Assembly (NCBI GenBank): GCA_902539115.1
Contig: CACBHP010000002.1
Coordinates: 1 to 64,000, forward strand
Reading direction: 5' to 3'
From: an uncultured Prochlorococcus sp.
GTDB taxonomy: Bacteria; Cyanobacteriota; Cyanobacteriia; PCC-6307; Cyanobiaceae
DNA length: 64,000 bases
The position numbers were made by a program, and so were the translations under genes. The notes below the pieces were generated by a model. It saw nothing but the letters and a program-made list of their open reading frames with translations. It had not been told where the DNA came from and made no database searches. Shown here in pieces: positions 1 through 64,000 of this stretch; position 1 is the first letter of the stretch, and every line of letters starts with the position of its first letter.

Positions 1-1
1 G

Positions 2-112
2 CAATTATGTTGTGCAGCCGTTCTTGACTCCTCAAGACCATTAAAGAATGGACAAAAAAGAGTTGATGACTTTAAAAGATTAATTAATCGATATGAAATT
101 AACTACATATAA
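2..112 (+). CDS. C-terminal fragment of an unidentified protein running in from the left edge (...QLCCAAVLDSSRPLKNGQKRVDDFKRLINRYEINYI*)
   Basis: Open frame 2 from the window edge to TAA at 110-112; coding-like composition. Confidence 0.5.
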   Translation, partial: QLCCAAVLDSSRPLKNGQKRVDDFKRLINRYEINYI

Positions 113-125
113 ACCAAAAGACTCA

Positions 126-422
126 ATGATACGTTTACTTATTGCATCAATTCTTTTTTTTATTCCACTAGGAGGTTTTGCTGATGAAAAGCAAAGAGAA
201 ATTGAGAATGAAGCTTTAAATCTTGTTATTAAAAAATATGGAAAAGGCTTAGAAAATAGTTTAAAAGGAACGGGAGTAACTCCCAGTTATCGAAGTTGGT
301 ATGAAAATGATTGTTTTGTAAGTATTGCTGCAGGTACATACCAAGAAGATACTTGGTCGGCAATGAAATGGTTTAGTGTTAATCTCTGTTCTGAATCAGC
401 TGAAATAATGGAAAGTGAATGA
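126..422 (+). CDS. small secreted hypothetical protein
   Basis: ORF 93..422; the internal ATG at 126 starts a signal peptide (MIRLLIASILFFIPLGGFA) and avoids overlap with the upstream partial CDS. Confidence 0.6.
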   Translation: MIRLLIASILFFIPLGGFADEKQREIENEALNLVIKKYGKGLENSLKGTGVTPSYRSWYENDCFVSIAAGTYQEDTWSAMKWFSVNLCSESAEIMESE

Positions 423-1156
423 AGGAAATAAGACGCCTATTAGTTTTGCAGCATTTAGAAATAGAGGGGCCAGGTCTTTTTGAACAATTTGCTAAAGAAA
501 GAGATTTAAAAATCGAAATTATTCGTTTAGATAAAAAAAATGATCTACCTCAAACCAAAAAAGGTGACTTAATTTTAATTATGGGTGGACCAATGGGAGT
601 TAAAGATATTGGAAGAGATAGATATCCATGGCTTAAGTCAGAAAGAGATTTTATAAAAAAAGAAATAAAAAATGAGAGACCTATAATCGGTGTTTGCTTA
701 GGTGCCCAGTTGCTTGCGAGTGCTGCTGGAGGAGATGTAGAAATTCTTAAATGTGGATCACCTCCAAAAGCAGTACCAGAAATTGGATGGTCTCAAATTT
801 TTATTGATAAATCAAATAAAGACTTTAAAGCACTTTTTGAAGACCCTTTTCATGTACTGCATTGGCATGGAGATAGAATTTTATTGCCTAATAAAGCAGT
901 ACTCATTGCTAGTAGCGCACGTTGTAAGGAACAGTTCTTTAAGATTGGTGATTTTGCTTACGGCTTGCAATTCCATATAGAGACAACGGGGGGAATGATA
1001 AATAAGTGGATTAAAGAAGATAAAGAATTTATCCTTAAAGGATTGGGCTCAAATGGTCAGGAAATTTTAAAAGAGGAGAATAAAAAATATATTGATAAAA
1101 CTTTTTTTAAAAGAAAGCTTCTAATAAGTAGATTATTTGAATTATTAGATAATTAA
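419..1156 (+). CDS. class I glutamine amidotransferase-like protein (GMP synthase GATase-like)
   Basis: GVCLGAQLLA nucleophile elbow, LQFHIE motif; ATGA overlap with upstream ORF. Confidence 0.85.
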   Translation: MKEIRRLLVLQHLEIEGPGLFEQFAKERDLKIEIIRLDKKNDLPQTKKGDLILIMGGPMGVKDIGRDRYPWLKSERDFIKKEIKNERPIIGVCLGAQLLASAAGGDVEILKCGSPPKAVPEIGWSQIFIDKSNKDFKALFEDPFHVLHWHGDRILLPNKAVLIASSARCKEQFFKIGDFAYGLQFHIETTGGMINKWIKEDKEFILKGLGSNGQEILKEENKKYIDKTFFKRKLLISRLFELLDN

Positions 1157-1174
1157 AAAGGAAATAATCTCATT

Positions 1175-1200
1175 AAAAAAGGGCTTGATAAAGCCCTGAA
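1175..1200. terminator. intrinsic terminator between convergent genes
   Basis: aaaaaaGGGCTTgataAAGCCCtgaaaaa hairpin. Confidence 0.7.
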
Positions 1201-1222
1201 AAAGATTTAGAAAGGATTTTTA

Positions 1223-1351
1223 CTAGAAAATTCCTGGAAGAATTTGACCAGTAAAATAGTAGGCTCCTACAAGAGCAAACATTCCAAGCATTGCTGCTTT
1301 ACCGTTAAGCTTTTCAGCTTTTTCGGTCATGATTTTTTTTGCGAATTCCAT
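1223..1351 (-). CDS. hli: high-light-inducible protein (HLIP), 42 aa
   Basis: Reverse translation MEFAKKIMTEKAEKLNGKAAMLGMFALVGAYYFTGQILPGIF; one-helix CAB motif; absent from ORF track because short. Confidence 0.9.
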   Translation of the reverse strand: MEFAKKIMTEKAEKLNGKAAMLGMFALVGAYYFTGQILPGIF

Positions 1352-1482
1352 AATAAAGTGAAATATACTATATCTAAAAATTAATTATTCAAATTCTATA
1401 ATGAAGTAGTGTTTCATACCTAAATCACTTTTTTTCTAAGAATTTTATTTTTAATTTATTTTTCATTAATAGTATTAGAAAT

Positions 1483-2784
1483 TTAAGAACCTAAAAGAGC
1501 TTTGCACTCCAGCATTTCTTTAGTAGCCGCTGATTTATTTGATCTCAACGAAATAATATCTGCTAAAAAGTTTGCATCATCTTTTACTCCACAAAAACGT
1601 CCTGAGCCCCATGTATAAAGCCAAGGTAAACCAAGAAAATACAACCCAGGAGATTGTGTTACACCTCTTTCATGAACTGGGATACCAGCTCCGTCAAAAA
1701 CTGAGACATCTACCCAACTAAAATCACTTTTATAGCCTGTACACCAAATCACTACTGCTAAGTTTTTGCATTCAAGTTGAGTGCCTTTGAAATCTTCAGT
1801 TGGTTGCCAACATGGAACATATATTTCTTCTTTAGGAGCATCTATATTATTTTTTGAAATCCACTCATCAATACTATTTCTTATTCTGCAATAAACAGAA
1901 TCTGCTCCATCAAGATTTTTTGAAAGATCATTTGAGAATTGAATATTATCAATAGTTAAATCTTTAAGTCGCCCATGAAGACTCATTCCTTCTTTTGCTC
2001 TCTTTCTAAGGTCTATTTCTCTTCCGTTATCTCTTCCAGTTAAATAATGATTAGTTTTATTCCTTACACTTTTAGGATCATCGTGTTCACCAATAGGCAT
2101 TGAATAATAACCCATTCTGTCCAGCCAATCTACAACATCTCTTCCTCTATACCTTCTGGGAGATCTTGGAGCACTCCCAACACTTAGATGGACTTTTCTT
2201 TTTTCAAAAAAAAGATCTTCAGCTATTTGACAACCTGATTGACCACTACCAACAACTAGGACAGGTCCGTCCGGTAATGAATTTGCATTTTTATATTCTC
2301 TCGCATCAATTTGCAGGATATTAGTTGGTAATCTCTCAGAAAGAGGATGTCGGTTCGGAACATGATAAGCTCCAGTTGCTATAACAACTTGATCAGCTTC
2401 AAAATTTCCACGGTTAGTTGAAATAAAAAACTTATCATTTTTTTTAATTAAGTGTTTTACTTCAATCCCTTCAAGAATATCAGCCTTTACAAATTCAGAA
2501 TATTTTTTTAAATACTTAACTATATTTTCTTTATCCATAAACCCATTAGGATCTTTACCAGAATATTGATAATCAGGAAGTGTGCATTGCCAATTTGGGG
2601 TCACAAGGCAGAAAGAATCCCAACGTTGTTCTTTCCAAGAAAACCCAACATAATTTTTTTCTAAGATAAGAGGTTTTATTCCTTTTTTTTGTAGTGAATG
2701 AGCAATAGACAACCCTGCTTGTCCCGCACCAATGATAATGACAGAACATTTAGCAGAAATTTGATTTAAAAATTCTTCAGCCAT
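1483..2784 (-). CDS. flavin-dependent oxidoreductase, MSMEG_0569-like (Nit1C)
   Basis: IIIGAGQAGLS and VVGSGQSGCQIAEDL dinucleotide motifs; divergent from Nit1C genes. Confidence 0.85.
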   Translation of the reverse strand: MAEEFLNQISAKCSVIIIGAGQAGLSIAHSLQKKGIKPLILEKNYVGFSWKEQRWDSFCLVTPNWQCTLPDYQYSGKDPNGFMDKENIVKYLKKYSEFVKADILEGIEVKHLIKKNDKFFISTNRGNFEADQVVIATGAYHVPNRHPLSERLPTNILQIDAREYKNANSLPDGPVLVVGSGQSGCQIAEDLFFEKRKVHLSVGSAPRSPRRYRGRDVVDWLDRMGYYSMPIGEHDDPKSVRNKTNHYLTGRDNGREIDLRKRAKEGMSLHGRLKDLTIDNIQFSNDLSKNLDGADSVYCRIRNSIDEWISKNNIDAPKEEIYVPCWQPTEDFKGTQLECKNLAVVIWCTGYKSDFSWVDVSVFDGAGIPVHERGVTQSPGLYFLGLPWLYTWGSGRFCGVKDDANFLADIISLRSNKSAATKEMLECKALLGS

Positions 2785-2886
2785 CTTTTTATTTATTAAT
2801 ATAATTTTGTCATGTTTATGAGATTTAATTTGTTATCAAACTCACTAAAAATTTTTTTTATCTGAAATCTTAAGTTAACTAATTTG

Positions 2887-2900
2887 GTGATATCGGTTAC
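2887..2900. promoter_or_regulatory. candidate NtcA binding site
   Basis: GTGATATCGGTTAC fits relaxed GT-N10-AC (GTA-N8-TAC consensus); lies between divergent Nit1C genes. Confidence 0.45.
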
Positions 2901-2951
2901 ATTCTTTTTGAAAATCAAGTCAGAAAATAGTCAAAGTTTTTTAAAAATTTC

Positions 2952-3434
2952 ATGCCCTCCGTAACTCGTCCCGCGAATCAGCCTGGAGAATTCTTAGTTG
3001 ATTATGAAGAAAAAGTATTCCCAGATGTTAAAGCCGAACCAGGTGAGAAAGCTTTACTAACTTTTCATACTGTCGCTTTTGAGGGATCTATTGGTCTTGT
3101 TAATCTTTTGCAAGCTAGTCGTCTTATAAACAAGGGTTTTGAAACTTCAATATTGCTATATGGACCTGGAGTGACTTTAGGACTACAAAGAGGCTTTCCA
3201 AAACTTGGAGATGCAGCATTTGATGGTCATCTAAACTTTAATGCTCGCTTAGAAAAATTTATGGGTCAAGGCGGTAAAGTTTATGCCTGTCGATTTGCAT
3301 TACAAGCTTTGTACGGACATGGAGAAGGAGCTCTTACTCCGGGGATAAAACCAATAAGTCCTTTAGATGTACTCGATATCGTTTTAATGCATCGCAAAGA
3401 AGGAGCATTTATTTTAGATACTTGGACTCTGTAA
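2952..3434 (+). CDS. MSMEG_0572/Sll0783-family nitrogen starvation response protein
   Basis: Sequence and position directly before nitrilase. Confidence 0.85.
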
Positions 3435-3452
3435 AACATAAGATCCAATAAA

Positions 3453-4445
3453 ATGACTAAAACATTTAAAGTAGCTGCTGCTCAAGTTAGACCTGTACTT
3501 TTTGACTTAAATGGTTCATTAAATAAAGTTCTTCTAAAGATCGAAGAGGCAGCTACAAAAGATGTAAAGTTGATAGTCTTTCCAGAAACTTTTCTTCCTT
3601 ACTACCCATATTTTTCATTTGTAGAGCCGCCAGTTCTAATGGGTAAATCTCATATGAAGCTATATGAGCAAGCAGTAGAAATCCCGGGTCCAGTTTCAGA
3701 CATAGTTGGTAAATCAGCTAAAAAAAATAACATTCAAGTTCTTTTAGGAGTTAATGAACTTGATGGTGGAAGTTTGTACAATACTCAAATTCTTTTCAAC
3801 GAAAAAGGTGAAATTGTTTTAAAAAGAAGAAAAATAACTCCTACTTTTCACGAAAGAATGATTTGGGGTCAAGGCGATGGTTCTGGCTTAGAAGTTGTAG
3901 ATACTCAACTTGGCAAGATAGGATCTTTGGCTTGTTGGGAGCATTATAACCCTTTAGCTAGATTTGCTCTTATGGCTAAAGGTGAACAAATACACTGTGC
4001 TCAATTTCCTGGTTCATTGGTTGGTCCAATATTTACCGAGCAAACTGCAGTCACAATGAGACACCACGCATTAGAGGCTGGCTGTTTTGTGATTTGCTCA
4101 ACAGGATGGTTAGATCCAGAAGATTATGAAAAGATAACGTCCGAAACCAATCTTCACAAAGCATTTCAGGGAGGATGTCACACAGCAATTATCAGTCCAG
4201 AAGGTAAATATTTAGCAGGACCACTTGATGATGGAGAAGGATTAGCAATAGCAGAAATTAATTTATCACTTATTACTAAAAGGAAAAGAATGATGGATAG
4301 TGTTGGTCACTACAGTCGTCCAGATCTTCTTTCTCTAAAACTAAATACATCCCCTAACAAGGTATTTGAGATGACAAATAAGAAAAATTTAATACCAAAA
4401 GATCTAACTGCAAAAGACTATTTAGAGGAAATAAATCATGTCTGA
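3453..4445 (+). CDS. Nit6803-type nitrilase (Sll0784 family)
   Basis: Catalytic Glu (VFPETFLP), Lys ([11 protein letters not shown]) and Cys ([11 protein letters not shown]) motifs. Confidence 0.93.
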
Positions 4446-5526
4446 TATAGGTAAAATTATTACTGAGTTGCAAGTTAATGGGATAAGTTCTACTCCTAAA
4501 AAGGGCAACAGGGGTAGAAAAGGAGGAGCTGGTCCATCGGACCATAGAGCTTTAACAATTGAAGGGAAAACTGTAATGGTACCGGTTTATAATCACGTAT
4601 CTAAAAATTCTAATTATAAACTTTCAGAGGTGCCTGACGGACAACTTATTCTCCAGAATAGTGAAGATTCGAACATCAAGGAATTATCCACCACAAAAGA
4701 ACCAAATTTTTATTCTTTAAAAACAAAAGACGGTATACCTTATAAATCGATTGCTCTTCTTCATAGCAAGGATGTATTAGCCACAACTATTCTTCAAAAA
4801 TGTATTCGTTTCAGAAAAAGAGAAGAATCTTGCCAGTTTTGTGCAATAGAACAATCTTTGGAAAACGAACAAACCATCGTAAGAAAAACTCCAAATCAAA
4901 TAGCTGAAGTTGCAGAAGCAGCTGTAAGACTTGATGGAATAAAGCAATTAGTAATGACAACAGGGACCCCTAACAGTAGCGATAGGGGAGCGAGAATAAT
5001 GGCAGAAGCAGCTAAGGCTGTTAAGGCTAAAGTTGATCTTCCAATCCAAGGTCAATGCGAACCGCCTGATGATCCTATTTGGTTTCAAAAAATGAAAGAC
5101 TCAGGTGTAGATAGTTTAGGCATGCATTTAGAGGTTGTAGAGGAGGAGATAAGAAAAAAAATTCTTCCCGGCAAGTCTGAAATTTCTCTTGAAAGATACT
5201 ATAAATCTTTCGAAGAAAGCGTAGCAGTATTTGGAAGAGGAGAAGTTTCTACATATCTATTAGCCGGATTAGGTGATAGCAAAGAATCTCTAATAAATTG
5301 CAGTAAAAAATTAATATCTATAGGAGTTTATCCTTTTATAGTTCCATTTGTGCCAATAGCAGGAACTCCTCTAGAACATCATCCCTCCCCAAGTACTGAT
5401 TTCATGATTGATATTTATCAATCAGTTTCGCATTTACTAAATGAAGGCAACATAAAATCTGATGAAATGTCAGCTGGTTGTGCCAAATGCGGTGCCTGCT
5501 CAGCTTTATCCCTTTTTGAGAGTTAA
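4438..5526 (+). CDS. radical SAM protein, MSMEG_0568/Sll0785 family
   Basis: CIRFRKREESCQFC cluster region, C-terminal CAKCGAC; overlaps nitrilase stop. Confidence 0.88.
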   Translation: MSDIGKIITELQVNGISSTPKKGNRGRKGGAGPSDHRALTIEGKTVMVPVYNHVSKNSNYKLSEVPDGQLILQNSEDSNIKELSTTKEPNFYSLKTKDGIPYKSIALLHSKDVLATTILQKCIRFRKREESCQFCAIEQSLENEQTIVRKTPNQIAEVAEAAVRLDGIKQLVMTTGTPNSSDRGARIMAEAAKAVKAKVDLPIQGQCEPPDDPIWFQKMKDSGVDSLGMHLEVVEEEIRKKILPGKSEISLERYYKSFEESVAVFGRGEVSTYLLAGLGDSKESLINCSKKLISIGVYPFIVPFVPIAGTPLEHHPSPSTDFMIDIYQSVSHLLNEGNIKSDEMSAGCAKCGACSALSLFES

Positions 5527-5532
5527 AAAATT

Positions 5533-6171
5533 ATGTTTTTTATTGACCCCTCAAGCCAGGATATAGGCAGAAGCTTTAGCTCTGCGCCTTACTATTTCAC
5601 ACCCTCTGTAAGATCAGGTATCGGGATTGAAGAAGAAGATTTCATGCTATCTCCAAATTCAAATTCAGAAAACTTTTCATTTCATTTGCTTGAAGATAAT
5701 TCTCCCCTTTTCAAAGACTACTGGGAATTACGAAAGAAAATATTTTGCGAGGAACAAAATATTTTTGCTGAATCAGATATTGATGAAATTGATCGAGTTG
5801 CGTACCCAATAGTTTCTTTGAATTATGGATATGGCACTCAAGAGAGAGTCGTTGGAGTAGTAAGAATTTACGAAACAGAAAAAAGACAATGGTACGGTGG
5901 GAGACTAGGTGTTGATTCTACTTTCCGTAAATTCAACCAAATAGGAAAAGGATTGATCTGGAAAGCAGTAACTACAGCAAATGGATGGGGATGCGATCAA
6001 TTTTTAGCCACTGTTCAGATACAAAATGTAAAGTTTTTTAGACGACTCAAATGGAATTCAATTAAACAAATTGAAATCAAAGGAATAAAACATCACTTAA
6101 TGGAGGCTGACTTAAATTATTACAAGCCATCAAAATTAAGCAGGCCAGGCTCATATTTAGTGAAAAAGTGA
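5533..6171 (+). CDS. GNAT-family N-acetyltransferase, Sll0786-like (Nit1C)
   Basis: Position in cluster; GNAT-like VGVVRIYETEKRQWYGGRLGV. Confidence 0.85.
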   Translation: MFFIDPSSQDIGRSFSSAPYYFTPSVRSGIGIEEEDFMLSPNSNSENFSFHLLEDNSPLFKDYWELRKKIFCEEQNIFAESDIDEIDRVAYPIVSLNYGYGTQERVVGVVRIYETEKRQWYGGRLGVDSTFRKFNQIGKGLIWKAVTTANGWGCDQFLATVQIQNVKFFRRLKWNSIKQIEIKGIKHHLMEADLNYYKPSKLSRPGSYLVKK

Positions 6172-6180
6172 TCACAAAAA

Positions 6181-7161
6181 ATGTTAGATAAACTTATCAA
6201 AAAATTACAAACACATAGTGGTATTGAATCTAAAAAAGATATTCAAAGTGCTGCAAAAACTTTCTCACATAGCCCGTTCAGTGAACTTGGCAAATCTGCA
6301 ATGCTTGGAGATGATGCTGCAGTAATCCCTAAACAATCAGGTTTGTTATTAATGGCAAGTGAAGGAATTAGTCCAAGCTTGGTAGAAAAAGAGCCGTGGT
6401 TCGCAGGCTGGAGCAGTGTATTGGTAAATATCAGTGACATTGTTGCGATGGGCGGTAAACCTCTAGCTTTAGTTAATAGTATTTGGAGTCATAAAAATGA
6501 TTTAGAAAAACATAATCAAATTCTTTCTGGCATGAGTTTTGCGTGTGAAAAATTTAATGTCCCAATGGTTGGTGGTCACTCAAATCAAAAAAGTCCTTAT
6601 ACTGCTTTATCAGTATCAATTCTTGGACTGGTAGATGGTCCTATTCTTTCTTCAAGATTCGCAGAGTCTGAAGATGAATTATGGATAATAGCAAACAAGG
6701 ATGGATGCTTTTTTAAAGATTATCCCTTTTGGGATGCAGCTACGAAAGCATCTGCAACTTTACTTAGAAAACATTTTTCATTGATACCGTTTCTTGCTAA
6801 AAAAAATATCATTCATGCGGTCAAAGATATAAGCATGGGCGGTATAACAGGTACTGCAGTTATGTTTGCTGAATCTGCAGGAAAAACAATTGTAATTGAT
6901 CTTGAAAAAATTCAACGCCCTAAAGGAGTAACAGAATTCGACTGGCTTACTTGTTTCCCCAGCTATGGTTTTCTTTGTGCTATCAAGCCATCTAAAGCTA
7001 ATTTTTTAAAGGAAGCTTTAAGAGCATATGAAGAACTAATTTGCTGTCATGTCGGCAACTTTAAAAACGGGAATAGCAGTGTTTATATCAAAAATTCAAA
7101 TGGAGCAAAATTGCTTTGGGAGGAAGATACTCCTCTCACTGGATTTACTCATACAAATTAA
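6181..7161 (+). CDS. AIR synthase-related protein, Sll0787-like (Nit1C)
   Basis: MLGDDAAVI and VGGHS motifs; cluster position. Confidence 0.87.
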   Translation: MLDKLIKKLQTHSGIESKKDIQSAAKTFSHSPFSELGKSAMLGDDAAVIPKQSGLLLMASEGISPSLVEKEPWFAGWSSVLVNISDIVAMGGKPLALVNSIWSHKNDLEKHNQILSGMSFACEKFNVPMVGGHSNQKSPYTALSVSILGLVDGPILSSRFAESEDELWIIANKDGCFFKDYPFWDAATKASATLLRKHFSLIPFLAKKNIIHAVKDISMGGITGTAVMFAESAGKTIVIDLEKIQRPKGVTEFDWLTCFPSYGFLCAIKPSKANFLKEALRAYEELICCHVGNFKNGNSSVYIKNSNGAKLLWEEDTPLTGFTHTN

Positions 7162-7221
7162 ATCAATAATGCTCCAATCAACTAGAATTTTCATATAAAA
7201 ACAAAGGAAACTAATTTAAAA

Positions 7222-7497
7222 ATGCCAGAAATTAATTTTCAAATAAATTTACCTGACGGTAAAAAAGCATCTCTATATTCACCTTCTACAGTAATTTTAG
7301 AATATTTGAAACCTGGAGATTCCTTGAAAATTTCAGATTTTAAGTCTCTTGCTATTCAAGCTTTGCATAAAGCTTCTGAAAAAGTCAGAGCAAAATATGG
7401 TTTTGCGTGTACTAGAACATTAGAAGAAGAAGAAAAAATACTAAGTTGGATTTCTAATTATGATCCTGACCAACTTATTTCAATATCAATGGAATAA
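7222..7497 (+). CDS. MSMEG_0570-family nitrogen starvation response protein (probable)
   Basis: MPEINFQINLPDGKKASLYSPSTVILEYLKPGD...ASEKVRAKYGFACTRTLEE resembles the small Nit1C-associated family; last gene of the collinear set. Confidence 0.7.
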   Translation: MPEINFQINLPDGKKASLYSPSTVILEYLKPGDSLKISDFKSLAIQALHKASEKVRAKYGFACTRTLEEEEKILSWISNYDPDQLISISME

Positions 7498-7794
7498 GCT
7501 ATTCAAAATTAGATTTACTTAAGAAAATAGAAGCCTAAATCAAGCGTTTCCTATCTAGACCTAATTATCAAAACTTTTAAAAAAGTATTTTTTTCTCATC
7601 TCTTAAACAGAATACTTGCCCATTTATGATGCCAAGAAAATAAAAAAGCAATTTCAAAAAACAACTTTTTAAAAAAATATGTCACGATTATGTTACATTT
7701 ATGTTGTAAATATCTTGAAGATAACTTAATTTCGGCCTAATACTTTACATTTGTTAATAGTAGTGTTACATTAATTAACAATTACAAAACTTCA

Positions 7795-8001
7795 ATGGCT
7801 AATTCAAACGTTACTACTGAATCAGGCGGCAGACAGAACATGTTTCCTACTGAAACACGTCCTTATATAGATGAGTCTGTTTCATATGATAGCTATCCAC
7901 AAAATGCAGAAAAAGTTAATGGTCGTTGGGCAATGATTGGCCTTGTTGCATTAGTAGGTGCCTACGTTTCAACTGGACAAATTATTCCTGGCATTTTTTA
8001 A
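7795..8001 (+). CDS. hli: high-light-inducible protein, 68 aa
   Basis: NGRWAMIGLVALVGAYVSTGQIIPGIF. Confidence 0.93.
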   Translation: MANSNVTTESGGRQNMFPTETRPYIDESVSYDSYPQNAEKVNGRWAMIGLVALVGAYVSTGQIIPGIF

Positions 8002-8261
8002 TGAGTCCACTTTCAGGTTTTTTAGTCGTAATTGTATTATTTACAGTCACCCTCGTTGCTTACCTAACTAAGCATTTTCATAATGAAAATTTAAACTATT
8101 CATCTTCTAATCAAATGAAAAACACAAACACTAAAGTCAAAACAATCGAAAAAGAAAAAGTTGTTGCTGAAACTCTCAACGGAAGATTCGCAATGCTTGG
8201 ACTAATTGCTGCTGTTGGAGCATATCTAACAACAGGTCAAATAATTCCTGGTTTTGTTTAA
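8001..8261 (+). CDS. hli: high-light-inducible protein with extra N-terminal TM segment, 86 aa
   Basis: TAATG overlap with preceding hli; NGRFAMLGLIAAVGAYLTTGQIIPGFV; the track start at 7926 would overlap the upstream gene. Confidence 0.88.
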   Translation: MSPLSGFLVVIVLFTVTLVAYLTKHFHNENLNYSSSNQMKNTNTKVKTIEKEKVVAETLNGRFAMLGLIAAVGAYLTTGQIIPGFV

Positions 8262-8296
8262 AACAAACTATTTAATAAACCTATAACTCAGAAAAA

Positions 8297-8425
8297 ATGG
8301 AAAATTCAAAATCAACTTATTGGCAAAACGCCGAAAGAACTAATGGAAGAATGGCAATGATGGGCTTATTTGCATTAGTTGTAAATTATGGCTTATTCGG
8401 CTGGATAATACCAGGAATTTTTTAA
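8297..8425 (+). CDS. hli: high-light-inducible protein, 42 aa
   Basis: MENSKSTYWQNAERTNGRMAMMGLFALVVNYGLFGWIIPGIF; too short for ORF track. Confidence 0.9.
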   Translation: MENSKSTYWQNAERTNGRMAMMGLFALVVNYGLFGWIIPGIF

Positions 8426-8426
8426 A

Positions 8427-8606
8427 ATGAACTTAGGCTTACTTTTTCTTAAAGTAAATACTTTGGGAGTTATAACTTTTTCTGAACTTGATTGGATAAC
8501 TAACCATCAATCTGAATTTTCAAGACTAGATATGGCTTTAGTTATTAAAATCGGCCGTCTTATGGATTCTGGAGTAATTGAAATTGATAATAGATTACCT
8601 GTTTAA
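8427..8606 (+). CDS. conserved-looking 59-aa protein in hli cluster
   Basis: MNLGLLFLKVNTLGVITFSELDWITNHQSEFSRLDMALVIKIGRLMDSGVIEIDNRLPV; 1 nt after preceding stop; followed by terminator. Confidence 0.75.
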   Translation: MNLGLLFLKVNTLGVITFSELDWITNHQSEFSRLDMALVIKIGRLMDSGVIEIDNRLPV

Positions 8607-8629
8607 CTTTTAAAATATTAATAGTCATT

Positions 8630-8669
8630 AGTGTTTGTTAATACGGATACTTACAAACACTTTTTTTAT
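8630..8669 (+). terminator. terminator of hli cluster
   Basis: AGTGTTTGT...ACAAACACTttttttatt. Confidence 0.75.
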
Positions 8670-8815
8670 TAGAAAAAATAATTGTAAAAAAAAGAGATTA
8701 TTTGTTAGCTAAAAACAATTTCTAAATTTCCTAATTCTTACATGAAAATTTTAAGTAAGTTCACAGACTTTAACTGATTAATTTTTATAGTAAATACGTA
8801 AAAATACTTTTTTAT

Positions 8816-9031
8816 TTATCTTTTTAAACCACCTCTTTTTATCCATAGGAACCATGTAACCCAAAAAGGAGGGAGAAATCTGATTAAAAAAGAAATTTTA
8901 TATACATAGAATGGGGCATTTTGACTTTGAAATAAATTTATCAAAAAGGAAGATATAGCTATCCAGAGTAAAATTATTAATATATTTGCTCCCAACAAAG
9001 CAAACTTATTTTGTTTAAATATTTTTGGCAT
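8816..9031 (-). CDS. hypothetical membrane protein
   Basis: 71-aa ORF with two hydrophobic segments. Confidence 0.45.
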   Translation of the reverse strand: MPKIFKQNKFALLGANILIILLWIAISSFLINLFQSQNAPFYVYKISFLIRFLPPFWVTWFLWIKRGGLKR

Positions 9032-9089
9032 AAGGTAAAATTTTTATATTATTAATATTAAATAATCTCGGAAAATAAATTATACATTT

Positions 9090-9341
9090 TCAAAAAAACT
9101 TTAAATTTAAAATCCATATCCAAATAAAAAAAATACTAAACTTTAATCCCTCTCCAAATAATATTCCAAAAGCAATAGGAGGCGAAAATATTAAAAAAAG
9201 AATAGAGAATAAACTAAATAAAGCAAATGATCCTCTTAAAAAAAAATTCTTTCTTTTTGTTCTTCTTAACTTTTTTACGGTATTCCACTCCCATTCAATA
9301 AACTTGTAGAACTTTTCTGATAATAAGAACAAATACTTCAT
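9090..9341 (-). CDS. hypothetical membrane protein
   Basis: 83-aa ORF, hydrophobic C-terminal half. Confidence 0.45.
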   Translation of the reverse strand: MKYLFLLSEKFYKFIEWEWNTVKKLRRTKRKNFFLRGSFALFSLFSILFLIFSPPIAFGILFGEGLKFSIFFIWIWILNLKFF

Positions 9342-9395
9342 TGAATATTATTAATTTCTATCGGCTTTTCCTATTTATAAAATTAATTTCTCCTG

Positions 9396-9695
9396 TTAGC
9401 AATAAACTTTATCCCCTTCGTCAGAAATATAGTAAATTCTATTTTCTGAACTTACAAAGAAAGTTAATCCCTTATATTGTGATCTTCTAAATTTACCTAA
9501 TCTAAGTTTATGTAAATCCCAATTATCTGTACTTATATCAGGATTAAATTCTTTTTCTTTTAAGAACGGTAAATAAGGTGGACTAATTGTTGTTTTTTTG
9601 TCTAACCTTCTGTTTCGTTTTGAATAAAAAAATAATGGAAATAAAAGTACAAAAACAACAATCAGCGAAAAAAGAATTAATAATATATTTGTCAT
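9396..9695 (-). CDS. hypothetical membrane-anchored protein
   Basis: 99-aa ORF with N-terminal TM helix. Confidence 0.5.
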   Translation of the reverse strand: MTNILLILFSLIVVFVLLFPLFFYSKRNRRLDKKTTISPPYLPFLKEKEFNPDISTDNWDLHKLRLGKFRRSQYKGLTFFVSSENRIYYISDEGDKVYC

Positions 9696-9853
9696 TGTCT
9701 CTTTCTCTAATTTAAAAACTTTTTTGGGAAATCAAGAACTTTTTACACTAAATTTTTTAGTAAGTAAAAAATCCTATTTTTATATTCTTGTATTTTTGAA
9801 TACTTATCAAGGGTGTACTTAAATCGGATTATAAAGTCAGTCGCATTTTCAAC

Positions 9854-9997
9854 ATGACTCAAAATTCCATGAATACTCCTTATGCAAAAAGAGTAGCTGA
9901 AAAATTTAGAGAGGCTCAAAACTACTTAAAAACTAACGGCTTTAGTAGATCAACTAAACATCTACTGGAAGATATTGAAAATTCTGTTGAAAGATAA
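9854..9997 (+). CDS. small hypothetical protein, 47 aa
   Basis: MTQNSMNTPYAKRVAEKFREAQNYLKTNGFSRSTKHLLEDIENSVER; not in ORF track. Confidence 0.5.
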   Translation: MTQNSMNTPYAKRVAEKFREAQNYLKTNGFSRSTKHLLEDIENSVER

Positions 9998-9999
9998 TA

Positions 10000-10158
10000 A
10001 TGCCAATCCCCCCTCACTTACCACAATTACAATACGGCTACGATGATGGCTTTACAACCATTGTTTTTGGATTAATAGTGAGTTGCTTAGGATGTATCTT
10101 AATTTTATTAATTTCATTTTTTGAATTTAAATTCAAAAAGCAAAATAGTAAGCCCTAA
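10000..10158 (+). CDS. small single-TM hypothetical protein, 52 aa
   Basis: MPIPPHLPQLQYGYDDGFTTIVFGLIVSCLGCILILLISFFEFKFKKQNSKP; 2 nt after previous small ORF. Confidence 0.5.
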   Translation: MPIPPHLPQLQYGYDDGFTTIVFGLIVSCLGCILILLISFFEFKFKKQNSKP

Positions 10159-10166
10159 AAGACTGA

Positions 10167-11258
10167 CTAAACATTAAATAAGAACTCCATTACATCTCCT
10201 TCATTTACAACATATTCCTTCCCTTCACTTCTTAATAAACCTTTAGTTTTTGCATTTGCAATTGAACCAGAATCAACTAAGTTTTGATATGAAATGGTTT
10301 GAGCTCTAATAAATCCTTTTTCAAAATCAGTATGAATTACTCCTGCTGCCTGTGGCGCAGTCATGCCATCTTTTATGGTCCATGCTTTTGTCTCCTTTTC
10401 TCCGGTAGTGAAATAAGTTTTTAATCCCAATAATTTATATGTTGATCTAATTAAAGAACTTAATCCCCCTTCTTCTACTCCTAAACCCATAAGGTAGTCT
10501 TTTTTATCTTCTTGTTCTAACTCTATTAATTCAGATTCGACTTGCGCTGATATTTTTATACATTCTGTATTTTCATTGCTTGCAAAACTTTGAACTTTTG
10601 ATGAGAAATCATTACCTTCAGCCAAATCATTTTCATTCAAATTTGTTGCATAAATAATTGGTTTAGCAGTAAGGAAGCCTAGTTGCTTAATTATTAAATT
10701 TTCTTCTTCACTCAAAGAAATTGATCTAACTGAAACGCCTTTCTCAAGCTTTTCTTCAATTTTTTCTAGTAAGGTGTCTTCTTTTGCTGCCTCTTTACTA
10801 GTTCTAATCTGTTTTTTAATTCTTTCTCTTCTTTTTTGGAGTTGAGATAAATCAGCTAAATTCAATTCCAGATTAATTATCTCAATGTCATCCAAGGGAT
10901 CTACCTTTCCAGAAACATGAATTACATCACTATCTTCAAAGCACCTTACAACATGAACTATTGCATCAACCTCCCTAATATTTGATAAAAATTTATTTCC
11001 CAAACCTTCGCCTTTACTAGCTCCTTTTACGAGTCCTGCGATATCTACAAATTCGATTTTTGTTGGGATGATATTTTGGCTAGAACTTAAATTACCTAAC
11101 TCTTGCAACCTTTGATCTGGGACTGAAACTATGCCTTTATTAGGTTCTATAGTACAAAAGGGGAAATTAGCCGCTTGAGCCTTAGCATTTTCTACAAGTG
11201 CATTAAATAGAGTTGATTTTCCAACATTTGGTAATCCAATAATACCTGCTTTTAACAT
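10167..11258 (-). CDS. ychF: redox-regulated ATPase/GTPase YchF (EngD)
   Basis: GLPNVGKSTLFNAL, FVDIAGLVKGASKGEGLGN, TGS-like C-terminus. Confidence 0.97.
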   Translation of the reverse strand: MLKAGIIGLPNVGKSTLFNALVENAKAQAANFPFCTIEPNKGIVSVPDQRLQELGNLSSSQNIIPTKIEFVDIAGLVKGASKGEGLGNKFLSNIREVDAIVHVVRCFEDSDVIHVSGKVDPLDDIEIINLELNLADLSQLQKRRERIKKQIRTSKEAAKEDTLLEKIEEKLEKGVSVRSISLSEEENLIIKQLGFLTAKPIIYATNLNENDLAEGNDFSSKVQSFASNENTECIKISAQVESELIELEQEDKKDYLMGLGVEEGGLSSLIRSTYKLLGLKTYFTTGEKETKAWTIKDGMTAPQAAGVIHTDFEKGFIRAQTISYQNLVDSGSIANAKTKGLLRSEGKEYVVNEGDVMEFLFNV

Positions 11259-11402
11259 TTGAAAAAAATTATGGAAAAATTATCAAGAAAACATCTTCTA
11301 GTAATATAGTATCTACTTAACCAATCTTGGATAAGTTAATTATAATCGTTTTGATTATTTATTTAGTTCCTAAATATTCTCTACTTCTGCTTTTAAAAAG
11401 AA

Positions 11403-12464
11403 ATGTTCGATTTAATAAAAAAAAATATAAATCTAAGAAGTGGAATTATATTGCTTTCTCTAGCTATATTTTTCGTTTATATAACCAATTCCTTCAAGAA
11501 AAATAAGTCAAAAGATATTTCTGATTTTGTAGTTCAAGTGGAAAAAGGAATCCTCTCAGATTCAATAAATACTAGTGGTGAAGTAAAAGCAATAAGGACA
11601 AGCAATATTGGGCCTCGGAAGCAAGGCGTAATAAAAGAAATCAAAGTAGATGAGGGCGATCTTGTAAAAAAAGATCAGGTTTTAGCTTCTCTTGATGATG
11701 ATGATTTTATCTATAAAATTGAAGAACTTGAATTAAATTTAGAAAAACAAAAATCTGAATTTTTAAGAAGGGAATATTTATATCAAGAAGGTGCGGTAAG
11801 TAAAGAAGACTATGAAAGTTACAAAAATAACTACAACATTAGTAGCGCCAAACTTAATGATGCAAAAGCTGAAAAAAGTTTCTATCTAATTAAAGCTCCT
11901 TATGGAGGAAAGATAACTGCAAAATATGCCGAGATAGGATCTTATGTCACACCAAGTACAAACTTAAGTTCAGATCCTAAAACCAAAAACTTTATTTTTG
12001 AACTATCAGAGGGTCTTGAAATTGTTGCCAAAGTTCCTGAGAGTGACATTGGCAGAATAAAAATAGGTCAAGAAGCCTCAGTAAGAATTGAGGCTTATCC
12101 CTCAAAAAAATATAGTGCCATAGTTAAAAAAATAGCTACAAGAGCTGTAAAAGATAATAATGTAACTTCATTCGAAGTAACTTTGAATTTTAAAGATATT
12201 TCTGAAGAAATTAAAATTGGAATGACTGCAGATCTTGAATTTAGAGTCGAAGGTAATGAAGAAAAAATCCTAGTGCCAACAGTTTCTATTGTCACAGAAA
12301 AAGGTGAAAAAGGAATTTTGAAAGTTGATAAAAACAATTCTCCCAAATTTGAAAAAATCGAAATTGGTATTAGTAGTGGAAACAAAACTTCAGTCATTGA
12401 TGGATTAGAACCTGGAGAGCAAATCTTTATTGATATTCCACCTTGGGCTAAGAAGAGAAAATGA
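11403..12464 (+). CDS. HlyD/MFP-family efflux periplasmic adaptor
   Basis: N-terminal TM, VKAIRTSNIGPRKQGVIKEIKVDEGDLVKKDQVLA lipoyl-like repeat. Confidence 0.85.
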   Translation: MFDLIKKNINLRSGIILLSLAIFFVYITNSFKKNKSKDISDFVVQVEKGILSDSINTSGEVKAIRTSNIGPRKQGVIKEIKVDEGDLVKKDQVLASLDDDDFIYKIEELELNLEKQKSEFLRREYLYQEGAVSKEDYESYKNNYNISSAKLNDAKAEKSFYLIKAPYGGKITAKYAEIGSYVTPSTNLSSDPKTKNFIFELSEGLEIVAKVPESDIGRIKIGQEASVRIEAYPSKKYSAIVKKIATRAVKDNNVTSFEVTLNFKDISEEIKIGMTADLEFRVEGNEEKILVPTVSIVTEKGEKGILKVDKNNSPKFEKIEIGISSGNKTSVIDGLEPGEQIFIDIPPWAKKRK

Positions 12465-15391
12465 GTTTAAAATATGGAAGCTCAAAAAAACCAATTCTAC
12501 TTTTAGTCGATGGCCACTCACTTGCTTTTAGAAGCTTCTATGCATTTAGCAAAGGGATTGATGGAGGTTTAACTACCAAAGAGGGATTTCCAACAAGTGT
12601 CACTTATGGATTTCTAAAAAGTCTTCTGGATAATTGCAAAAATATTAGTCCTGAGGGTGTTTGTATTACGTTTGATACCGAAAAACCAACTTTCAGACAT
12701 GAATTAGATCCAAATTATAAGGCAAATAGAGATGTAGCACCAGATGTTTTTTTTCAGGATATTGAACAACTAGAAATCATCTTAGAAGAAAGCCTTAATT
12801 TACCAATTTTTAAATCTCCAGGATACGAAGCAGATGATCTCCTAGGCACAATTGCAAATGATGCTTCTTCTAAAGGATGGTGCGTGAATATTCTTTCTGG
12901 AGATAGGGACTTATTTCAATTAGTAGATGATCAAAAAGATATTTATGTACTTTATATGGGTGGTGGTCCATATGCGAAAAGTGGTAATCCAACTCTTATG
13001 AATGAAAATGGAGTAAAAGAAAAATTAGGTGTTGCGCCAGAAAGAGTAGTTGATCTTAAAGCCCTAACTGGTGATAGTTCTGATAATATTCCAGGTATTA
13101 AAGGGGTAGGTCCGAAAACTGCAATTAATCTACTAAAAGAGAACGACACTCTTGATGGAATCTATCAGGCTTTGGACAAGATTCAGCAGAACAACGATAA
13201 GAAATATAAAGGATTCATCAAAGGTTCAGTTATAGAAAAGCTCAGAAACGATAAACATAATGCTTTTCTTTCCAGAGATTTAGCAAAAATAAATACTGAA
13301 GTGCCTTTAATTTTAAATAACGGTTATGAATTAAAAAATATAAATCAAGAACTACTTTCAGAGTCACTGCAAAAACTTGAATTATCAACACTACTTAGAC
13401 AAATTGATATTTTCAATTCAACTTTCAGCAAAGGTGGTTTTGACAAAAATAAATTAGCTAAAGAAGAGGAAAAGGCACCAAAAGTCTCAAGTAATAATGA
13501 ATTAGAAAATAGTGAAAATAAAATTCCTAACATCAAAGTAATTGTTGTAAATGATTTCGAATTACTTGATAAATTAATTCAAAGATTAGACAAGACCAAT
13601 CAAATAGTTTCTTTAGATACAGAGACCAATAGTTTGAATCCAATTGATGCAGAACTTGTTGGGATAGGGTTATGTCTTGGAGAAGAAAATGATGATTTAT
13701 TTTATATACCACTTGGTCATCAAACAAAAAAAGGGACCTCCAATCAATTATCAATTGAAGATGTTTTCACAAAGCTAAGAAATTGGATAGAAGATCCAAA
13801 CAAAGAAAAGGCACTCCAAAATTCTAAATTTGATAGGCAAATATTTTTTAATCATGGAATTGATCTTAAAGGCGTAACCTTTGACACCTTGCTAGCAGAC
13901 TACCTTCTTAATAATCAGGAGAAGCATGGATTAAGTGAAATTAGTTTTAGATTATTTGGATTTAAGCCCCCTTCATTTAAGGAAACAGTTGGGAAGAATA
14001 AAGACTTTTCATTTGTTGATATTGATGAAGCAAGTATCTACTGCGGTTATGATGTTTTTTTAACTTTTAAGATTGTAAAAATTTTTAAAGAAAGATTTTC
14101 AAAGGAAAAAGATGAATTAATCAAATTGTTCGAAGAAATCGAGCTGCCTTTAGAGCCGGTATTGTCCCAAATGGAAATGAATGGCATAACCATCGATATT
14201 CCTTATTTGGATAAACTCTCAAAAGAACTAAAAAGTACCTTAGAAGATATTGAAAGTAAAGTTTATGAATTAGCAGAGGAGACTTTTAATCTATCTTCAC
14301 CAAAACAACTTGGTGAGATCTTGTTTGAAAAATTAAATTTGGATAAGAAAAAATCACGGAAAACAAAAACAGGATGGAGTACAGATGCAGTAGTTCTTGA
14401 AAGATTAGTCGACGAACATGAAATAATCCAACATTTAATAAAACACAGAACTCTTAGCAAATTACTTAGCACCTATATTGATGCTCTTCCAAATCTTATT
14501 AACGAAAAGACAGGAAGAGTTCATACAAACTTTAATCAAGCTGCTACAGCGACTGGGAGACTAAGTAGTAGCAATCCTAATCTTCAAAATATCCCAGTTA
14601 GGACTGAATTTAGTAGGAGAATCAGAAAAGCATTCTTGCCTGAAAAAAATTGGAAACTTTTAGCAGCTGATTATTCTCAGATCGAATTAAGGATACTCGC
14701 TCACTTAGCGGATGAAGAAATACTAATAAATGCGTTTCATAAAAATGATGACATTCATTCTTTGACTGCAAGATTAATTTTTGAGAAAGAAGAAATATCA
14801 TCCGACGAAAGGAGAGTTGGGAAAACAATAAATTTTGGAGTTATCTATGGTATGGGTATAAAAAAGTTTGCCCGTTCAACGGGAGTAAGTACTCCAGAGG
14901 CAAAAGAATTCCTCATAAAATACAAAGAAAGATATTCAAAAATTTTCAAATTTCTTGAACTCCAAGAAAGGCTTGCCTTATCAAAAGGTTATGTAAAAAC
15001 AATTTTTGGTCGAAAAAGAGAATTTAAGTTTGATAAAAATGGACTTGGAAGATTAATAGGGAAAGATCCTTACGAAATTGACCTGCAATCTGCAAGAAGG
15101 GCTGGCATGGAAGCACAGTCATTGAGAGCCGCAGCTAATGCACCAATTCAGGGTTCAAGTGCAGACATTATTAAAATTGCAATGGTTCAACTAAATAAGA
15201 AATTCATAGAAATGAATATTCCCGCAAAAATGCTTTTACAAGTACATGATGAATTATTGTTTGAAGTTGAACCAGATTCTTTGGAAATTACAACGAAATT
15301 AGTAAAGAAAACTATGGAAGATTGTGTAAAATTAAATGTGCCTCTTTTAGTTGATGTTGGTATTGGAGACAATTGGATGGAGACAAAATAA
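12461..15391 (+). CDS. polA: DNA polymerase I
   Basis: 5'-3' exo, 3'-5' exo and polymerase motifs (AADYSQIELRILAHL, GRKREF, VHDELLFEV). Confidence 0.98.
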   Translation: MSLKYGSSKKPILLLVDGHSLAFRSFYAFSKGIDGGLTTKEGFPTSVTYGFLKSLLDNCKNISPEGVCITFDTEKPTFRHELDPNYKANRDVAPDVFFQDIEQLEIILEESLNLPIFKSPGYEADDLLGTIANDASSKGWCVNILSGDRDLFQLVDDQKDIYVLYMGGGPYAKSGNPTLMNENGVKEKLGVAPERVVDLKALTGDSSDNIPGIKGVGPKTAINLLKENDTLDGIYQALDKIQQNNDKKYKGFIKGSVIEKLRNDKHNAFLSRDLAKINTEVPLILNNGYELKNINQELLSESLQKLELSTLLRQIDIFNSTFSKGGFDKNKLAKEEEKAPKVSSNNELENSENKIPNIKVIVVNDFELLDKLIQRLDKTNQIVSLDTETNSLNPIDAELVGIGLCLGEENDDLFYIPLGHQTKKGTSNQLSIEDVFTKLRNWIEDPNKEKALQNSKFDRQIFFNHGIDLKGVTFDTLLADYLLNNQEKHGLSEISFRLFGFKPPSFKETVGKNKDFSFVDIDEASIYCGYDVFLTFKIVKIFKERFSKEKDELIKLFEEIELPLEPVLSQMEMNGITIDIPYLDKLSKELKSTLEDIESKVYELAEETFNLSSPKQLGEILFEKLNLDKKKSRKTKTGWSTDAVVLERLVDEHEIIQHLIKHRTLSKLLSTYIDALPNLINEKTGRVHTNFNQAATATGRLSSSNPNLQNIPVRTEFSRRIRKAFLPEKNWKLLAADYSQIELRILAHLADEEILINAFHKNDDIHSLTARLIFEKEEISSDERRVGKTINFGVIYGMGIKKFARSTGVSTPEAKEFLIKYKERYSKIFKFLELQERLALSKGYVKTIFGRKREFKFDKNGLGRLIGKDPYEIDLQSARRAGMEAQSLRAAANAPIQGSSADIIKIAMVQLNKKFIEMNIPAKMLLQVHDELLFEVEPDSLEITTKLVKKTMEDCVKLNVPLLVDVGIGDNWMETK

Positions 15392-15415
15392 ACCTTATGA
15401 AACACTTAATTTAAG

Positions 15416-16885
15416 ATGATCAAACTTTTTAATACTTTAAGCAGAAGAGTGGAGATTTTTAAGCCTATAGATGATGTAGTAAAAATTTATTGTTGTGGAG
15501 TAACTGTTTATGATTTATGTCATCTTGGTCATGCCAGAAGTTATATAGCTTGGGATGTATTGAGAAGATTTTTAATTTACAGTGATTACAAAGTGAAGTA
15601 TGTTCAAAATTTTACAGATATTGATGACAAGATCTTAAAAAGAGCTAAAGAAGAAAGCAGTTCAATGAAGGAAGTATCTGAAAAAAATATTATTGAATTT
15701 CATAAAGATATGGATTCTTTAGGAATAATGCGTCCAGATAGTATGCCAAGAGCAACGAATCATATATGCAATATCTGCTCCTTCATAACAATCCTTGAGG
15801 ACAACGGTTATGCATATTCTAGGGATGGAGATGTTTATTATTCTGTTTTTAAAAATAAAAATTATGGAAAGCTAAGTAATCAAAATATGCAAGAACAAAA
15901 TATCAATCAGCAAGGAAGAATGGCTAATGATGAAAATAGTAAAAAACTTAATCCGCAAGATTTTGCTCTATGGAAAAAAGCCAAAGATGATGAACCATTT
16001 TTTGATTCACCATGGGGTAAAGGTAGGCCAGGATGGCATATCGAATGTTCGGCGATGGTTAAAGATGAATTAGGAGATACTATTGATATCCATTTAGGTG
16101 GTTCTGATTTGATTTTTCCACATCATGAGAATGAAATCGCCCAATCAGAAGCAGCCAATGGCAAAAAGCTAGCGAACTATTGGTTACACAATGGGATGGT
16201 CAATGTAAATGGACAAAAGATGAGTAAATCCCTTAAAAATTTTAAAACTATCAGAGAGCTAATTAAATCAGGTATAAGCCCTATGACTTTGCGATATTTT
16301 GTTATGTCTGTGAATTATAGAAAACCACTTGATTTTACTGAAGAAGCTTTAAGGAGTGCTTCAGAAGCTTGGAAAAACATTAATGTAGCCCTTTCTTTTA
16401 TGGACCTTACAAAAGGTGCTTTTAGATTTATTAATAAAAATGAATCTATAGAAGAAGAATATAAAGAGAAAATAAGCTTTGAATTATCTAAAAAAAAGCT
16501 TAAGTTTTCTGAGGCTTTGGGAAATGACCTTAATACAGCAGGTGCTATTGCAATTATTTACGATTTAGCAAAACCATTAAAAAACTTCTTAAACCAATTT
16601 CAAAGGGTAGAAGGTTTTAAAATAGACTTAAATGAAAAATTCTTTCTACTGGAGAATTTTAAAACTCTTGAAAAGTTAACTGAGGTACTCGGTCTTAAAA
16701 AAGAGGTTTTAGTAAAAGAAAGTAAAATAACAGAAGAAGAAATATCAATACTTATTAATGAAAGATTAAAAGCAAAAAAGGAAGAGAACTATACTAAGGC
16801 CGATGAAATTAGGAATTTGTTAAAAGAAAAAGGTATTGAACTTATTGATCAATCAAAGGAAATAACAACATGGATAAGGATCTAA
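15416..16885 (+). CDS. cysS: cysteinyl-tRNA synthetase
   Basis: CCGVTVYDLCHLGHAR, KMSKSLKNF. Confidence 0.98.
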   Translation: MIKLFNTLSRRVEIFKPIDDVVKIYCCGVTVYDLCHLGHARSYIAWDVLRRFLIYSDYKVKYVQNFTDIDDKILKRAKEESSSMKEVSEKNIIEFHKDMDSLGIMRPDSMPRATNHICNICSFITILEDNGYAYSRDGDVYYSVFKNKNYGKLSNQNMQEQNINQQGRMANDENSKKLNPQDFALWKKAKDDEPFFDSPWGKGRPGWHIECSAMVKDELGDTIDIHLGGSDLIFPHHENEIAQSEAANGKKLANYWLHNGMVNVNGQKMSKSLKNFKTIRELIKSGISPMTLRYFVMSVNYRKPLDFTEEALRSASEAWKNINVALSFMDLTKGAFRFINKNESIEEEYKEKISFELSKKKLKFSEALGNDLNTAGAIAIIYDLAKPLKNFLNQFQRVEGFKIDLNEKFFLLENFKTLEKLTEVLGLKKEVLVKESKITEEEISILINERLKAKKEENYTKADEIRNLLKEKGIELIDQSKEITTWIRI

Positions 16886-16967
16886 ATTTTAAGAAAAAAA
16901 CCAATTTGAAATTTTTGTTTTTTAAATACACCTTTAAATGGGAAGATATTAGAAATATCAGAGAAAA

Positions 16968-18197
16968 TTGAAATACATTACTGTGCTCGGTTCTACTGGT
17001 TCAATTGGGACTCAAACTCTCGAAATAGCTAGTGAGCAGCCTGATAAGTTTAAAGCCGTAGCTCTTTCGGCAGGAAGAAATATTAATTTATTAACTGAAC
17101 AAGTTAAAACACATAAACCAGAAGTAGTTGCAATTGAGGATGAAAATCTTATAGAAGATTTAAAAGATAATATTAACAACTTAGATTTGGATGATGCTCC
17201 CTTGGTTTTAGGTGGAAAGCAGGGGATTAACGCAGTCGCCGCTTGGGATAAGGCAGATACTGTGGTAACAGGGATAGTAGGCTGTGCAGGCTTAATTCCA
17301 ACAATGTCAGCAATTAATGCAGGGAAAAATATTGCACTTGCTAACAAAGAAACTTTAATTGCGGCAGGGCCAATTGTTATTCCTGCATTAAAGAAAAATA
17401 ATAGTAGGCTTTTACCTGCTGATTCAGAACACTCTGCTATCTTTCAATGTTTACAAGGATTACCTGATTATGAAAATGCAGATTTTTCAACAGGAGAGAT
17501 GCCTAAGGGCTTAAAAGCCATACATTTAACAGCTTCTGGTGGTGCTTTCAGAGATTGGGCCGTTGAGGATTTAAAGCATGTAACAGTGGAAGATGCGACT
17601 TCACATCCTAATTGGGATATGGGAAAAAAAATAACTGTAGATTCTGCAACTCTTATGAATAAGGGATTAGAAGTTATAGAAGCTCATTACTTATTTGGGA
17701 CCTCTTACGAAAATATCGAAATAGTCATCCACCCTCAAAGTATTATTCATTCAATGATTGAGATGGAAGATTCTTCAGTATTAGCTCAATTAGGTTGGCC
17801 AGATATGAAGCTACCTATTTTATATGCGATGAGTTGGCCTGAAAGATTTAAAACAAATTGGAAAAGATTAAACCTAAGTGAAATTGGAAAATTAACTTTT
17901 AAAGAGCCAGACGAGTTTAAATATCCGTGCATGGGACTTGCCTATGCCGCAGGAAAATCTTCTGGGACTATGCCTGCAGTCTTAAATGCTGCTAATGAAA
18001 TGGCTGTTGAACAATTCCTTAAAGAAAAAATTTCTTTTCAAGAGATTCCAACATTAATAAGTAAAGCTTGTGAATCCCATATGAAAAATTTGAATTTAAG
18101 TCCAGAATTGGAGGATATTCTTGAAGTAGACAATTGGGCAAGACATTTTGTTAAGCAAGAAATTAAAAAAGGGAAAAAATACGTAAGTATTGGATAA
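16968..18197 (+). CDS. dxr: 1-deoxy-D-xylulose-5-phosphate reductoisomerase
   Basis: [31 protein letters not shown]. Confidence 0.98.
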
Positions 18198-18199
18198 AA

Positions 18200-18541
18200 G
18201 TGAATATTAAAAAGCATCTTCTACTATGCGCAACACCCACAAAACAGAAATGCTTTAAAGGCAATGAAGGACAAAAAACATGGGAATGTCTGAAAAAGAC
18301 TTTAAAAAAATTTGAGAATGATCCCTGTACAAAAAACGTTCATATATTAAGATCAAAAGCTGACTGTTTAAGGATATGCAAGAACGGGCCAATTCTTCTT
18401 GTTTGGCCTGATGGTATTTGGTATGAGAAAGTTTCTCCAGAAAAAATTTCAGAAATTTTTACCTCACATATTATTAACGGTAAGCCAATAGAAAAATGGA
18501 TTTTGAAAAAAACACCATTCTTAAATAGTCCTATATACTAA
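18200..18541 (+). CDS. thioredoxin-like (2Fe-2S) ferredoxin-domain protein
   Basis: LLCATPTKQKC ... CLRICKNGPILLVWPDGIWY; GTG start. Confidence 0.8.
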   Translation: MNIKKHLLLCATPTKQKCFKGNEGQKTWECLKKTLKKFENDPCTKNVHILRSKADCLRICKNGPILLVWPDGIWYEKVSPEKISEIFTSHIINGKPIEKWILKKTPFLNSPIY

Positions 18542-19616
18542 AAAACCAGTTCTTTACGACTTCGTCTGACCAGCAGCCATTAATCGAGTGAAAACCATTA
18601 TGACCTCCTTTTTCAGTTATAAAAATAGTAAATTTATCAATAAATTTTTCTCTTAAATTCAAAGTTGCATTATATGGAACCCAAGGATCATCCTTGGCAT
18701 GAATAAAAAGCATTTGAGGTAATTTTTTTATTGAGTTTTGGATTCTAAATATTGGAGAAGCTTTAACATAATAATCTTCTAAAGAATTAAATCCCCAACT
18801 AGGAGCTGTAAATTTCTGATCAAATTCCCTTATACTTTTTAAACTTCTAATTTTTTTTCTTAATTTCTCATTATTAAGAATTTTGCCTTCATCATTAAAT
18901 CCTTCCCATAACTGATTTTTCAAGCGGTGAAGTAACCATTTTTGGTAGATAAAATTTCTAGATTTTTCAATACAGAGACTGCAAGATGATAAATCTAAAG
19001 GGCTACTCACACAGGCTAGGCCATCTAAAAGTTTTTCTCCTTTTTTTTCATCGTTATCTAAGCAGGCATTTAAAAGAATTGTTCCGCCTAAAGATAATCC
19101 AACTCCGTAAATTGGAAGATTATTCATCTTAATGAGATCTTTAAACTCTAAATTAATGATTTTTTTAAAATGATTAATTACTGAAATAACATCACTGGAG
19201 CATCTAGCACAATAATTTCCTTTAGCTAAATATCTCGCAGATCCAGATCCTCTTAGATTTAATTTAAGAACTCCAAAACCATTATTTGCCAATTTCCTAG
19301 AAATTCTTCTTAAACCAAACCGTTTAGTTGAGCCCCCTAAACCATGAGTAACTATTACAAAACCTCTAAGTGAGTTTAAGTTTTCAGGTAATTCTAAAAA
19401 CCCTAAAAGATAATCACATTCAAATTTTTTAGAAAGAATTTTATTAATCGGAAAGTATATTTTTTTATTATTTTTCGATTTACCTAAATCAATAACAAAA
19501 GTATCTCTCAAAGTTTGTAAGTCTCCACCTATCCAAGGTAAGACTTCTCGAAATGGCTTATTTTTTAAGTAATCTGAAAAACTAAAAGATATGCTGTTAT
19601 TTCTCCCCAACTCCAA
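18531..19616 (-). CDS. alpha/beta hydrolase, YheT family
   Basis: VTHGLGGSTKR, GVGLSLGGTILLN, GGHNGF. Confidence 0.88.
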   Translation of the reverse strand: MELGRNNSISFSFSDYLKNKPFREVLPWIGGDLQTLRDTFVIDLGKSKNNKKIYFPINKILSKKFECDYLLGFLELPENLNSLRGFVIVTHGLGGSTKRFGLRRISRKLANNGFGVLKLNLRGSGSARYLAKGNYCARCSSDVISVINHFKKIINLEFKDLIKMNNLPIYGVGLSLGGTILLNACLDNDEKKGEKLLDGLACVSSPLDLSSCSLCIEKSRNFIYQKWLLHRLKNQLWEGFNDEGKILNNEKLRKKIRSLKSIREFDQKFTAPSWGFNSLEDYYVKASPIFRIQNSIKKLPQMLFIHAKDDPWVPYNATLNLREKFIDKFTIFITEKGGHNGFHSINGCWSDEVVKNWFFSI

Positions 19617-21036
19617 GATCCTTTAATTCTCCAATCAAATCATTCAGTACCTTTTTTGCATCACCAAAGACCATTGAGGTATTTGGCAGATCAAATAAAT
19701 CATTTTTTATTCCGGAGTAACCTGCACTCATACCACGTTTAATTACAAATACCGTTCTTGCTTCCTGCACATCAAGAACTGGCATGCCATATAAAGGAGA
19801 AGAGCTATCATTTTTAGCTTGAGGATTAACCACATCATTTGCTCCTAAAACTAAAACAACATCCGTTGCTGGAAAATCAGGATTTACAACGTCCATCTCT
19901 TTAAGTTGTTCGTAAGGAACATCTGCTTCTGCTAAAAGTACATTCATATGTCCAGGCATCCTCCCTGCTACAGGATGAATTGCGTAAACAACTTCAATAC
20001 CATTTTGCTCTAGTTTTTTTGTCACTTCCCTCAAAGTATGTTGAGCTTGAGCTACTGCTAGACCATAACCAGGAACAATAATTACCTTGTTGGCTGCCTC
20101 TAAAGTCAATGCACATTCTTCAACACTGCAAGAAGTTATATTTGTATATTCTCCTGAGCCAGAAGAGGCTGTACTTTGCGCCGATAAAGATCCTCCAAAG
20201 AGAACTGAGACCAATGATCTATTCATACCCTTGCACATTACTTGAGTTAGTATTAGTCCTGCCGCTCCAACCATTGCTCCTGCTACTATCAAAAGCTGAC
20301 TATCTACAACGAAACCTGCTGCCGCTGCTGCAATCCCTGAATAGCTATTTAATAAGGATATGACGACTGGCATATCAGCACCACCAATTGGCAAAGTAAC
20401 TCCAATACCTAATAAAGAAGAAACTATAACTAAAAGCCAAATAGAACTTGTATTGCCTTTTATCAAATCAAAAAAGGCTATCAAGGAAGCAACTGCAAAA
20501 ACAATATTTACAAAATGTCTAACTTTGCTCTGAGTCCATACTGGAGTTGACAACCAACCCTGTAACTTTGCCATTGCCACAATTGAACCTGTGAAAGTAA
20601 TGGCACCAACAAATATAGAAACAGATATTGAAACCTCGTTAATCAGTGACTTAAAAAAATCAAAATTTTCTTGGACATCAGATATAGGAAAAATAGCTAC
20701 TCCAAGGGCCACTAAAAGTGATGACATTCCTCCACAACCATTAAACAATGCAACTGTTTCAGGCATGGAGGTCATAGGTACTTTTTTTGCAAGAATTGCT
20801 CCGAATAAACTACCTATTATTGATCCAATTATTATCCAAATCCAAGACTGAATAGCAATTCCAGAAGTGCTTAAATAATAAGAAAGTAATCCTACTACTG
20901 ATAGCGACATTGCAAATGCAGCTAATCTATTGGCATCCCTTGCTGATTTTACTTTTGACAATCCTTTTATTCCCAAAGCCAGTAAAAGTACTGCTAGAAG
21001 GTCAATAACGAATTTAATAATTACAGGTGGATTCAT
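19597..21036 (-). CDS. pntB: NAD(P) transhydrogenase subunit beta
   Basis: IVPGYGLAVAQAQHTLRE, YGMPVLDVQEARTVFVIKRGMSAGY. Confidence 0.97.
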   Translation of the reverse strand: MNPPVIIKFVIDLLAVLLLALGIKGLSKVKSARDANRLAAFAMSLSVVGLLSYYLSTSGIAIQSWIWIIIGSIIGSLFGAILAKKVPMTSMPETVALFNGCGGMSSLLVALGVAIFPISDVQENFDFFKSLINEVSISVSIFVGAITFTGSIVAMAKLQGWLSTPVWTQSKVRHFVNIVFAVASLIAFFDLIKGNTSSIWLLVIVSSLLGIGVTLPIGGADMPVVISLLNSYSGIAAAAAGFVVDSQLLIVAGAMVGAAGLILTQVMCKGMNRSLVSVLFGGSLSAQSTASSGSGEYTNITSCSVEECALTLEAANKVIIVPGYGLAVAQAQHTLREVTKKLEQNGIEVVYAIHPVAGRMPGHMNVLLAEADVPYEQLKEMDVVNPDFPATDVVLVLGANDVVNPQAKNDSSSPLYGMPVLDVQEARTVFVIKRGMSAGYSGIKNDLFDLPNTSMVFGDAKKVLNDLIGELKDLGVGEK

Positions 21037-21044
21037 GTTAAAAA

Positions 21045-21338
21045 TTACTTCTTATTTGATGGTTTACGACTAAACATCGCGAGCATTCGATCAGTTACAA
21101 AGAAACCGCCTACAACGTTGAAAAGAGCAAATCCAAGAGAAACTGAACCAATAATTAAAAGTGGTACGTTACCTTCTGCTTTTACAATTAAAGTCAAGGC
21201 TGCAAGCATTGTTATTCCTGAAATTGCATTTGCTCCACTCATTAGAGGTGTGTGAAGAGTAGGAGGAACTTTTCCAATTAACTCGAGGCCTAATAAACTA
21301 CCAAGTAAAAGAACCCAAAGAAGACTTATAAAAGACAT
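21045..21338 (-). CDS. pntA: NAD(P) transhydrogenase subunit alpha, membrane part
   Basis: GKVPPTLHTPLMSGANAISGI. Confidence 0.95.
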   Translation of the reverse strand: MSFISLLWVLLLGSLLGLELIGKVPPTLHTPLMSGANAISGITMLAALTLIVKAEGNVPLLIIGSVSLGFALFNVVGGFFVTDRMLAMFSRKPSNKK

Positions 21339-21350
21339 AATTTTAAAACC

Positions 21351-22481
21351 TCAATTTTCAAAAACTTTATTTTGAAGAACAACTCCTTCATCGCTTAATA
21401 AACATCCAGAAATTAGTTCATCCTCTTTATCTAATTTAATTACACCATCTTTTATAAATGGTGTAATCAAAGATGTTAAGTTCTTAGCATAAAGTGAACT
21501 TGCATCATAAGGAACTGATGAGGGTAATTCGCCCGCTCCTATAAGTTTTACCCCATCTTTGATAATAGTTTCATTTGATTTTGATCCTTCGCAGTTCCCT
21601 CCCTGAGAAACTGCTAAATCAATAACTACTGCACCAGGCCTCATTTTTTCAATCATGGGAGAGTCTATTAAAACAGGGGCCTTTTTACCTAGAACTTGCG
21701 CAGTACATATAGCAACATCGGCTTCAGATAAATATTTAGTTAAAGTTGCCTTCTGTTTTGATAGGAATTCGGGTGTTACAGCTTTTGCATAACCTCCTGC
21801 CTCTCCTGGCTTTTCCTCAACTTCAGGAAGTTCTATAAATCTTGCTCCGAGGGACTCTACTTGTTCTTTAACAGCAGGTCTAATATCAGATACAAATACT
21901 ATTGCTCCAAGTCTTTTTGCTGTCGCAACTGCCTGTAATCCTGCAACGCCTCCACCAAGAACCACTACTTTGGCAGGTTGGACTGTCCCTGCTGCAGTCA
22001 TAAGCATTGGGAAATATCTATCTAACTCACTTGCTGCCAAAAGAACTGCTTTATATCCAGCAATATTGGCCTGTGAAGAAAGAACATCAGAAGATTGAGC
22101 TCTACTAATCCTTGGAAGCAACTCTAGTGATAAAGCTGAAATCTTATTACTATTTATAATCCTAAGAAGCTCCTTATTACCATAAGGGTTAAGGAGACCA
22201 AGAAGAACAGCGCCTTTCTTTAATTTGGTTAAATTATCCTCTGATGGAGGATGAACACAAAATATTAAGTCCGCTTCACCCCAAATTTTTTGATCTAAAT
22301 TATTTATTATTATTCCGCCCGATTCTTCATATGTTAAGTCACTAAATCCTGATAATTTTCCTGCTGAACTTTCAATATAAACATCACATCCAAGGCTTTT
22401 TAATTTCTTTACTGCTTCTGGTGTAGCTGAAACTCTCCTTTCACCAGAGCTTGTTTCGGAAGGAATAAGTATCTTTGTCAA
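21351..22481 (-). CDS. pntA: NAD(P) transhydrogenase subunit alpha, soluble part
   Basis: GERRVSATPEAVKKL; VVLGGGVAGLQAVATAKRLGA. Confidence 0.97.
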   Translation of the reverse strand: MTKILIPSETSSGERRVSATPEAVKKLKSLGCDVYIESSAGKLSGFSDLTYEESGGIIINNLDQKIWGEADLIFCVHPPSEDNLTKLKKGAVLLGLLNPYGNKELLRIINSNKISALSLELLPRISRAQSSDVLSSQANIAGYKAVLLAASELDRYFPMLMTAAGTVQPAKVVVLGGGVAGLQAVATAKRLGAIVFVSDIRPAVKEQVESLGARFIELPEVEEKPGEAGGYAKAVTPEFLSKQKATLTKYLSEADVAICTAQVLGKKAPVLIDSPMIEKMRPGAVVIDLAVSQGGNCEGSKSNETIIKDGVKLIGAGELPSSVPYDASSLYAKNLTSLITPFIKDGVIKLDKEDELISGCLLSDEGVVLQNKVFEN

Positions 22482-22606
22482 TTTATTTATTTTTTTAACA
22501 TACTAAATATAAATTGAAGAAAGTCAAAAGTCTTAGATTTTTGTTAAAAAAATATTTTCTTTTCTGTAAAAAATAGCTATCTAGAATATAGGCACTAAAT
22601 AATCCA

Positions 22607-23185
22607 ATGAGTATAAAAGCAATCGAATGTCCTGATGGAGTATGTCACAGTCATCATGGTGGTCATGCTGTTCCAAGACAAACTATGCAGAAAAATCTAG
22701 AAAAGCATGGGAAAGACTGGTGCGAGAAATTAGCAGAGAGAATTTATGAAATGTCAGTTGATACTTATTCCCAGACAGTCATGCCTAGTCTCCACTCTGC
22801 AGGTTGGCAAAGAAGACATTTAGATTGGGAATTTAAGCTGTCAGAAAATGATTCTGAACCTGATGAAGCTCTTGTTGAAGGAATTATTAATGCCACAGAA
22901 AGCTTTCTAAGAAGTAGTGAGGTGCATCGATTATTTATTCAAGAATTAGTCCAGGGCACATTTGAGGAAGCAAATGACAAAAAAATAATTTCAAAAGCAA
23001 TAAAATCTATCATTGAAGAAGAAATTGTTAGTTCACTAAGAGAAAAGAAAGAAACTCTTTTAAAGAAAATATCCGCAAAATTAATATCAGAAGAAAAAGT
23101 TAGCGAGGAACTTGCAACAAATTCAGCTAAAGAGGGTTTTGAGGAAGTTGAAAGACTACTTGCAAATCACAGCGAGGCAGTTTAA
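22607..23185 (+). CDS. conserved cyanobacterial hypothetical protein with His-rich N-terminus
   Basis: 192-aa ORF, CPDGVCHSHHGGHAV. Confidence 0.7.
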   Translation: MSIKAIECPDGVCHSHHGGHAVPRQTMQKNLEKHGKDWCEKLAERIYEMSVDTYSQTVMPSLHSAGWQRRHLDWEFKLSENDSEPDEALVEGIINATESFLRSSEVHRLFIQELVQGTFEEANDKKIISKAIKSIIEEEIVSSLREKKETLLKKISAKLISEEKVSEELATNSAKEGFEEVERLLANHSEAV

Positions 23186-23339
23186 CTCTTATTCTTTATA
23201 TTTTCTTTATAATTAGCGCAAAAATGCACTCAAATATAAATTAAAGATTAAATTATTGTTTGGAAGTACGAAGTTGTAACTTATTAGACAATACTTATGC
23301 TCTTTGATGTGTTTATCTATATACAACTTTTAGCTTTCT

Positions 23340-23564
23340 ATGGACGATTTTATTAGAAAAAGAATCGATATTGCAACATGTTGGGCAACCAACAGAATTT
23401 CTGCAATGGATACTCTAGAAAGATATGAAGATAGCTATGCAATTGCAGAAGAATTTAGAGAGTGGATATTACATATTGGAGAAAAGAATGAAAATTTAAA
23501 AGATTCTGTTCTTAACTTCCCAAAGGAATTAAAAAAATTATTAGACCAAAAAGTTAACGATTAA
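23340..23564 (+). CDS. hypothetical protein
   Basis: 74-aa ORF, followed by terminator. Confidence 0.55.
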   Translation: MDDFIRKRIDIATCWATNRISAMDTLERYEDSYAIAEEFREWILHIGEKNENLKDSVLNFPKELKKLLDQKVND

Positions 23565-23583
23565 ATAACAAATCTATCGAGTG

Positions 23584-23613
23584 AAACCCGCCCTACATTA
23601 TCTGGGTTTGTTT
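23584..23613 (+). terminator. intrinsic terminator
   Basis: AAACCC...GGGTTTgttt. Confidence 0.5.
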
Positions 23614-23643
23614 ATTATTATTAGTAGTGAAATTTGCAAATAA

Positions 23644-25020
23644 ATGGAAAATAAAGAAAACATTTCTAACTTAGAAAATGTTGTAATTATTGGTTCTGGT
23701 CCTGCAGGCTATACAGCTGCGATATATGCAGCAAGAGCAAATCTTCAACCTTTGCTTGTAACAGGATTTAATTCTGGTGGAATTCCTGGTGGTCAATTAA
23801 TGACCACAACATTCGTTGAAAATTATCCAGGTTTCCCAGATGGAGTTCTAGGTCCTGAATTGATGGATCTAATGAAAGCTCAAGCAGAAAGATGGGGTAC
23901 TAATCTATACGAAAGTGATGTTGTTTCGATAAATACTGATTCACATCCGTTTGAATTAAAAACTTTAGAGGGAACTATCAAAGCTAACTCAATTATTATT
24001 GCAACTGGAGCAAGTGCGAATAGATTAGGCGTGATTAATGAAGATAAATTCTGGAGTAAAGGGATAAGTGCTTGTGCAATTTGTGATGGAGCAACTCCAC
24101 AATTCAGAGATGAAGAATTAGCTGTTATAGGAGGAGGCGATTCTGCATGTGAAGAAGCAGCATACCTTACAAAGTATGGTAGCAAAGTACATTTGATTGT
24201 TAGATCAGAAAAATTAAGAGCTAGCGCAGCAATGGTTGATAGAGTAAAAGCTAATCCAAAGATAGAAATCCATTGGAACACAAAGGTTGATAAAGCTGAG
24301 GGTTCTGAATGGCTTGAGAAAATAGAAACTATTCACTCCGAAGAAGGTAAAGGGGAAATCAACATAAAGGGTCTTTTTTACGCGATAGGGCACACACCAA
24401 ATACGGAGTTCTTGGGCAAAAAAATTGATTTAGATAATAAAGGATATATTGCTTGCAAATCGGGAAGACCAGAAACATCTATTGAAGGCATTTTTGCAGC
24501 AGGTGATGTTGTTGATTCTGAGTGGAGACAAGGAGTTACCGCTGCAGGAACTGGATGCATGGCAGCATTAGCTACCGAAAGATGGCTAGCCGAGAAAAAC
24601 TTAGCAAAAACTATAGTCAGAGAAACACCAGAACCAGAAAAAAAGCTTAATTCATTAGATTTTAATGAAGAAGAAGTTAATGAAGATACTTTCGATTCAA
24701 ATTCTGAATGGCAAAAAGGCAGTTATGCATTAAGGAAACTTTATCACGAGAGTAAAAAACCTATCTTAGTAATTTTTAGTTCCCCGAGCTGCGGTCCATG
24801 TCATGTTTTGAAACCTCAGTTAAAAAGGGTAATTAAAGAACTTGATGGTGCAGTTCTTGGCGTTGAAATAGATATTGATAAAGATCAAGATATTGCAAAA
24901 CAAGCTGGTATTAATGGCACACCAACAGTTCAACTTTTTAAAGAAAAATTATTAAAAAAACAATGGCAAGGTGTTAAACAAAGAAGTGAGTTTAAAGAAG
25001 CGATAAAAAATATTATCTAA
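23644..25020 (+). CDS. trxB: NADPH-dependent thioredoxin reductase fused to thioredoxin domain (NTRC-type)
   Basis: CAICDG reductase active site plus C-terminal thioredoxin-fold SSPSCGPCHVLKP. Confidence 0.96.
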   Translation: MENKENISNLENVVIIGSGPAGYTAAIYAARANLQPLLVTGFNSGGIPGGQLMTTTFVENYPGFPDGVLGPELMDLMKAQAERWGTNLYESDVVSINTDSHPFELKTLEGTIKANSIIIATGASANRLGVINEDKFWSKGISACAICDGATPQFRDEELAVIGGGDSACEEAAYLTKYGSKVHLIVRSEKLRASAAMVDRVKANPKIEIHWNTKVDKAEGSEWLEKIETIHSEEGKGEINIKGLFYAIGHTPNTEFLGKKIDLDNKGYIACKSGRPETSIEGIFAAGDVVDSEWRQGVTAAGTGCMAALATERWLAEKNLAKTIVRETPEPEKKLNSLDFNEEEVNEDTFDSNSEWQKGSYALRKLYHESKKPILVIFSSPSCGPCHVLKPQLKRVIKELDGAVLGVEIDIDKDQDIAKQAGINGTPTVQLFKEKLLKKQWQGVKQRSEFKEAIKNII

Positions 25021-25029
25021 AGTAACTTT

Positions 25030-25296
25030 TTATTTATTATTTCTCTTTGGATTATTTTTATTAGTAGAGGGTCTAGCACCACCTGCATTCCTCTCTCGGT
25101 AAGTTATCCTCCCTCTAGAAAGATCATACGGACTTATCTCAACTAACACTTTATCTCCAGCTAATAATTTAATTCTAAATTTAGTCAATTTACCTGCAGC
25201 TCTACATAAACATTGATGACCTTCAGGTTGTTCTAAGGTAACCAAATAAAATCCATTACCCTGCTCTTTTTCTATTACACCTGAAGTTTCAATCAT
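25030..25296 (-). CDS. infA: translation initiation factor IF-1
   Basis: GVIEKEQGNGFYLVTLE...GDKVLVEISPYDLSRGRITYRER. Confidence 0.93.
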   Translation of the reverse strand: MIETSGVIEKEQGNGFYLVTLEQPEGHQCLCRAAGKLTKFRIKLLAGDKVLVEISPYDLSRGRITYRERNAGGARPSTNKNNPKRNNK

Positions 25297-25388
25297 TAAT
25301 TAATCTTTTACTAAGTACATGTTATCAGAAAAAGATTGGCCAAAATTGATTTAAAAAAAATTACATATCTAAAAATATGCAATTCAAT

Positions 25389-25601
25389 TCAAATTGAAAA
25401 TTTAATTTCATTTATTATTTGAAGTTGACCATAGTAAAAATTTGCTTTCGCAATTTTTTCAGAATCTTCTAATTGATCAAAAAAAACAAACCCAAGGCTT
25501 TCCCATAATGAAGATCCGCAAACATTATTCAATTCATTTTTTGCTTCTTTTGCAAAATTATCTAGTTTTCGTTCAAGGTTTTTAGACTTAGAAACAGACA
25601 T
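25389..25601 (-). CDS. hypothetical protein
   Basis: 70-aa ORF. Confidence 0.5.
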   Translation of the reverse strand: MSVSKSKNLERKLDNFAKEAKNELNNVCGSSLWESLGFVFFDQLEDSEKIAKANFYYGQLQIINEIKFSI

Positions 25602-25658
25602 AGGACGAAAGTATATTTATATAGTACAAATATACTATCTGATTCTAAAATTGCAATA

Positions 25659-26621
25659 TTAAAAAGGTAATCTCTTTTTTTCTTCAATATTAAGATCTGC
25701 TTCCATTTCCCTTAATCTTTTAAGTATTTGTTGATAGTACTCCTTTATATAACTTTCTAGTGAGGTCATATCCTCTTTTTTAAGTTCCAATATTTCGTAA
25801 GTTTTGCTCATGTCAGCATCTAATGATTCACCACTACTAGTTACTTCAGCAAAAGCCAATCGCTCAGCGACATTAAGAGAATCTTGGAAAAAGGAAACTA
25901 CTTTTTGAGTGACACTAATAAGGAAGGGAGAAACTCTAAAAATTTTCGCCTTTTTTTCACTAAATTTTTCACATAGTGATATAACTTCGTTTGAATCCCA
26001 TGCTTTGGGACCTACTAATGGCAATGATGTTCTGTGAGTTTTTGGATTATTTACTGCTGCTACAACAACTTTCGCCATATCTTGAGTATTCATATAAGCA
26101 ATTTTAGTTGGATTCCCACTCATCCACACTGCTTGACTATCCAAGATTGGGATGGCGAATTGACCAATAACTCCCTGCATAAAAGCTGCGCATTTGAAAA
26201 TTGTATAGTCTAAAGCAGATTTCTCAAGAAGTTTTTCAGTGCAAAATTTAATATCCATCAAAGGGACATTTCTAAACTTTTCTGTTAAGAGGATAGAAAG
26301 GAATATTACTCTTTTTACATTTAAAGATTCACAAGCATTGAATAAGTTAAGTTTTCCATCCCAATCTATTTCATAAATACTTTTAGGATCATCTGGCCTG
26401 CTAGTCGCCGCATCAATAACTACTTCAATATCTTGCAATGCATATTCAATATCAGAAGAATTTAATAAATTACCTTTTGTTAGTTCACATCCCCACTCTT
26501 GTAGAAAGGAAGCTTTTCTTGGGTTTCTGACAAAGCATCTTACTTCATGTCCATCTTCTATAGCTTGCTTTGCTATTTGTCTACCAAGTGTCCCTGTTGC
26601 TCCTACTAAAAGAATCTTCAT
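25659..26621 (-). CDS. NmrA-like/Ycf39-type NAD(P)-binding protein
   Basis: LLVGATGTLGRQIAKQAIEDGHEVRCFVRNP. Confidence 0.9.
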   Translation of the reverse strand: MKILLVGATGTLGRQIAKQAIEDGHEVRCFVRNPRKASFLQEWGCELTKGNLLNSSDIEYALQDIEVVIDAATSRPDDPKSIYEIDWDGKLNLFNACESLNVKRVIFLSILLTEKFRNVPLMDIKFCTEKLLEKSALDYTIFKCAAFMQGVIGQFAIPILDSQAVWMSGNPTKIAYMNTQDMAKVVVAAVNNPKTHRTSLPLVGPKAWDSNEVISLCEKFSEKKAKIFRVSPFLISVTQKVVSFFQDSLNVAERLAFAEVTSSGESLDADMSKTYEILELKKEDMTSLESYIKEYYQQILKRLREMEADLNIEEKKRLPF

Positions 26622-26678
26622 ATTTAAGATTTACTTAACCTGTAGACCATAACTCAAATTGTGATGTATTCGTGAGAA

Positions 26679-26777
26679 TCAATCTCCCTGAAACTTTAAT
26701 AACAAAGCACCACCAATCAATCCTATTGGTATCAGTATCCAAAAAACTGCTGCAATACTAAAAATTTCTTTAGCCAT
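26679..26777 (-). CDS. petM: cytochrome b6f subunit PetM (32 aa)
   Basis: [32 protein letters not shown]; missed by ORF track. Confidence 0.93.
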
Positions 26778-26852
26778 AGTAAGATTTAATGATTACTATA
26801 ATTTACATTCAATATACATTTATTTGTTAAAAAAGTAGATAATGCAAATATC

Positions 26853-27812
26853 TTGAAAATTTTTGAATATATGAATAATAATTTCAAAGAAAATATAAAC
26901 TTTCCTAATTACTGGATTTGGAATGGTTTTAAAATTTGTTGGAGTGTTGCAGGCGAAGATAATAAAGTTCCAATTATCTTTCTCCATGGATTTGGCGCTA
27001 GTCGAAAACATTGGAGAAATAATTTAGAATATTTTGCGAAAAGGAATTGCGCCTCATATTCTTTAGATTTAATAGGATTTGGGGATTCAGATCAACCTGG
27101 GATTAGACAAATTGGAAAACTTGATAATGAGATTTGGTCTAATCAAGTAAAAGACTTTATTGCACAGGTGATAAGACCAAAGAATTCTGGGAAAGTAATT
27201 CTTATTGGTAATTCCCTTGGATCACTAGTTGCTTTAACATGTGCTGTTACATTAGAGGATCAGATTGCAAAAGTTATTGCATCCCCGCTGCCGGATCAAA
27301 TTCAAGAAAATAAAAAGTCGAAAACAAAAAAATTATCATTTAAGAAATTTCAAGATAAATTCATAAGAATATTTTTTATGTTTTTTCCTTTGGAGATTAT
27401 TTTATTTTTAATAACCAAATTAGATGTTATAAAACTGGGACTAAATTCTGCCTATTTCAAAAAAGATAATATTGATCGCGAATTAATAGATTTGGTAACA
27501 AAACCAGTTCTTAGGAGAACTTCAGCTAGATCATTAAGAGCTATGTGTATTGGAATGTCTACAAGAGATGAAAAATTTCAAGCTTCTTACCTATTGAGAA
27601 AACTGAGCGCCTCAAAAAAAGTTCCTTTTTTATTGATTTGGGGAGAAAAAGATAATTTCATACCTTTGTTTGTTGGTAAAAAGATTGCAAATTTCCATAG
27701 ATGGGTAAAATTAGAAATATTATCCAATTCAGGGCATTGTATCCATGATGAAGACCCATCAGTATTCAATAGAATTTCTTATGAATGGATTAGAGATTTA
27801 AAAACCTTTTAA
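26853..27812 (+). CDS. alpha/beta hydrolase
   Basis: FLHGFGASRKHW, IGNSLGSLVAL, NSGHCIHDEDP. Confidence 0.9.
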   Translation: MKIFEYMNNNFKENINFPNYWIWNGFKICWSVAGEDNKVPIIFLHGFGASRKHWRNNLEYFAKRNCASYSLDLIGFGDSDQPGIRQIGKLDNEIWSNQVKDFIAQVIRPKNSGKVILIGNSLGSLVALTCAVTLEDQIAKVIASPLPDQIQENKKSKTKKLSFKKFQDKFIRIFFMFFPLEIILFLITKLDVIKLGLNSAYFKKDNIDRELIDLVTKPVLRRTSARSLRAMCIGMSTRDEKFQASYLLRKLSASKKVPFLLIWGEKDNFIPLFVGKKIANFHRWVKLEILSNSGHCIHDEDPSVFNRISYEWIRDLKTF

Positions 27813-27815
27813 AAT

Positions 27816-28340
27816 ATGAAACATACATTATCAGTTCTTGTAGAAGATGAATCTGGAGCATTGAGTAGAATCTCAGGTCTCTTTGCTAGAAGGGGATTCA
27901 ACATAGATAGTCTTGCAGTAGGACCTGCAGAATCTAAAGGGATTTCAAGGTTAACAATGGTAGTAGAAGGTGATGATGAAACTCTTCAACAAATGACTAA
28001 GCAACTTAACAAATTATTTAATGTTCTGGGAGTTGTAGATTTTACTAATCTAGCAGCTGTTGAAAGGGAATTGATGTTACTAAAAGTTTCATCGAAAGAA
28101 GATACTAGGAGTAATATTCTTGATATAGTGCAGATTTTCCGTGCAAAAGTTGTTGACGTATCAGATATGGCCTTAACTCTCGAGGTAGTTGGAGATCCTG
28201 GAAAGTTAGTTGCTCTAGAGAAATTACTCGAACCATACGGCATCCTTGAAATAGCGAGGACTGGCAAGGTAGCTCTTAAACGCTCTTCAGGAGTTAATAC
28301 AGAAATGTTGAAAATAAACAAATATTCTCTAGAAATTTAA
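27816..28340 (+). CDS. ilvH: acetolactate synthase small subunit
   Basis: ACT domain [32 protein letters not shown]. Confidence 0.97.
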
Positions 28341-28948
28341 TTAATTATCTGAACTGCCTTGATGTAGTCTTCTTTATTAATTTTTTTGATTACATCTAAT
28401 CCTTTTATAATCTTTCCAAAAATTGAATATCTTCCATCTAATTCTGGGATCTTAGTAGTTACAAAGAAAAATTCAGTTGATGAAGACTTATTCTTACCGC
28501 TCTTAACCATAGCAATTGAACCATTCTCAAAAGTATTAACTAAATTTTCAGTTTCATTAGGATTTTTTATTTGATAGTTATATCTTGGTATACTTTCTTG
28601 TTTGAATTTTATTTCTAAAGGTATTGATGGACTTGTCTTATTTAGGTTTTGATTTCTTTCAAAATAAAGTTTATTTTTTGAATTTACACCACCATGTATT
28701 AAATTTATTTGGGGATAAATTATTATTTTGTAAAATTTTTGATTTATGTAAATATCATTGTCTATGTTTTCCAGAAAGTTTGAAACAGTTACTGGATTAT
28801 CTTTACCAAATAATTCGACCTCAAAATCGCCTTTTGTAGTTTTAAAATTGACTATTTTATTAATCTGAATACAACTAAATCCAAGTTTTTTGCAGTAATA
28901 ATTTGAATCAAACTTACTTTTAAAACTACAAGCTTGCAACAAAAACAA
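28337..28948 (-). CDS. cyclophilin-type peptidyl-prolyl isomerase, lipoprotein-like N-terminus
   Basis: NFLENI...[20 protein letters not shown]...[19 protein letters not shown]. Confidence 0.85.
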
Positions 28949-28989
28949 AACCTGTATAAGTGATAATGTTCTTAAAAAATATTTTTTTT

Positions 28990-29547
28990 TTATTTTAAGC
29001 CCTCCAATTTAACATCCAAAAATTTAGCCAGACGAGCTCCTTCTTCTTCAACTTGAAGCAGTGGTTTAAGTTCCCCTGCACCGCTTAAAGGGAGAGGTTT
29101 TTTTCTACCTTTTAATACTAAAGCGATTCTTCTTCTAGGATTAAATCCTTCACTAATATCCAACTTTACCGATTTAATTTCATCGAAATTTAATTTAACT
29201 TCAATATCTTTGAATAATCCTTTTCTTTTTATTTCAACAGATTTTGATGATTTATCAAAATAGTTACTTCCTGAACCAAAGTTTATGTAAACCAAATACC
29301 ACAAGTAAAAATTTAATAAATTGGCTATTACTCCGTATGCTCCCATTATTATTCCTTGAGGGATAAACAATAATGTTGAAGGGTTCCCTAAAGGTAATAA
29401 ATCTCTTCCTGTGTAGCTAGAAATAGAGGCCAAAAGGAAACCAATACCTCCTATCGTTAGCATTCCTCCAATAATATAATTTGAAATTTTTCTTGATCCA
29501 CTAATTTTTTGTTCGATTTTATCGAAAGACGTAAGGTCTGAATTCAT
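28990..29547 (-). CDS. ycf4: photosystem I assembly protein Ycf4
   Basis: IIGGMLTIGGIGFLLASISSYTGRDLLP...FIPQGIIMGAYG. Confidence 0.95.
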   Translation of the reverse strand: MNSDLTSFDKIEQKISGSRKISNYIIGGMLTIGGIGFLLASISSYTGRDLLPLGNPSTLLFIPQGIIMGAYGVIANLLNFYLWYLVYINFGSGSNYFDKSSKSVEIKRKGLFKDIEVKLNFDEIKSVKLDISEGFNPRRRIALVLKGRKKPLPLSGAGELKPLLQVEEEGARLAKFLDVKLEGLK

Positions 29548-29730
29548 TTTTATCTTTTTTTAGAGCCTAATTCAGATAATTTAACAAACTAAGGGAGTAT
29601 TCTTACCTAATTTTTAATAAAAAAGTCAGGAAAGCTTTACAAGGCATTTCAGATATACAAATATTTCCCCACATTACTCTCAATTTTTGTTACAGTCACT
29701 GCGTATCCCGATGCTAAAAAACGATTTCTC

Positions 29731-30807
29731 ATGACGATCGCAGTTGGTAGCGCCCCACAAAGAGGATGGTTTGATGTCCTCGATGATTGGTTGAAGCGCG
29801 ACCGCTTTGTATTTATTGGTTGGTCCGGACTACTCCTACTTCCTTGTGCATATCTTGCTATAGGTGGCTGGTTTGTCGGAACAACATTTGTTACCTCTTG
29901 GTACACACACGGAGTTGCAAGTTCATACCTTGAAGGTTGTAACTTCTTAACAGCAGCTGTAAGCACCCCTGGTGATGCCATGGGACACAGTCTTCTATTT
30001 TTATGGGGTCCAGAAGCCCAAGGTAGTTTCGTAAGATGGCTACAACTTGGTGGTCTTTGGAACTTCGTTGCATTACATGGAGTATTTGGCCTTATTGGTT
30101 TTATGCTTCGTCAGTTTGAAATTGCTGGTCTTGTTGGAATTAGACCATACAACGCACTAGCTTTCTCAGCAGTAATTGCAGTATTTACAAGTATTTTCCT
30201 TATTTATCCTTTAGGACAGCATAGTTGGTTCTTCGCACCTTCATTTGGTGTTGCAGCAATCTTCCGTTACATTCTGTTCATTCAAGGTTTTCACAATATC
30301 ACTTTAAATCCTTTCCACATGATGGGAGTTGCTGGAATTCTTGGTGGTGCTCTACTTTGCGCTATTCATGGAGCTACAGTACAAAATACTTTGTATGAAG
30401 ATACAAGTATTTATACAGATGGTAAGGTTCAAAGTTCAACATTTAGAGCTTTTGATCCAACTCAAGAAGAAGAAACTTATTCAATGATTACAGCGAATAG
30501 ATTCTGGAGTCAAATCTTCGGTATTGCTTTCTCAAACAAGCGTTTCTTACATTTCTTGATGTTATTTGTACCTGTTATGGGCATGTGGACATCTTCAATA
30601 GGTATTGTCGGCTTAGCACTAAACTTAAGAGCTTATGACTTCGTAAGCCAAGAAATTCGTGCAGCAGAAGATCCAGAATTTGAAACTTTCTATACAAAAA
30701 ATATACTTTTGAACGAAGGTATGCGAGCATGGATGTCTTCTGTGGATCAACCACACGAAAACTTTGTATTCCCTGAGGAGGTTCTACCACGTGGAAACGC
30801 CCTTTAA
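29731..30807 (+). CDS. psbD: photosystem II D2 protein
   Basis: Highly conserved D2 sequence. Confidence 0.99.
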
Positions 30808-32173
30808 TAGTTTACTTAGAGCCCCTAACCAGAGTATTGAAGAAACTGGTTATGCTTGGTATGTAGGTAACGCCAGATTAATTAATTTATCTGGCCGTTT
30901 ACTTGGAGCTCATATTGCACACACTGGTCTTATTGTTTTCTGGGCCGGTGCAATGATGTTATTCGAAGTTAGTCATTTCACATTCGATAAACCGATGTGG
31001 GAACAAGGCTTAATTTGTATGCCTCATGTTGCAATGTTTGGATTTGGAATAGGTCCTGGTGGAGAAGTTACTGATGTATACCCGTTCTTTGTGGCTGGTG
31101 TGATGCATTTAATTTCTTCTGCAGTCTTAGGATTTGGTGGTATTTATCATTCCTTAGCAGGTCCAGAAAAACTTGAGCAAGATTTTCCTTTCTTTTCAAC
31201 AGATTGGAGAGATAAGAATCAAATGACTAATATCTTGGGTTATCACCTAATAGTATTAGGAGTTGGTGCATTATTTTTCGTTTTTGATTGGATGTTCATT
31301 GGAGGCGCTTATGATACATGGGCACCTGGTGGTGGAGAAGTTAGGTTAGTCAGTCCTACATTAGATCCAAGAGTAATACTTGGTTACTTATTTAGATCTC
31401 CTTGGGGAGGCGCTGGTTCAATAATCGGTGTTAACTCAATAGAAGATATAGTCGGTGGTCACGTATACGTTGGAATTACTGCGATAATTGGTGGTCTTTT
31501 CCATATCTTTACTAAACCTTTTGGATGGGCAAGAAGAGCATTCATCTGGAATGGTGAAGGATTATTAAGTTACGCTCTTGGTGGAATTTGTGTAGCAAGT
31601 TTTATTGCATCAACATTCATCTGGTTTAATAATACTGCTTACCCTTCAGAATTTTATGGCCCAACAAATGCTGAAGCTTCACAAGCTCAAAGCTTTACTT
31701 TCCTCGTGAGAGATCAAAGAATTGGGGCTAATGTAGGTTCAACAATGGGACCAACAGGTCTAGGTAAGTATCTCATGAGATCTCCTACTGGTGAAATTAT
31801 ATTTGGTGGTGAAACAATGAGATTTTGGGATTTCAGAGGGCCATGGTTAGAGCCTTTAAGGGGTCCTAACGGATTGAGCCTTGAGAAAATTCAAAATGAT
31901 ATTCAGCCTTGGCAGGTAAGAAGAGCTGCTGAATATATGACTCATGCTCCTAACGCTTCTATCAACTCTGTTGGTGGAATTATTACAGAGCCTAATGCTG
32001 TTAACTTTGTTAACTTGAGACAATGGTTAGCTGCAGCTCAATTCTTCCTAGGATGGTTTACATTCATCGGTCATCTTTGGCATGCTGGACGTGCTAGAGC
32101 AGCTGCTGCTGGTTTCGAAAAAGGAATCGACAGAAAGAGTGAACCAGCTCTAGAAATGCCTGATTTAGATTAA
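30791..32173 (+). CDS. psbC: photosystem II CP43 protein, GTG start overlapping psbD by 17 nt
   Basis: [47 protein letters not shown]; track start 30764 is in-frame upstream. Confidence 0.97.
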
Positions 32174-32189
32174 CTTCTATCTCAACTAA

Positions 32190-32221
32190 AAAAGCCCTAT
32201 CTTTAGATAGGGTTTTTTTTT
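32190..32221 (+). terminator. terminator of psbDC
   Basis: aaaagCCCTATCTttAGATAGGGttttttttt. Confidence 0.85.
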
Positions 32222-32229
32222 GCTCAATT

Positions 32230-32844
32230 TTATTTTCTATATAAATTTTCTCTGAGCCATGGCAAACTTAAACCCATTACATTACTGAAACAACCCTCTA
32301 TTTTTTCTATATATTTACCGCCTATACCTTCTAAGGCAAATCCTCCGGCGCAATATAAGGGTTCATTTGTATCTACATAACTCTTGATTTCCCAATCCTC
32401 CAAATTAGAAAAATAAACTCTTGAACTTACTGTTTTTTTTATTATTTCACTGATTTTAAAAATTTTGGAAGTTGATTCAAAATTCCCAATTATTAGAGTA
32501 TGACCAGTATGCAAAAATCCAAATTCTCCAGACATTTTTTTCCATCTAATAAATGCTTCCTCTTTATTAGATGGTTTTCCATAAGCTTCTCCTTTAAATT
32601 CAAATATTGAATCACAGCCAAGTATTTCCAAAGGACCATAATTAAATTCTTCTGGCAATGATATGTTTCGAATATTTTCAGATAAACTATAAGCCTTTTG
32701 AAAAGATAATTCCAAAGCTAAATTAAAAATATTCTTATCTTGGATGGTAGTTTCATCAAAATCACTTGATATTTGGATAAATTCGATTTGACAATTTTCT
32801 AGTAATTTCTTTCTAGATTGAGAAGCAGAGGCTAGAATTAACAC
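32230..32844 (-). CDS. maf: Maf-family nucleotide pyrophosphatase
   Basis: [36 protein letters not shown]. Confidence 0.93.
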
Positions 32845-32910
32845 AAATTTTTTACCAAATTATAATTCAATTTAATAATTAATAAATTTTAAAATTAATA
32901 TAAATTACTA

Positions 32911-34440
32911 ATGGAGTTAGAAGCAAAATTACATAAAATAAATAAACCAATAATGGTTCTAGGCACTTCCAGTGGAGCAGGAAAATCGTTAACGGTTACT
33001 GCTATTTGCAGGATTCTTAAAAATTTAGGAGAAGAACCAATACCTTTTAAAGGACAAAATATGAGTAACAACGCATGGGTTGATTGGCAAGGTGGAGAGA
33101 TGGCATATTCACAAGCACTTCAAGCTTTCGCTTGTGGCATTAATCCATCTGCAGAGATGAATCCCATTTTATTAAAACCACAAGGAAACTCAATAAGCGA
33201 GGTGATTCACCTTGGCAAAAGCATAGGGACCACAACCGCACAAAATTACTATAAAGATTGGTTTATTCCAGGCTGGGAAGTAATTAAAAAAAGTTTAAAT
33301 TCTATTTACAAACGGAATCCGAATTGCCGTTTAATTATAGAAGGAGCAGGAAGTCCAGTAGAAATGAATTTGATTCATAGAGATCTAACAAATTTAAGAG
33401 TTGCTAAGTATTTAAACGCAAATTGCATTTTGGTTACTGATATTGAGAGAGGAGGAGTATTTGCACAAATAATCGGAACCCTTGAATTAATGAAACCAGA
33501 AGAAAAAAAACTCATTAAGGGAATCATTATTAATAGATTTAGAGGAGACCTCTCATTATTTGAGGAAGGGAAAAAATGGATAGAAAGTAAAACTAAAATC
33601 CCTGTTATTGGGATTATTCCATGGTTAAATAATACATTCCCTCCTGAAGATTCTTTAGATTTAATAGAGAAAAAATTACGTTTCTCGAATCCTGAGATCA
33701 ACGTTGGAATTATAAAATTGCCATCTATAAGTAACTTTTCAGATTTTGATCCATTAGAAAATGAAAAATCAATATTAATTGAATGGATTAGAGGATCACA
33801 AAACTTGAAGAAGTATGACTTTATTATTCTTCCTGGGAGTAAACAAACTATTAAAGATCAAATATTTCTTGAAAATTCAGGTTTATCTCAAGATATAAGG
33901 GAATATTCAAGTAATAATGGAAATATAGTTGGGATCTGTGGAGGTTTACAAATGCTAGGAACAACACTTGAAGATCCTTATTCTAAAGAGGGTTCCAGAA
34001 TTTATTCTGAACAAAAAACTAAAGGGATTGGATTACTGCCATTAAAAACCACTTTCCTTGAGAAAAAATTAACGCGTCAAATTAATTCGGAATCTTTATG
34101 GCCATGCCAAACAAAAATTAATGGTTTTGAAATTCACAATGGACAGACAAAATTAGACAAAACCCAAAATTTATTTGATATTAAGCCTATCTTCAAAGAT
34201 TTAGACCTAGGTTGGTATAAAGAAAATAATGGTGGTGGGACTATTGCAGGAACATATATTCATGGAATATTTGAAAATGATAGTTGGAGAGAGCAATATA
34301 TAAATTTAATAAGAAAGAGTAAAAATTTACCATTATTAAATAAAAAATCAATATCTTATAAAAAAAAGAGAGAATCTATTATTAATAATCTCGCTTATGA
34401 ATTTAATAAACATTTAAATCTCAAATCATTTTTAAGTTGA
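32911..34440 (+). CDS. cobQ: cobyric acid synthase
   Basis: GTSSGAGKSLTVTAICRIL, GICGGLQMLG, GTYIHGIF. Confidence 0.97.
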   Translation: MELEAKLHKINKPIMVLGTSSGAGKSLTVTAICRILKNLGEEPIPFKGQNMSNNAWVDWQGGEMAYSQALQAFACGINPSAEMNPILLKPQGNSISEVIHLGKSIGTTTAQNYYKDWFIPGWEVIKKSLNSIYKRNPNCRLIIEGAGSPVEMNLIHRDLTNLRVAKYLNANCILVTDIERGGVFAQIIGTLELMKPEEKKLIKGIIINRFRGDLSLFEEGKKWIESKTKIPVIGIIPWLNNTFPPEDSLDLIEKKLRFSNPEINVGIIKLPSISNFSDFDPLENEKSILIEWIRGSQNLKKYDFIILPGSKQTIKDQIFLENSGLSQDIREYSSNNGNIVGICGGLQMLGTTLEDPYSKEGSRIYSEQKTKGIGLLPLKTTFLEKKLTRQINSESLWPCQTKINGFEIHNGQTKLDKTQNLFDIKPIFKDLDLGWYKENNGGGTIAGTYIHGIFENDSWREQYINLIRKSKNLPLLNKKSISYKKKRESIINNLAYEFNKHLNLKSFLS

Positions 34441-34688
34441 AAGAAAAAAATATAAAAGTAATATGGCCAAATAATAATGAAACATTTGTTTCGGAGGGAG
34501 ATGATTGGTTCTCATCTGCAGAAAAAGCAGGTTTACATATTCCAACTGGCTGTCTAACAGGAAGTTGCGGTGCTTGTGAAATAGATGTGAATGGTGAAAC
34601 AGTAAGAGCTTGTATAAGCAATATTGAAAGTAAAAAAAAATCTCAATTAAATATTTCTCTTACTACAGACCCTTTTTGGAAAGACTAA
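34437..34688 (+). CDS. 2Fe-2S plant-type ferredoxin
   Basis: GCLTGSCGACEIDVNGETVRAC; TTG start overlapping cobQ stop. Confidence 0.9.
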   Translation: MKEKNIKVIWPNNNETFVSEGDDWFSSAEKAGLHIPTGCLTGSCGACEIDVNGETVRACISNIESKKKSQLNISLTTDPFWKD

Positions 34689-34822
34689 ATTATATGATTC
34701 TTGAAAATAAAAAATCAAATTTTATTCAAATTCCAGATCTCTTTTCTTAAAGAAGTTTTCCAAAATTAAGTAAGGTATATTGTTCCCACTTTATTTCCGT
34801 ACCAAATCCCAGATTAAAAGCT

Positions 34823-36517
34823 CTATCTTGGAGTCCCAAAGCGCCAAACCAGACTAACGTCAAAGGTATTGGCATCAAGATTCCCTTCTTTAGAAATCAC
34901 TTTACCTATACCAGTTTGAAGGCTGAAGTCATCAGAGAAATTGTATTCTAATCCCATACTTGGTTTGTACAGTAAGGCGCTACCACTATCAACGCCTCCA
35001 CCCCCTCCTACACCTATTAGCATTTCTCCATAGAGGTGCCAATTCTTCCAGTTCGGACTATTAAACCCTACACCCCAGTGTCCCTCTGAGTAGCCACCTG
35101 CTCCTCCTTCATACGCGCTTAATCCTTGTCCTGTAAAGTACAACCAATCTCCTACCATCCAGTCGATTTTTCCTCCCAAAAGTTGCATATCGCGTGAGGA
35201 TCCTCCTTTACGTTGCGCATCAAAATACCATTGGTGAGCTGGGCGAAAACGCCATTTATTAGTTTGAATAACATCTTTTTCACTTAAGAGTGCTCCTTTT
35301 TGATCCTGAGCAAAGCTTTCCATTACATATGCCAAATTGAAGCCAAAATATGGGGTTTCAAAAGTACCATCTGGTGCGGTGAGGTAGCCGCCGTCCATAA
35401 TCATGCTTAGATCTGGAGAAAGTCGATATTCCAATCCTAGATTTGCTCGAGCAACAAATCCTCCTCCGGTTTCAACTGCTCCGCCGCCCGCGCCCCCAAT
35501 GGTTAAAGCTGGGAGAAGAGCCAGACGATCATCTTTGGTTAGGGGGAGGCGATAGCCTATCCCCGCCAAAAGTTCGGCATAGCCACCTACTCCACCAGTT
35601 GCGGCACCGGCAGTTTCAAAAGTAGCAAACCAGTTTTCATCAAGAAAGTAAGAATAATCTACACCCACGATTCCCAAGGAATCATTAAACGATTCACCGG
35701 AGGTAGTTTTACTGCCACTGGAAGGATAATAAGCTCGAACGCGTGCGGCTAGATGTGATCGATGACGGCTTACATTATTCCAGTCGGTTCCGAAGTAATC
35801 GGCCACAGTCAGCCCATCATCTCCCCAATTTAGTGTAGGTGAAGTGAAAGGAATATCCAGTGAAAGAGTTATAGCATCGCTTGAAATATCTCCGTTGGGG
35901 AAGTCTACGTAGGAATAATTAAGCCCCAGTGCGCTCCAGTCAAAGTCATACTTTAGACCGATATGGGTGCGTATCATTAATCCCCCCCCTTGCGCCGCAG
36001 AACCACCGCCCCCTGCACCTACATAGGCTCCGGAGTCAAAAATCCAGTTATCCATTAACTGACGTTCCACGCCCAAGGTATAGCCACCAGTAAAAAAACC
36101 GCCACGGCGTCCGCTCGCAGCACCGTAAAGAGTTATACCTCCGTATAGCCAGGGGTTGAGTCGATCGTAAGCTCCAATACTATACAAACCCATGTATTCT
36201 CCTGCATCTGGCATATCAATTTCCTCGTAGGAAAACCGCAAGATGCGGTCACTCCAAGTTTTAGACTCCATCCAAGCGGATTTACCCCCTGAAGACTTAT
36301 TTGTTGAGAAATCTTCTTTATTGTTATCTTTAAAAAAATTTTCGTCCTCTTTGTAAGATTTCCATATAATTTTTTTCAATGGTTCAGTTTTATTTTCCTT
36401 CACCTTTTCCCAATTAACAGTATTAAATTCAGACAAATCTTTTTTTATTTTTTCAGCAAAAATTCCTAAAGAATTAAATAATTGACTAACTAAAAATATA
36501 TAAAAAATCCACCTCAT
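34823..36517 (-). CDS. glycine-rich, probably outer-membrane/beta-barrel protein with three homologous ~115-aa repeats
   Basis: Signal-peptide-like N-terminus; GGxGGY...GxGGGG...GLEY(R/N)(L/F) repeats; visibly higher GC than the rest of the window. Confidence 0.7.
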   Translation of the reverse strand: MRWIFYIFLVSQLFNSLGIFAEKIKKDLSEFNTVNWEKVKENKTEPLKKIIWKSYKEDENFFKDNNKEDFSTNKSSGGKSAWMESKTWSDRILRFSYEEIDMPDAGEYMGLYSIGAYDRLNPWLYGGITLYGAASGRRGGFFTGGYTLGVERQLMDNWIFDSGAYVGAGGGGSAAQGGGLMIRTHIGLKYDFDWSALGLNYSYVDFPNGDISSDAITLSLDIPFTSPTLNWGDDGLTVADYFGTDWNNVSRHRSHLAARVRAYYPSSGSKTTSGESFNDSLGIVGVDYSYFLDENWFATFETAGAATGGVGGYAELLAGIGYRLPLTKDDRLALLPALTIGGAGGGAVETGGGFVARANLGLEYRLSPDLSMIMDGGYLTAPDGTFETPYFGFNLAYVMESFAQDQKGALLSEKDVIQTNKWRFRPAHQWYFDAQRKGGSSRDMQLLGGKIDWMVGDWLYFTGQGLSAYEGGAGGYSEGHWGVGFNSPNWKNWHLYGEMLIGVGGGGGVDSGSALLYKPSMGLEYNFSDDFSLQTGIGKVISKEGNLDANTFDVSLVWRFGTPR

Positions 36518-36560
36518 TTCGAAACTTCTTAAACTTACTTGGTTTTTTCTTAATTATATA

Positions 36561-36595
36561 AAAAAAAGGACCCCTAATTCTAGAGGTCTTTTTTG
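36561..36595 (-). terminator. intrinsic terminator-like hairpin upstream of the barrel gene
   Basis: aaaaaaaGGACCCCTaattctAGAGGTCttttttgg; no preceding annotated CDS on either strand. Confidence 0.55.
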
Positions 36596-36655
36596 GTTTA
36601 CTAAATCAAGTGTTGCCTTGTTTCCACTTTTTTAGAAAAACCACTCCTTCACACA
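36561..36655 (-). ncRNA. candidate sRNA or leader attenuator
   Basis: Orphan terminator preceded (minus strand) by GTGTGAAGGAGTGG...GTGGAAACAAGGCAACACTTG in a non-coding gap. Confidence 0.3.
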
Positions 36656-36942
36656 TTCTTTAAGTTATGCCATATATTTATTTCCGTGGAAGCATTAGAT
36701 GTAATGTTATTAAACTGTCATATGTGCCAGTTGTATATTTAAGGAGATTTTTAATTAAAAGCATCATAATTTATAGTAAAAGGTGTTTATTAATCGGAAA
36801 TTTAATGTGAGAGTGGTTTTTAATGAATATATAAACAGACGAAGAAAGGTATAAATTATCTAAAGTATTAATTTCTTCTCCCAAAATAGATAAAGATTTG
36901 AAAACTGGTTTTTAGTATCAACTATTGCCGTACTTGTTGAGA

Positions 36943-37062
36943 TTAACTTCCATCCTGCAGAATTACGTTTTTCATAATATCTGCAATTTCATTTTCTTGT
37001 CTTTGAGTATTTGTATTTCCAACTGCGTAATAAATTTCAAGATCATTTTCTACTTTTGCCAT
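36943..37062 (-). CDS. small hypothetical protein, 39 aa
   Basis: MAKVENDLEIYYAVGNTNTQRQENEIADIMKNVILQDGS. Confidence 0.45.
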   Translation of the reverse strand: MAKVENDLEIYYAVGNTNTQRQENEIADIMKNVILQDGS

Positions 37063-37155
37063 TTTTTAAGCTGGTGCTTTATTTAAAGTTAACAATACTA
37101 AATCTTTCATCGTCACCGGGAAAGATTCGATAGTGTGGTTGAAAATAAGACATAC

Positions 37156-37275
37156 ATGGTATTACCTTCACCCCAAATTGCGATTGGATTACTGCTTATA
37201 AGTATTGGAATAATAGTTACTTTTGATATCAAAATTGATCTATTTAAAAATAAAGAGCAAAAGAAAAAAGTTTGA
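37156..37275 (+). CDS. small single-TM protein, 39 aa
   Basis: MVLPSPQIAIGLLLISIGIIVTFDIKIDLFKNKEQKKKV. Confidence 0.4.
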   Translation: MVLPSPQIAIGLLLISIGIIVTFDIKIDLFKNKEQKKKV

Positions 37276-37325
37276 TATCTTTGAAAATATCTGTATTAAT
37301 TTGATCAAATAATAATTAATCTTAA

Positions 37326-37928
37326 TTAGATTAAAAATAAAAAACACCCTGTAATAAATCCACTCAAATGACCTAATAAACTTACCCCTGGCAAAAAAGA
37401 GAAAATCAAACCTATAAGGCATATTGTCTTTGACATTTTTTGAACTTCATAATTGGACTTAAAACCAATTTCTTTTCCTAAAAAATATTTCTTTCCATAA
37501 AAAGAAGTTAATAGTATGAATCCAAATAAAGCATAAATTATTCCACTAAATCCTAAATTTGCATAATTCAGATAGATATTAAAATACGATAAAATCTTTT
37601 CGTAAAACCAAATAATAAAAAAATTTAAAAAAGAACAACTTAAAATAAACTTCAAATAAAAAAATCTGCTTTTAATTCCGAGTCTCATCAAAAAATATCT
37701 AGTGATAATTATTCCACCGAGATTACTTAATAAATGATTTAAATCTGCATGAGTTAGGATTGATGTAAAAATCCTATAGGGTTGAACACTAATTAATCTA
37801 GGGACAAAGTAAAAATAATCTTTATCAATAACTTCAATTAAATCAGTAAAAATAAAAACTGAGATTAAAAAAATTCCAGTTACAATATACTGGCAATCAT
37901 ATTTTGATATTGAATTATTAAAAGGCAT
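37326..37928 (-). CDS. rhomboid-family intramembrane serine protease
   Basis: HADLNHLLSN, GFSGIIYALFGF (GxSG), GHLSGF. Confidence 0.8.
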   Translation of the reverse strand: MPFNNSISKYDCQYIVTGIFLISVFIFTDLIEVIDKDYFYFVPRLISVQPYRIFTSILTHADLNHLLSNLGGIIITRYFLMRLGIKSRFFYLKFILSCSFLNFFIIWFYEKILSYFNIYLNYANLGFSGIIYALFGFILLTSFYGKKYFLGKEIGFKSNYEVQKMSKTICLIGLIFSFLPGVSLLGHLSGFITGCFLFLI

Positions 37929-37970
37929 TTTTTATTTTTAAATTAAAAAATATCTTCTTAAATAGAAGAA

Positions 37971-37992
37971 AAGACCCTGACAAGGGTCTTTA
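37971..37992 (-). terminator. terminator
   Basis: AAGACCCTgacaAGGGTCTT. Confidence 0.7.
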
Positions 37993-38016
37993 TTAATATC
38001 TTAATTTATATTGCCT

Positions 38017-38175
38017 TTAGTAAACTTTGCAATGAGAACTTGTTGGGTAGTCTATGCATTCTTTTTCCCAATAATCTTGTCTATGATCTTTAGGCAGTTG
38101 ATAATTAAAATCATGCATTCTCCAAATATCTGAAGTTGCATTTCTAAGGGCAGTGAATGGAGAGGTGAGTCTCAT
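38017..38175 (-). CDS. small protein, 52 aa
   Basis: MRLTSPFTALRNATSDIWRMHDFNYQLPKDHRQDYWEKECIDYPTSSHCKVY, followed by terminator. Confidence 0.55.
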   Translation of the reverse strand: MRLTSPFTALRNATSDIWRMHDFNYQLPKDHRQDYWEKECIDYPTSSHCKVY

Positions 38176-38259
38176 AAAACCTCCTATATCTCTACTTCTT
38201 AATTATCCTTCTATTTTATTGAAATTAATAGAGTATTAATACTCTAGTATTAATGCTTT

Positions 38260-38505
38260 GTGTTTGACGCGACTATCTTTTACCATTTCGAAAGATTAGA
38301 TGTTGATAATGGAATCTTATTATCACCACTATATGATTCTCTATTTGATAAGAACTTAATTAGTTTTAAAGATAATGGTGAAATAATAATTTCCGAGAAA
38401 GTTAAAGATAAAGAATTAGTTTCAGTTATAAAATTCAATGCAAAAATCAAAATATCAGAAGGGATGAAAAAATACCTCAACAAACATAGATCTAAACTTA
38501 GGTGA
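38260..38505 (+). CDS. hypothetical protein (possible HNH/restriction-type C-terminal fragment)
   Basis: 81-aa ORF FDATIFYHFERLDVDNGILLSPLYDSLFDKNLISFKDNGEIIISEKV. Confidence 0.5.
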   Translation: MFDATIFYHFERLDVDNGILLSPLYDSLFDKNLISFKDNGEIIISEKVKDKELVSVIKFNAKIKISEGMKKYLNKHRSKLR

Positions 38506-38533
38506 AAAATCTTTTATTTTAAAATCGAACCCA

Positions 38534-38576
38534 TTCCCCCAACACTTTCCAAATTCCCCCAACATTTCCCCCAACA
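38534..38576. repeat. three direct copies of TTCCCCCAACA
   Basis: Copies at 38534-38544, 38554-38564, 38566-38576. Confidence 0.85.
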
Positions 38577-38615
38577 CTTTTTAAATATTAAAGGTTTGAT
38601 CTTCTCTGAATTAAC

Positions 38616-38725
38616 CTGACATTATCAGACACTGTTTTTAAGAAGAAAATACAATAATTATTGCCATAGCAGGAATTTACAAAAATTTTGACTTTAACAG
38701 AATGCCTCTGACATTGTCAGACACT
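38616..38725. repeat. pair of 18-nt near-identical repeats ctgacatt(a/g)tcagacact
   Basis: 38616-38633 and 38708-38725, 17/18 identical; second copy contains palindrome TCTGACATTGTCAGA. Confidence 0.8.
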
Positions 38726-38733
38726 AAAAAAAT

Positions 38734-38820
38734 CCGGAGAGGGTGGGATTCGAACCCACGAATAGTTTCCTATTAAACGATTTCGAGTCGTTCGCTTTCG
38801 ACCACTCAGCCACCTCTCCG
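38734..38820 (-). tRNA. tRNA-Ser (anticodon CGA)
   Basis: Acceptor CGGAGAG/CTCTCCG, anticodon loop CTCGAAA, GGTTCGAATCC T-loop, long variable arm, discriminator G. Confidence 0.95.
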
Positions 38821-38881
38821 GCTTTTTATAAGTATGCACATAAAAAAGAGAAAATTATGAACTATATAATTATCTTAATTT

Positions 38882-39904
38882 TTACTTCCACCCTGCATCT
38901 TTCATGAATTTAATAGCTTGAGAATTTTTTTCTCCAAGGTCTTCTACAGTGACACTATCAGGTATAAACTCTCCAAAGTTTTTTACTATTTCATTCTGAT
39001 TAACTTCCTTCAAAGGATGTTCAAAAGTTGGAGCAGCTAAACCTTTACTTCCCTCTGGAGATGCTAAGAATTCAAGCAACTGAATAGCTTCATTTTTATT
39101 TGTTGCATATTTTGCAACACCACCGGCACTAATATTTACGTGTGCAGGATTAGGAGTTAGGACCTTTGTTTTTTTTGCATACAAAGCATCTCTTCTTCCA
39201 TTAACACCCGCTAACATTCTTGCTACATAATAATGATTAACAATTCCTACTCCACATTTTTTCTTAGAAACTGCTCTAATAATTGAAATATCACCTGGGA
39301 AGAATGGTTGGGAAACATTTGAAATCATTCCGCTTAACCAAGCTTTAGTTTCTGTTTGACCTTTATTAATTATTTGATTAGCAACTAAAGATTGATTATA
39401 TGGACTTTTTCTATTTCTTAAACATACTTTCCCTTTTAAAGATGGATCAGCCAAATCAGTGTAATCATTAATCTTGCTAACATCTACCACTTTTGGATTA
39501 ACTATCATAACTCTCACTCTTCTTGTTAATGCGTACCATTCCTTATTTGGATCTTTCAAGCCAACTGGAACATCATTTTCTAAATTAGAAGATGCTATTG
39601 GTTGAAGTAATCCAGCTTTGGCTGCATTAGTAATTCTTGCTGCATCTACAAGTAATATTAAATCTGCTTGAGAATTCTTTCCTTCTCTTTTCAATCTTTC
39701 AATTAAAGATATCCCTGCTGCTTCTATAAGCCTAACTTTAATTCCTGTTTCTTCTGCAAATTTTTTATAGACGCTCCTATCAGTGTTGTAATGTCTCCCG
39801 GAATAAACTTTGACTTCTTTTTCAGTTGAGTTAGCAGGTATATTAACGTTTAGCAAAAATGTACATGTAAATACTGAAAAAATTAATTTTTTAAGTTTTT
39901 GCAC
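38882..39904 (-). CDS. futA: Fe(III) ABC transporter substrate-binding protein (FutA/IdiA type)
   Basis: VKVYSGRHYNTDRSVYKKFAEETGIKVRLIEA; YY iron-binding region. Confidence 0.93.
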   Translation of the reverse strand: MQKLKKLIFSVFTCTFLLNVNIPANSTEKEVKVYSGRHYNTDRSVYKKFAEETGIKVRLIEAAGISLIERLKREGKNSQADLILLVDAARITNAAKAGLLQPIASSNLENDVPVGLKDPNKEWYALTRRVRVMIVNPKVVDVSKINDYTDLADPSLKGKVCLRNRKSPYNQSLVANQIINKGQTETKAWLSGMISNVSQPFFPGDISIIRAVSKKKCGVGIVNHYYVARMLAGVNGRRDALYAKKTKVLTPNPAHVNISAGGVAKYATNKNEAIQLLEFLASPEGSKGLAAPTFEHPLKEVNQNEIVKNFGEFIPDSVTVEDLGEKNSQAIKFMKDAGWK

Positions 39905-40006
39905 TTTTTCAATTTCGTATCTATGGTTACTTTATACCTATAAAAACAGTTCAAGCTCTAAAAGCGAACTTCTATACATTGATTTGTATCATTTTTTATA
40001 TTTCAT

Positions 40007-40675
40007 ATGAATTATTTAATCCATCAGTTATTAAACACTGAAGAAATAAATTTTATAAAAAAAGAATTAGAGAAATGTAGCCAACAAGATTGGGAAGATG
40101 GAAAAAAAACAGCTGGTAGCCACGCCTCAATGGTAAAAAATAATTTGCAACTAAATAGAAATGCTGAAATATCGAAAAAAAACGCTCAATTAGTTAATAA
40201 AAAGATCCTTTCCAACCAGTTAATAAAAAGTTTTTCTTTACCAAAAAGAATACATGGAATAATGTTTACAAAATCTTCCAATAATATGCAATATGGGAGA
40301 CATATTGACAATCCATACATGTCCTCTGGTAGATCAGATTTATCTTTTACTCTTTCATTGACGAATAGAGATTTTTATAAAGGTGGAGAATTAATTATTG
40401 AGACAATGAATTCAGAAGAGAAATTTAAATTAAATGCTGGAGAGATTATCATATACCCAAGTTCTTACTTTCATGAAGTGAATGAAGTAAATAATGGTGA
40501 AAGATTAGTATGCGTAGGATGGATAGAAAGTTATGTTAAATCAATTGAAGAAAGGGAATATTTATTTGATCTTGATGCGGGAGCAAGAGGGCTGTTAGCA
40601 AAACATGGGAGATCAGACGAGCTTGATTTAATCTTCAAGTCTTATGCAAGTTTATTGAGAGTATTAGGCAATTAA
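40007..40675 (+). CDS. piuC: PKHD-type Fe(II)/2-oxoglutarate hydroxylase (PiuC/YbiX)
   Basis: YGRHIDNPYM (HxD), YPSSYFHEVNEV. Confidence 0.92.
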   Translation: MNYLIHQLLNTEEINFIKKELEKCSQQDWEDGKKTAGSHASMVKNNLQLNRNAEISKKNAQLVNKKILSNQLIKSFSLPKRIHGIMFTKSSNNMQYGRHIDNPYMSSGRSDLSFTLSLTNRDFYKGGELIIETMNSEEKFKLNAGEIIIYPSSYFHEVNEVNNGERLVCVGWIESYVKSIEEREYLFDLDAGARGLLAKHGRSDELDLIFKSYASLLRVLGN

Positions 40676-40748
40676 TGGATCATTTTATACATCAAATAGA
40701 AAATGTTATTAAAGATATTTAGAATAATAAATATAATTTAAAATTAAG

Positions 40749-40976
40749 ATGTCAAGTAAAAGTTCAATTGCAATATTTATAGCCGCAACTAGCGCAATTG
40801 CTATTTCATCACCTGCAAGTGGAGGAGAAAAAGATTTAGGAGGGCTTAAGGAATGGAATACTGATATGTCAATTGATGCAGAATTCGTTCTAGATAAGGA
40901 TGCGCAAAAAATTGCAGATGAAGCATCCAAATCAAGTATGTGCATACCTGTTGGCGAGGGTGAAAACTGCTGGTAA
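40749..40976 (+). CDS. small secreted protein, 75 aa
   Basis: Signal peptide followed by acidic mature region ending MCIPVGEGENCW. Confidence 0.6.
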   Translation: MSSKSSIAIFIAATSAIAISSPASGGEKDLGGLKEWNTDMSIDAEFVLDKDAQKIADEASKSSMCIPVGEGENCW

Positions 40977-41022
40977 ACCCAATTATCAAATATATATAAC
41001 AAATTAAATTTGTAGTATTAAA

Positions 41023-41054
41023 TAAAAAAAAACGCCCTTAACTGGGCGTTTTTA
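41023..41054. terminator. bidirectional terminator
   Basis: AACGCCCttaactGGGCGTTttt. Confidence 0.85.
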
Positions 41055-41070
41055 GTTTCAAAATCTAATC

Positions 41071-42363
41071 CTAGAATTTAAATGTAGTTTCTAAAACTGC
41101 ACCAGTTATGTCTGAGCCAGCTGTTCCGTTTCTATCGGAGCCACCAAACACAGCAGGAGTAACAGAAACTGAATCATTAACTTGGAATTGATAATATGCT
41201 TCCCAAGCAAAAGGATCAGTTGTCTCGTCTTCACGTTTTTGTGGCTGACCGAAAGCTAAACCTATACGATCATCCGCCTGGAACATATCTTGCCAGTTTA
41301 AACCAACAAAATACATAGTTGTATTACTGTTTGAACTAGCATCTGTTTCAGAAGTATCAAAACCTACAGAGATAGAAGGGGTAGCAACTCCTGTTTCTTG
41401 AGGTCTCCACCATGCTCTTAAACCAATATTGGTACTACCTGCATCATTGTAAGTTCTTTGTTTACCATTGGCAGTAGAAAAATAACCGTCCTCCCAGTCA
41501 TTATACTTTTGGTTAACAATTGCTGAAACTGAGTATTGTGGCTGTGTATAACCTATTTGAGTAGCCCAACTAGTAGCACCTTCATTTGTTAATAAACCTG
41601 TTGAATTACCAGATTTTGTGGTGAAGTTAGTGCTAATAGCAAGTCCACTATCGTCAGTCCATGTCAAGCCAGCTCCAGGGCTAGTACTTGCACCATAAGC
41701 TGAAGCATTACCTCCAAGAGTAAACTGTTTTAAAACAGGTTTATAGATTGATGGAGTTGTACCATGCATGTAGTAGTTTTCAATCTTAGGTCCAGCGGTA
41801 AAAGTAAAGCTGTCACCTAATGGCATTGAGTACCACAACTTATCAACCTTTAAACTATCTCCGTTTTGGTTTGCAGATGATAGATATGTACCATATGCGG
41901 TTTCGTTAAATGGTTTGGTTTTGTCTCCAGCGGAGTCTTTAGGACCGTTTCCAGTTTTAATCCTTACATAAAGATTATCATCTCCAGTAAAACTTGAATT
42001 CAAGTTCATTACGTACATGTACTGGAAAACAGTGGCTTCATTTAGAGCTGTAACACTATCAGGAGCATCGAGAGCACCTACAGTGAAGACTGCCTTACCA
42101 TCCATTACTGTAGTATCGGAAAATCCACCGGCTTCAAAGTTATTCTGCCTAGCTTCTAGGCCATCTATACGACTATTTACTTTTGCAAGACCATCCTTAA
42201 CATCGTTCTGGAAAGTATCGCTATCAAATCTTTGAGATGTTTTTTTGCTACGAACATAGCTATTCATCTCTTCAAGATTGACTGATTCGGAAGCTTGAGA
42301 AGCAATTGGAGCTATTAAGCTCAATGCGGTTCCAGCCACCAACATTTTTTGGAAGAGTTTCAT
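41071..42363 (-). CDS. som: cyanobacterial outer-membrane porin (Som-like)
   Basis: Signal peptide, coiled-coil VNSRIDGLEARQNNFEAGGFSDTT, terminal TFKF. Confidence 0.85.
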   Translation of the reverse strand: MKLFQKMLVAGTALSLIAPIASQASESVNLEEMNSYVRSKKTSQRFDSDTFQNDVKDGLAKVNSRIDGLEARQNNFEAGGFSDTTVMDGKAVFTVGALDAPDSVTALNEATVFQYMYVMNLNSSFTGDDNLYVRIKTGNGPKDSAGDKTKPFNETAYGTYLSSANQNGDSLKVDKLWYSMPLGDSFTFTAGPKIENYYMHGTTPSIYKPVLKQFTLGGNASAYGASTSPGAGLTWTDDSGLAISTNFTTKSGNSTGLLTNEGATSWATQIGYTQPQYSVSAIVNQKYNDWEDGYFSTANGKQRTYNDAGSTNIGLRAWWRPQETGVATPSISVGFDTSETDASSNSNTTMYFVGLNWQDMFQADDRIGLAFGQPQKREDETTDPFAWEAYYQFQVNDSVSVTPAVFGGSDRNGTAGSDITGAVLETTFKF

Positions 42364-42367
42364 TTTA

Positions 42368-42375
42368 CCTCACAC
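42368..42375 (-). promoter_or_regulatory. candidate Yfr1 sRNA pairing site in porin 5' UTR
   Basis: mRNA-sense GTGTGAGG complements CCTCACAC of the Yfr1 core ACTCCTCACAC; a few nt upstream of ATG. Confidence 0.6.
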
Positions 42376-42504
42376 GGAAAAACCCATAGAAATGGGTAAC
42401 TATACTGTATCGGGTGTAACAAAAAGATAAAGATATAAAAGTTTCAATTCGGTGTAACTTTTTTTACTATCAATTCTTTTTATTGTCTAAATATATTTTG
42501 CGTA

Positions 42505-43374
42505 TTAATTCTTTATCAAAGGAAAATTAAGGGATTCTCTTTCATCTACCCATGATGAAGCAACTTCTCTTGCTAATTTTCTAATATTTTCTATATATTG
42601 CGCACGATCTGTAACCGAAATTACTCCTCTGGCATCAAGAAGATTAAATGTATGACTACACTTCAGAACAAAATCAAGCGCAGGGTAAGTTAATTTCTTT
42701 TCTGTTAAAGAAATTGCCTCAGCTTGATAAATTTCAAATAATTTTCTGAGATTGTCAGCATTAGATTCATTAAAATTATAAGAGCATTGACTTTTTTCAA
42801 ATTGGAGCCAAATATCGCTATATTCTAAATCTTTGTTCCAATTTAAGTCCCATATACTTTCTTTATCCTGCAAAAACATTGCAATCCTCTCTAATCCATA
42901 AGTGATTTCAATTGGGATTGGATTACAATCTACACCTCCGCATTGTTGGAAATAAGTAAATTGAGTAACTTCCATTCCGTCCAACCAAACTTCCCAACCT
43001 ACACCCCAGGCTCCAAGTGTTGGCGACTCCCAATTATCTTCCACAAATCTTATGTCATGATTTCTAGGATTTATTCCAAGAGATTCTAGAGATGTCAAAT
43101 ATTTTTCCTGTATTCCTTCCGGTGAAGGTTTAATTATTACTTGATATTGAAAGTAATGTTGCGCCCTATTTGGATTATCGCCAAAACGTCCATCAGTAGG
43201 TCTTCTACATGGCTCTGCATATGCTACATTCCAAGGCTCTGGTCCAATAGCCCTTAAAAAAGTATGCGGATTCATTGTTCCAGCACCTTTTTCGGTATCA
43301 TATGGCTGCATAATTAAACAACCTTCTTCTGACCAAAAATTATTTAAATTTTGAATTATATCCTGAAAAAACAT
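42505..43374 (-). CDS. glyQ: glycyl-tRNA synthetase alpha subunit
   Basis: [53 protein letters not shown]. Confidence 0.98.
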
Positions 43375-43528
43375 TTAATTAAAACAGTTGGGAAATTTTG
43401 ATCAATGCCACTTGACATAATAACAAAGCTTTAAAGTAAAAATTATATGAAAATGAAAGTTCTCAAAAATATCAACCGATAAAAAGCTTTCATTAAAATA
43501 GATCCTTAATAAAAAAATTTGGAATTAA

Positions 43529-43915
43529 TTATTTAAAAAAATCTAATGGCAATGGTCCAAAAGTATTCAATTCTTTTGCACCCTCGTCATACTGACATGT
43601 TATTAAAATTCCTTCTCCAAGACCATTTTCAGATCTGACAAAAACATTACTAGTTTTTTGATTAGCTTTTAAAAAAACACCTCCATCAGCATTAAGGGAA
43701 CTTAGATTTCCAAATTTAATTGAGGAATATTTCTTAGAAATTGATTGCAATGCTTCAATGGCTTTATTATCACTAGATGCCATTATGCCTATTGTTATCC
43801 AATCTGCATTAAAAATATTTGCTTCTAGTTCCTCTAAAAGTTTTTTTTCTTGCCTATTACTTAATTGAGGTGCAGTTCTAAGTTTATTTAAATCGACTAA
43901 TTTATTTATTTCCAT
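43529..43915 (-). CDS. DUF1824-like protein
   Basis: Likely start MEINKLVDLN; the track start at 43990 overlaps the upstream gene. Confidence 0.65.
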   Translation of the reverse strand: MEINKLVDLNKLRTAPQLSNRQEKKLLEELEANIFNADWITIGIMASSDNKAIEALQSISKKYSSIKFGNLSSLNADGGVFLKANQKTSNVFVRSENGLGEGILITCQYDEGAKELNTFGPLPLDFFK

Positions 43916-43937
43916 TAGGTTAATACGCAAAAAGTTC

Positions 43938-44270
43938 TTAACCAAATGTTCTTCCATTCCAAGCCCACAATGAAGCTGGAACATCCTCAAAAGAAATATA
44001 AATCCTATCTATTGGGATCCCCATTTTCTCATATACAAAATCTGATATTGGCTTTGCCATTTCTGAAGGATTCAGAGAACCTATTGATTTGATTTCTAAA
44101 AAGCAAGAAGGTGTCTCATCATCAAAATACATTTGGCAATTATCATCTAATTTCGCCATAACAAAACTTCTTGATTTATTAGTTAAAGATGAAATTAGCA
44201 TTGAAATTTCTTCGAGTAATTTACCTTTATCATTTACTTTTGCTGAAGTGGAAACATTAATGTAAGGCAT
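43938..44270 (-). CDS. MIF/phenylpyruvate tautomerase-like protein
   Basis: MPYINVSTSAKV with catalytic Pro after Met; AKLDDNCQMYFDDE; ASLWAWNGRTFG. Confidence 0.92.
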   Translation of the reverse strand: MPYINVSTSAKVNDKGKLLEEISMLISSLTNKSRSFVMAKLDDNCQMYFDDETPSCFLEIKSIGSLNPSEMAKPISDFVYEKMGIPIDRIYISFEDVPASLWAWNGRTFG

Positions 44271-44272
44271 CT

Positions 44273-44446
44273 CTATGCAGCAAAATAATCTTTTTTAGAA
44301 TCATTTTTTAGATAAACAGTTTTATTTTTTAAATTTCTTTTTGATGAAAGGTATGCCATATCGTATGAACTTATTCCGTTTTTATATGGATTGAAAAGAG
44401 CATTTTTAGACCTGTTTTTTTTGCTCCTCTTGAACTCAATCATCAT
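44273..44446 (-). CDS. small basic protein, 57 aa
   Basis: MMIEFKRSKKNRSKNALFNPYKNGISSYDMAYLSSKRNLKNKTVYLKNDSKKDYFAA, 2 nt upstream of MIF gene. Confidence 0.55.
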   Translation of the reverse strand: MMIEFKRSKKNRSKNALFNPYKNGISSYDMAYLSSKRNLKNKTVYLKNDSKKDYFAA

Positions 44447-44595
44447 TATTCAATCATTAATTAATAATTTAACTTTTTTTGAATAGATGTCTAGTTTTTT
44501 TGAGAATTTTTAATTTATTAAGTGGAAAAAATTTCTAATACACAATTAGAATTTCTTTTTACTAGATTTGCTATGTAGATTCTAAATTAGTTACT

Positions 44596-45243
44596 TTGGA
44601 AGTTCTAAATAATTATCAAAGGAAAAAACTTGATGAGAGCAATGATGAAGAATTTTATTCTGATCCGAAATTTGTTTATCATCTAGATTCAAACTTCAGG
44701 CAAAACCTATCAGATTTATATGAAAGAGAAATTGATAATAATTCAATTGTCCTTGATTTAATGTCCAGTTGGGATAGCTATTTACCTAAAGGGAAAAAAT
44801 ATAAAAAAGTATTTGGACATGGTTTAAACAAACAAGAACTTGAAAGAAACAAAATTTTTGATTCTTACTGGATACAAAATTTTAATTTAAGTCAACAAAT
44901 CCCTCTAGATGAAGAAAGTGTTGATTATTGCTTGATGGTGGCCGCATGGCAATATTTACAATATCCAGAGAATTTAACTAAAGAAATTGCAAGAATATTG
45001 AGCAGAGAAGGTAAGATTATTATTGCTTTCTCAAACAGAGCATTTTGGCATAAAGCTCCTAACATATGGACTTCATCTACTGAGGAAGAGAGGGTTAAAT
45101 ATGTAAGAAAAGTACTAATTTCAAACGGATTTAATGAGCCAAAAATTATCAAAAAGTTTACTGAACCAGCACTTAATATCTTTAATTTTTTAAATAAAGA
45201 TCCTTTTTATTGCTTAATCGCAACCAGAGAGGAACTTACTTAA
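44596..45243 (+). CDS. SAM-dependent methyltransferase-like protein
   Basis: IVLDLMSSWDSYLPKG, IPLDEESVDYCLMVAAWQYLQYPENLTKEIARIL. Confidence 0.8.
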   Translation: MEVLNNYQRKKLDESNDEEFYSDPKFVYHLDSNFRQNLSDLYEREIDNNSIVLDLMSSWDSYLPKGKKYKKVFGHGLNKQELERNKIFDSYWIQNFNLSQQIPLDEESVDYCLMVAAWQYLQYPENLTKEIARILSREGKIIIAFSNRAFWHKAPNIWTSSTEEERVKYVRKVLISNGFNEPKIIKKFTEPALNIFNFLNKDPFYCLIATREELT

Positions 45244-45341
45244 TTGAATTGAATTAAAAAACTCTATGAAAAAGTTATCAACTATTTTTCATAGCCATAC
45301 TCTTAAATTTTTACTAGTATTGGATAGTTAAAATAAATCAT

Positions 45342-45587
45342 ATGGGTTCTAAAAGAGAAAAATATCCTGAAAAATGTCCTTGGGATCTTGGTCCAAATCA
45401 ACATTTAGCAAAAGAAGAGAACTGGACTTTAAGATTAGGAGAAGCAAATGTATGCTTTAGCAAAAATAAATTAGATAATAATTATTTTCACGTAATTAGT
45501 AATGAAAATGAAGAGCAAATTCTAGCTTTTAGAGCAAGACTCCTTTATCAAAAACTTCTTGATAAAGGGTTTAGATTGGTTGAATAA
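45342..45587 (+). CDS. hypothetical protein
   Basis: 81-aa ORF. Confidence 0.55.
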   Translation: MGSKREKYPEKCPWDLGPNQHLAKEENWTLRLGEANVCFSKNKLDNNYFHVISNENEEQILAFRARLLYQKLLDKGFRLVE

Positions 45588-45591
45588 AAAC

Positions 45592-46245
45592 CTAATTTAA
45601 TAAGCACAGATCCTCGAAGACAAATTTTTGTGTTTCTTCTTTCTGATTTTGGTTTAAGTATTTTATTGTTCTTGAATTTAATATCCAATAATCGTCTTTA
45701 CCCATATTTAGAAATTCATCCTCATATTCCAATTTTTGAGAATTTGTCTCAAGTGTATCTGGATTAATTTGTTGACTACTATATTTTTTACTAAGAGAAC
45801 CTTTTCCTGTATCTAAAAATTCTTCAACAAAAATTTCAATTATAGTTCCATGAATTTTTCTGTAGACCATATTAATACAGTTATTTTTAACTCTATATTT
45901 ATCACCTTGATTCTTACCTGAAACACTCATCTCAATCCCACTTTCAGAATTTTTAAGTAAGTTAAAAGTATTTTCTGAGTGCACTAATTCAAATTCTCTC
46001 TTTACTCTATGTATACACACTTCAAATAACTGAGAGGCAATACTTTTAACAACTTTCTCATCTTCTATTTTTTGAATATTTGGTTTAAAGTCTTTCCCTA
46101 ATATGAAGTCCCCTTTATGAATATTATTATTAGTCAAGAAAATACATTTACCTTGGTAACCATGAAAATCATTCTTCCAGGTGTAACGATTTTGATAAGC
46201 CTTTTTGAAAATCTCTTTACAATTGATTTCTTTTACATTATCCAT
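45592..46245 (-). CDS. hypothetical protein
   Basis: 217-aa ORF. Confidence 0.65.
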   Translation of the reverse strand: MDNVKEINCKEIFKKAYQNRYTWKNDFHGYQGKCIFLTNNNIHKGDFILGKDFKPNIQKIEDEKVVKSIASQLFEVCIHRVKREFELVHSENTFNLLKNSESGIEMSVSGKNQGDKYRVKNNCINMVYRKIHGTIIEIFVEEFLDTGKGSLSKKYSSQQINPDTLETNSQKLEYEDEFLNMGKDDYWILNSRTIKYLNQNQKEETQKFVFEDLCLLN

Positions 46246-46275
46246 TACTTTATTTGAATACTTTAGATAATTCTA

Positions 46276-46312
46276 CAAAAAAAAACCTCCCTGTTAGAGG
46301 AGAGGTTTTTTA
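46276..46312 (-). terminator. terminator of pcb gene
   Basis: aaaaaaAACCTCCctgttagaGGAGAGGTTtttt. Confidence 0.6.
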
Positions 46313-46322
46313 TTAGATTAAA

Positions 46323-47381
46323 CTAGTTTTGAGTAATTTTTGTATTTTCAATATTGTCAAAAGCTTGACCTATTTTCTTAAAGTCAAATCCCATTGCTCT
46401 TAGTGCGTGCCAAAGATGACCTTGTAAGAAAAAGAAACCCAAATAAAAATGAGTATTAGCAAGCCAAGCTCTTGAACTGTATGCTCCTGAACCTAAATCT
46501 ACTGTATCAGTAAAATAGGGAGCAAATTCAAATTGAAGCTTTAAGGGCTCTCCATATAAATCAACTGGATATATGGTTGTATTTGAAGCACACCAAAAAG
46601 CAGCAACAAAAGCCATATAAGAAACACCAACTACTGAGTATGACAAAATTGCCTCAGCACCAAGTAACCCTTTTCCTTTAAATTCTGTATATTCTCCAAA
46701 TTGTTTAGTACAAATATGGAAAACTCCACCAATGATGGTTAAGAATGCCACAAAAGCATGACCTCCCATAATATCTTCAAGACTATCTATTTTTAAAAAG
46801 TCAAATTGATGGTTCCAGATAGCAGCAATATCTAAATTGTAAATAACTTTTCTTGTAGATCCTATTACTGGATCGTAAATTCCATGAATCCGAGCCCATT
46901 CCACGAACATTATTGCTCCTAGGCCAAGAAAAATTAGATGGTGTCCAAGAATAAAAGTTAATTTATCAGGATCATCCCATTCAAAATCAAAACTTTTTGG
47001 TTTACTACCCTCTGGATAATCACCAAGATCACCAGCAAATTTGTTGGAATGTAATAATCCCCCAGCACCCAATACTGCTGAGAAAATTAAATGTAATGTG
47101 CAAATTACAACAATTCCATATGGCTCTGTAATAACTCCATTTTCAATTCCACCTATTCCAATACCAGCTAGGTGAGGAAGAACAATTGCTTTTTGGGCAC
47201 CCATTGGAATGCTGGCGTCGTAACGAGCTAGTTCAAACAATCCAAAAGCTCCAGCCCAAAACATCATTAATCCTGCATGAGCAGCATGGGCAGCAATGAA
47301 TTTACCTGAACGACCTACAACACCAGAATTTCCTGCGTACCAGTCATAGCTGACATCAGATTTTCCGTAAGTTTGTAACAC
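46323..47381 (-). CDS. pcb: chlorophyll-binding antenna protein, Pcb/IsiA family
   Basis: SGKFIAAHAAHAGLMMFWAGAFGLFELARYD; FILGHHLIFLG; FYLGFFFLQGHLWHALRAMGFDF. Confidence 0.95.
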   Translation of the reverse strand: MLQTYGKSDVSYDWYAGNSGVVGRSGKFIAAHAAHAGLMMFWAGAFGLFELARYDASIPMGAQKAIVLPHLAGIGIGGIENGVITEPYGIVVICTLHLIFSAVLGAGGLLHSNKFAGDLGDYPEGSKPKSFDFEWDDPDKLTFILGHHLIFLGLGAIMFVEWARIHGIYDPVIGSTRKVIYNLDIAAIWNHQFDFLKIDSLEDIMGGHAFVAFLTIIGGVFHICTKQFGEYTEFKGKGLLGAEAILSYSVVGVSYMAFVAAFWCASNTTIYPVDLYGEPLKLQFEFAPYFTDTVDLGSGAYSSRAWLANTHFYLGFFFLQGHLWHALRAMGFDFKKIGQAFDNIENTKITQN

Positions 47382-47524
47382 TTGATTTAAATAAACAGCA
47401 AATTGAGCATATTGCTATTCAGTATTGTTTTTACATGTTCTTTACAGATTTAATTACTTATGTAAAAAAAACATATTACGAGAGAACAAATGTTACAAAT
47501 TGGGGTAGTAATATCTTTGAAAGC

Positions 47525-48049
47525 TTATGCCAATGTGGGAATTTCACCCTTTAGTTGAGAAGCCCAAGTTTCAAGACGAGAATCAGTTAAGTCAGACTCA
47601 CTATCCTCATCAAGAGGTAATCCACAAAAGCTTTCTCCTATAACACTTTTAGACTCATCAAATGTATAAGAGGATTTATCTACATAACCGACCATTTCGG
47701 CACCAGCTTTAGTGAAGTAGCTATGAAGTTCTTCCATGGCATCACAATAATTTTCTGTGTAGGTAGAAGAATCTCCTAAACCAAAAATTGCTACCTTTTT
47801 ACCTGATAAACTTAGTTCACCAATATCCTCCAAGATTGAATCCCATGCAGTTCCCGATCTTTCTTCATCGGCACCAGTATTCCAAGTAGGAATTCCACAG
47901 ATAATTCCATCAAGGCCTTCAAATTCTGAAAGATCATCTACATCAGATACATCTTTAGGTGCTTCTGCTGAAGAGATAAAATTGTGAAGACGATCAGCTA
48001 CGTCTTCGGTTTTTCCAGTTGTTGTTGCGTAATAAATTCCTACAGTCAT
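47525..48049 (-). CDS. isiB: flavodoxin
   Basis: GIYYATTTGKTEDVAD; GIPTWNTGADEERSGTAWD; FGLGDSSTYTENYCDAM. Confidence 0.97.
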   Translation of the reverse strand: MTVGIYYATTTGKTEDVADRLHNFISSAEAPKDVSDVDDLSEFEGLDGIICGIPTWNTGADEERSGTAWDSILEDIGELSLSGKKVAIFGLGDSSTYTENYCDAMEELHSYFTKAGAEMVGYVDKSSYTFDESKSVIGESFCGLPLDEDSESDLTDSRLETWASQLKGEIPTLA

Positions 48050-48189
48050 AACTTCAAAATATTTACATTAAAATAATAAAATCTAAAAACGTAAAATTAA
48101 TTTCTTTAAAAACTTTTTCGTGTAATATTTTATACTAATCAAGGTAAGAAAATTTTTTTGAGAATAATTTATAAAACTTTTAAAACATC

Positions 48190-48924
48190 GTGACTAACAA
48201 ATTACAAAATGATATTAGAAATCTTTTAAAGGAATTTAATTTTAATGGACATAAAAAATTCAAATTAATCATATTATTTGGTTTATTGGGAGATTTTGAT
48301 AGCTTTGAATATGCAATAAATTTAAAAAATTTTATCGATAATCATCAAGAAAAAAATTTAGATATTTTTGCAATTGCTATTGGTAACCAAAATGGGAAAC
48401 AAAAATTCTGTAAATTTACTGGCTTTCAAGAAGAAAATTTAATAGTTGTTTCTGATAATCAAATCCACAATAATCTTAAAGTCTCAAGAGGATTAGATAT
48501 TGGTTTAGGAGGTTGGATCAATATGCTTTTGATGCTATCAGGGATAAATTCTTTTAAAACAATTAAAGAAGTTATTAGAGGTTATACTGGCGACCAAAAA
48601 GCAAAGCAAATCTATTCAGAATTTGACAAAATTGATGTTTTAAAATTTCTAAAATTTTCAGGTAATTCTTTTAAACGGTTTTTCGGGGATGGTTATTTGA
48701 GACCATTTGAATTAGCAACATTTAGATTAAACAATATGAATGAAATAATCCAAAATTGGAGTGATTATATTCTTAATGAAGAATACCTTCCTCAAAGAGG
48801 TGCTTCTTTTCTAATGAACAATAAAAATCAAGTTATTTATAAATTTTTTTCAAATGATGTACTTGGATATTCATCAAACATGAGGGATCCCTTAGGATTT
48901 TTGACTGATTTAACTAAAGCATAG
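48190..48924 (+). CDS. AhpC/TSA-like (peroxiredoxin-like) protein lacking an obvious peroxidatic Cys
   Basis: ILFGLLGDFDSFEYAINLKNFIDNH thioredoxin-fold region. Confidence 0.65.
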   Translation: MTNKLQNDIRNLLKEFNFNGHKKFKLIILFGLLGDFDSFEYAINLKNFIDNHQEKNLDIFAIAIGNQNGKQKFCKFTGFQEENLIVVSDNQIHNNLKVSRGLDIGLGGWINMLLMLSGINSFKTIKEVIRGYTGDQKAKQIYSEFDKIDVLKFLKFSGNSFKRFFGDGYLRPFELATFRLNNMNEIIQNWSDYILNEEYLPQRGASFLMNNKNQVIYKFFSNDVLGYSSNMRDPLGFLTDLTKA

Positions 48925-48938
48925 TTTTTAAATTTTTT

Positions 48939-49196
48939 ATGAATGTAGATATATTCGGATATTTTGCAGCGATTTTAACAACAGCGGCATTCCTACCTCA
49001 ATTAATAAAAACCTTGAAAACAAAAAAGGCCGATGATGTTTCTTTAACAACATTAATAATGTTTATTATCGGTGTTTTGTCTTGGATTATTTACGGTTAT
49101 AAAATTTCTTCTACACCAATATTGATAGCAAATTTAATTACTCTAATCTTAAATTTATTGATATTAATCTCTAAAATATATTTTTCAAAAAACTGA
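48939..49196 (+). CDS. SemiSWEET/PQ-loop transporter
   Basis: YFAAILTTAAFLPQLIKTLKTKKADDVSL; three TM helices. Confidence 0.9.
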   Translation: MNVDIFGYFAAILTTAAFLPQLIKTLKTKKADDVSLTTLIMFIIGVLSWIIYGYKISSTPILIANLITLILNLLILISKIYFSKN

Positions 49197-49274
49197 AATG
49201 AGTAAAATTTTTTTTAAAAGTAATAAAATTTAGATTCAATATTTAAATCCTGATTAAAATAGAACAAAAATTTA

Positions 49275-49505
49275 TTGATCTTGAAAACTTCAAAATGCTG
49301 GGTTTGGTTTAAAGGCAGCCTTAACAATGGTGGATATTGGAAAGAAGGTTTTACATGTACTTTTGATGAGAACCCAGGAGTTTTAATAGAAAGTCCTGCT
49401 TACGTAACTTGTCGGGTTCCTTCATGGAGAGTTTTGACTAAAGAACCAGAAAATTTATATAAATCTCCTCTAATTCCTGACAAAGCAATTTGGAAAATAA
49501 TTTAA
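49275..49505 (+). CDS. hypothetical protein
   Basis: 76-aa ORF. Confidence 0.5.
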   Translation: MILKTSKCWVWFKGSLNNGGYWKEGFTCTFDENPGVLIESPAYVTCRVPSWRVLTKEPENLYKSPLIPDKAIWKII

Positions 49506-49575
49506 GTTCTCAATTATTAATAAAAAACTTTTTGACTGCACTACGGCGAGTTAATATTGCTTTAATAAATATTTA

Positions 49576-50496
49576 ATTAATACCATTTACGCTCTTTTTA
49601 TAAATATTATCCCTTTTTTAATCTTTGGTTTTCTTCTGGGGAAAAAGAATCCAAAGATTTCAAAATATATAGCAAGACCTCTAATAAGATTTGGCATTCC
49701 ATTAAGTGTAATGGGTCTCCTATTAAAGGAAGGTATAGATATAAACTTAATTAAAAGTGCATTTTTAGCATTCTCTATAATTGGATTTTTAATAAATTTA
49801 ATAAATGTAATCCCAATATTAAAGAAGAGGCTTCCAAATTACACATTGCAGCTAGCAGGCCTCATAGGTAATACATCATTTCTTGGAATACCAATTGCGC
49901 TAGCACTTCTACCTTCAACAACTATAAATTTCACTATTGGATTTGATTTAGGAACAACACTTTTCGCTTGGATATTTGGACCTTTTTTACTTCAAGAAAA
50001 ATCCAACAGCAATAACATCCCAAACATCAAAGGACTATTAAATGCATTGATAAATAGCCCGGCATCAAGAGGGATTATTGGTGTACTTCTTGCATATCTT
50101 TTTCAGATAAATGAAATTTTAGGCAATTATCTTTGGATTCCTGCAAGAATAGTTATTGCTTTGGCAATAATAATTGTGGGAACAAGACTTGGAATAATCA
50201 CAAATCAAAATGAGAGGATTTTGGATCTAAATGAAGAAATTAAATTTTCAATTTTATTAAAGTTATTTATTCTTCCCTTTATTATTTTTTTAGTATGCCA
50301 ATTCATAAATTTTAATTTCTATCAATCATCTGCAGTAATTCTTCAGGCAGCAACCCCAACGGCAATATCCACAATATTAATGGCAGAGGCTTATGGTGTG
50401 AAACAAAAAATAGCTTCAAAAATTCTTTTCACTACAACTTTAATTTCAATAATTACAATTCCTTTATTAAAAATATTTATGAATTTATTTATTTAA
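49576..50496 (+). CDS. AEC-family (auxin efflux carrier) transporter; true start unclear
   Basis: Open frame extends upstream of the track start (49711) through ALFINIIPFLIFGFLLGKKNPKISKYIARPLIRFGIPLSV without ATG/GTG/TTG; stop at 49552-49554. Confidence 0.7.
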   Translation: MNTIYALFINIIPFLIFGFLLGKKNPKISKYIARPLIRFGIPLSVMGLLLKEGIDINLIKSAFLAFSIIGFLINLINVIPILKKRLPNYTLQLAGLIGNTSFLGIPIALALLPSTTINFTIGFDLGTTLFAWIFGPFLLQEKSNSNNIPNIKGLLNALINSPASRGIIGVLLAYLFQINEILGNYLWIPARIVIALAIIIVGTRLGIITNQNERILDLNEEIKFSILLKLFILPFIIFLVCQFINFNFYQSSAVILQAATPTAISTILMAEAYGVKQKIASKILFTTTLISIITIPLLKIFMNLFI

Positions 50497-50607
50497 GCAA
50501 CCTGGGAAGGGGTGAGAGAGCGGAAGAAACTCTTTTTAGAAAGCATGATTAATGAATATTGTAAAGATTATATCCTGATAACTAAATAATGTCTTAAGAT
50601 TTAAGTT

Positions 50608-50859
50608 ATGAAGTCAGCAAACCCTGAAAATGAATTTATCCCTTTAGATCTTAGGATTTCTGTAAGGAGGGATACTCTACGGCTTATCTCAGAGATGGCG
50701 CAAGATATGGGAATAAGCATTAATGAAGTTTTTAGTTTTTTAGCCGAAGATTCTGTCATCGATCTCGAATTAATGGAAGATTTGAATAATATCGATATCC
50801 CGAGCAAGTGCAGCCTTGATGATCTCAAAAACGCTCTTCTTAAAAAAAGACTTTGTTAG
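50608..50859 (+). CDS. small ribbon-helix-helix-like protein
   Basis: IPLDLRISVRRDTLRLISEMAQDMGISINEVFSFLAED. Confidence 0.5.
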   Translation: MKSANPENEFIPLDLRISVRRDTLRLISEMAQDMGISINEVFSFLAEDSVIDLELMEDLNNIDIPSKCSLDDLKNALLKKRLC

Positions 50860-52661
50860 AATTTTTCAACTTTTCTATTTTCCCAGTCAGATTTATAACC
50901 ACTATTAACTAGAAATTTAGAAAAATTATTTAAATCACTTTTTTGAATGCGCCATAAATTATAAATCCCAAATTTGCCCAATTTTTGATGATTAATTTTT
51001 GACCATTGCTTTCCGCGGGAAGAGTATTCATCTATCACAACCAATAGAGATTTGTATTCATAATCAGGTTGATCCTCATAATTTTCTCTCCTATCAGTAT
51101 TCAGCCTTTCTGACAGATTAATTAATCCCTCTTCAGTGTTTGGTTCATAAAAAACTATTTGCCTCGAATAATAATGTAATGACGGTTTTCTTATCCCGAT
51201 CATTGCTAAAGTTTCCCTCCCCTCGCGAGTATCTAAAATTAATTTTGAGATATTCCTTAAAGGTAATTGTCTAGAAGTATCTGCTAATTTTCTAATTGGG
51301 GACATCAAATAAGATTGTCCTATTAAAAGTAAAATTTGAAGATAAAGAAGGATATTTTTAGATTTTAAAGAAAATAGTATTATTGCTAGAAGGGTAAATG
51401 AAGAGAAGAAAAATTTAGCTTTGAAAATAATCCCAGAGCTTATTAATTCGGATGCAAGATTAGGCATTTCGGGATCATTAATTGAACTTAACCAATTATT
51501 TGAGAAAAAGAGTGTTAAGGATAAGCCAAACAAAATTAAAATATTAAAAATCCAGAAATATAAATAACTTTTATTTATATTTTTTAAGCTTATAAAGCTA
51601 TTACTTGTTAATAACGCCGCTGCTGGAATTGCTGGCAACCAATAGCTAGGTAGTTTCGTTGCAGAAAGGCTAAAGAAGATTAAAACTGACGTTAACCAAC
51701 ATAAAGAATATGTATAAAGGGTTTCAGTGACATTGTAAGTTTCTTTTAAACTTTTAAAAAAATCCTTAAAAGATTTTAAAATCCCATGATACAAAAAAGG
51801 AGTGAATGGTAATGAAGCCAGTATCATTATGTAAAGAAAAAACCAGAATGGTTCTGCATGATTATTTACAACTGAGGTATATCTTTGAATATTATGGTAT
51901 CCAAAAAAATTATCCCAAAAAGGCTTTCCCTCTTTTAAAAGTTCTAATATGTACCATGGAACACTTATTAATGTTGTTATTAAAAACCCTTTTTTAGGGT
52001 TTATCTTGCGGAGCAACTTTTTCCAATTCTTCTGACAAAACAAAAAAGACGTAATAGTCAAGAACGTCAAAACAAATGCAACAGGTCCTTTAACTAAAAT
52101 TGCAAAACCTAAAAATACCCAAGCTGAAATGCATTGATCATTATTTTCACTTGCCATTCTTCTCCAAAACAAAAGCAGGCTAATCCCTAGGGTTCCAGTT
52201 AAAAGGGCATCACTCACGGCAGTTCTACTCCAAATAATTATTAATGGAGAAAGAGCAAAGCCTAATGATGCAACTATTGGAGTGAGAAATTGCCTATCAC
52301 TCTTCTGTGGCCAACAAAACAACGTATCTCCAATCATCAACATTAAAAATAATGATGCCAAAGCTGAAGGGAGTCTTGCTGAGATAGTCCCGAAGCTATC
52401 CCAAATCTCATTTTTCGGTAATGAGTAAAAAAAACCCATTAGCCAATATATCATTGGAGGCTTATCAAAACGGAATATTCCATTGACTTTTGGAGTTAAC
52501 CAATCACCAGATTCACTCATTGCCCGTGCTGCAGCGGCAAATAAAGGTGGAGTTTCATCCACCAATCCTGTAGTACCTAAATCTAAGATAAATATAATGA
52601 TCCCACAAACTAAAACTATCAATAAGGTTATAAGCCTTTTTTTTGAGTTAAGAAGAATCAT
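50856..52661 (-). CDS. glycosyltransferase family 39 (ArnT-like)
   Basis: GTTGLVDETPPLFAAAARAMSESGDWLTPKVNGIFRFDKPPMIYWL. Confidence 0.92.
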   Translation of the reverse strand: MILLNSKKRLITLLIVLVCGIIIFILDLGTTGLVDETPPLFAAAARAMSESGDWLTPKVNGIFRFDKPPMIYWLMGFFYSLPKNEIWDSFGTISARLPSALASLFLMLMIGDTLFCWPQKSDRQFLTPIVASLGFALSPLIIIWSRTAVSDALLTGTLGISLLLFWRRMASENNDQCISAWVFLGFAILVKGPVAFVLTFLTITSFLFCQKNWKKLLRKINPKKGFLITTLISVPWYILELLKEGKPFWDNFFGYHNIQRYTSVVNNHAEPFWFFLYIMILASLPFTPFLYHGILKSFKDFFKSLKETYNVTETLYTYSLCWLTSVLIFFSLSATKLPSYWLPAIPAAALLTSNSFISLKNINKSYLYFWIFNILILFGLSLTLFFSNNWLSSINDPEMPNLASELISSGIIFKAKFFFSSFTLLAIILFSLKSKNILLYLQILLLIGQSYLMSPIRKLADTSRQLPLRNISKLILDTREGRETLAMIGIRKPSLHYYSRQIVFYEPNTEEGLINLSERLNTDRRENYEDQPDYEYKSLLVVIDEYSSRGKQWSKINHQKLGKFGIYNLWRIQKSDLNNFSKFLVNSGYKSDWENRKVEKF

Positions 52662-52667
52662 TTAATA

Positions 52668-53744
52668 TTATTTATATTCATGCATTACCTTATTAAGCCA
52701 GTTCACAACCTTGTTAGCAAATATATCTGAGGAGGCATTTTTTTCTACCCATTCTCTACATTTCTGACGCTTTATTTTTTCAATAATCTCTACATAAGAA
52801 AGCATATTTTTTTTATCATCAGGATCCGCAAGATAACCTGTTTGGCCATGCTGAATAATTTCACTAGGTCCTCCCCTTTTATAGGCAACAACAGGCACCC
52901 CACAGGCTAAAGCTTCTACAATAACGTTCCCGTATGCCTCATTCCATTTCGGAGTATTTAGCAACCCTCTGCATTTACCAAGTTCTTTTTGTAATTCATC
53001 AGTTGATAAAAACCCCATCCAATCTATGGCTCCTTGAGGGAACGATTTTTCTATCTTTGATGCATAAATCTTATCTTCTATAAATCCCCAAACTTTTAAT
53101 TTTTCGCCAAGTTGGTTTGCTACATAAACTGCATCCTCCAAGCCTTTCTCCGGAGCCACTCTCCCCACCCATGCCAAGGGTCCCTTAACTGAATCTTGAA
53201 AAATATAATTATCCAAATTAAACCCATTCCCAATAATTGTTGGTTTTTTTATGAAAGGATAATCATTAGCTTGCATTTTCGAATGAAAAGCAAAATTATT
53301 TGGATATCTAGCATATACCCTAGAGATTAAATTACTAATTATTGAACTTTCAGAACCCATACTAATAATATGTGCAATGGGTATCTCTAAATTTAAAGTC
53401 ATCCAGATAGGCAACCAATCATAGGACATGTTCAACAATACATCTGCATTTTTAGCGATATCTATTCCCTTTTCAAACATTCCTACTAAAAGAGAATTAT
53501 CTGGGATAATCACGGGAGAATTATAATTTTGATGCTGCCAACTAATTTGATCTTCACCTTCAACAAAATGTAATTTTGCTTTTACATTACTTTCATGTAA
53601 CTTAGAATTTTTTGGAGCTACAACCTCAACAGAATGACCTAAAGAAATTAAACCTGAAACTAAAGAATTTAAAGTTAATTCAACTCCACCACCTTTACCA
53701 CTCCCTAAGAACCCTATTGGAGTACTAATCAAAACTATTCGCAT
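52668..53744 (-). CDS. glycosyltransferase family 4
   Basis: GKGGGVELTLNSLVSGLISLGHSVEVVAP; NVIVEALACGVPVVAYKRGGPSEII. Confidence 0.92.
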   Translation of the reverse strand: MRIVLISTPIGFLGSGKGGGVELTLNSLVSGLISLGHSVEVVAPKNSKLHESNVKAKLHFVEGEDQISWQHQNYNSPVIIPDNSLLVGMFEKGIDIAKNADVLLNMSYDWLPIWMTLNLEIPIAHIISMGSESSIISNLISRVYARYPNNFAFHSKMQANDYPFIKKPTIIGNGFNLDNYIFQDSVKGPLAWVGRVAPEKGLEDAVYVANQLGEKLKVWGFIEDKIYASKIEKSFPQGAIDWMGFLSTDELQKELGKCRGLLNTPKWNEAYGNVIVEALACGVPVVAYKRGGPSEIIQHGQTGYLADPDDKKNMLSYVEIIEKIKRQKCREWVEKNASSDIFANKVVNWLNKVMHEYK

Positions 53745-53772
53745 TATTTGACTTTTTACAACAAGAAACTAA

Positions 53773-54714
53773 TTAAATAGTAGTATCAGAAAATTTATTT
53801 TCCCATAAACTCTTTCTCTGGCTAACAAAAAATACTGAGATAAGAACAAACACCACTCCTATCCACTGCACAATAGTGAGTCTTTCATCTAACCAAACAC
53901 CTCCACTAAGAAGAGCAAATACAGGTGTTAAAAATGCTAGAGTGCTAAATCCAGTTATTTCTTTATTATTAGCAAAGTAAAAAAACAATCCATAAGCTAT
54001 TGCTCCTCCAAAAATACTTGCAAATGACATGAGTCCCCAATCAAATATTGACCAATCTGGAATTATTTTGAAATTTGATTGTAAGCAATGCTTAGTAATT
54101 AAAGGCAAACTCCCTAAAACCATATGCCAACCAGTAACAGCCACTGGATCACTTTTAGTACAGGTGAACCTAATTAAAATTGTTCCTAATGCCATAGCGA
54201 GAGAAGCTGCAAGCATCCAAAGTTCTCCAAAGTTAAATGCAACATCATTTATAGAACTATCAGACATCAACCACCAATTACCTAAAAATTCCTGTGGAAC
54301 TCCTAAAAATACTATTCCTCCCAAGCCAAAGAGTAGTCCTAACCATCCTATTGGATTAATTAAATTCCCAAAAATTGCCCTCGCTAAAATAGCTACCAAA
54401 AGCGGTTGAGAATCAATTAAGACAGAACCTAAACCTGCTCCAGTTTTTTCAATACCATAAGTTAGAAACAACTGAAAAAAAGTGGCATCAATAATCGTAA
54501 AAACAAAAAACCACTTCAAATCGCATTTGTAAATTTTCAAATCTCTTTTAAACAAATATGTTGTTATTAGAACAAGAATCCCTGCAGGAAGTAATCTTAA
54601 AGAAGCCACAAACTCTGGGCCAGCACTAGATACTAAAGGAGTCATTGCTGCCATTGAAGTACCCCAAAGTGCAAAAGGGAGTATCATTAAAAACCAATTT
54701 AGGATTGAATTCAT
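53773..54714 (-). CDS. EamA/DMT-family transporter
   Basis: Ten hydrophobic segments, FALWGTSMAAMTPLV. Confidence 0.92.
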   Translation of the reverse strand: MNSILNWFLMILPFALWGTSMAAMTPLVSSAGPEFVASLRLLPAGILVLITTYLFKRDLKIYKCDLKWFFVFTIIDATFFQLFLTYGIEKTGAGLGSVLIDSQPLLVAILARAIFGNLINPIGWLGLLFGLGGIVFLGVPQEFLGNWWLMSDSSINDVAFNFGELWMLAASLAMALGTILIRFTCTKSDPVAVTGWHMVLGSLPLITKHCLQSNFKIIPDWSIFDWGLMSFASIFGGAIAYGLFFYFANNKEITGFSTLAFLTPVFALLSGGVWLDERLTIVQWIGVVFVLISVFFVSQRKSLWENKFSDTTI

Positions 54715-54766
54715 TAGGTCTGCTGATAGTCTTTTTAAAGTAGTTTTATGAATTTACCTTAAAAGA

Positions 54767-55576
54767 ATGATTTGGCCTTTTAGACGAAAGTCAAAAAAAA
54801 GAATAGCTCGTATAGTAATTGATGAGCCTATTACAAGTTCAACAAGAGTTTCAGTCCTTAAAGCTCTTAAACAAATTGAGGATAGAGAATTTCCTGCTTT
54901 AATCGTGAGAATTGATTCTCCAGGGGGTACTGTTGGGGACAGCCAAGAAATATACTCCGCTATTAAAAGGCTAAAAGATAAAGGATGTAAAGTCATTGCT
55001 AGTTTTGGGAACATCTCAGCATCAGGAGGCGTTTACATTGGTGTTGCATCTGACAAAATAGTTGCTAATCCAGGTACAATTACAGGATCTATTGGTGTGA
55101 TTATAAGAGGAAATAATTTATCTGAATTATTAGATAAAATCGGTATTAAATTTGAAACTGTCAAAAGCGGTGTATTTAAAGATATACTTTCTCCAGATAA
55201 ACCTCTAAGTGAGGAAGGTAGAGGGCTACTCCAAGGTCTTATAGACGAAAGCTACAAACAATTTACTGAAGCCGTTGCTGAAGGAAGAAATTTACCTGTT
55301 GAAGAAGTAAGGAAATTTGCCGATGGAAGGATTTTCACCGGAACACAAGCACTAGAACTTGGTCTTATTGATAAGGTTGGTGATGAATTTGTTGCAAGGG
55401 AACTTGCTGCAGAAATGGTTAATATTGATCCTAAAATTCAACCTTTAACATTTGGGAAGAAAAAGAAAAAAATACTTGGACTAATTCCTGGTAGTAGAAT
55501 GATTGACAAAATTATAAATAATATCTTTTTTGAGTTTGACTCATCTAATAAAGTACTTTGGTTATATAAGCCTTAA
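54767..55576 (+). CDS. sppA: signal peptide peptidase SppA
   Basis: VRIDSPGGTVGDSQEIYSAI; SASGGVYIGVASDKI; GTITGSIGVI. Confidence 0.95.
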   Translation: MIWPFRRKSKKRIARIVIDEPITSSTRVSVLKALKQIEDREFPALIVRIDSPGGTVGDSQEIYSAIKRLKDKGCKVIASFGNISASGGVYIGVASDKIVANPGTITGSIGVIIRGNNLSELLDKIGIKFETVKSGVFKDILSPDKPLSEEGRGLLQGLIDESYKQFTEAVAEGRNLPVEEVRKFADGRIFTGTQALELGLIDKVGDEFVARELAAEMVNIDPKIQPLTFGKKKKKILGLIPGSRMIDKIINNIFFEFDSSNKVLWLYKP

Positions 55577-55580
55577 ATAG

Positions 55581-55967
55581 ATGTGTCTGCAAAAAATGAA
55601 AGATGATCATAAAATCACATTTATTCGTGGAGCTACAACAGCATCTGGAAATTCTGTTAGGGAAATAGAAGTTGCTGTAGTGGAATTGATTAATGAATTA
55701 ATTTCACGCAACAATCTTATTAAGACGAACATATTATCTATTACATTCACCGCAACAAAAGATTTAGATGCATGTTTTCCTGCTTCAATTGCAAGAAAAT
55801 TTAATGGACTTGATTCAGTTGCCTTTTTAGACTGCCAACAAATGCACGTATTTAATGATGTTGATTTTTGCATAAGAATAATGGCTCAAGTTTTATTGCC
55901 ACCAAATTATGCAATAAAGCACCCTTATTTAAAAGGCGCTGCAAAATTAAGGGCAGATAGATGTTAA
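55581..55967 (+). CDS. aroH: chorismate mutase, AroH type
   Basis: IRGATTASGNSVREIEVAVVELINELISRN. Confidence 0.95.
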   Translation: MCLQKMKDDHKITFIRGATTASGNSVREIEVAVVELINELISRNNLIKTNILSITFTATKDLDACFPASIARKFNGLDSVAFLDCQQMHVFNDVDFCIRIMAQVLLPPNYAIKHPYLKGAAKLRADRC

Positions 55968-56037
55968 TCTTAATGAAATTATTTTTCTGCTTTAAATTTG
56001 AATAGCACGAACTCAACCTTTAAATTCCATTATCTTA

Positions 56038-56616
56038 ATGTTAAAAATCACAAAGAAAATTACTATGAATTTTAAAAGTTTAAGATTTCTAGTTATTCCC
56101 ACAATTTTAATTTCAACTACTTTTTTTAATAAAATTCAAGATGCTAAAGCAGGGATGGAATTTCAGTGGAATCAAGACTCTGTGTTTAGAAGATTAAATT
56201 GGTTTCAAAAAGAAGATAAAAAGAAATTTAGAAATACAATTTATTTTTTCTTAAGGCCAACTGATAGAAGAAGTGATCTCTTGAAAATTAATCTAGCAAT
56301 CCCTAAAACCTTTAAATCCACTTTAAAAAGCGAAAAATTAAGTTTTTGCAAAGTAAGAATTGGCGGTTTTGAGAATAGAACAAAATGTTTAGAAGATATT
56401 CCAGCTGATATCGAAATTAATACTGATGAATCAGGCTTACGTTCACTAGATATTTACCCCTACAGCCCAATTCCTTCAAATAAAGATAGTTATGCAATTG
56501 TCTTAAAAGTTTTTAATCCCAAAAAATCAGGTTTATATCAATTTCATTCATATGGGCAACCCAAAGGGAAATCATTTTCAAGTTATTTAGGAAGCTGGAC
56601 TATAGTGATCGATTAA
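56038..56616 (+). CDS. DUF2808-like secreted protein
   Basis: Signal peptide; TIYFFLRPTDRRSDLLKINLAIPKTF. Confidence 0.75.
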   Translation: MLKITKKITMNFKSLRFLVIPTILISTTFFNKIQDAKAGMEFQWNQDSVFRRLNWFQKEDKKKFRNTIYFFLRPTDRRSDLLKINLAIPKTFKSTLKSEKLSFCKVRIGGFENRTKCLEDIPADIEINTDESGLRSLDIYPYSPIPSNKDSYAIVLKVFNPKKSGLYQFHSYGQPKGKSFSSYLGSWTIVID

Positions 56617-56646
56617 ATGATAAATTAAATAAAGATAATTAAACAA

Positions 56647-56784
56647 ATGACTAAAAGAACTTTTGGCGGAACTTCAAGAAAAAGAAAACGTGTATCTGGT
56701 TTTAGAGTAAGAATGCGTTCTCATACCGGTAGAAGAGTTATTAAAAGCAGAAGACAAAAAGGAAGAGAAAGAATAGCTGTATAA
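56647..56784 (+). CDS. rpmH: 50S ribosomal protein L34
   Basis: [45 protein letters not shown]; missed by track. Confidence 0.97.
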
Positions 56785-56797
56785 CTTGTAAATCTTA

Positions 56798-57184
56798 ATG
56801 GCCTTACCAAAGGATATGCGTTTAAAAGGTTACAGGACTTTTAATTATATTCATGAAAATTCCAAAACATATTACGGGAAATTAATGACATTTAAAGTTG
56901 CAAAATCAAATCCCGAAATTCTATTAAGCCATAAATTCACAAATACCTCAAACAAATTTAGGGTTGCTATTGCGATTAGTAAAAAAGTCTCAAAAAAAGC
57001 TGTAGAAAGAAATAAATTAAGAAGAATCCTTCAAGATTGGCTATTAAAAAACATTCAAAAAATTAATAACCACAAACCATATTGGTTACTTGTTAACCTT
57101 AAAATTGGAGATTTCTGCAATGATAAAAGCAGACTTTTGGAAGATTTTCAAAACTTAATGTTCAAATCTCATCTAATCAAATGA
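56798..57184 (+). CDS. rnpA: ribonuclease P protein component
   Basis: RVAIAISKKVSKKAVERNKLRRIL; between rpmH and yidC. Confidence 0.97.
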   Translation: MALPKDMRLKGYRTFNYIHENSKTYYGKLMTFKVAKSNPEILLSHKFTNTSNKFRVAIAISKKVSKKAVERNKLRRILQDWLLKNIQKINNHKPYWLLVNLKIGDFCNDKSRLLEDFQNLMFKSHLIK

Positions 57185-57594
57185 TTAACACGAATGAAGA
57201 AACCTTTTATGAAGGGGGTCCTGCAAAAAGTGATTTAATAATAAATCTATTTGCAGGTATAACTATTCTTGGATTACCATTTACCTTTGCCGCAATAGTT
57301 AGAGCATTGTGGTTGAGATATAAAATTACAAACAAAAGAATTACAATTGATGGCGGATGGTTTGGCAAAAACAAAACACAAGTTGCATTAAGTAAGATTG
57401 AAGAGATTAGATCTATACCAAGAGGGTTCGGCTCATATGGTGATATGGTACTTATCCTTAATGACGGATCAAAGGTTGAAATGAAATCTTTGCCTTTGTT
57501 CAGAGAAAAGCAAAAATTCATTGAAGAAAATATAAATAAGAGATCACAGATCCCAAATCTCAACGAAGTACAGGGATTTGCTACTAAATCCTAA
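57181..57594 (+). CDS. PH-domain membrane protein
   Basis: RYKITNKRITIDGGWFGKNKTQVALSKIEEIRSI; cyanobacterial rnpA-yidC synteny. Confidence 0.85.
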   Translation: MINTNEETFYEGGPAKSDLIINLFAGITILGLPFTFAAIVRALWLRYKITNKRITIDGGWFGKNKTQVALSKIEEIRSIPRGFGSYGDMVLILNDGSKVEMKSLPLFREKQKFIEENINKRSQIPNLNEVQGFATKS

Positions 57595-57666
57595 ATAAAT
57601 TAATTACAAAAACCTTTTTTTCCTGTAAAATAAAATGTCTATAAAAATTACACTCTTTTTAATATC

Positions 57667-58809
57667 GTGATAGGGTTCATTTCTGAAAAATTACTTATCC
57701 CGATTCTAGATTTTTTCTACGGTTTAGTCCCTAGTTATGGTTTAGCGATTGTTGCATTGACTGTGGTAATTAGAATTGCACTTTTCCCTTTAAGCGCTGG
57801 TTCCATCAGAAGCGCAAGAAGAATGAAGATTGCCCAACCAGTAATGCAAAAAAGACAAGCGGAAATAAAATCTAAGTTTTCAGGTGATCCAAAGAAACAG
57901 CAGGAAGAACTTGGAAAACTAATGAACGAATTTGGGAGTCCCCTCGCTGGTTGCCTTCCATTGATTGTACAAATGCCTGTGCTATTTGCATTGTTTGCAA
58001 CCTTAAGAGGCTCACCATTTGCTGATGTCCCTTACAATATAAATCTCAAAGTTGTTCCCCAAGACCAAATAGCGGCTATTGACCCAAAACCTTATAAATC
58101 TCCAAGGCATTCAATATTCATTACAGAAAAATCACATTTTCCTGTAATAGCTACTATTCCTAATGGAACAAAATTAGGAACAGAAGAATCTGTAAAAATA
58201 AATTTACAAACAACAAATGGCAATAGCTATTCGGAAGTTTTATCTAAGTATGACAACGGATCAAAATTTCTCCCCATATGGAAGGTATCTAAAGGTTCCG
58301 AAAATCTTAAAGTTTCGCAAGACGGAACAGTAACAGCAATTAAACCCGGTGATGCAACAATCGAGGCAAAAATCCCTGGTCTAGCTGCTAAAAGTGGTTT
58401 TCTTTTTATTAAAGCTCTTGGTCAAGTAGGATTTTATGTAGATGGTGCAATTAATTGGGATATTGCAGCACTAGTTGGTGCCTTTGGATTAACCCTACTT
58501 CTTTCTCAAGTTTTATCAAGCCAGGGTATGCCTGCTAATCCACAGCAATCAACAGCAAACAAAATCACACCAATCATGATTACTGGAATGTTTCTTTTTT
58601 TCCCACTTCCAGCAGGAGTTTTACTTTATATGGTTGTTGCTAATATATTTCAGGCATTCCAGACTTTTCTGCTTAATAAAGAAGCTCTTCCCGAGAATCT
58701 ACAGAAAATTTTGGATCAACAATTATTAGCAAAAAATGAAGTATTATCAACTGCTGCTTCAACTATCTCAGATAAAAGATTACCTTTTGAACCTAACAAT
58801 AAAAAATAG
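57667..58809 (+). CDS. yidC: membrane protein insertase YidC/Oxa1
   Basis: [48 protein letters not shown] start. Confidence 0.97.
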
Positions 58810-58824
58810 TCTTAATCTTAAATC

Positions 58825-60291
58825 ATGAATTCATGGTGTAGAAATTTAGAATTATTAATAAAATCAAGAACTTCATTAATTTGGATCAGGTCTAAAGAAG
58901 AGGAAAGACTAGAGACATTAATTAATTTTTCTTGTGAAAGACTAAATGTAAAAAGATTTATTCGCTGGGATTGTGTTAGCGGGATAAAAGGTTTAATAAA
59001 TGAAGAAGGTAAATTTTCTAACAATCCTTTAGGAGTGCTTAATTGGCTTAAAGAACAAAACTCTGAAGTTTCAACAGTCTTATTAGTAAAAGATTTTCAT
59101 AAATTTTATGATGATCCAAGTATCAATAGAACTATTAAAGAACTATCCTCAGAGCTTAAGAAAACTAGTCACAATTTAATTATTTCTTCACATTTATTCC
59201 CATCATCAGAAGATCTGGATGAATTAATGACAATTGTAAATTTACCTTTACCTAATCAAAAAGAATTGAAAAATCTAATAAAAACAATTGCCATAAATAC
59301 CAATTCAAATCTTGAAGAACATGACTTAAACGAACTTTCTATAGCTTCAAGTGGACTAACCGAAATAAAAGTAAAGCAAGTCACTGCAAAGGCACTTGCT
59401 CAAAGAGGGAAAATAAGTAAAGAAGATATTCAAGATATTCTTGAAGAGAAAAAACAAGTGATCGCAAGAAGTGAAATTTTAGAATTTTTCGAAGCTAAAT
59501 CAAGTCAAGATGATATTGGTGGTTTAAATGTTTTAAAAGTTTGGCTCAAGCAAAGATACAGGGCCTTTTCTAAAGAAGCTAGAGACTATGGACTACCTAT
59601 CCCCAAGGGAGTATTACTTGTTGGGGCACAAGGAACAGGGAAATCACTTACTGCAAAATCAATTTCTAGGAGTTGGTCTATGCCATTACTTAGGTTAGAT
59701 GTTGGAAGACTATTTTCTAGCCTTGTTGGTTCAAGCGAGGCCAGAACAAGAGAAACAATATTGAGAGCTGAGGCTATGTCTCCTTGTATCCTTTGGATCG
59801 ATGAAATTGATAAGGGCTTTGGTGGCGATGCTAGAAGTGATGGAGGGACAAGTCAAAGGGTTTTGGCGAGTTTGCTAACTTGGATGGCTGAAAAAGAATC
59901 CGCAGTATTTGTAATTGCTACCGCTAATGCTATAGATAAGCTTCCTGCTGAATTGTTAAGGAAAGGGAGGTTTGATGAGATATTTTTTCTTGATTTACCA
60001 AATTCTGAAGAAAGGTTAAGTATTCTGGATTTGCACTTAAAAAAAAGAAGACCAAGTTATAGTTTCCCTCTCTCTACTATCATCGATAGAACAGATGGTT
60101 TTTCGGGAGCAGAACTTGAACAAGCAGTAATAGAAGGTATGCACATTTCATTTTCTGAAAATAGAGAGCTAATGGAAAAAGATTTAATAATGGCAGTTTC
60201 TGAATTAGTTCCCTTATCCAGAACAGCCAAAGAGCAAATTGATTTACTAAAAAATTGGTCATCAACAGGACGAGCTCGTTCTGCATCGTAA
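58825..60291 (+). CDS. ycf46: AAA ATPase, Ycf46 family
   Basis: PKGVLLVGAQGTGKSLTAKSISRSW; CILWIDEIDKGFGG. Confidence 0.93.
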   Translation: MNSWCRNLELLIKSRTSLIWIRSKEEERLETLINFSCERLNVKRFIRWDCVSGIKGLINEEGKFSNNPLGVLNWLKEQNSEVSTVLLVKDFHKFYDDPSINRTIKELSSELKKTSHNLIISSHLFPSSEDLDELMTIVNLPLPNQKELKNLIKTIAINTNSNLEEHDLNELSIASSGLTEIKVKQVTAKALAQRGKISKEDIQDILEEKKQVIARSEILEFFEAKSSQDDIGGLNVLKVWLKQRYRAFSKEARDYGLPIPKGVLLVGAQGTGKSLTAKSISRSWSMPLLRLDVGRLFSSLVGSSEARTRETILRAEAMSPCILWIDEIDKGFGGDARSDGGTSQRVLASLLTWMAEKESAVFVIATANAIDKLPAELLRKGRFDEIFFLDLPNSEERLSILDLHLKKRRPSYSFPLSTIIDRTDGFSGAELEQAVIEGMHISFSENRELMEKDLIMAVSELVPLSRTAKEQIDLLKNWSSTGRARSAS

Positions 60292-60412
60292 CTAAAATTT
60301 AATTTTGAAAATATTAAATAAGTTAGGAATCATTAATTTAGTTAATTTTTCATCAAAATTCCCAAATAATGAATTGAGATTAACTATCTTAATTAAGGTA
60401 TAAAAAAAAAGA

Positions 60413-61690
60413 GTGTTAGATCAAAAATTAATAAGAGAAAATCCAACATTTGTTGAAGAGAATTTATCCTTAAGAGGAAAAGTATATGAGATATCCCATA
60501 TACATGAATTAACTGTTAAGAAAAAAGAAATTGATATAGAAATATTCAGTCTTCAATCCGAGAGTAAAAAATTAAGCAAATCAATCGGCCAAGCAATTGG
60601 GAAATCACAAAATAATAACTCTCAAGAATTAAATGATTTAAAGAAAAAGGGAAACGAATACAGAATAAAAATTTCTGAGCTTGAAGAGCAACAAAGGATA
60701 CTAAATAAACAAGTAAATGATGAAATTTATAATTTGCCAAATTTTCCTAGCAAAGATGCACCTATTGGAAAAGATGAAAGTGATAATGTACAAATAAAAA
60801 CTTGGGGGGACCCTTTTAGAAATGAAAATATAAAATCACACTGGGAAATAGGTGAGAGTCTTAATATTTTTGACTCTGTAAAATCAACAAAAATATCAAA
60901 AAGTCGTTTTATTACTCTTACAGGTGATGGGGCCAGATTAGAGAGGGCATTGATTAATTTCATGCTCGATATGCATACTAAAAATGGTTATTTAGAGTTA
61001 ATGCCTCCAGCTTTAGTAAATTCAGAAAGTCTAAGGGGATCTGGACAATTACCTAAATTTTCAAATGAAAGTTTTAAATGTTCTAATGACGATTTATGGC
61101 TTTCTCCAACAGCTGAAGTTCCAATAACTGCTTTTCATAGAAACGAGATTATTGATCCAAAGAAGTTACCCATTAAATATGTTGCATATAGTCCATGTTT
61201 TAGGAGAGAAGCTGGAAGTTATGGAAGAGATACTAAAGGTTTAATAAGACTTCATCAATTCAATAAGGTTGAGCTCTATTGGTTTTGTGATCCAAGTAAA
61301 TCTTTAGAAGCTCATAAAAAAATTACTTCTGATGCAGAAAGCATTTTAAAAAAGCTCAACTTACCTTACAGATTAGTAGATATTTGTACGGGAGACTTAG
61401 GCTTTTCCTCTAGTAGAACTTTTGATCTTGAAGTTTGGCTTCCCAGTAGTAAATGTTATAGAGAAATTTCAAGTTGCAGCAACTGTCTTGACTTTCAAGC
61501 ACGTAGATCATCGATAAGATCAAAAATTGATAAAAAAAATATATATTTACATTCCTTAAATGGTAGTGGTCTTGCTATCGGAAGAACAATGGCCGCGATT
61601 CTTGAGAATGGCCAGCTAACAGATGGTAGCGTTAAGATTCCAGATGCTCTTGTTCCATATTTTGGATCAAATTTTTTAAAAACTGCTTAA
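60413..61690 (+). CDS. serS: seryl-tRNA synthetase
   Basis: [37 protein letters not shown]. Confidence 0.98.
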
Positions 61691-61699
61691 TATAAAATA

Positions 61700-62779
61700 A
61701 TGAATGTTTTAACTTCAATAACGGTACTTGGATTTCTCATATTTTTTCATGAGATGGGGCATTTTCTTGCGGCAATTTTACAAGGTATTTATGTTGATGG
61801 ATTTTCAATTGGCTTTGGACCATCAATAATTCAAAAAAAATTTAGAGACATCACTTATTCCTTTAGAGCCTTTCCTCTCGGAGGCTTTGTATCCTTCCCT
61901 GATGAAGAACTAAATAATATTGACCCTGAAGATCCAAATCTTTTAAAAAATAGACCAATAATTCAAAGAGTTATTGTTATCTCCGCTGGGGTATTAGCTA
62001 ACTTAATTCTTGCTTACACAATCTTAATTTTAAATCTTACTACTGTTGGGATTCCATTTGATCCAGAACCAGGTATTTTAGTTTTGGCTACTCAACCTGA
62101 GAAGGCTGCCTATCTTGCTGGATTAGAACCTGGAGATAAAATATTAGAAATTGAAACTAGTGCTTTAGGTGTTGGTGATCAAGCTGTTTCAACTTTAGTA
62201 AAAGAGATTCAAAACTCACCAGATGAACCAATTTCAATAAAAATTGAAAGAGATGGGATTTTCAAAGATTTAACTTTGATACCAAAAAATGTTGAGGGGA
62301 AAGGAACAATAGGTGCTCAATTGCAACCGAATATAAGGAAAGAAACTAAAAAGACAAAAAACGTTTTCGAACTTTTTAAATATACCAACAATGAGTTTTC
62401 ATCTCTTTTAGTAAAAACAATCCAAGGCTATAAAGGACTAATAACAAATTTCTCCTCAACAGCTCAACAATTAAGTGGGCCAGTCAAAATTGTCGAAATT
62501 GGAGCTCAACTATCACAACAAGGCGGAACAGGGATATTATTATTTGCAGCTTTAATTTCTATTAATTTAGCAGTACTTAATTCATTACCCTTACCATTGT
62601 TAGATGGAGGACAACTTGTTTTCACTTTAATTGAAGGGCTTAGAGGAAAACCTGTACCAGTCAAGGTACAAATGGTTGTTACTCAGTCCAGTTTTTTTCT
62701 TTTAGTTGGACTAAGCGTTCTGCTTATTATTAGGGATACTAGTCAACTATTAATCGTACAAAGGTTATTAAACCATTAA
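61700..62779 (+). CDS. rseP: RseP-type site-2 metalloprotease
   Basis: FFHEMGHFLAA HEXXH, PDZ domain, NSLPLPLLDGGQLVF. Confidence 0.97.
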   Translation: MNVLTSITVLGFLIFFHEMGHFLAAILQGIYVDGFSIGFGPSIIQKKFRDITYSFRAFPLGGFVSFPDEELNNIDPEDPNLLKNRPIIQRVIVISAGVLANLILAYTILILNLTTVGIPFDPEPGILVLATQPEKAAYLAGLEPGDKILEIETSALGVGDQAVSTLVKEIQNSPDEPISIKIERDGIFKDLTLIPKNVEGKGTIGAQLQPNIRKETKKTKNVFELFKYTNNEFSSLLVKTIQGYKGLITNFSSTAQQLSGPVKIVEIGAQLSQQGGTGILLFAALISINLAVLNSLPLPLLDGGQLVFTLIEGLRGKPVPVKVQMVVTQSSFFLLVGLSVLLIIRDTSQLLIVQRLLNH

Positions 62780-62840
62780 ATAAATTTCAAAAACTGTTCT
62801 CCAAGCTGTTATTATATTTATTAGTTTTAAAATATATTAA

Positions 62841-63143
62841 ATGGCTAAAAAGTCCATGATTGCGAGAGAAGTTAAACGCAAAAAACTTGTGAAGAAATAT
62901 GCTGCAAAAAGGAAATCATTATTAGATCAATTTAATGCCGCAAAAGATCCAATGGAAAGGTTAGAAATTCATAGGAAGATTCAAGGTCTGCCAAGAAACT
63001 CTGCACCAAATAGAGTAAGAAATAGATGTTGGGCAACTGGTAAACCTAGAGGAGTATATAGAGATTTTGGTCTTTGCAGGAATCAGTTAAGGCAAAGAGC
63101 TCATAACGGTGAACTTCCTGGGGTAGTTAAATCAAGTTGGTAG
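62841..63143 (+). CDS. rpsN: 30S ribosomal protein S14
   Basis: [24 protein letters not shown]...[36 protein letters not shown]. Confidence 0.98.
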
Positions 63144-63315
63144 GATAATTTAACTGCTTTATTTTATAATTAGATTTTCTAAAATAAATATTTTCCAAAG
63201 AAATTAATATTTAATTTAGGACATTTTAAAAATTTTACAGCTTATCTAAATAATTTACTCAATATGTCCCTATAAAATGTAAGAATAAAACATGTATAGA
63301 TTTATAATTTAAAAA

Positions 63316-64000
63316 GTGGAAGGACAAAATAAGTCGATCACGTTTGACGGACGAGAGATACGACTAACTACGGGACTATATGCTCCTCAAGCAAATGGAT
63401 CAGTAATGATTGAGTGTGGTGACACCTCTCTTTTAGTTACAGCTACAAAAACAACAAAAAAAGATGCTTCAGACTTTCTGCCTCTGATATGTGACTACGA
63501 GGAAAAACTATATGCTGCCGGAAGAATTCCAGGGGGTTTCATGAGGAGAGAAGGTCGCCCCCCAGAAAGGGCCACTTTAATTGCAAGATTGATTGATAGG
63601 CCAATGAGGCCACTTTTCCCTTCATGGATGAGAGATGAAATACAAATAGTTGCCTCTTGCCTTTCTCTAGATGAAAGAGTTCCAGCAGATGTTTTAGCGG
63701 TTACTGGGGCATCACTAGCAACTTTACTTGGTGAGATTCCCTTTTATGGGCCAATGGCTGCAGTTAGAGTCGGTCTCATAGGAGATGATTTCATATTAAA
63801 TCCAAGCTATAGAGAGATAGAGAAAGGAGATTTAGACATTGTTGTTGCAGGTTCCCCTGACGGCATTGTCATGATTGAAGCAGGTGCCAACCAATTATCA
63901 GAGCAAGATACCATCGAAGCTATAGATTTTGGATATGAATCAGTTACCGAGCTTATTAAATCTCAGGAAGATTTACTTAAAGATTTGGGAATAAAGCAGA
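63316..64000 (+). CDS. pnp: polyribonucleotide nucleotidyltransferase, N-terminal part (runs off right edge, GTG start)
   Basis: [46 protein letters not shown]...[30 protein letters not shown]. Confidence 0.96.

Follow-up and report, generated by a model that had tools for sequence, protein, structure and literature searches.

Replacement flexible genomic islands of aquatic prokaryotes hold alternative surface genes at one site, and these genes are exchanged through conserved flanks (PMC4033161). A chain with two outer-membrane barrels is predicted for GfcD of the Escherichia coli group 4 capsule (PMC11494523). We analyzed a gene that recalls both systems in a 64,000-nucleotide stretch of DNA from an uncultured Prochlorococcus sp. 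(the window). The window locus also alternates surface genes at one site, but the exchanged piece here appears to be smaller than a gene: the barrel body is replaced, the leader is kept, and a 3' scar is left. Whole-island exchange is already well known, and gene-internal barrel exchange at a fixed locus would be a variant of surface-gene replacement. GfcD and the window protein each have more than one predicted outer-membrane barrel per polypeptide. GfcD has 12+13 strands with a periplasmic domain between them and a lateral gate, whereas the window protein has 8+8+8 repeats; the likeness is one of architecture only, and no homology is claimed. Our main reading, with a probability of about 0.78, is that the product is an outer-membrane protein whose body was replaced, at a fixed locus, by a non-homologous one: a GC-rich body (type A) stands in the place of a resident body (type B). 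Its sequence support comes from the chimaera, the scar, the repeated swaps, the three repeat units, and the mutual exclusivity of the two types.

Locus and composition of the gene

The neighbors at 29731..34688, named from sequence, are genes that we take to be psbD, psbC, maf, cobQ, and a 2Fe-2S ferredoxin-like gene. The 3'-side markers are placed by synteny over ~50 loci.

29731-30807, plus strand: psbD, 3'-side locus marker
30764-32173, plus strand: psbC, 3'-side locus marker
32230-32844, minus strand: maf, 3'-side locus marker
32911-34440, plus strand: cobQ, 3'-side locus marker
34437-34688, plus strand: 2Fe-2S ferredoxin-like ORF (fdx), 3'-side locus marker
34823..36517, minus strand: chimaeric ORF of 564 aa with an ATG start (type A, psb locus); full-length relatives exist
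36590..36658, minus strand: Cyano-1 sRNA and terminator just upstream of the gene (Rfam RF01701, 62.6 bits)
37326-37928, minus strand: rhomboid protease, 5'-side locus marker (Pfam PF01694)
38734-38820, minus strand: tRNA-Ser(cga), 5'-side locus marker
38882-39904, minus strand: FutA-like iron-binding protein, 5'-side locus marker

The GC content climbs from ~0.28 upstream of the gene to 0.44-0.49 over 34750-36250. The GC of 34823-36250 is 0.472 compared to 0.323 ± 0.030 for 1400-bp windows outside (z 4.9), the best of which reaches 0.407 at psbD/psbC. The next best 500-bp window elsewhere has a GC of 0.442 at 29701. The leader (aa 1-76) has a GC of 0.23 and a GC3 of 0.21, which is the host composition, and the body (aa 88-564) has a GC of 0.47, a GC3 of 0.37, and a GC4 of 0.36, with the composition break at ~aa 51-90. 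The first-pass annotation had described a GC-rich body behind a host-like leader as the most GC-rich part of the window, and the GC profile bears out both the discordance and the rank. The GC4 of the whole gene is 0.343, first of 47 and compared to 0.169 ± 0.039 for the 46 other ORFs, so the GC excess is more than glycine content; amino-acid composition alone was ruled out as the cause by GC4. Two adjacent genes at 50856-53744 (minus strand) have the next-highest GC4, 0.24-0.25, a small deviation.

It is possible, though doubtful, that the high GC is selected or driven by amino acids, through a glycine-rich barrel or codon preference, and that A is an old Prochlorococcus gene. Glycine does raise GC12, and despite deep divergence all orthologues in the genus g1 hold a GC4 of 0.29-0.44, the same raised GC as the window gene. 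The outside donor suggested by the first-pass annotation did not turn up in 386 cyanobacterial genomes, phages, plasmids, or viral contigs (IMG/VR), other phyla being searched weakly. However, GC4 is free of amino-acid choice and is twice that of other genes, the highly expressed psbC (0.13) included. The A genes in g11 have a GC4 of 0.52-0.55 and a GC of 0.51-0.53 at a locus GC of ~0.37, which is what an import that has partly ameliorated should show. The pattern named beforehand as the sign of selected composition, the same high GC throughout Prochlorococcus at one conserved position, was not found: ~15% of the genomes carry A, at several loci. The GC4 of A fits either an old import still ameliorating or a maintained composition.

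A resident-type leader on an unrelated body

34826..36256, minus strand: GC-rich body A, aa 88-564, putatively swapped in (composition, A alignments, unrelated to the B body)
36284..36517, minus strand: resident leader, aa 1-78 (low GC, common with B genes, leader tree, W motifs)

The leader consists of a hydrophobic signal segment (aa 1-21) followed by a low-confidence periplasmic stretch, and it holds two W motifs, VNWEKV and IIWKSY. The genus was searched in 200 Prochlorococcus genomes. Body A matched in 30, the window's included (29-30 full-length, 71-88% identity), and 2 further genomes have truncated A genes; A is absent from ~85%. About 40 other genomes match aa 1-76 only (43-67% identity) in frames of 300-660 aa, where the leader sits on an unrelated AT-rich body. 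These bodies are type B (~607 aa) or type C (~320 aa, the leader plus the C-terminal half of B). Profile comparison detected no relation between the A and B bodies (hhalign probability 0.3%). Type B is an inherited family gene, because it is present in 21 of the 59 genera of the family; one member is DUF5777-like (E 2e-6). Type A was found in two Prochlorococcus genera only, in g1 and in two g11 genomes, in profile searches of 386 genomes of the phylum and 300 of the family.

The W motif (W-E/K-x-hydrophobic) recurs 1-4 times in B relatives, and two g11 A genes have other leaders that lack it. One B leader (L113:6001-7932) carries an 18-aa unit, ESEPLNKVIWKSYKNDEN, as three near-identical tandem copies. 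The window gene has a W-motif leader of the type B family (aa 1-76, nested among B leaders). The types have a common locus and a common leader, both are barrels, and A probably follows the same export route as B. Body A is not homologous to the B barrel body, and B is widespread in the family whereas A is not; the B-derived parts are the leader and the 3' scar alone. These comparisons show that the gene is chimaeric, its leader being of host type and its body of different origin. The earlier proposal of a foreign-composition domain fused to a host-type leader agrees with the shared leaders, the unrelated bodies, and the B remnant 3' of A. Its variant, in which the N terminus is the ameliorated part of an import, does not hold, since this leader is that of the resident B gene. 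A docking role for the W motif is a guess.

The gene order psbD-psbC-maf-cobQ-fdx-[gene]-(rhomboid)-futA is found in the window, the 10 other A loci fetched, and nearly all B and C loci fetched. The fdx-futA interval is occupied by A, B, C, or remnants, which makes them alternative surface genes between conserved flanks. The relatives without the A gene at this locus, which the first-pass annotation had pointed to as informative, in many cases carry another body there.

A candidate scar of the displaced gene

34706..34766, minus strand: candidate scar, last ~20 codons of the displaced B gene (nhmmer, B 3'-end profile, 10.0 bits)
34767..34822, minus strand: ~55 nt of 3' flank that apparently came with body A (similar, side by side, to the sequence 3' of A genes at other loci)

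The DNA past the A stops was scanned with an nhmmer profile built from the 3'-terminal 180 nt of 34 B genes. In all 11 A genes at the psb locus, a same-strand match lies 53-61 nt beyond the stop and ends at identical profile positions. The match beats 100/100 dinucleotide shuffles in each of the 11 loci. The same profile detected a scar in 0/15 A genes at other loci. The longest scar, in L015, is 151 nt (E 4e-13). The window's scar is weak by itself (10 bits, E 0.08), and the case rests on the register common to the 11 loci. The scar and the A-like ~55-nt flank suggest that the A body entered a B gene with its own 3' flank and left the B ends in place.

Leader and body trees were compared. The leader tree is built on 68 columns, and only its starred forks were used. 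The A leader of L015 is sister to the B leader of L096 (96/91), the window and L002 leaders lie by other B leaders, and eight A leaders form a third group. The leaders of A genes at other loci make one clade (99/95) distinct from the psb-locus A leaders. In the body tree, the L015 body falls in a group with L014, L018, and L020 (100/99), and the remaining ten A bodies of the psb locus cluster together (98/98). The starred branches require at least two changes in each tree. Because the leader and body trees conflict, B-to-A swaps appear to have happened at least twice. The same conflict rules out a single inherited insertion of A at the psb locus. Some of the A genes there may be inherited copies of one swap. 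We infer the B-to-A direction from the scar and from phylogenetic breadth. In the cobQ tree, A and B strains are intermixed and the window is sister to a B strain (100/98), so A and B alleles also move between strains by flank recombination.

Decay of both types was observed. Decaying B genes in the fdx-futA interval of L157-L162 (genomes G199, G133, G155, G078, G138, and G021) range from near-full copies with stops to a 31-codon stub. Independent decay of B is common at the psb locus, and one of these genomes, G199 (L157), carries A at another site. A frameshift or in-frame stop interrupts the A genes at L019:6001-7688 and in genomes G008 and G181, so some strains are losing A as well.

Exclusivity, proposed replacement, and driver

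The 32 A and 58 B genomes among the 200 share a single genome, with a 33-aa B remnant, compared to 9.3 expected (P 1e-4), in a test that ignores relatedness and includes many incomplete genomes. An intact A together with an intact B was never seen in one of the 200 genomes. This overlap of 1 versus 9.3 suggests that A substitutes for B.

The following scheme would account for the locus. The ancestral psb-locus gene would have been type B, encoding an AT-rich barrel body behind a signal peptide and a short W-motif leader in the periplasm. Recombination would have swapped the B body, from just past the leader to ~20 codons before the stop, for the GC-rich A body, which would have arrived with ~55 nt of its own 3' flank. 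The B leader would have been kept upstream and the last B codons downstream as the scar. Sec would export the product by way of the leader signal, the leader and the linkers (~28 and ~19 residues) would stay periplasmic, and BAM would insert three consecutive 8-stranded OmpA-like barrels. We infer the export and insertion steps, the separateness of the three barrels, and the functional equivalence to B. A broader version is more tentative, and we hold it at somewhat less than even odds: a three-in-one barrel cassette repeatedly replaces the resident body, A and B persist at the one Prochlorococcus locus as a long-lived polymorphism of mutually exclusive alternatives, and the conserved W-motif leader is a common docking or assembly adaptor for unrelated barrels. 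A barrel-only swap with the leader kept, a datable scar, and repeated cases would amount to gene-internal non-homologous replacement in wild populations. An adaptor function of the leader for unrelated barrels, if real, would point to an uncharacterised outer-membrane assembly or anchoring step in picocyanobacteria.

Escape from phages (or grazers) may drive the swap, whole-barrel exchange removing the receptor, although we consider this unlikely. Where surface genes of marine picoplankton are exchangeable, this is how they are commonly accounted for (PMC4033161). In its favor, close relatives variously carry A, B, truncated forms, or dead remnants, and A elsewhere adjoins tRNA-Pro or tRNA-Ala. 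Against it, the outer loops predicted for A are short and match the strands in conservation (0.90 versus 0.91; turns 0.85), in contrast to the loops typical of phage receptors. Loop hypervariability was looked for in A as a sign of phage pressure and was not seen. The conserved surface loops thus argue against phage escape at the level of loops.

Predicted barrel architecture

34838..35257, minus strand: predicted barrel unit 3, aa 421-560, 8 strands (AF2 of this unit alone, Foldseek, truncated natural variants)
35315..35764, minus strand: predicted barrel unit 2, aa 252-401, 8 predicted strands (AF2; repeat homology)
35849..36247, minus strand: predicted barrel unit 1, aa 91-223, 8 predicted strands (AF2; repeat homology)

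The first-pass annotation had called the gene barrel-like, and structure prediction backs this. The AF2 model of the whole protein has 24 strands arranged as 3x8, but it is a poor model (pLDDT 57). The three units are divergent yet homologous (hhalign 83/93/97%), and linkers of 28 and 19 residues occur solely after strands 8 and 16. Unit 3, the unit folded alone, is predicted to be a closed OmpA/OprF-like barrel (pLDDT 85, pTM 0.77) with the OmpA-like 8-stranded fold. Foldseek matched it to OprF (4rlc, TM 0.73/0.78, prob 1.00) and also to OmpA, NspA, OmpX, and Ail. The general features of an outer-membrane barrel are predicted: an N-terminal hydrophobic helix, strands, and a C-terminal aromatic residue. 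The last strand ends in LVWRF followed by GTPR, and the chain stops 4 residues past strand 24. Like OmpA, the OprF N-terminal domain, NspA, OmpX, and Ail, unit 3 has 8 predicted strands and short periplasmic turns (TM ~0.6-0.78). In contrast to OmpA-type barrels, the window protein has three units per chain and short conserved Gly-rich loops, and no sequence homology to them was detectable in Pfam or the PDB. No Pfam family matched at E <= 1 in 19 A members, PF01389 and PF13505 included, and no Pfam match to a C-terminal peptidoglycan-binding OmpA domain was found.

Three consecutive 8-stranded barrels in one chain are the most likely arrangement, and this would be a rare architecture. That the body is instead a single 24-stranded barrel is improbable. 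It would agree with the 24 predicted strands and with full-model matches to 22-strand TonB receptors and 18-strand porins (TM ~0.25, rmsd ~20 A), but those Foldseek matches come from a low-confidence model and were set aside as evidence. The confident fold of unit 3 alone, the placement of the long linkers, and the natural occurrence of one-unit variants speak against it. In L111:5989-6684 and L112:7330-8001 the leader runs directly into unit 3, the sole unit left, and the junction is the WR word that opens units 1 and 3. The two leaders differ, so the deletion at this word perhaps arose twice independently.

Age and distribution of body A

The mean identity at 4-fold sites among the 11 locus strains is 0.63 for the A body compared to 0.68 for futA, 0.73 for cobQ, 0.78 for psbC, and 0.88 for maf. 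Since the synonymous sites of A are as diverged as those of core genes, its acquisition appears to be old and not recent. Neither the low synonymous divergence of a recently acquired island gene nor, in the cyanobacterial, phage, plasmid, and viral-contig searches, a near-identical donor was found. The first proposal, in which this lineage recently gained a foreign surface gene that is joined to a host export region or has ameliorated only there, is very improbable: the gene is a GC and GC4 outlier and its patchy presence at several loci fits, but A is present in 32/200 genomes with core-like divergence and in two genera with the same raised GC, and its leader is that of the resident gene. No credible match for A was found in Pfam, NCBIfam, PHROGs, or PDB sequences. 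In the genome profile searches, five family-wide matches at E 0.01-0.02 spanned 34-42 profile positions only. A GC-rich match in L119 was judged a compositional chance.

Away from the psb locus, six A genes adjoin tRNA-Pro(tgg), lying within ~2 kb of it (L004, L006, L017, L111, L117, and L118; several near porin-like genes), and two adjoin tRNA-Ala(ggc) (L018 and L020). Cyano-1, in some cases with Yfr10, is also present upstream of other A or B genes at the psb locus (L002, L003, L013, L070, L080, and L086). IsrR, the antisense RNA of isiA, matches in Rfam at ~150 bits opposite psbC in L003:11128-11311 and in eight other loci. This match probably arises from psbC/isiA coding similarity, but it could be a real psbC antisense RNA.
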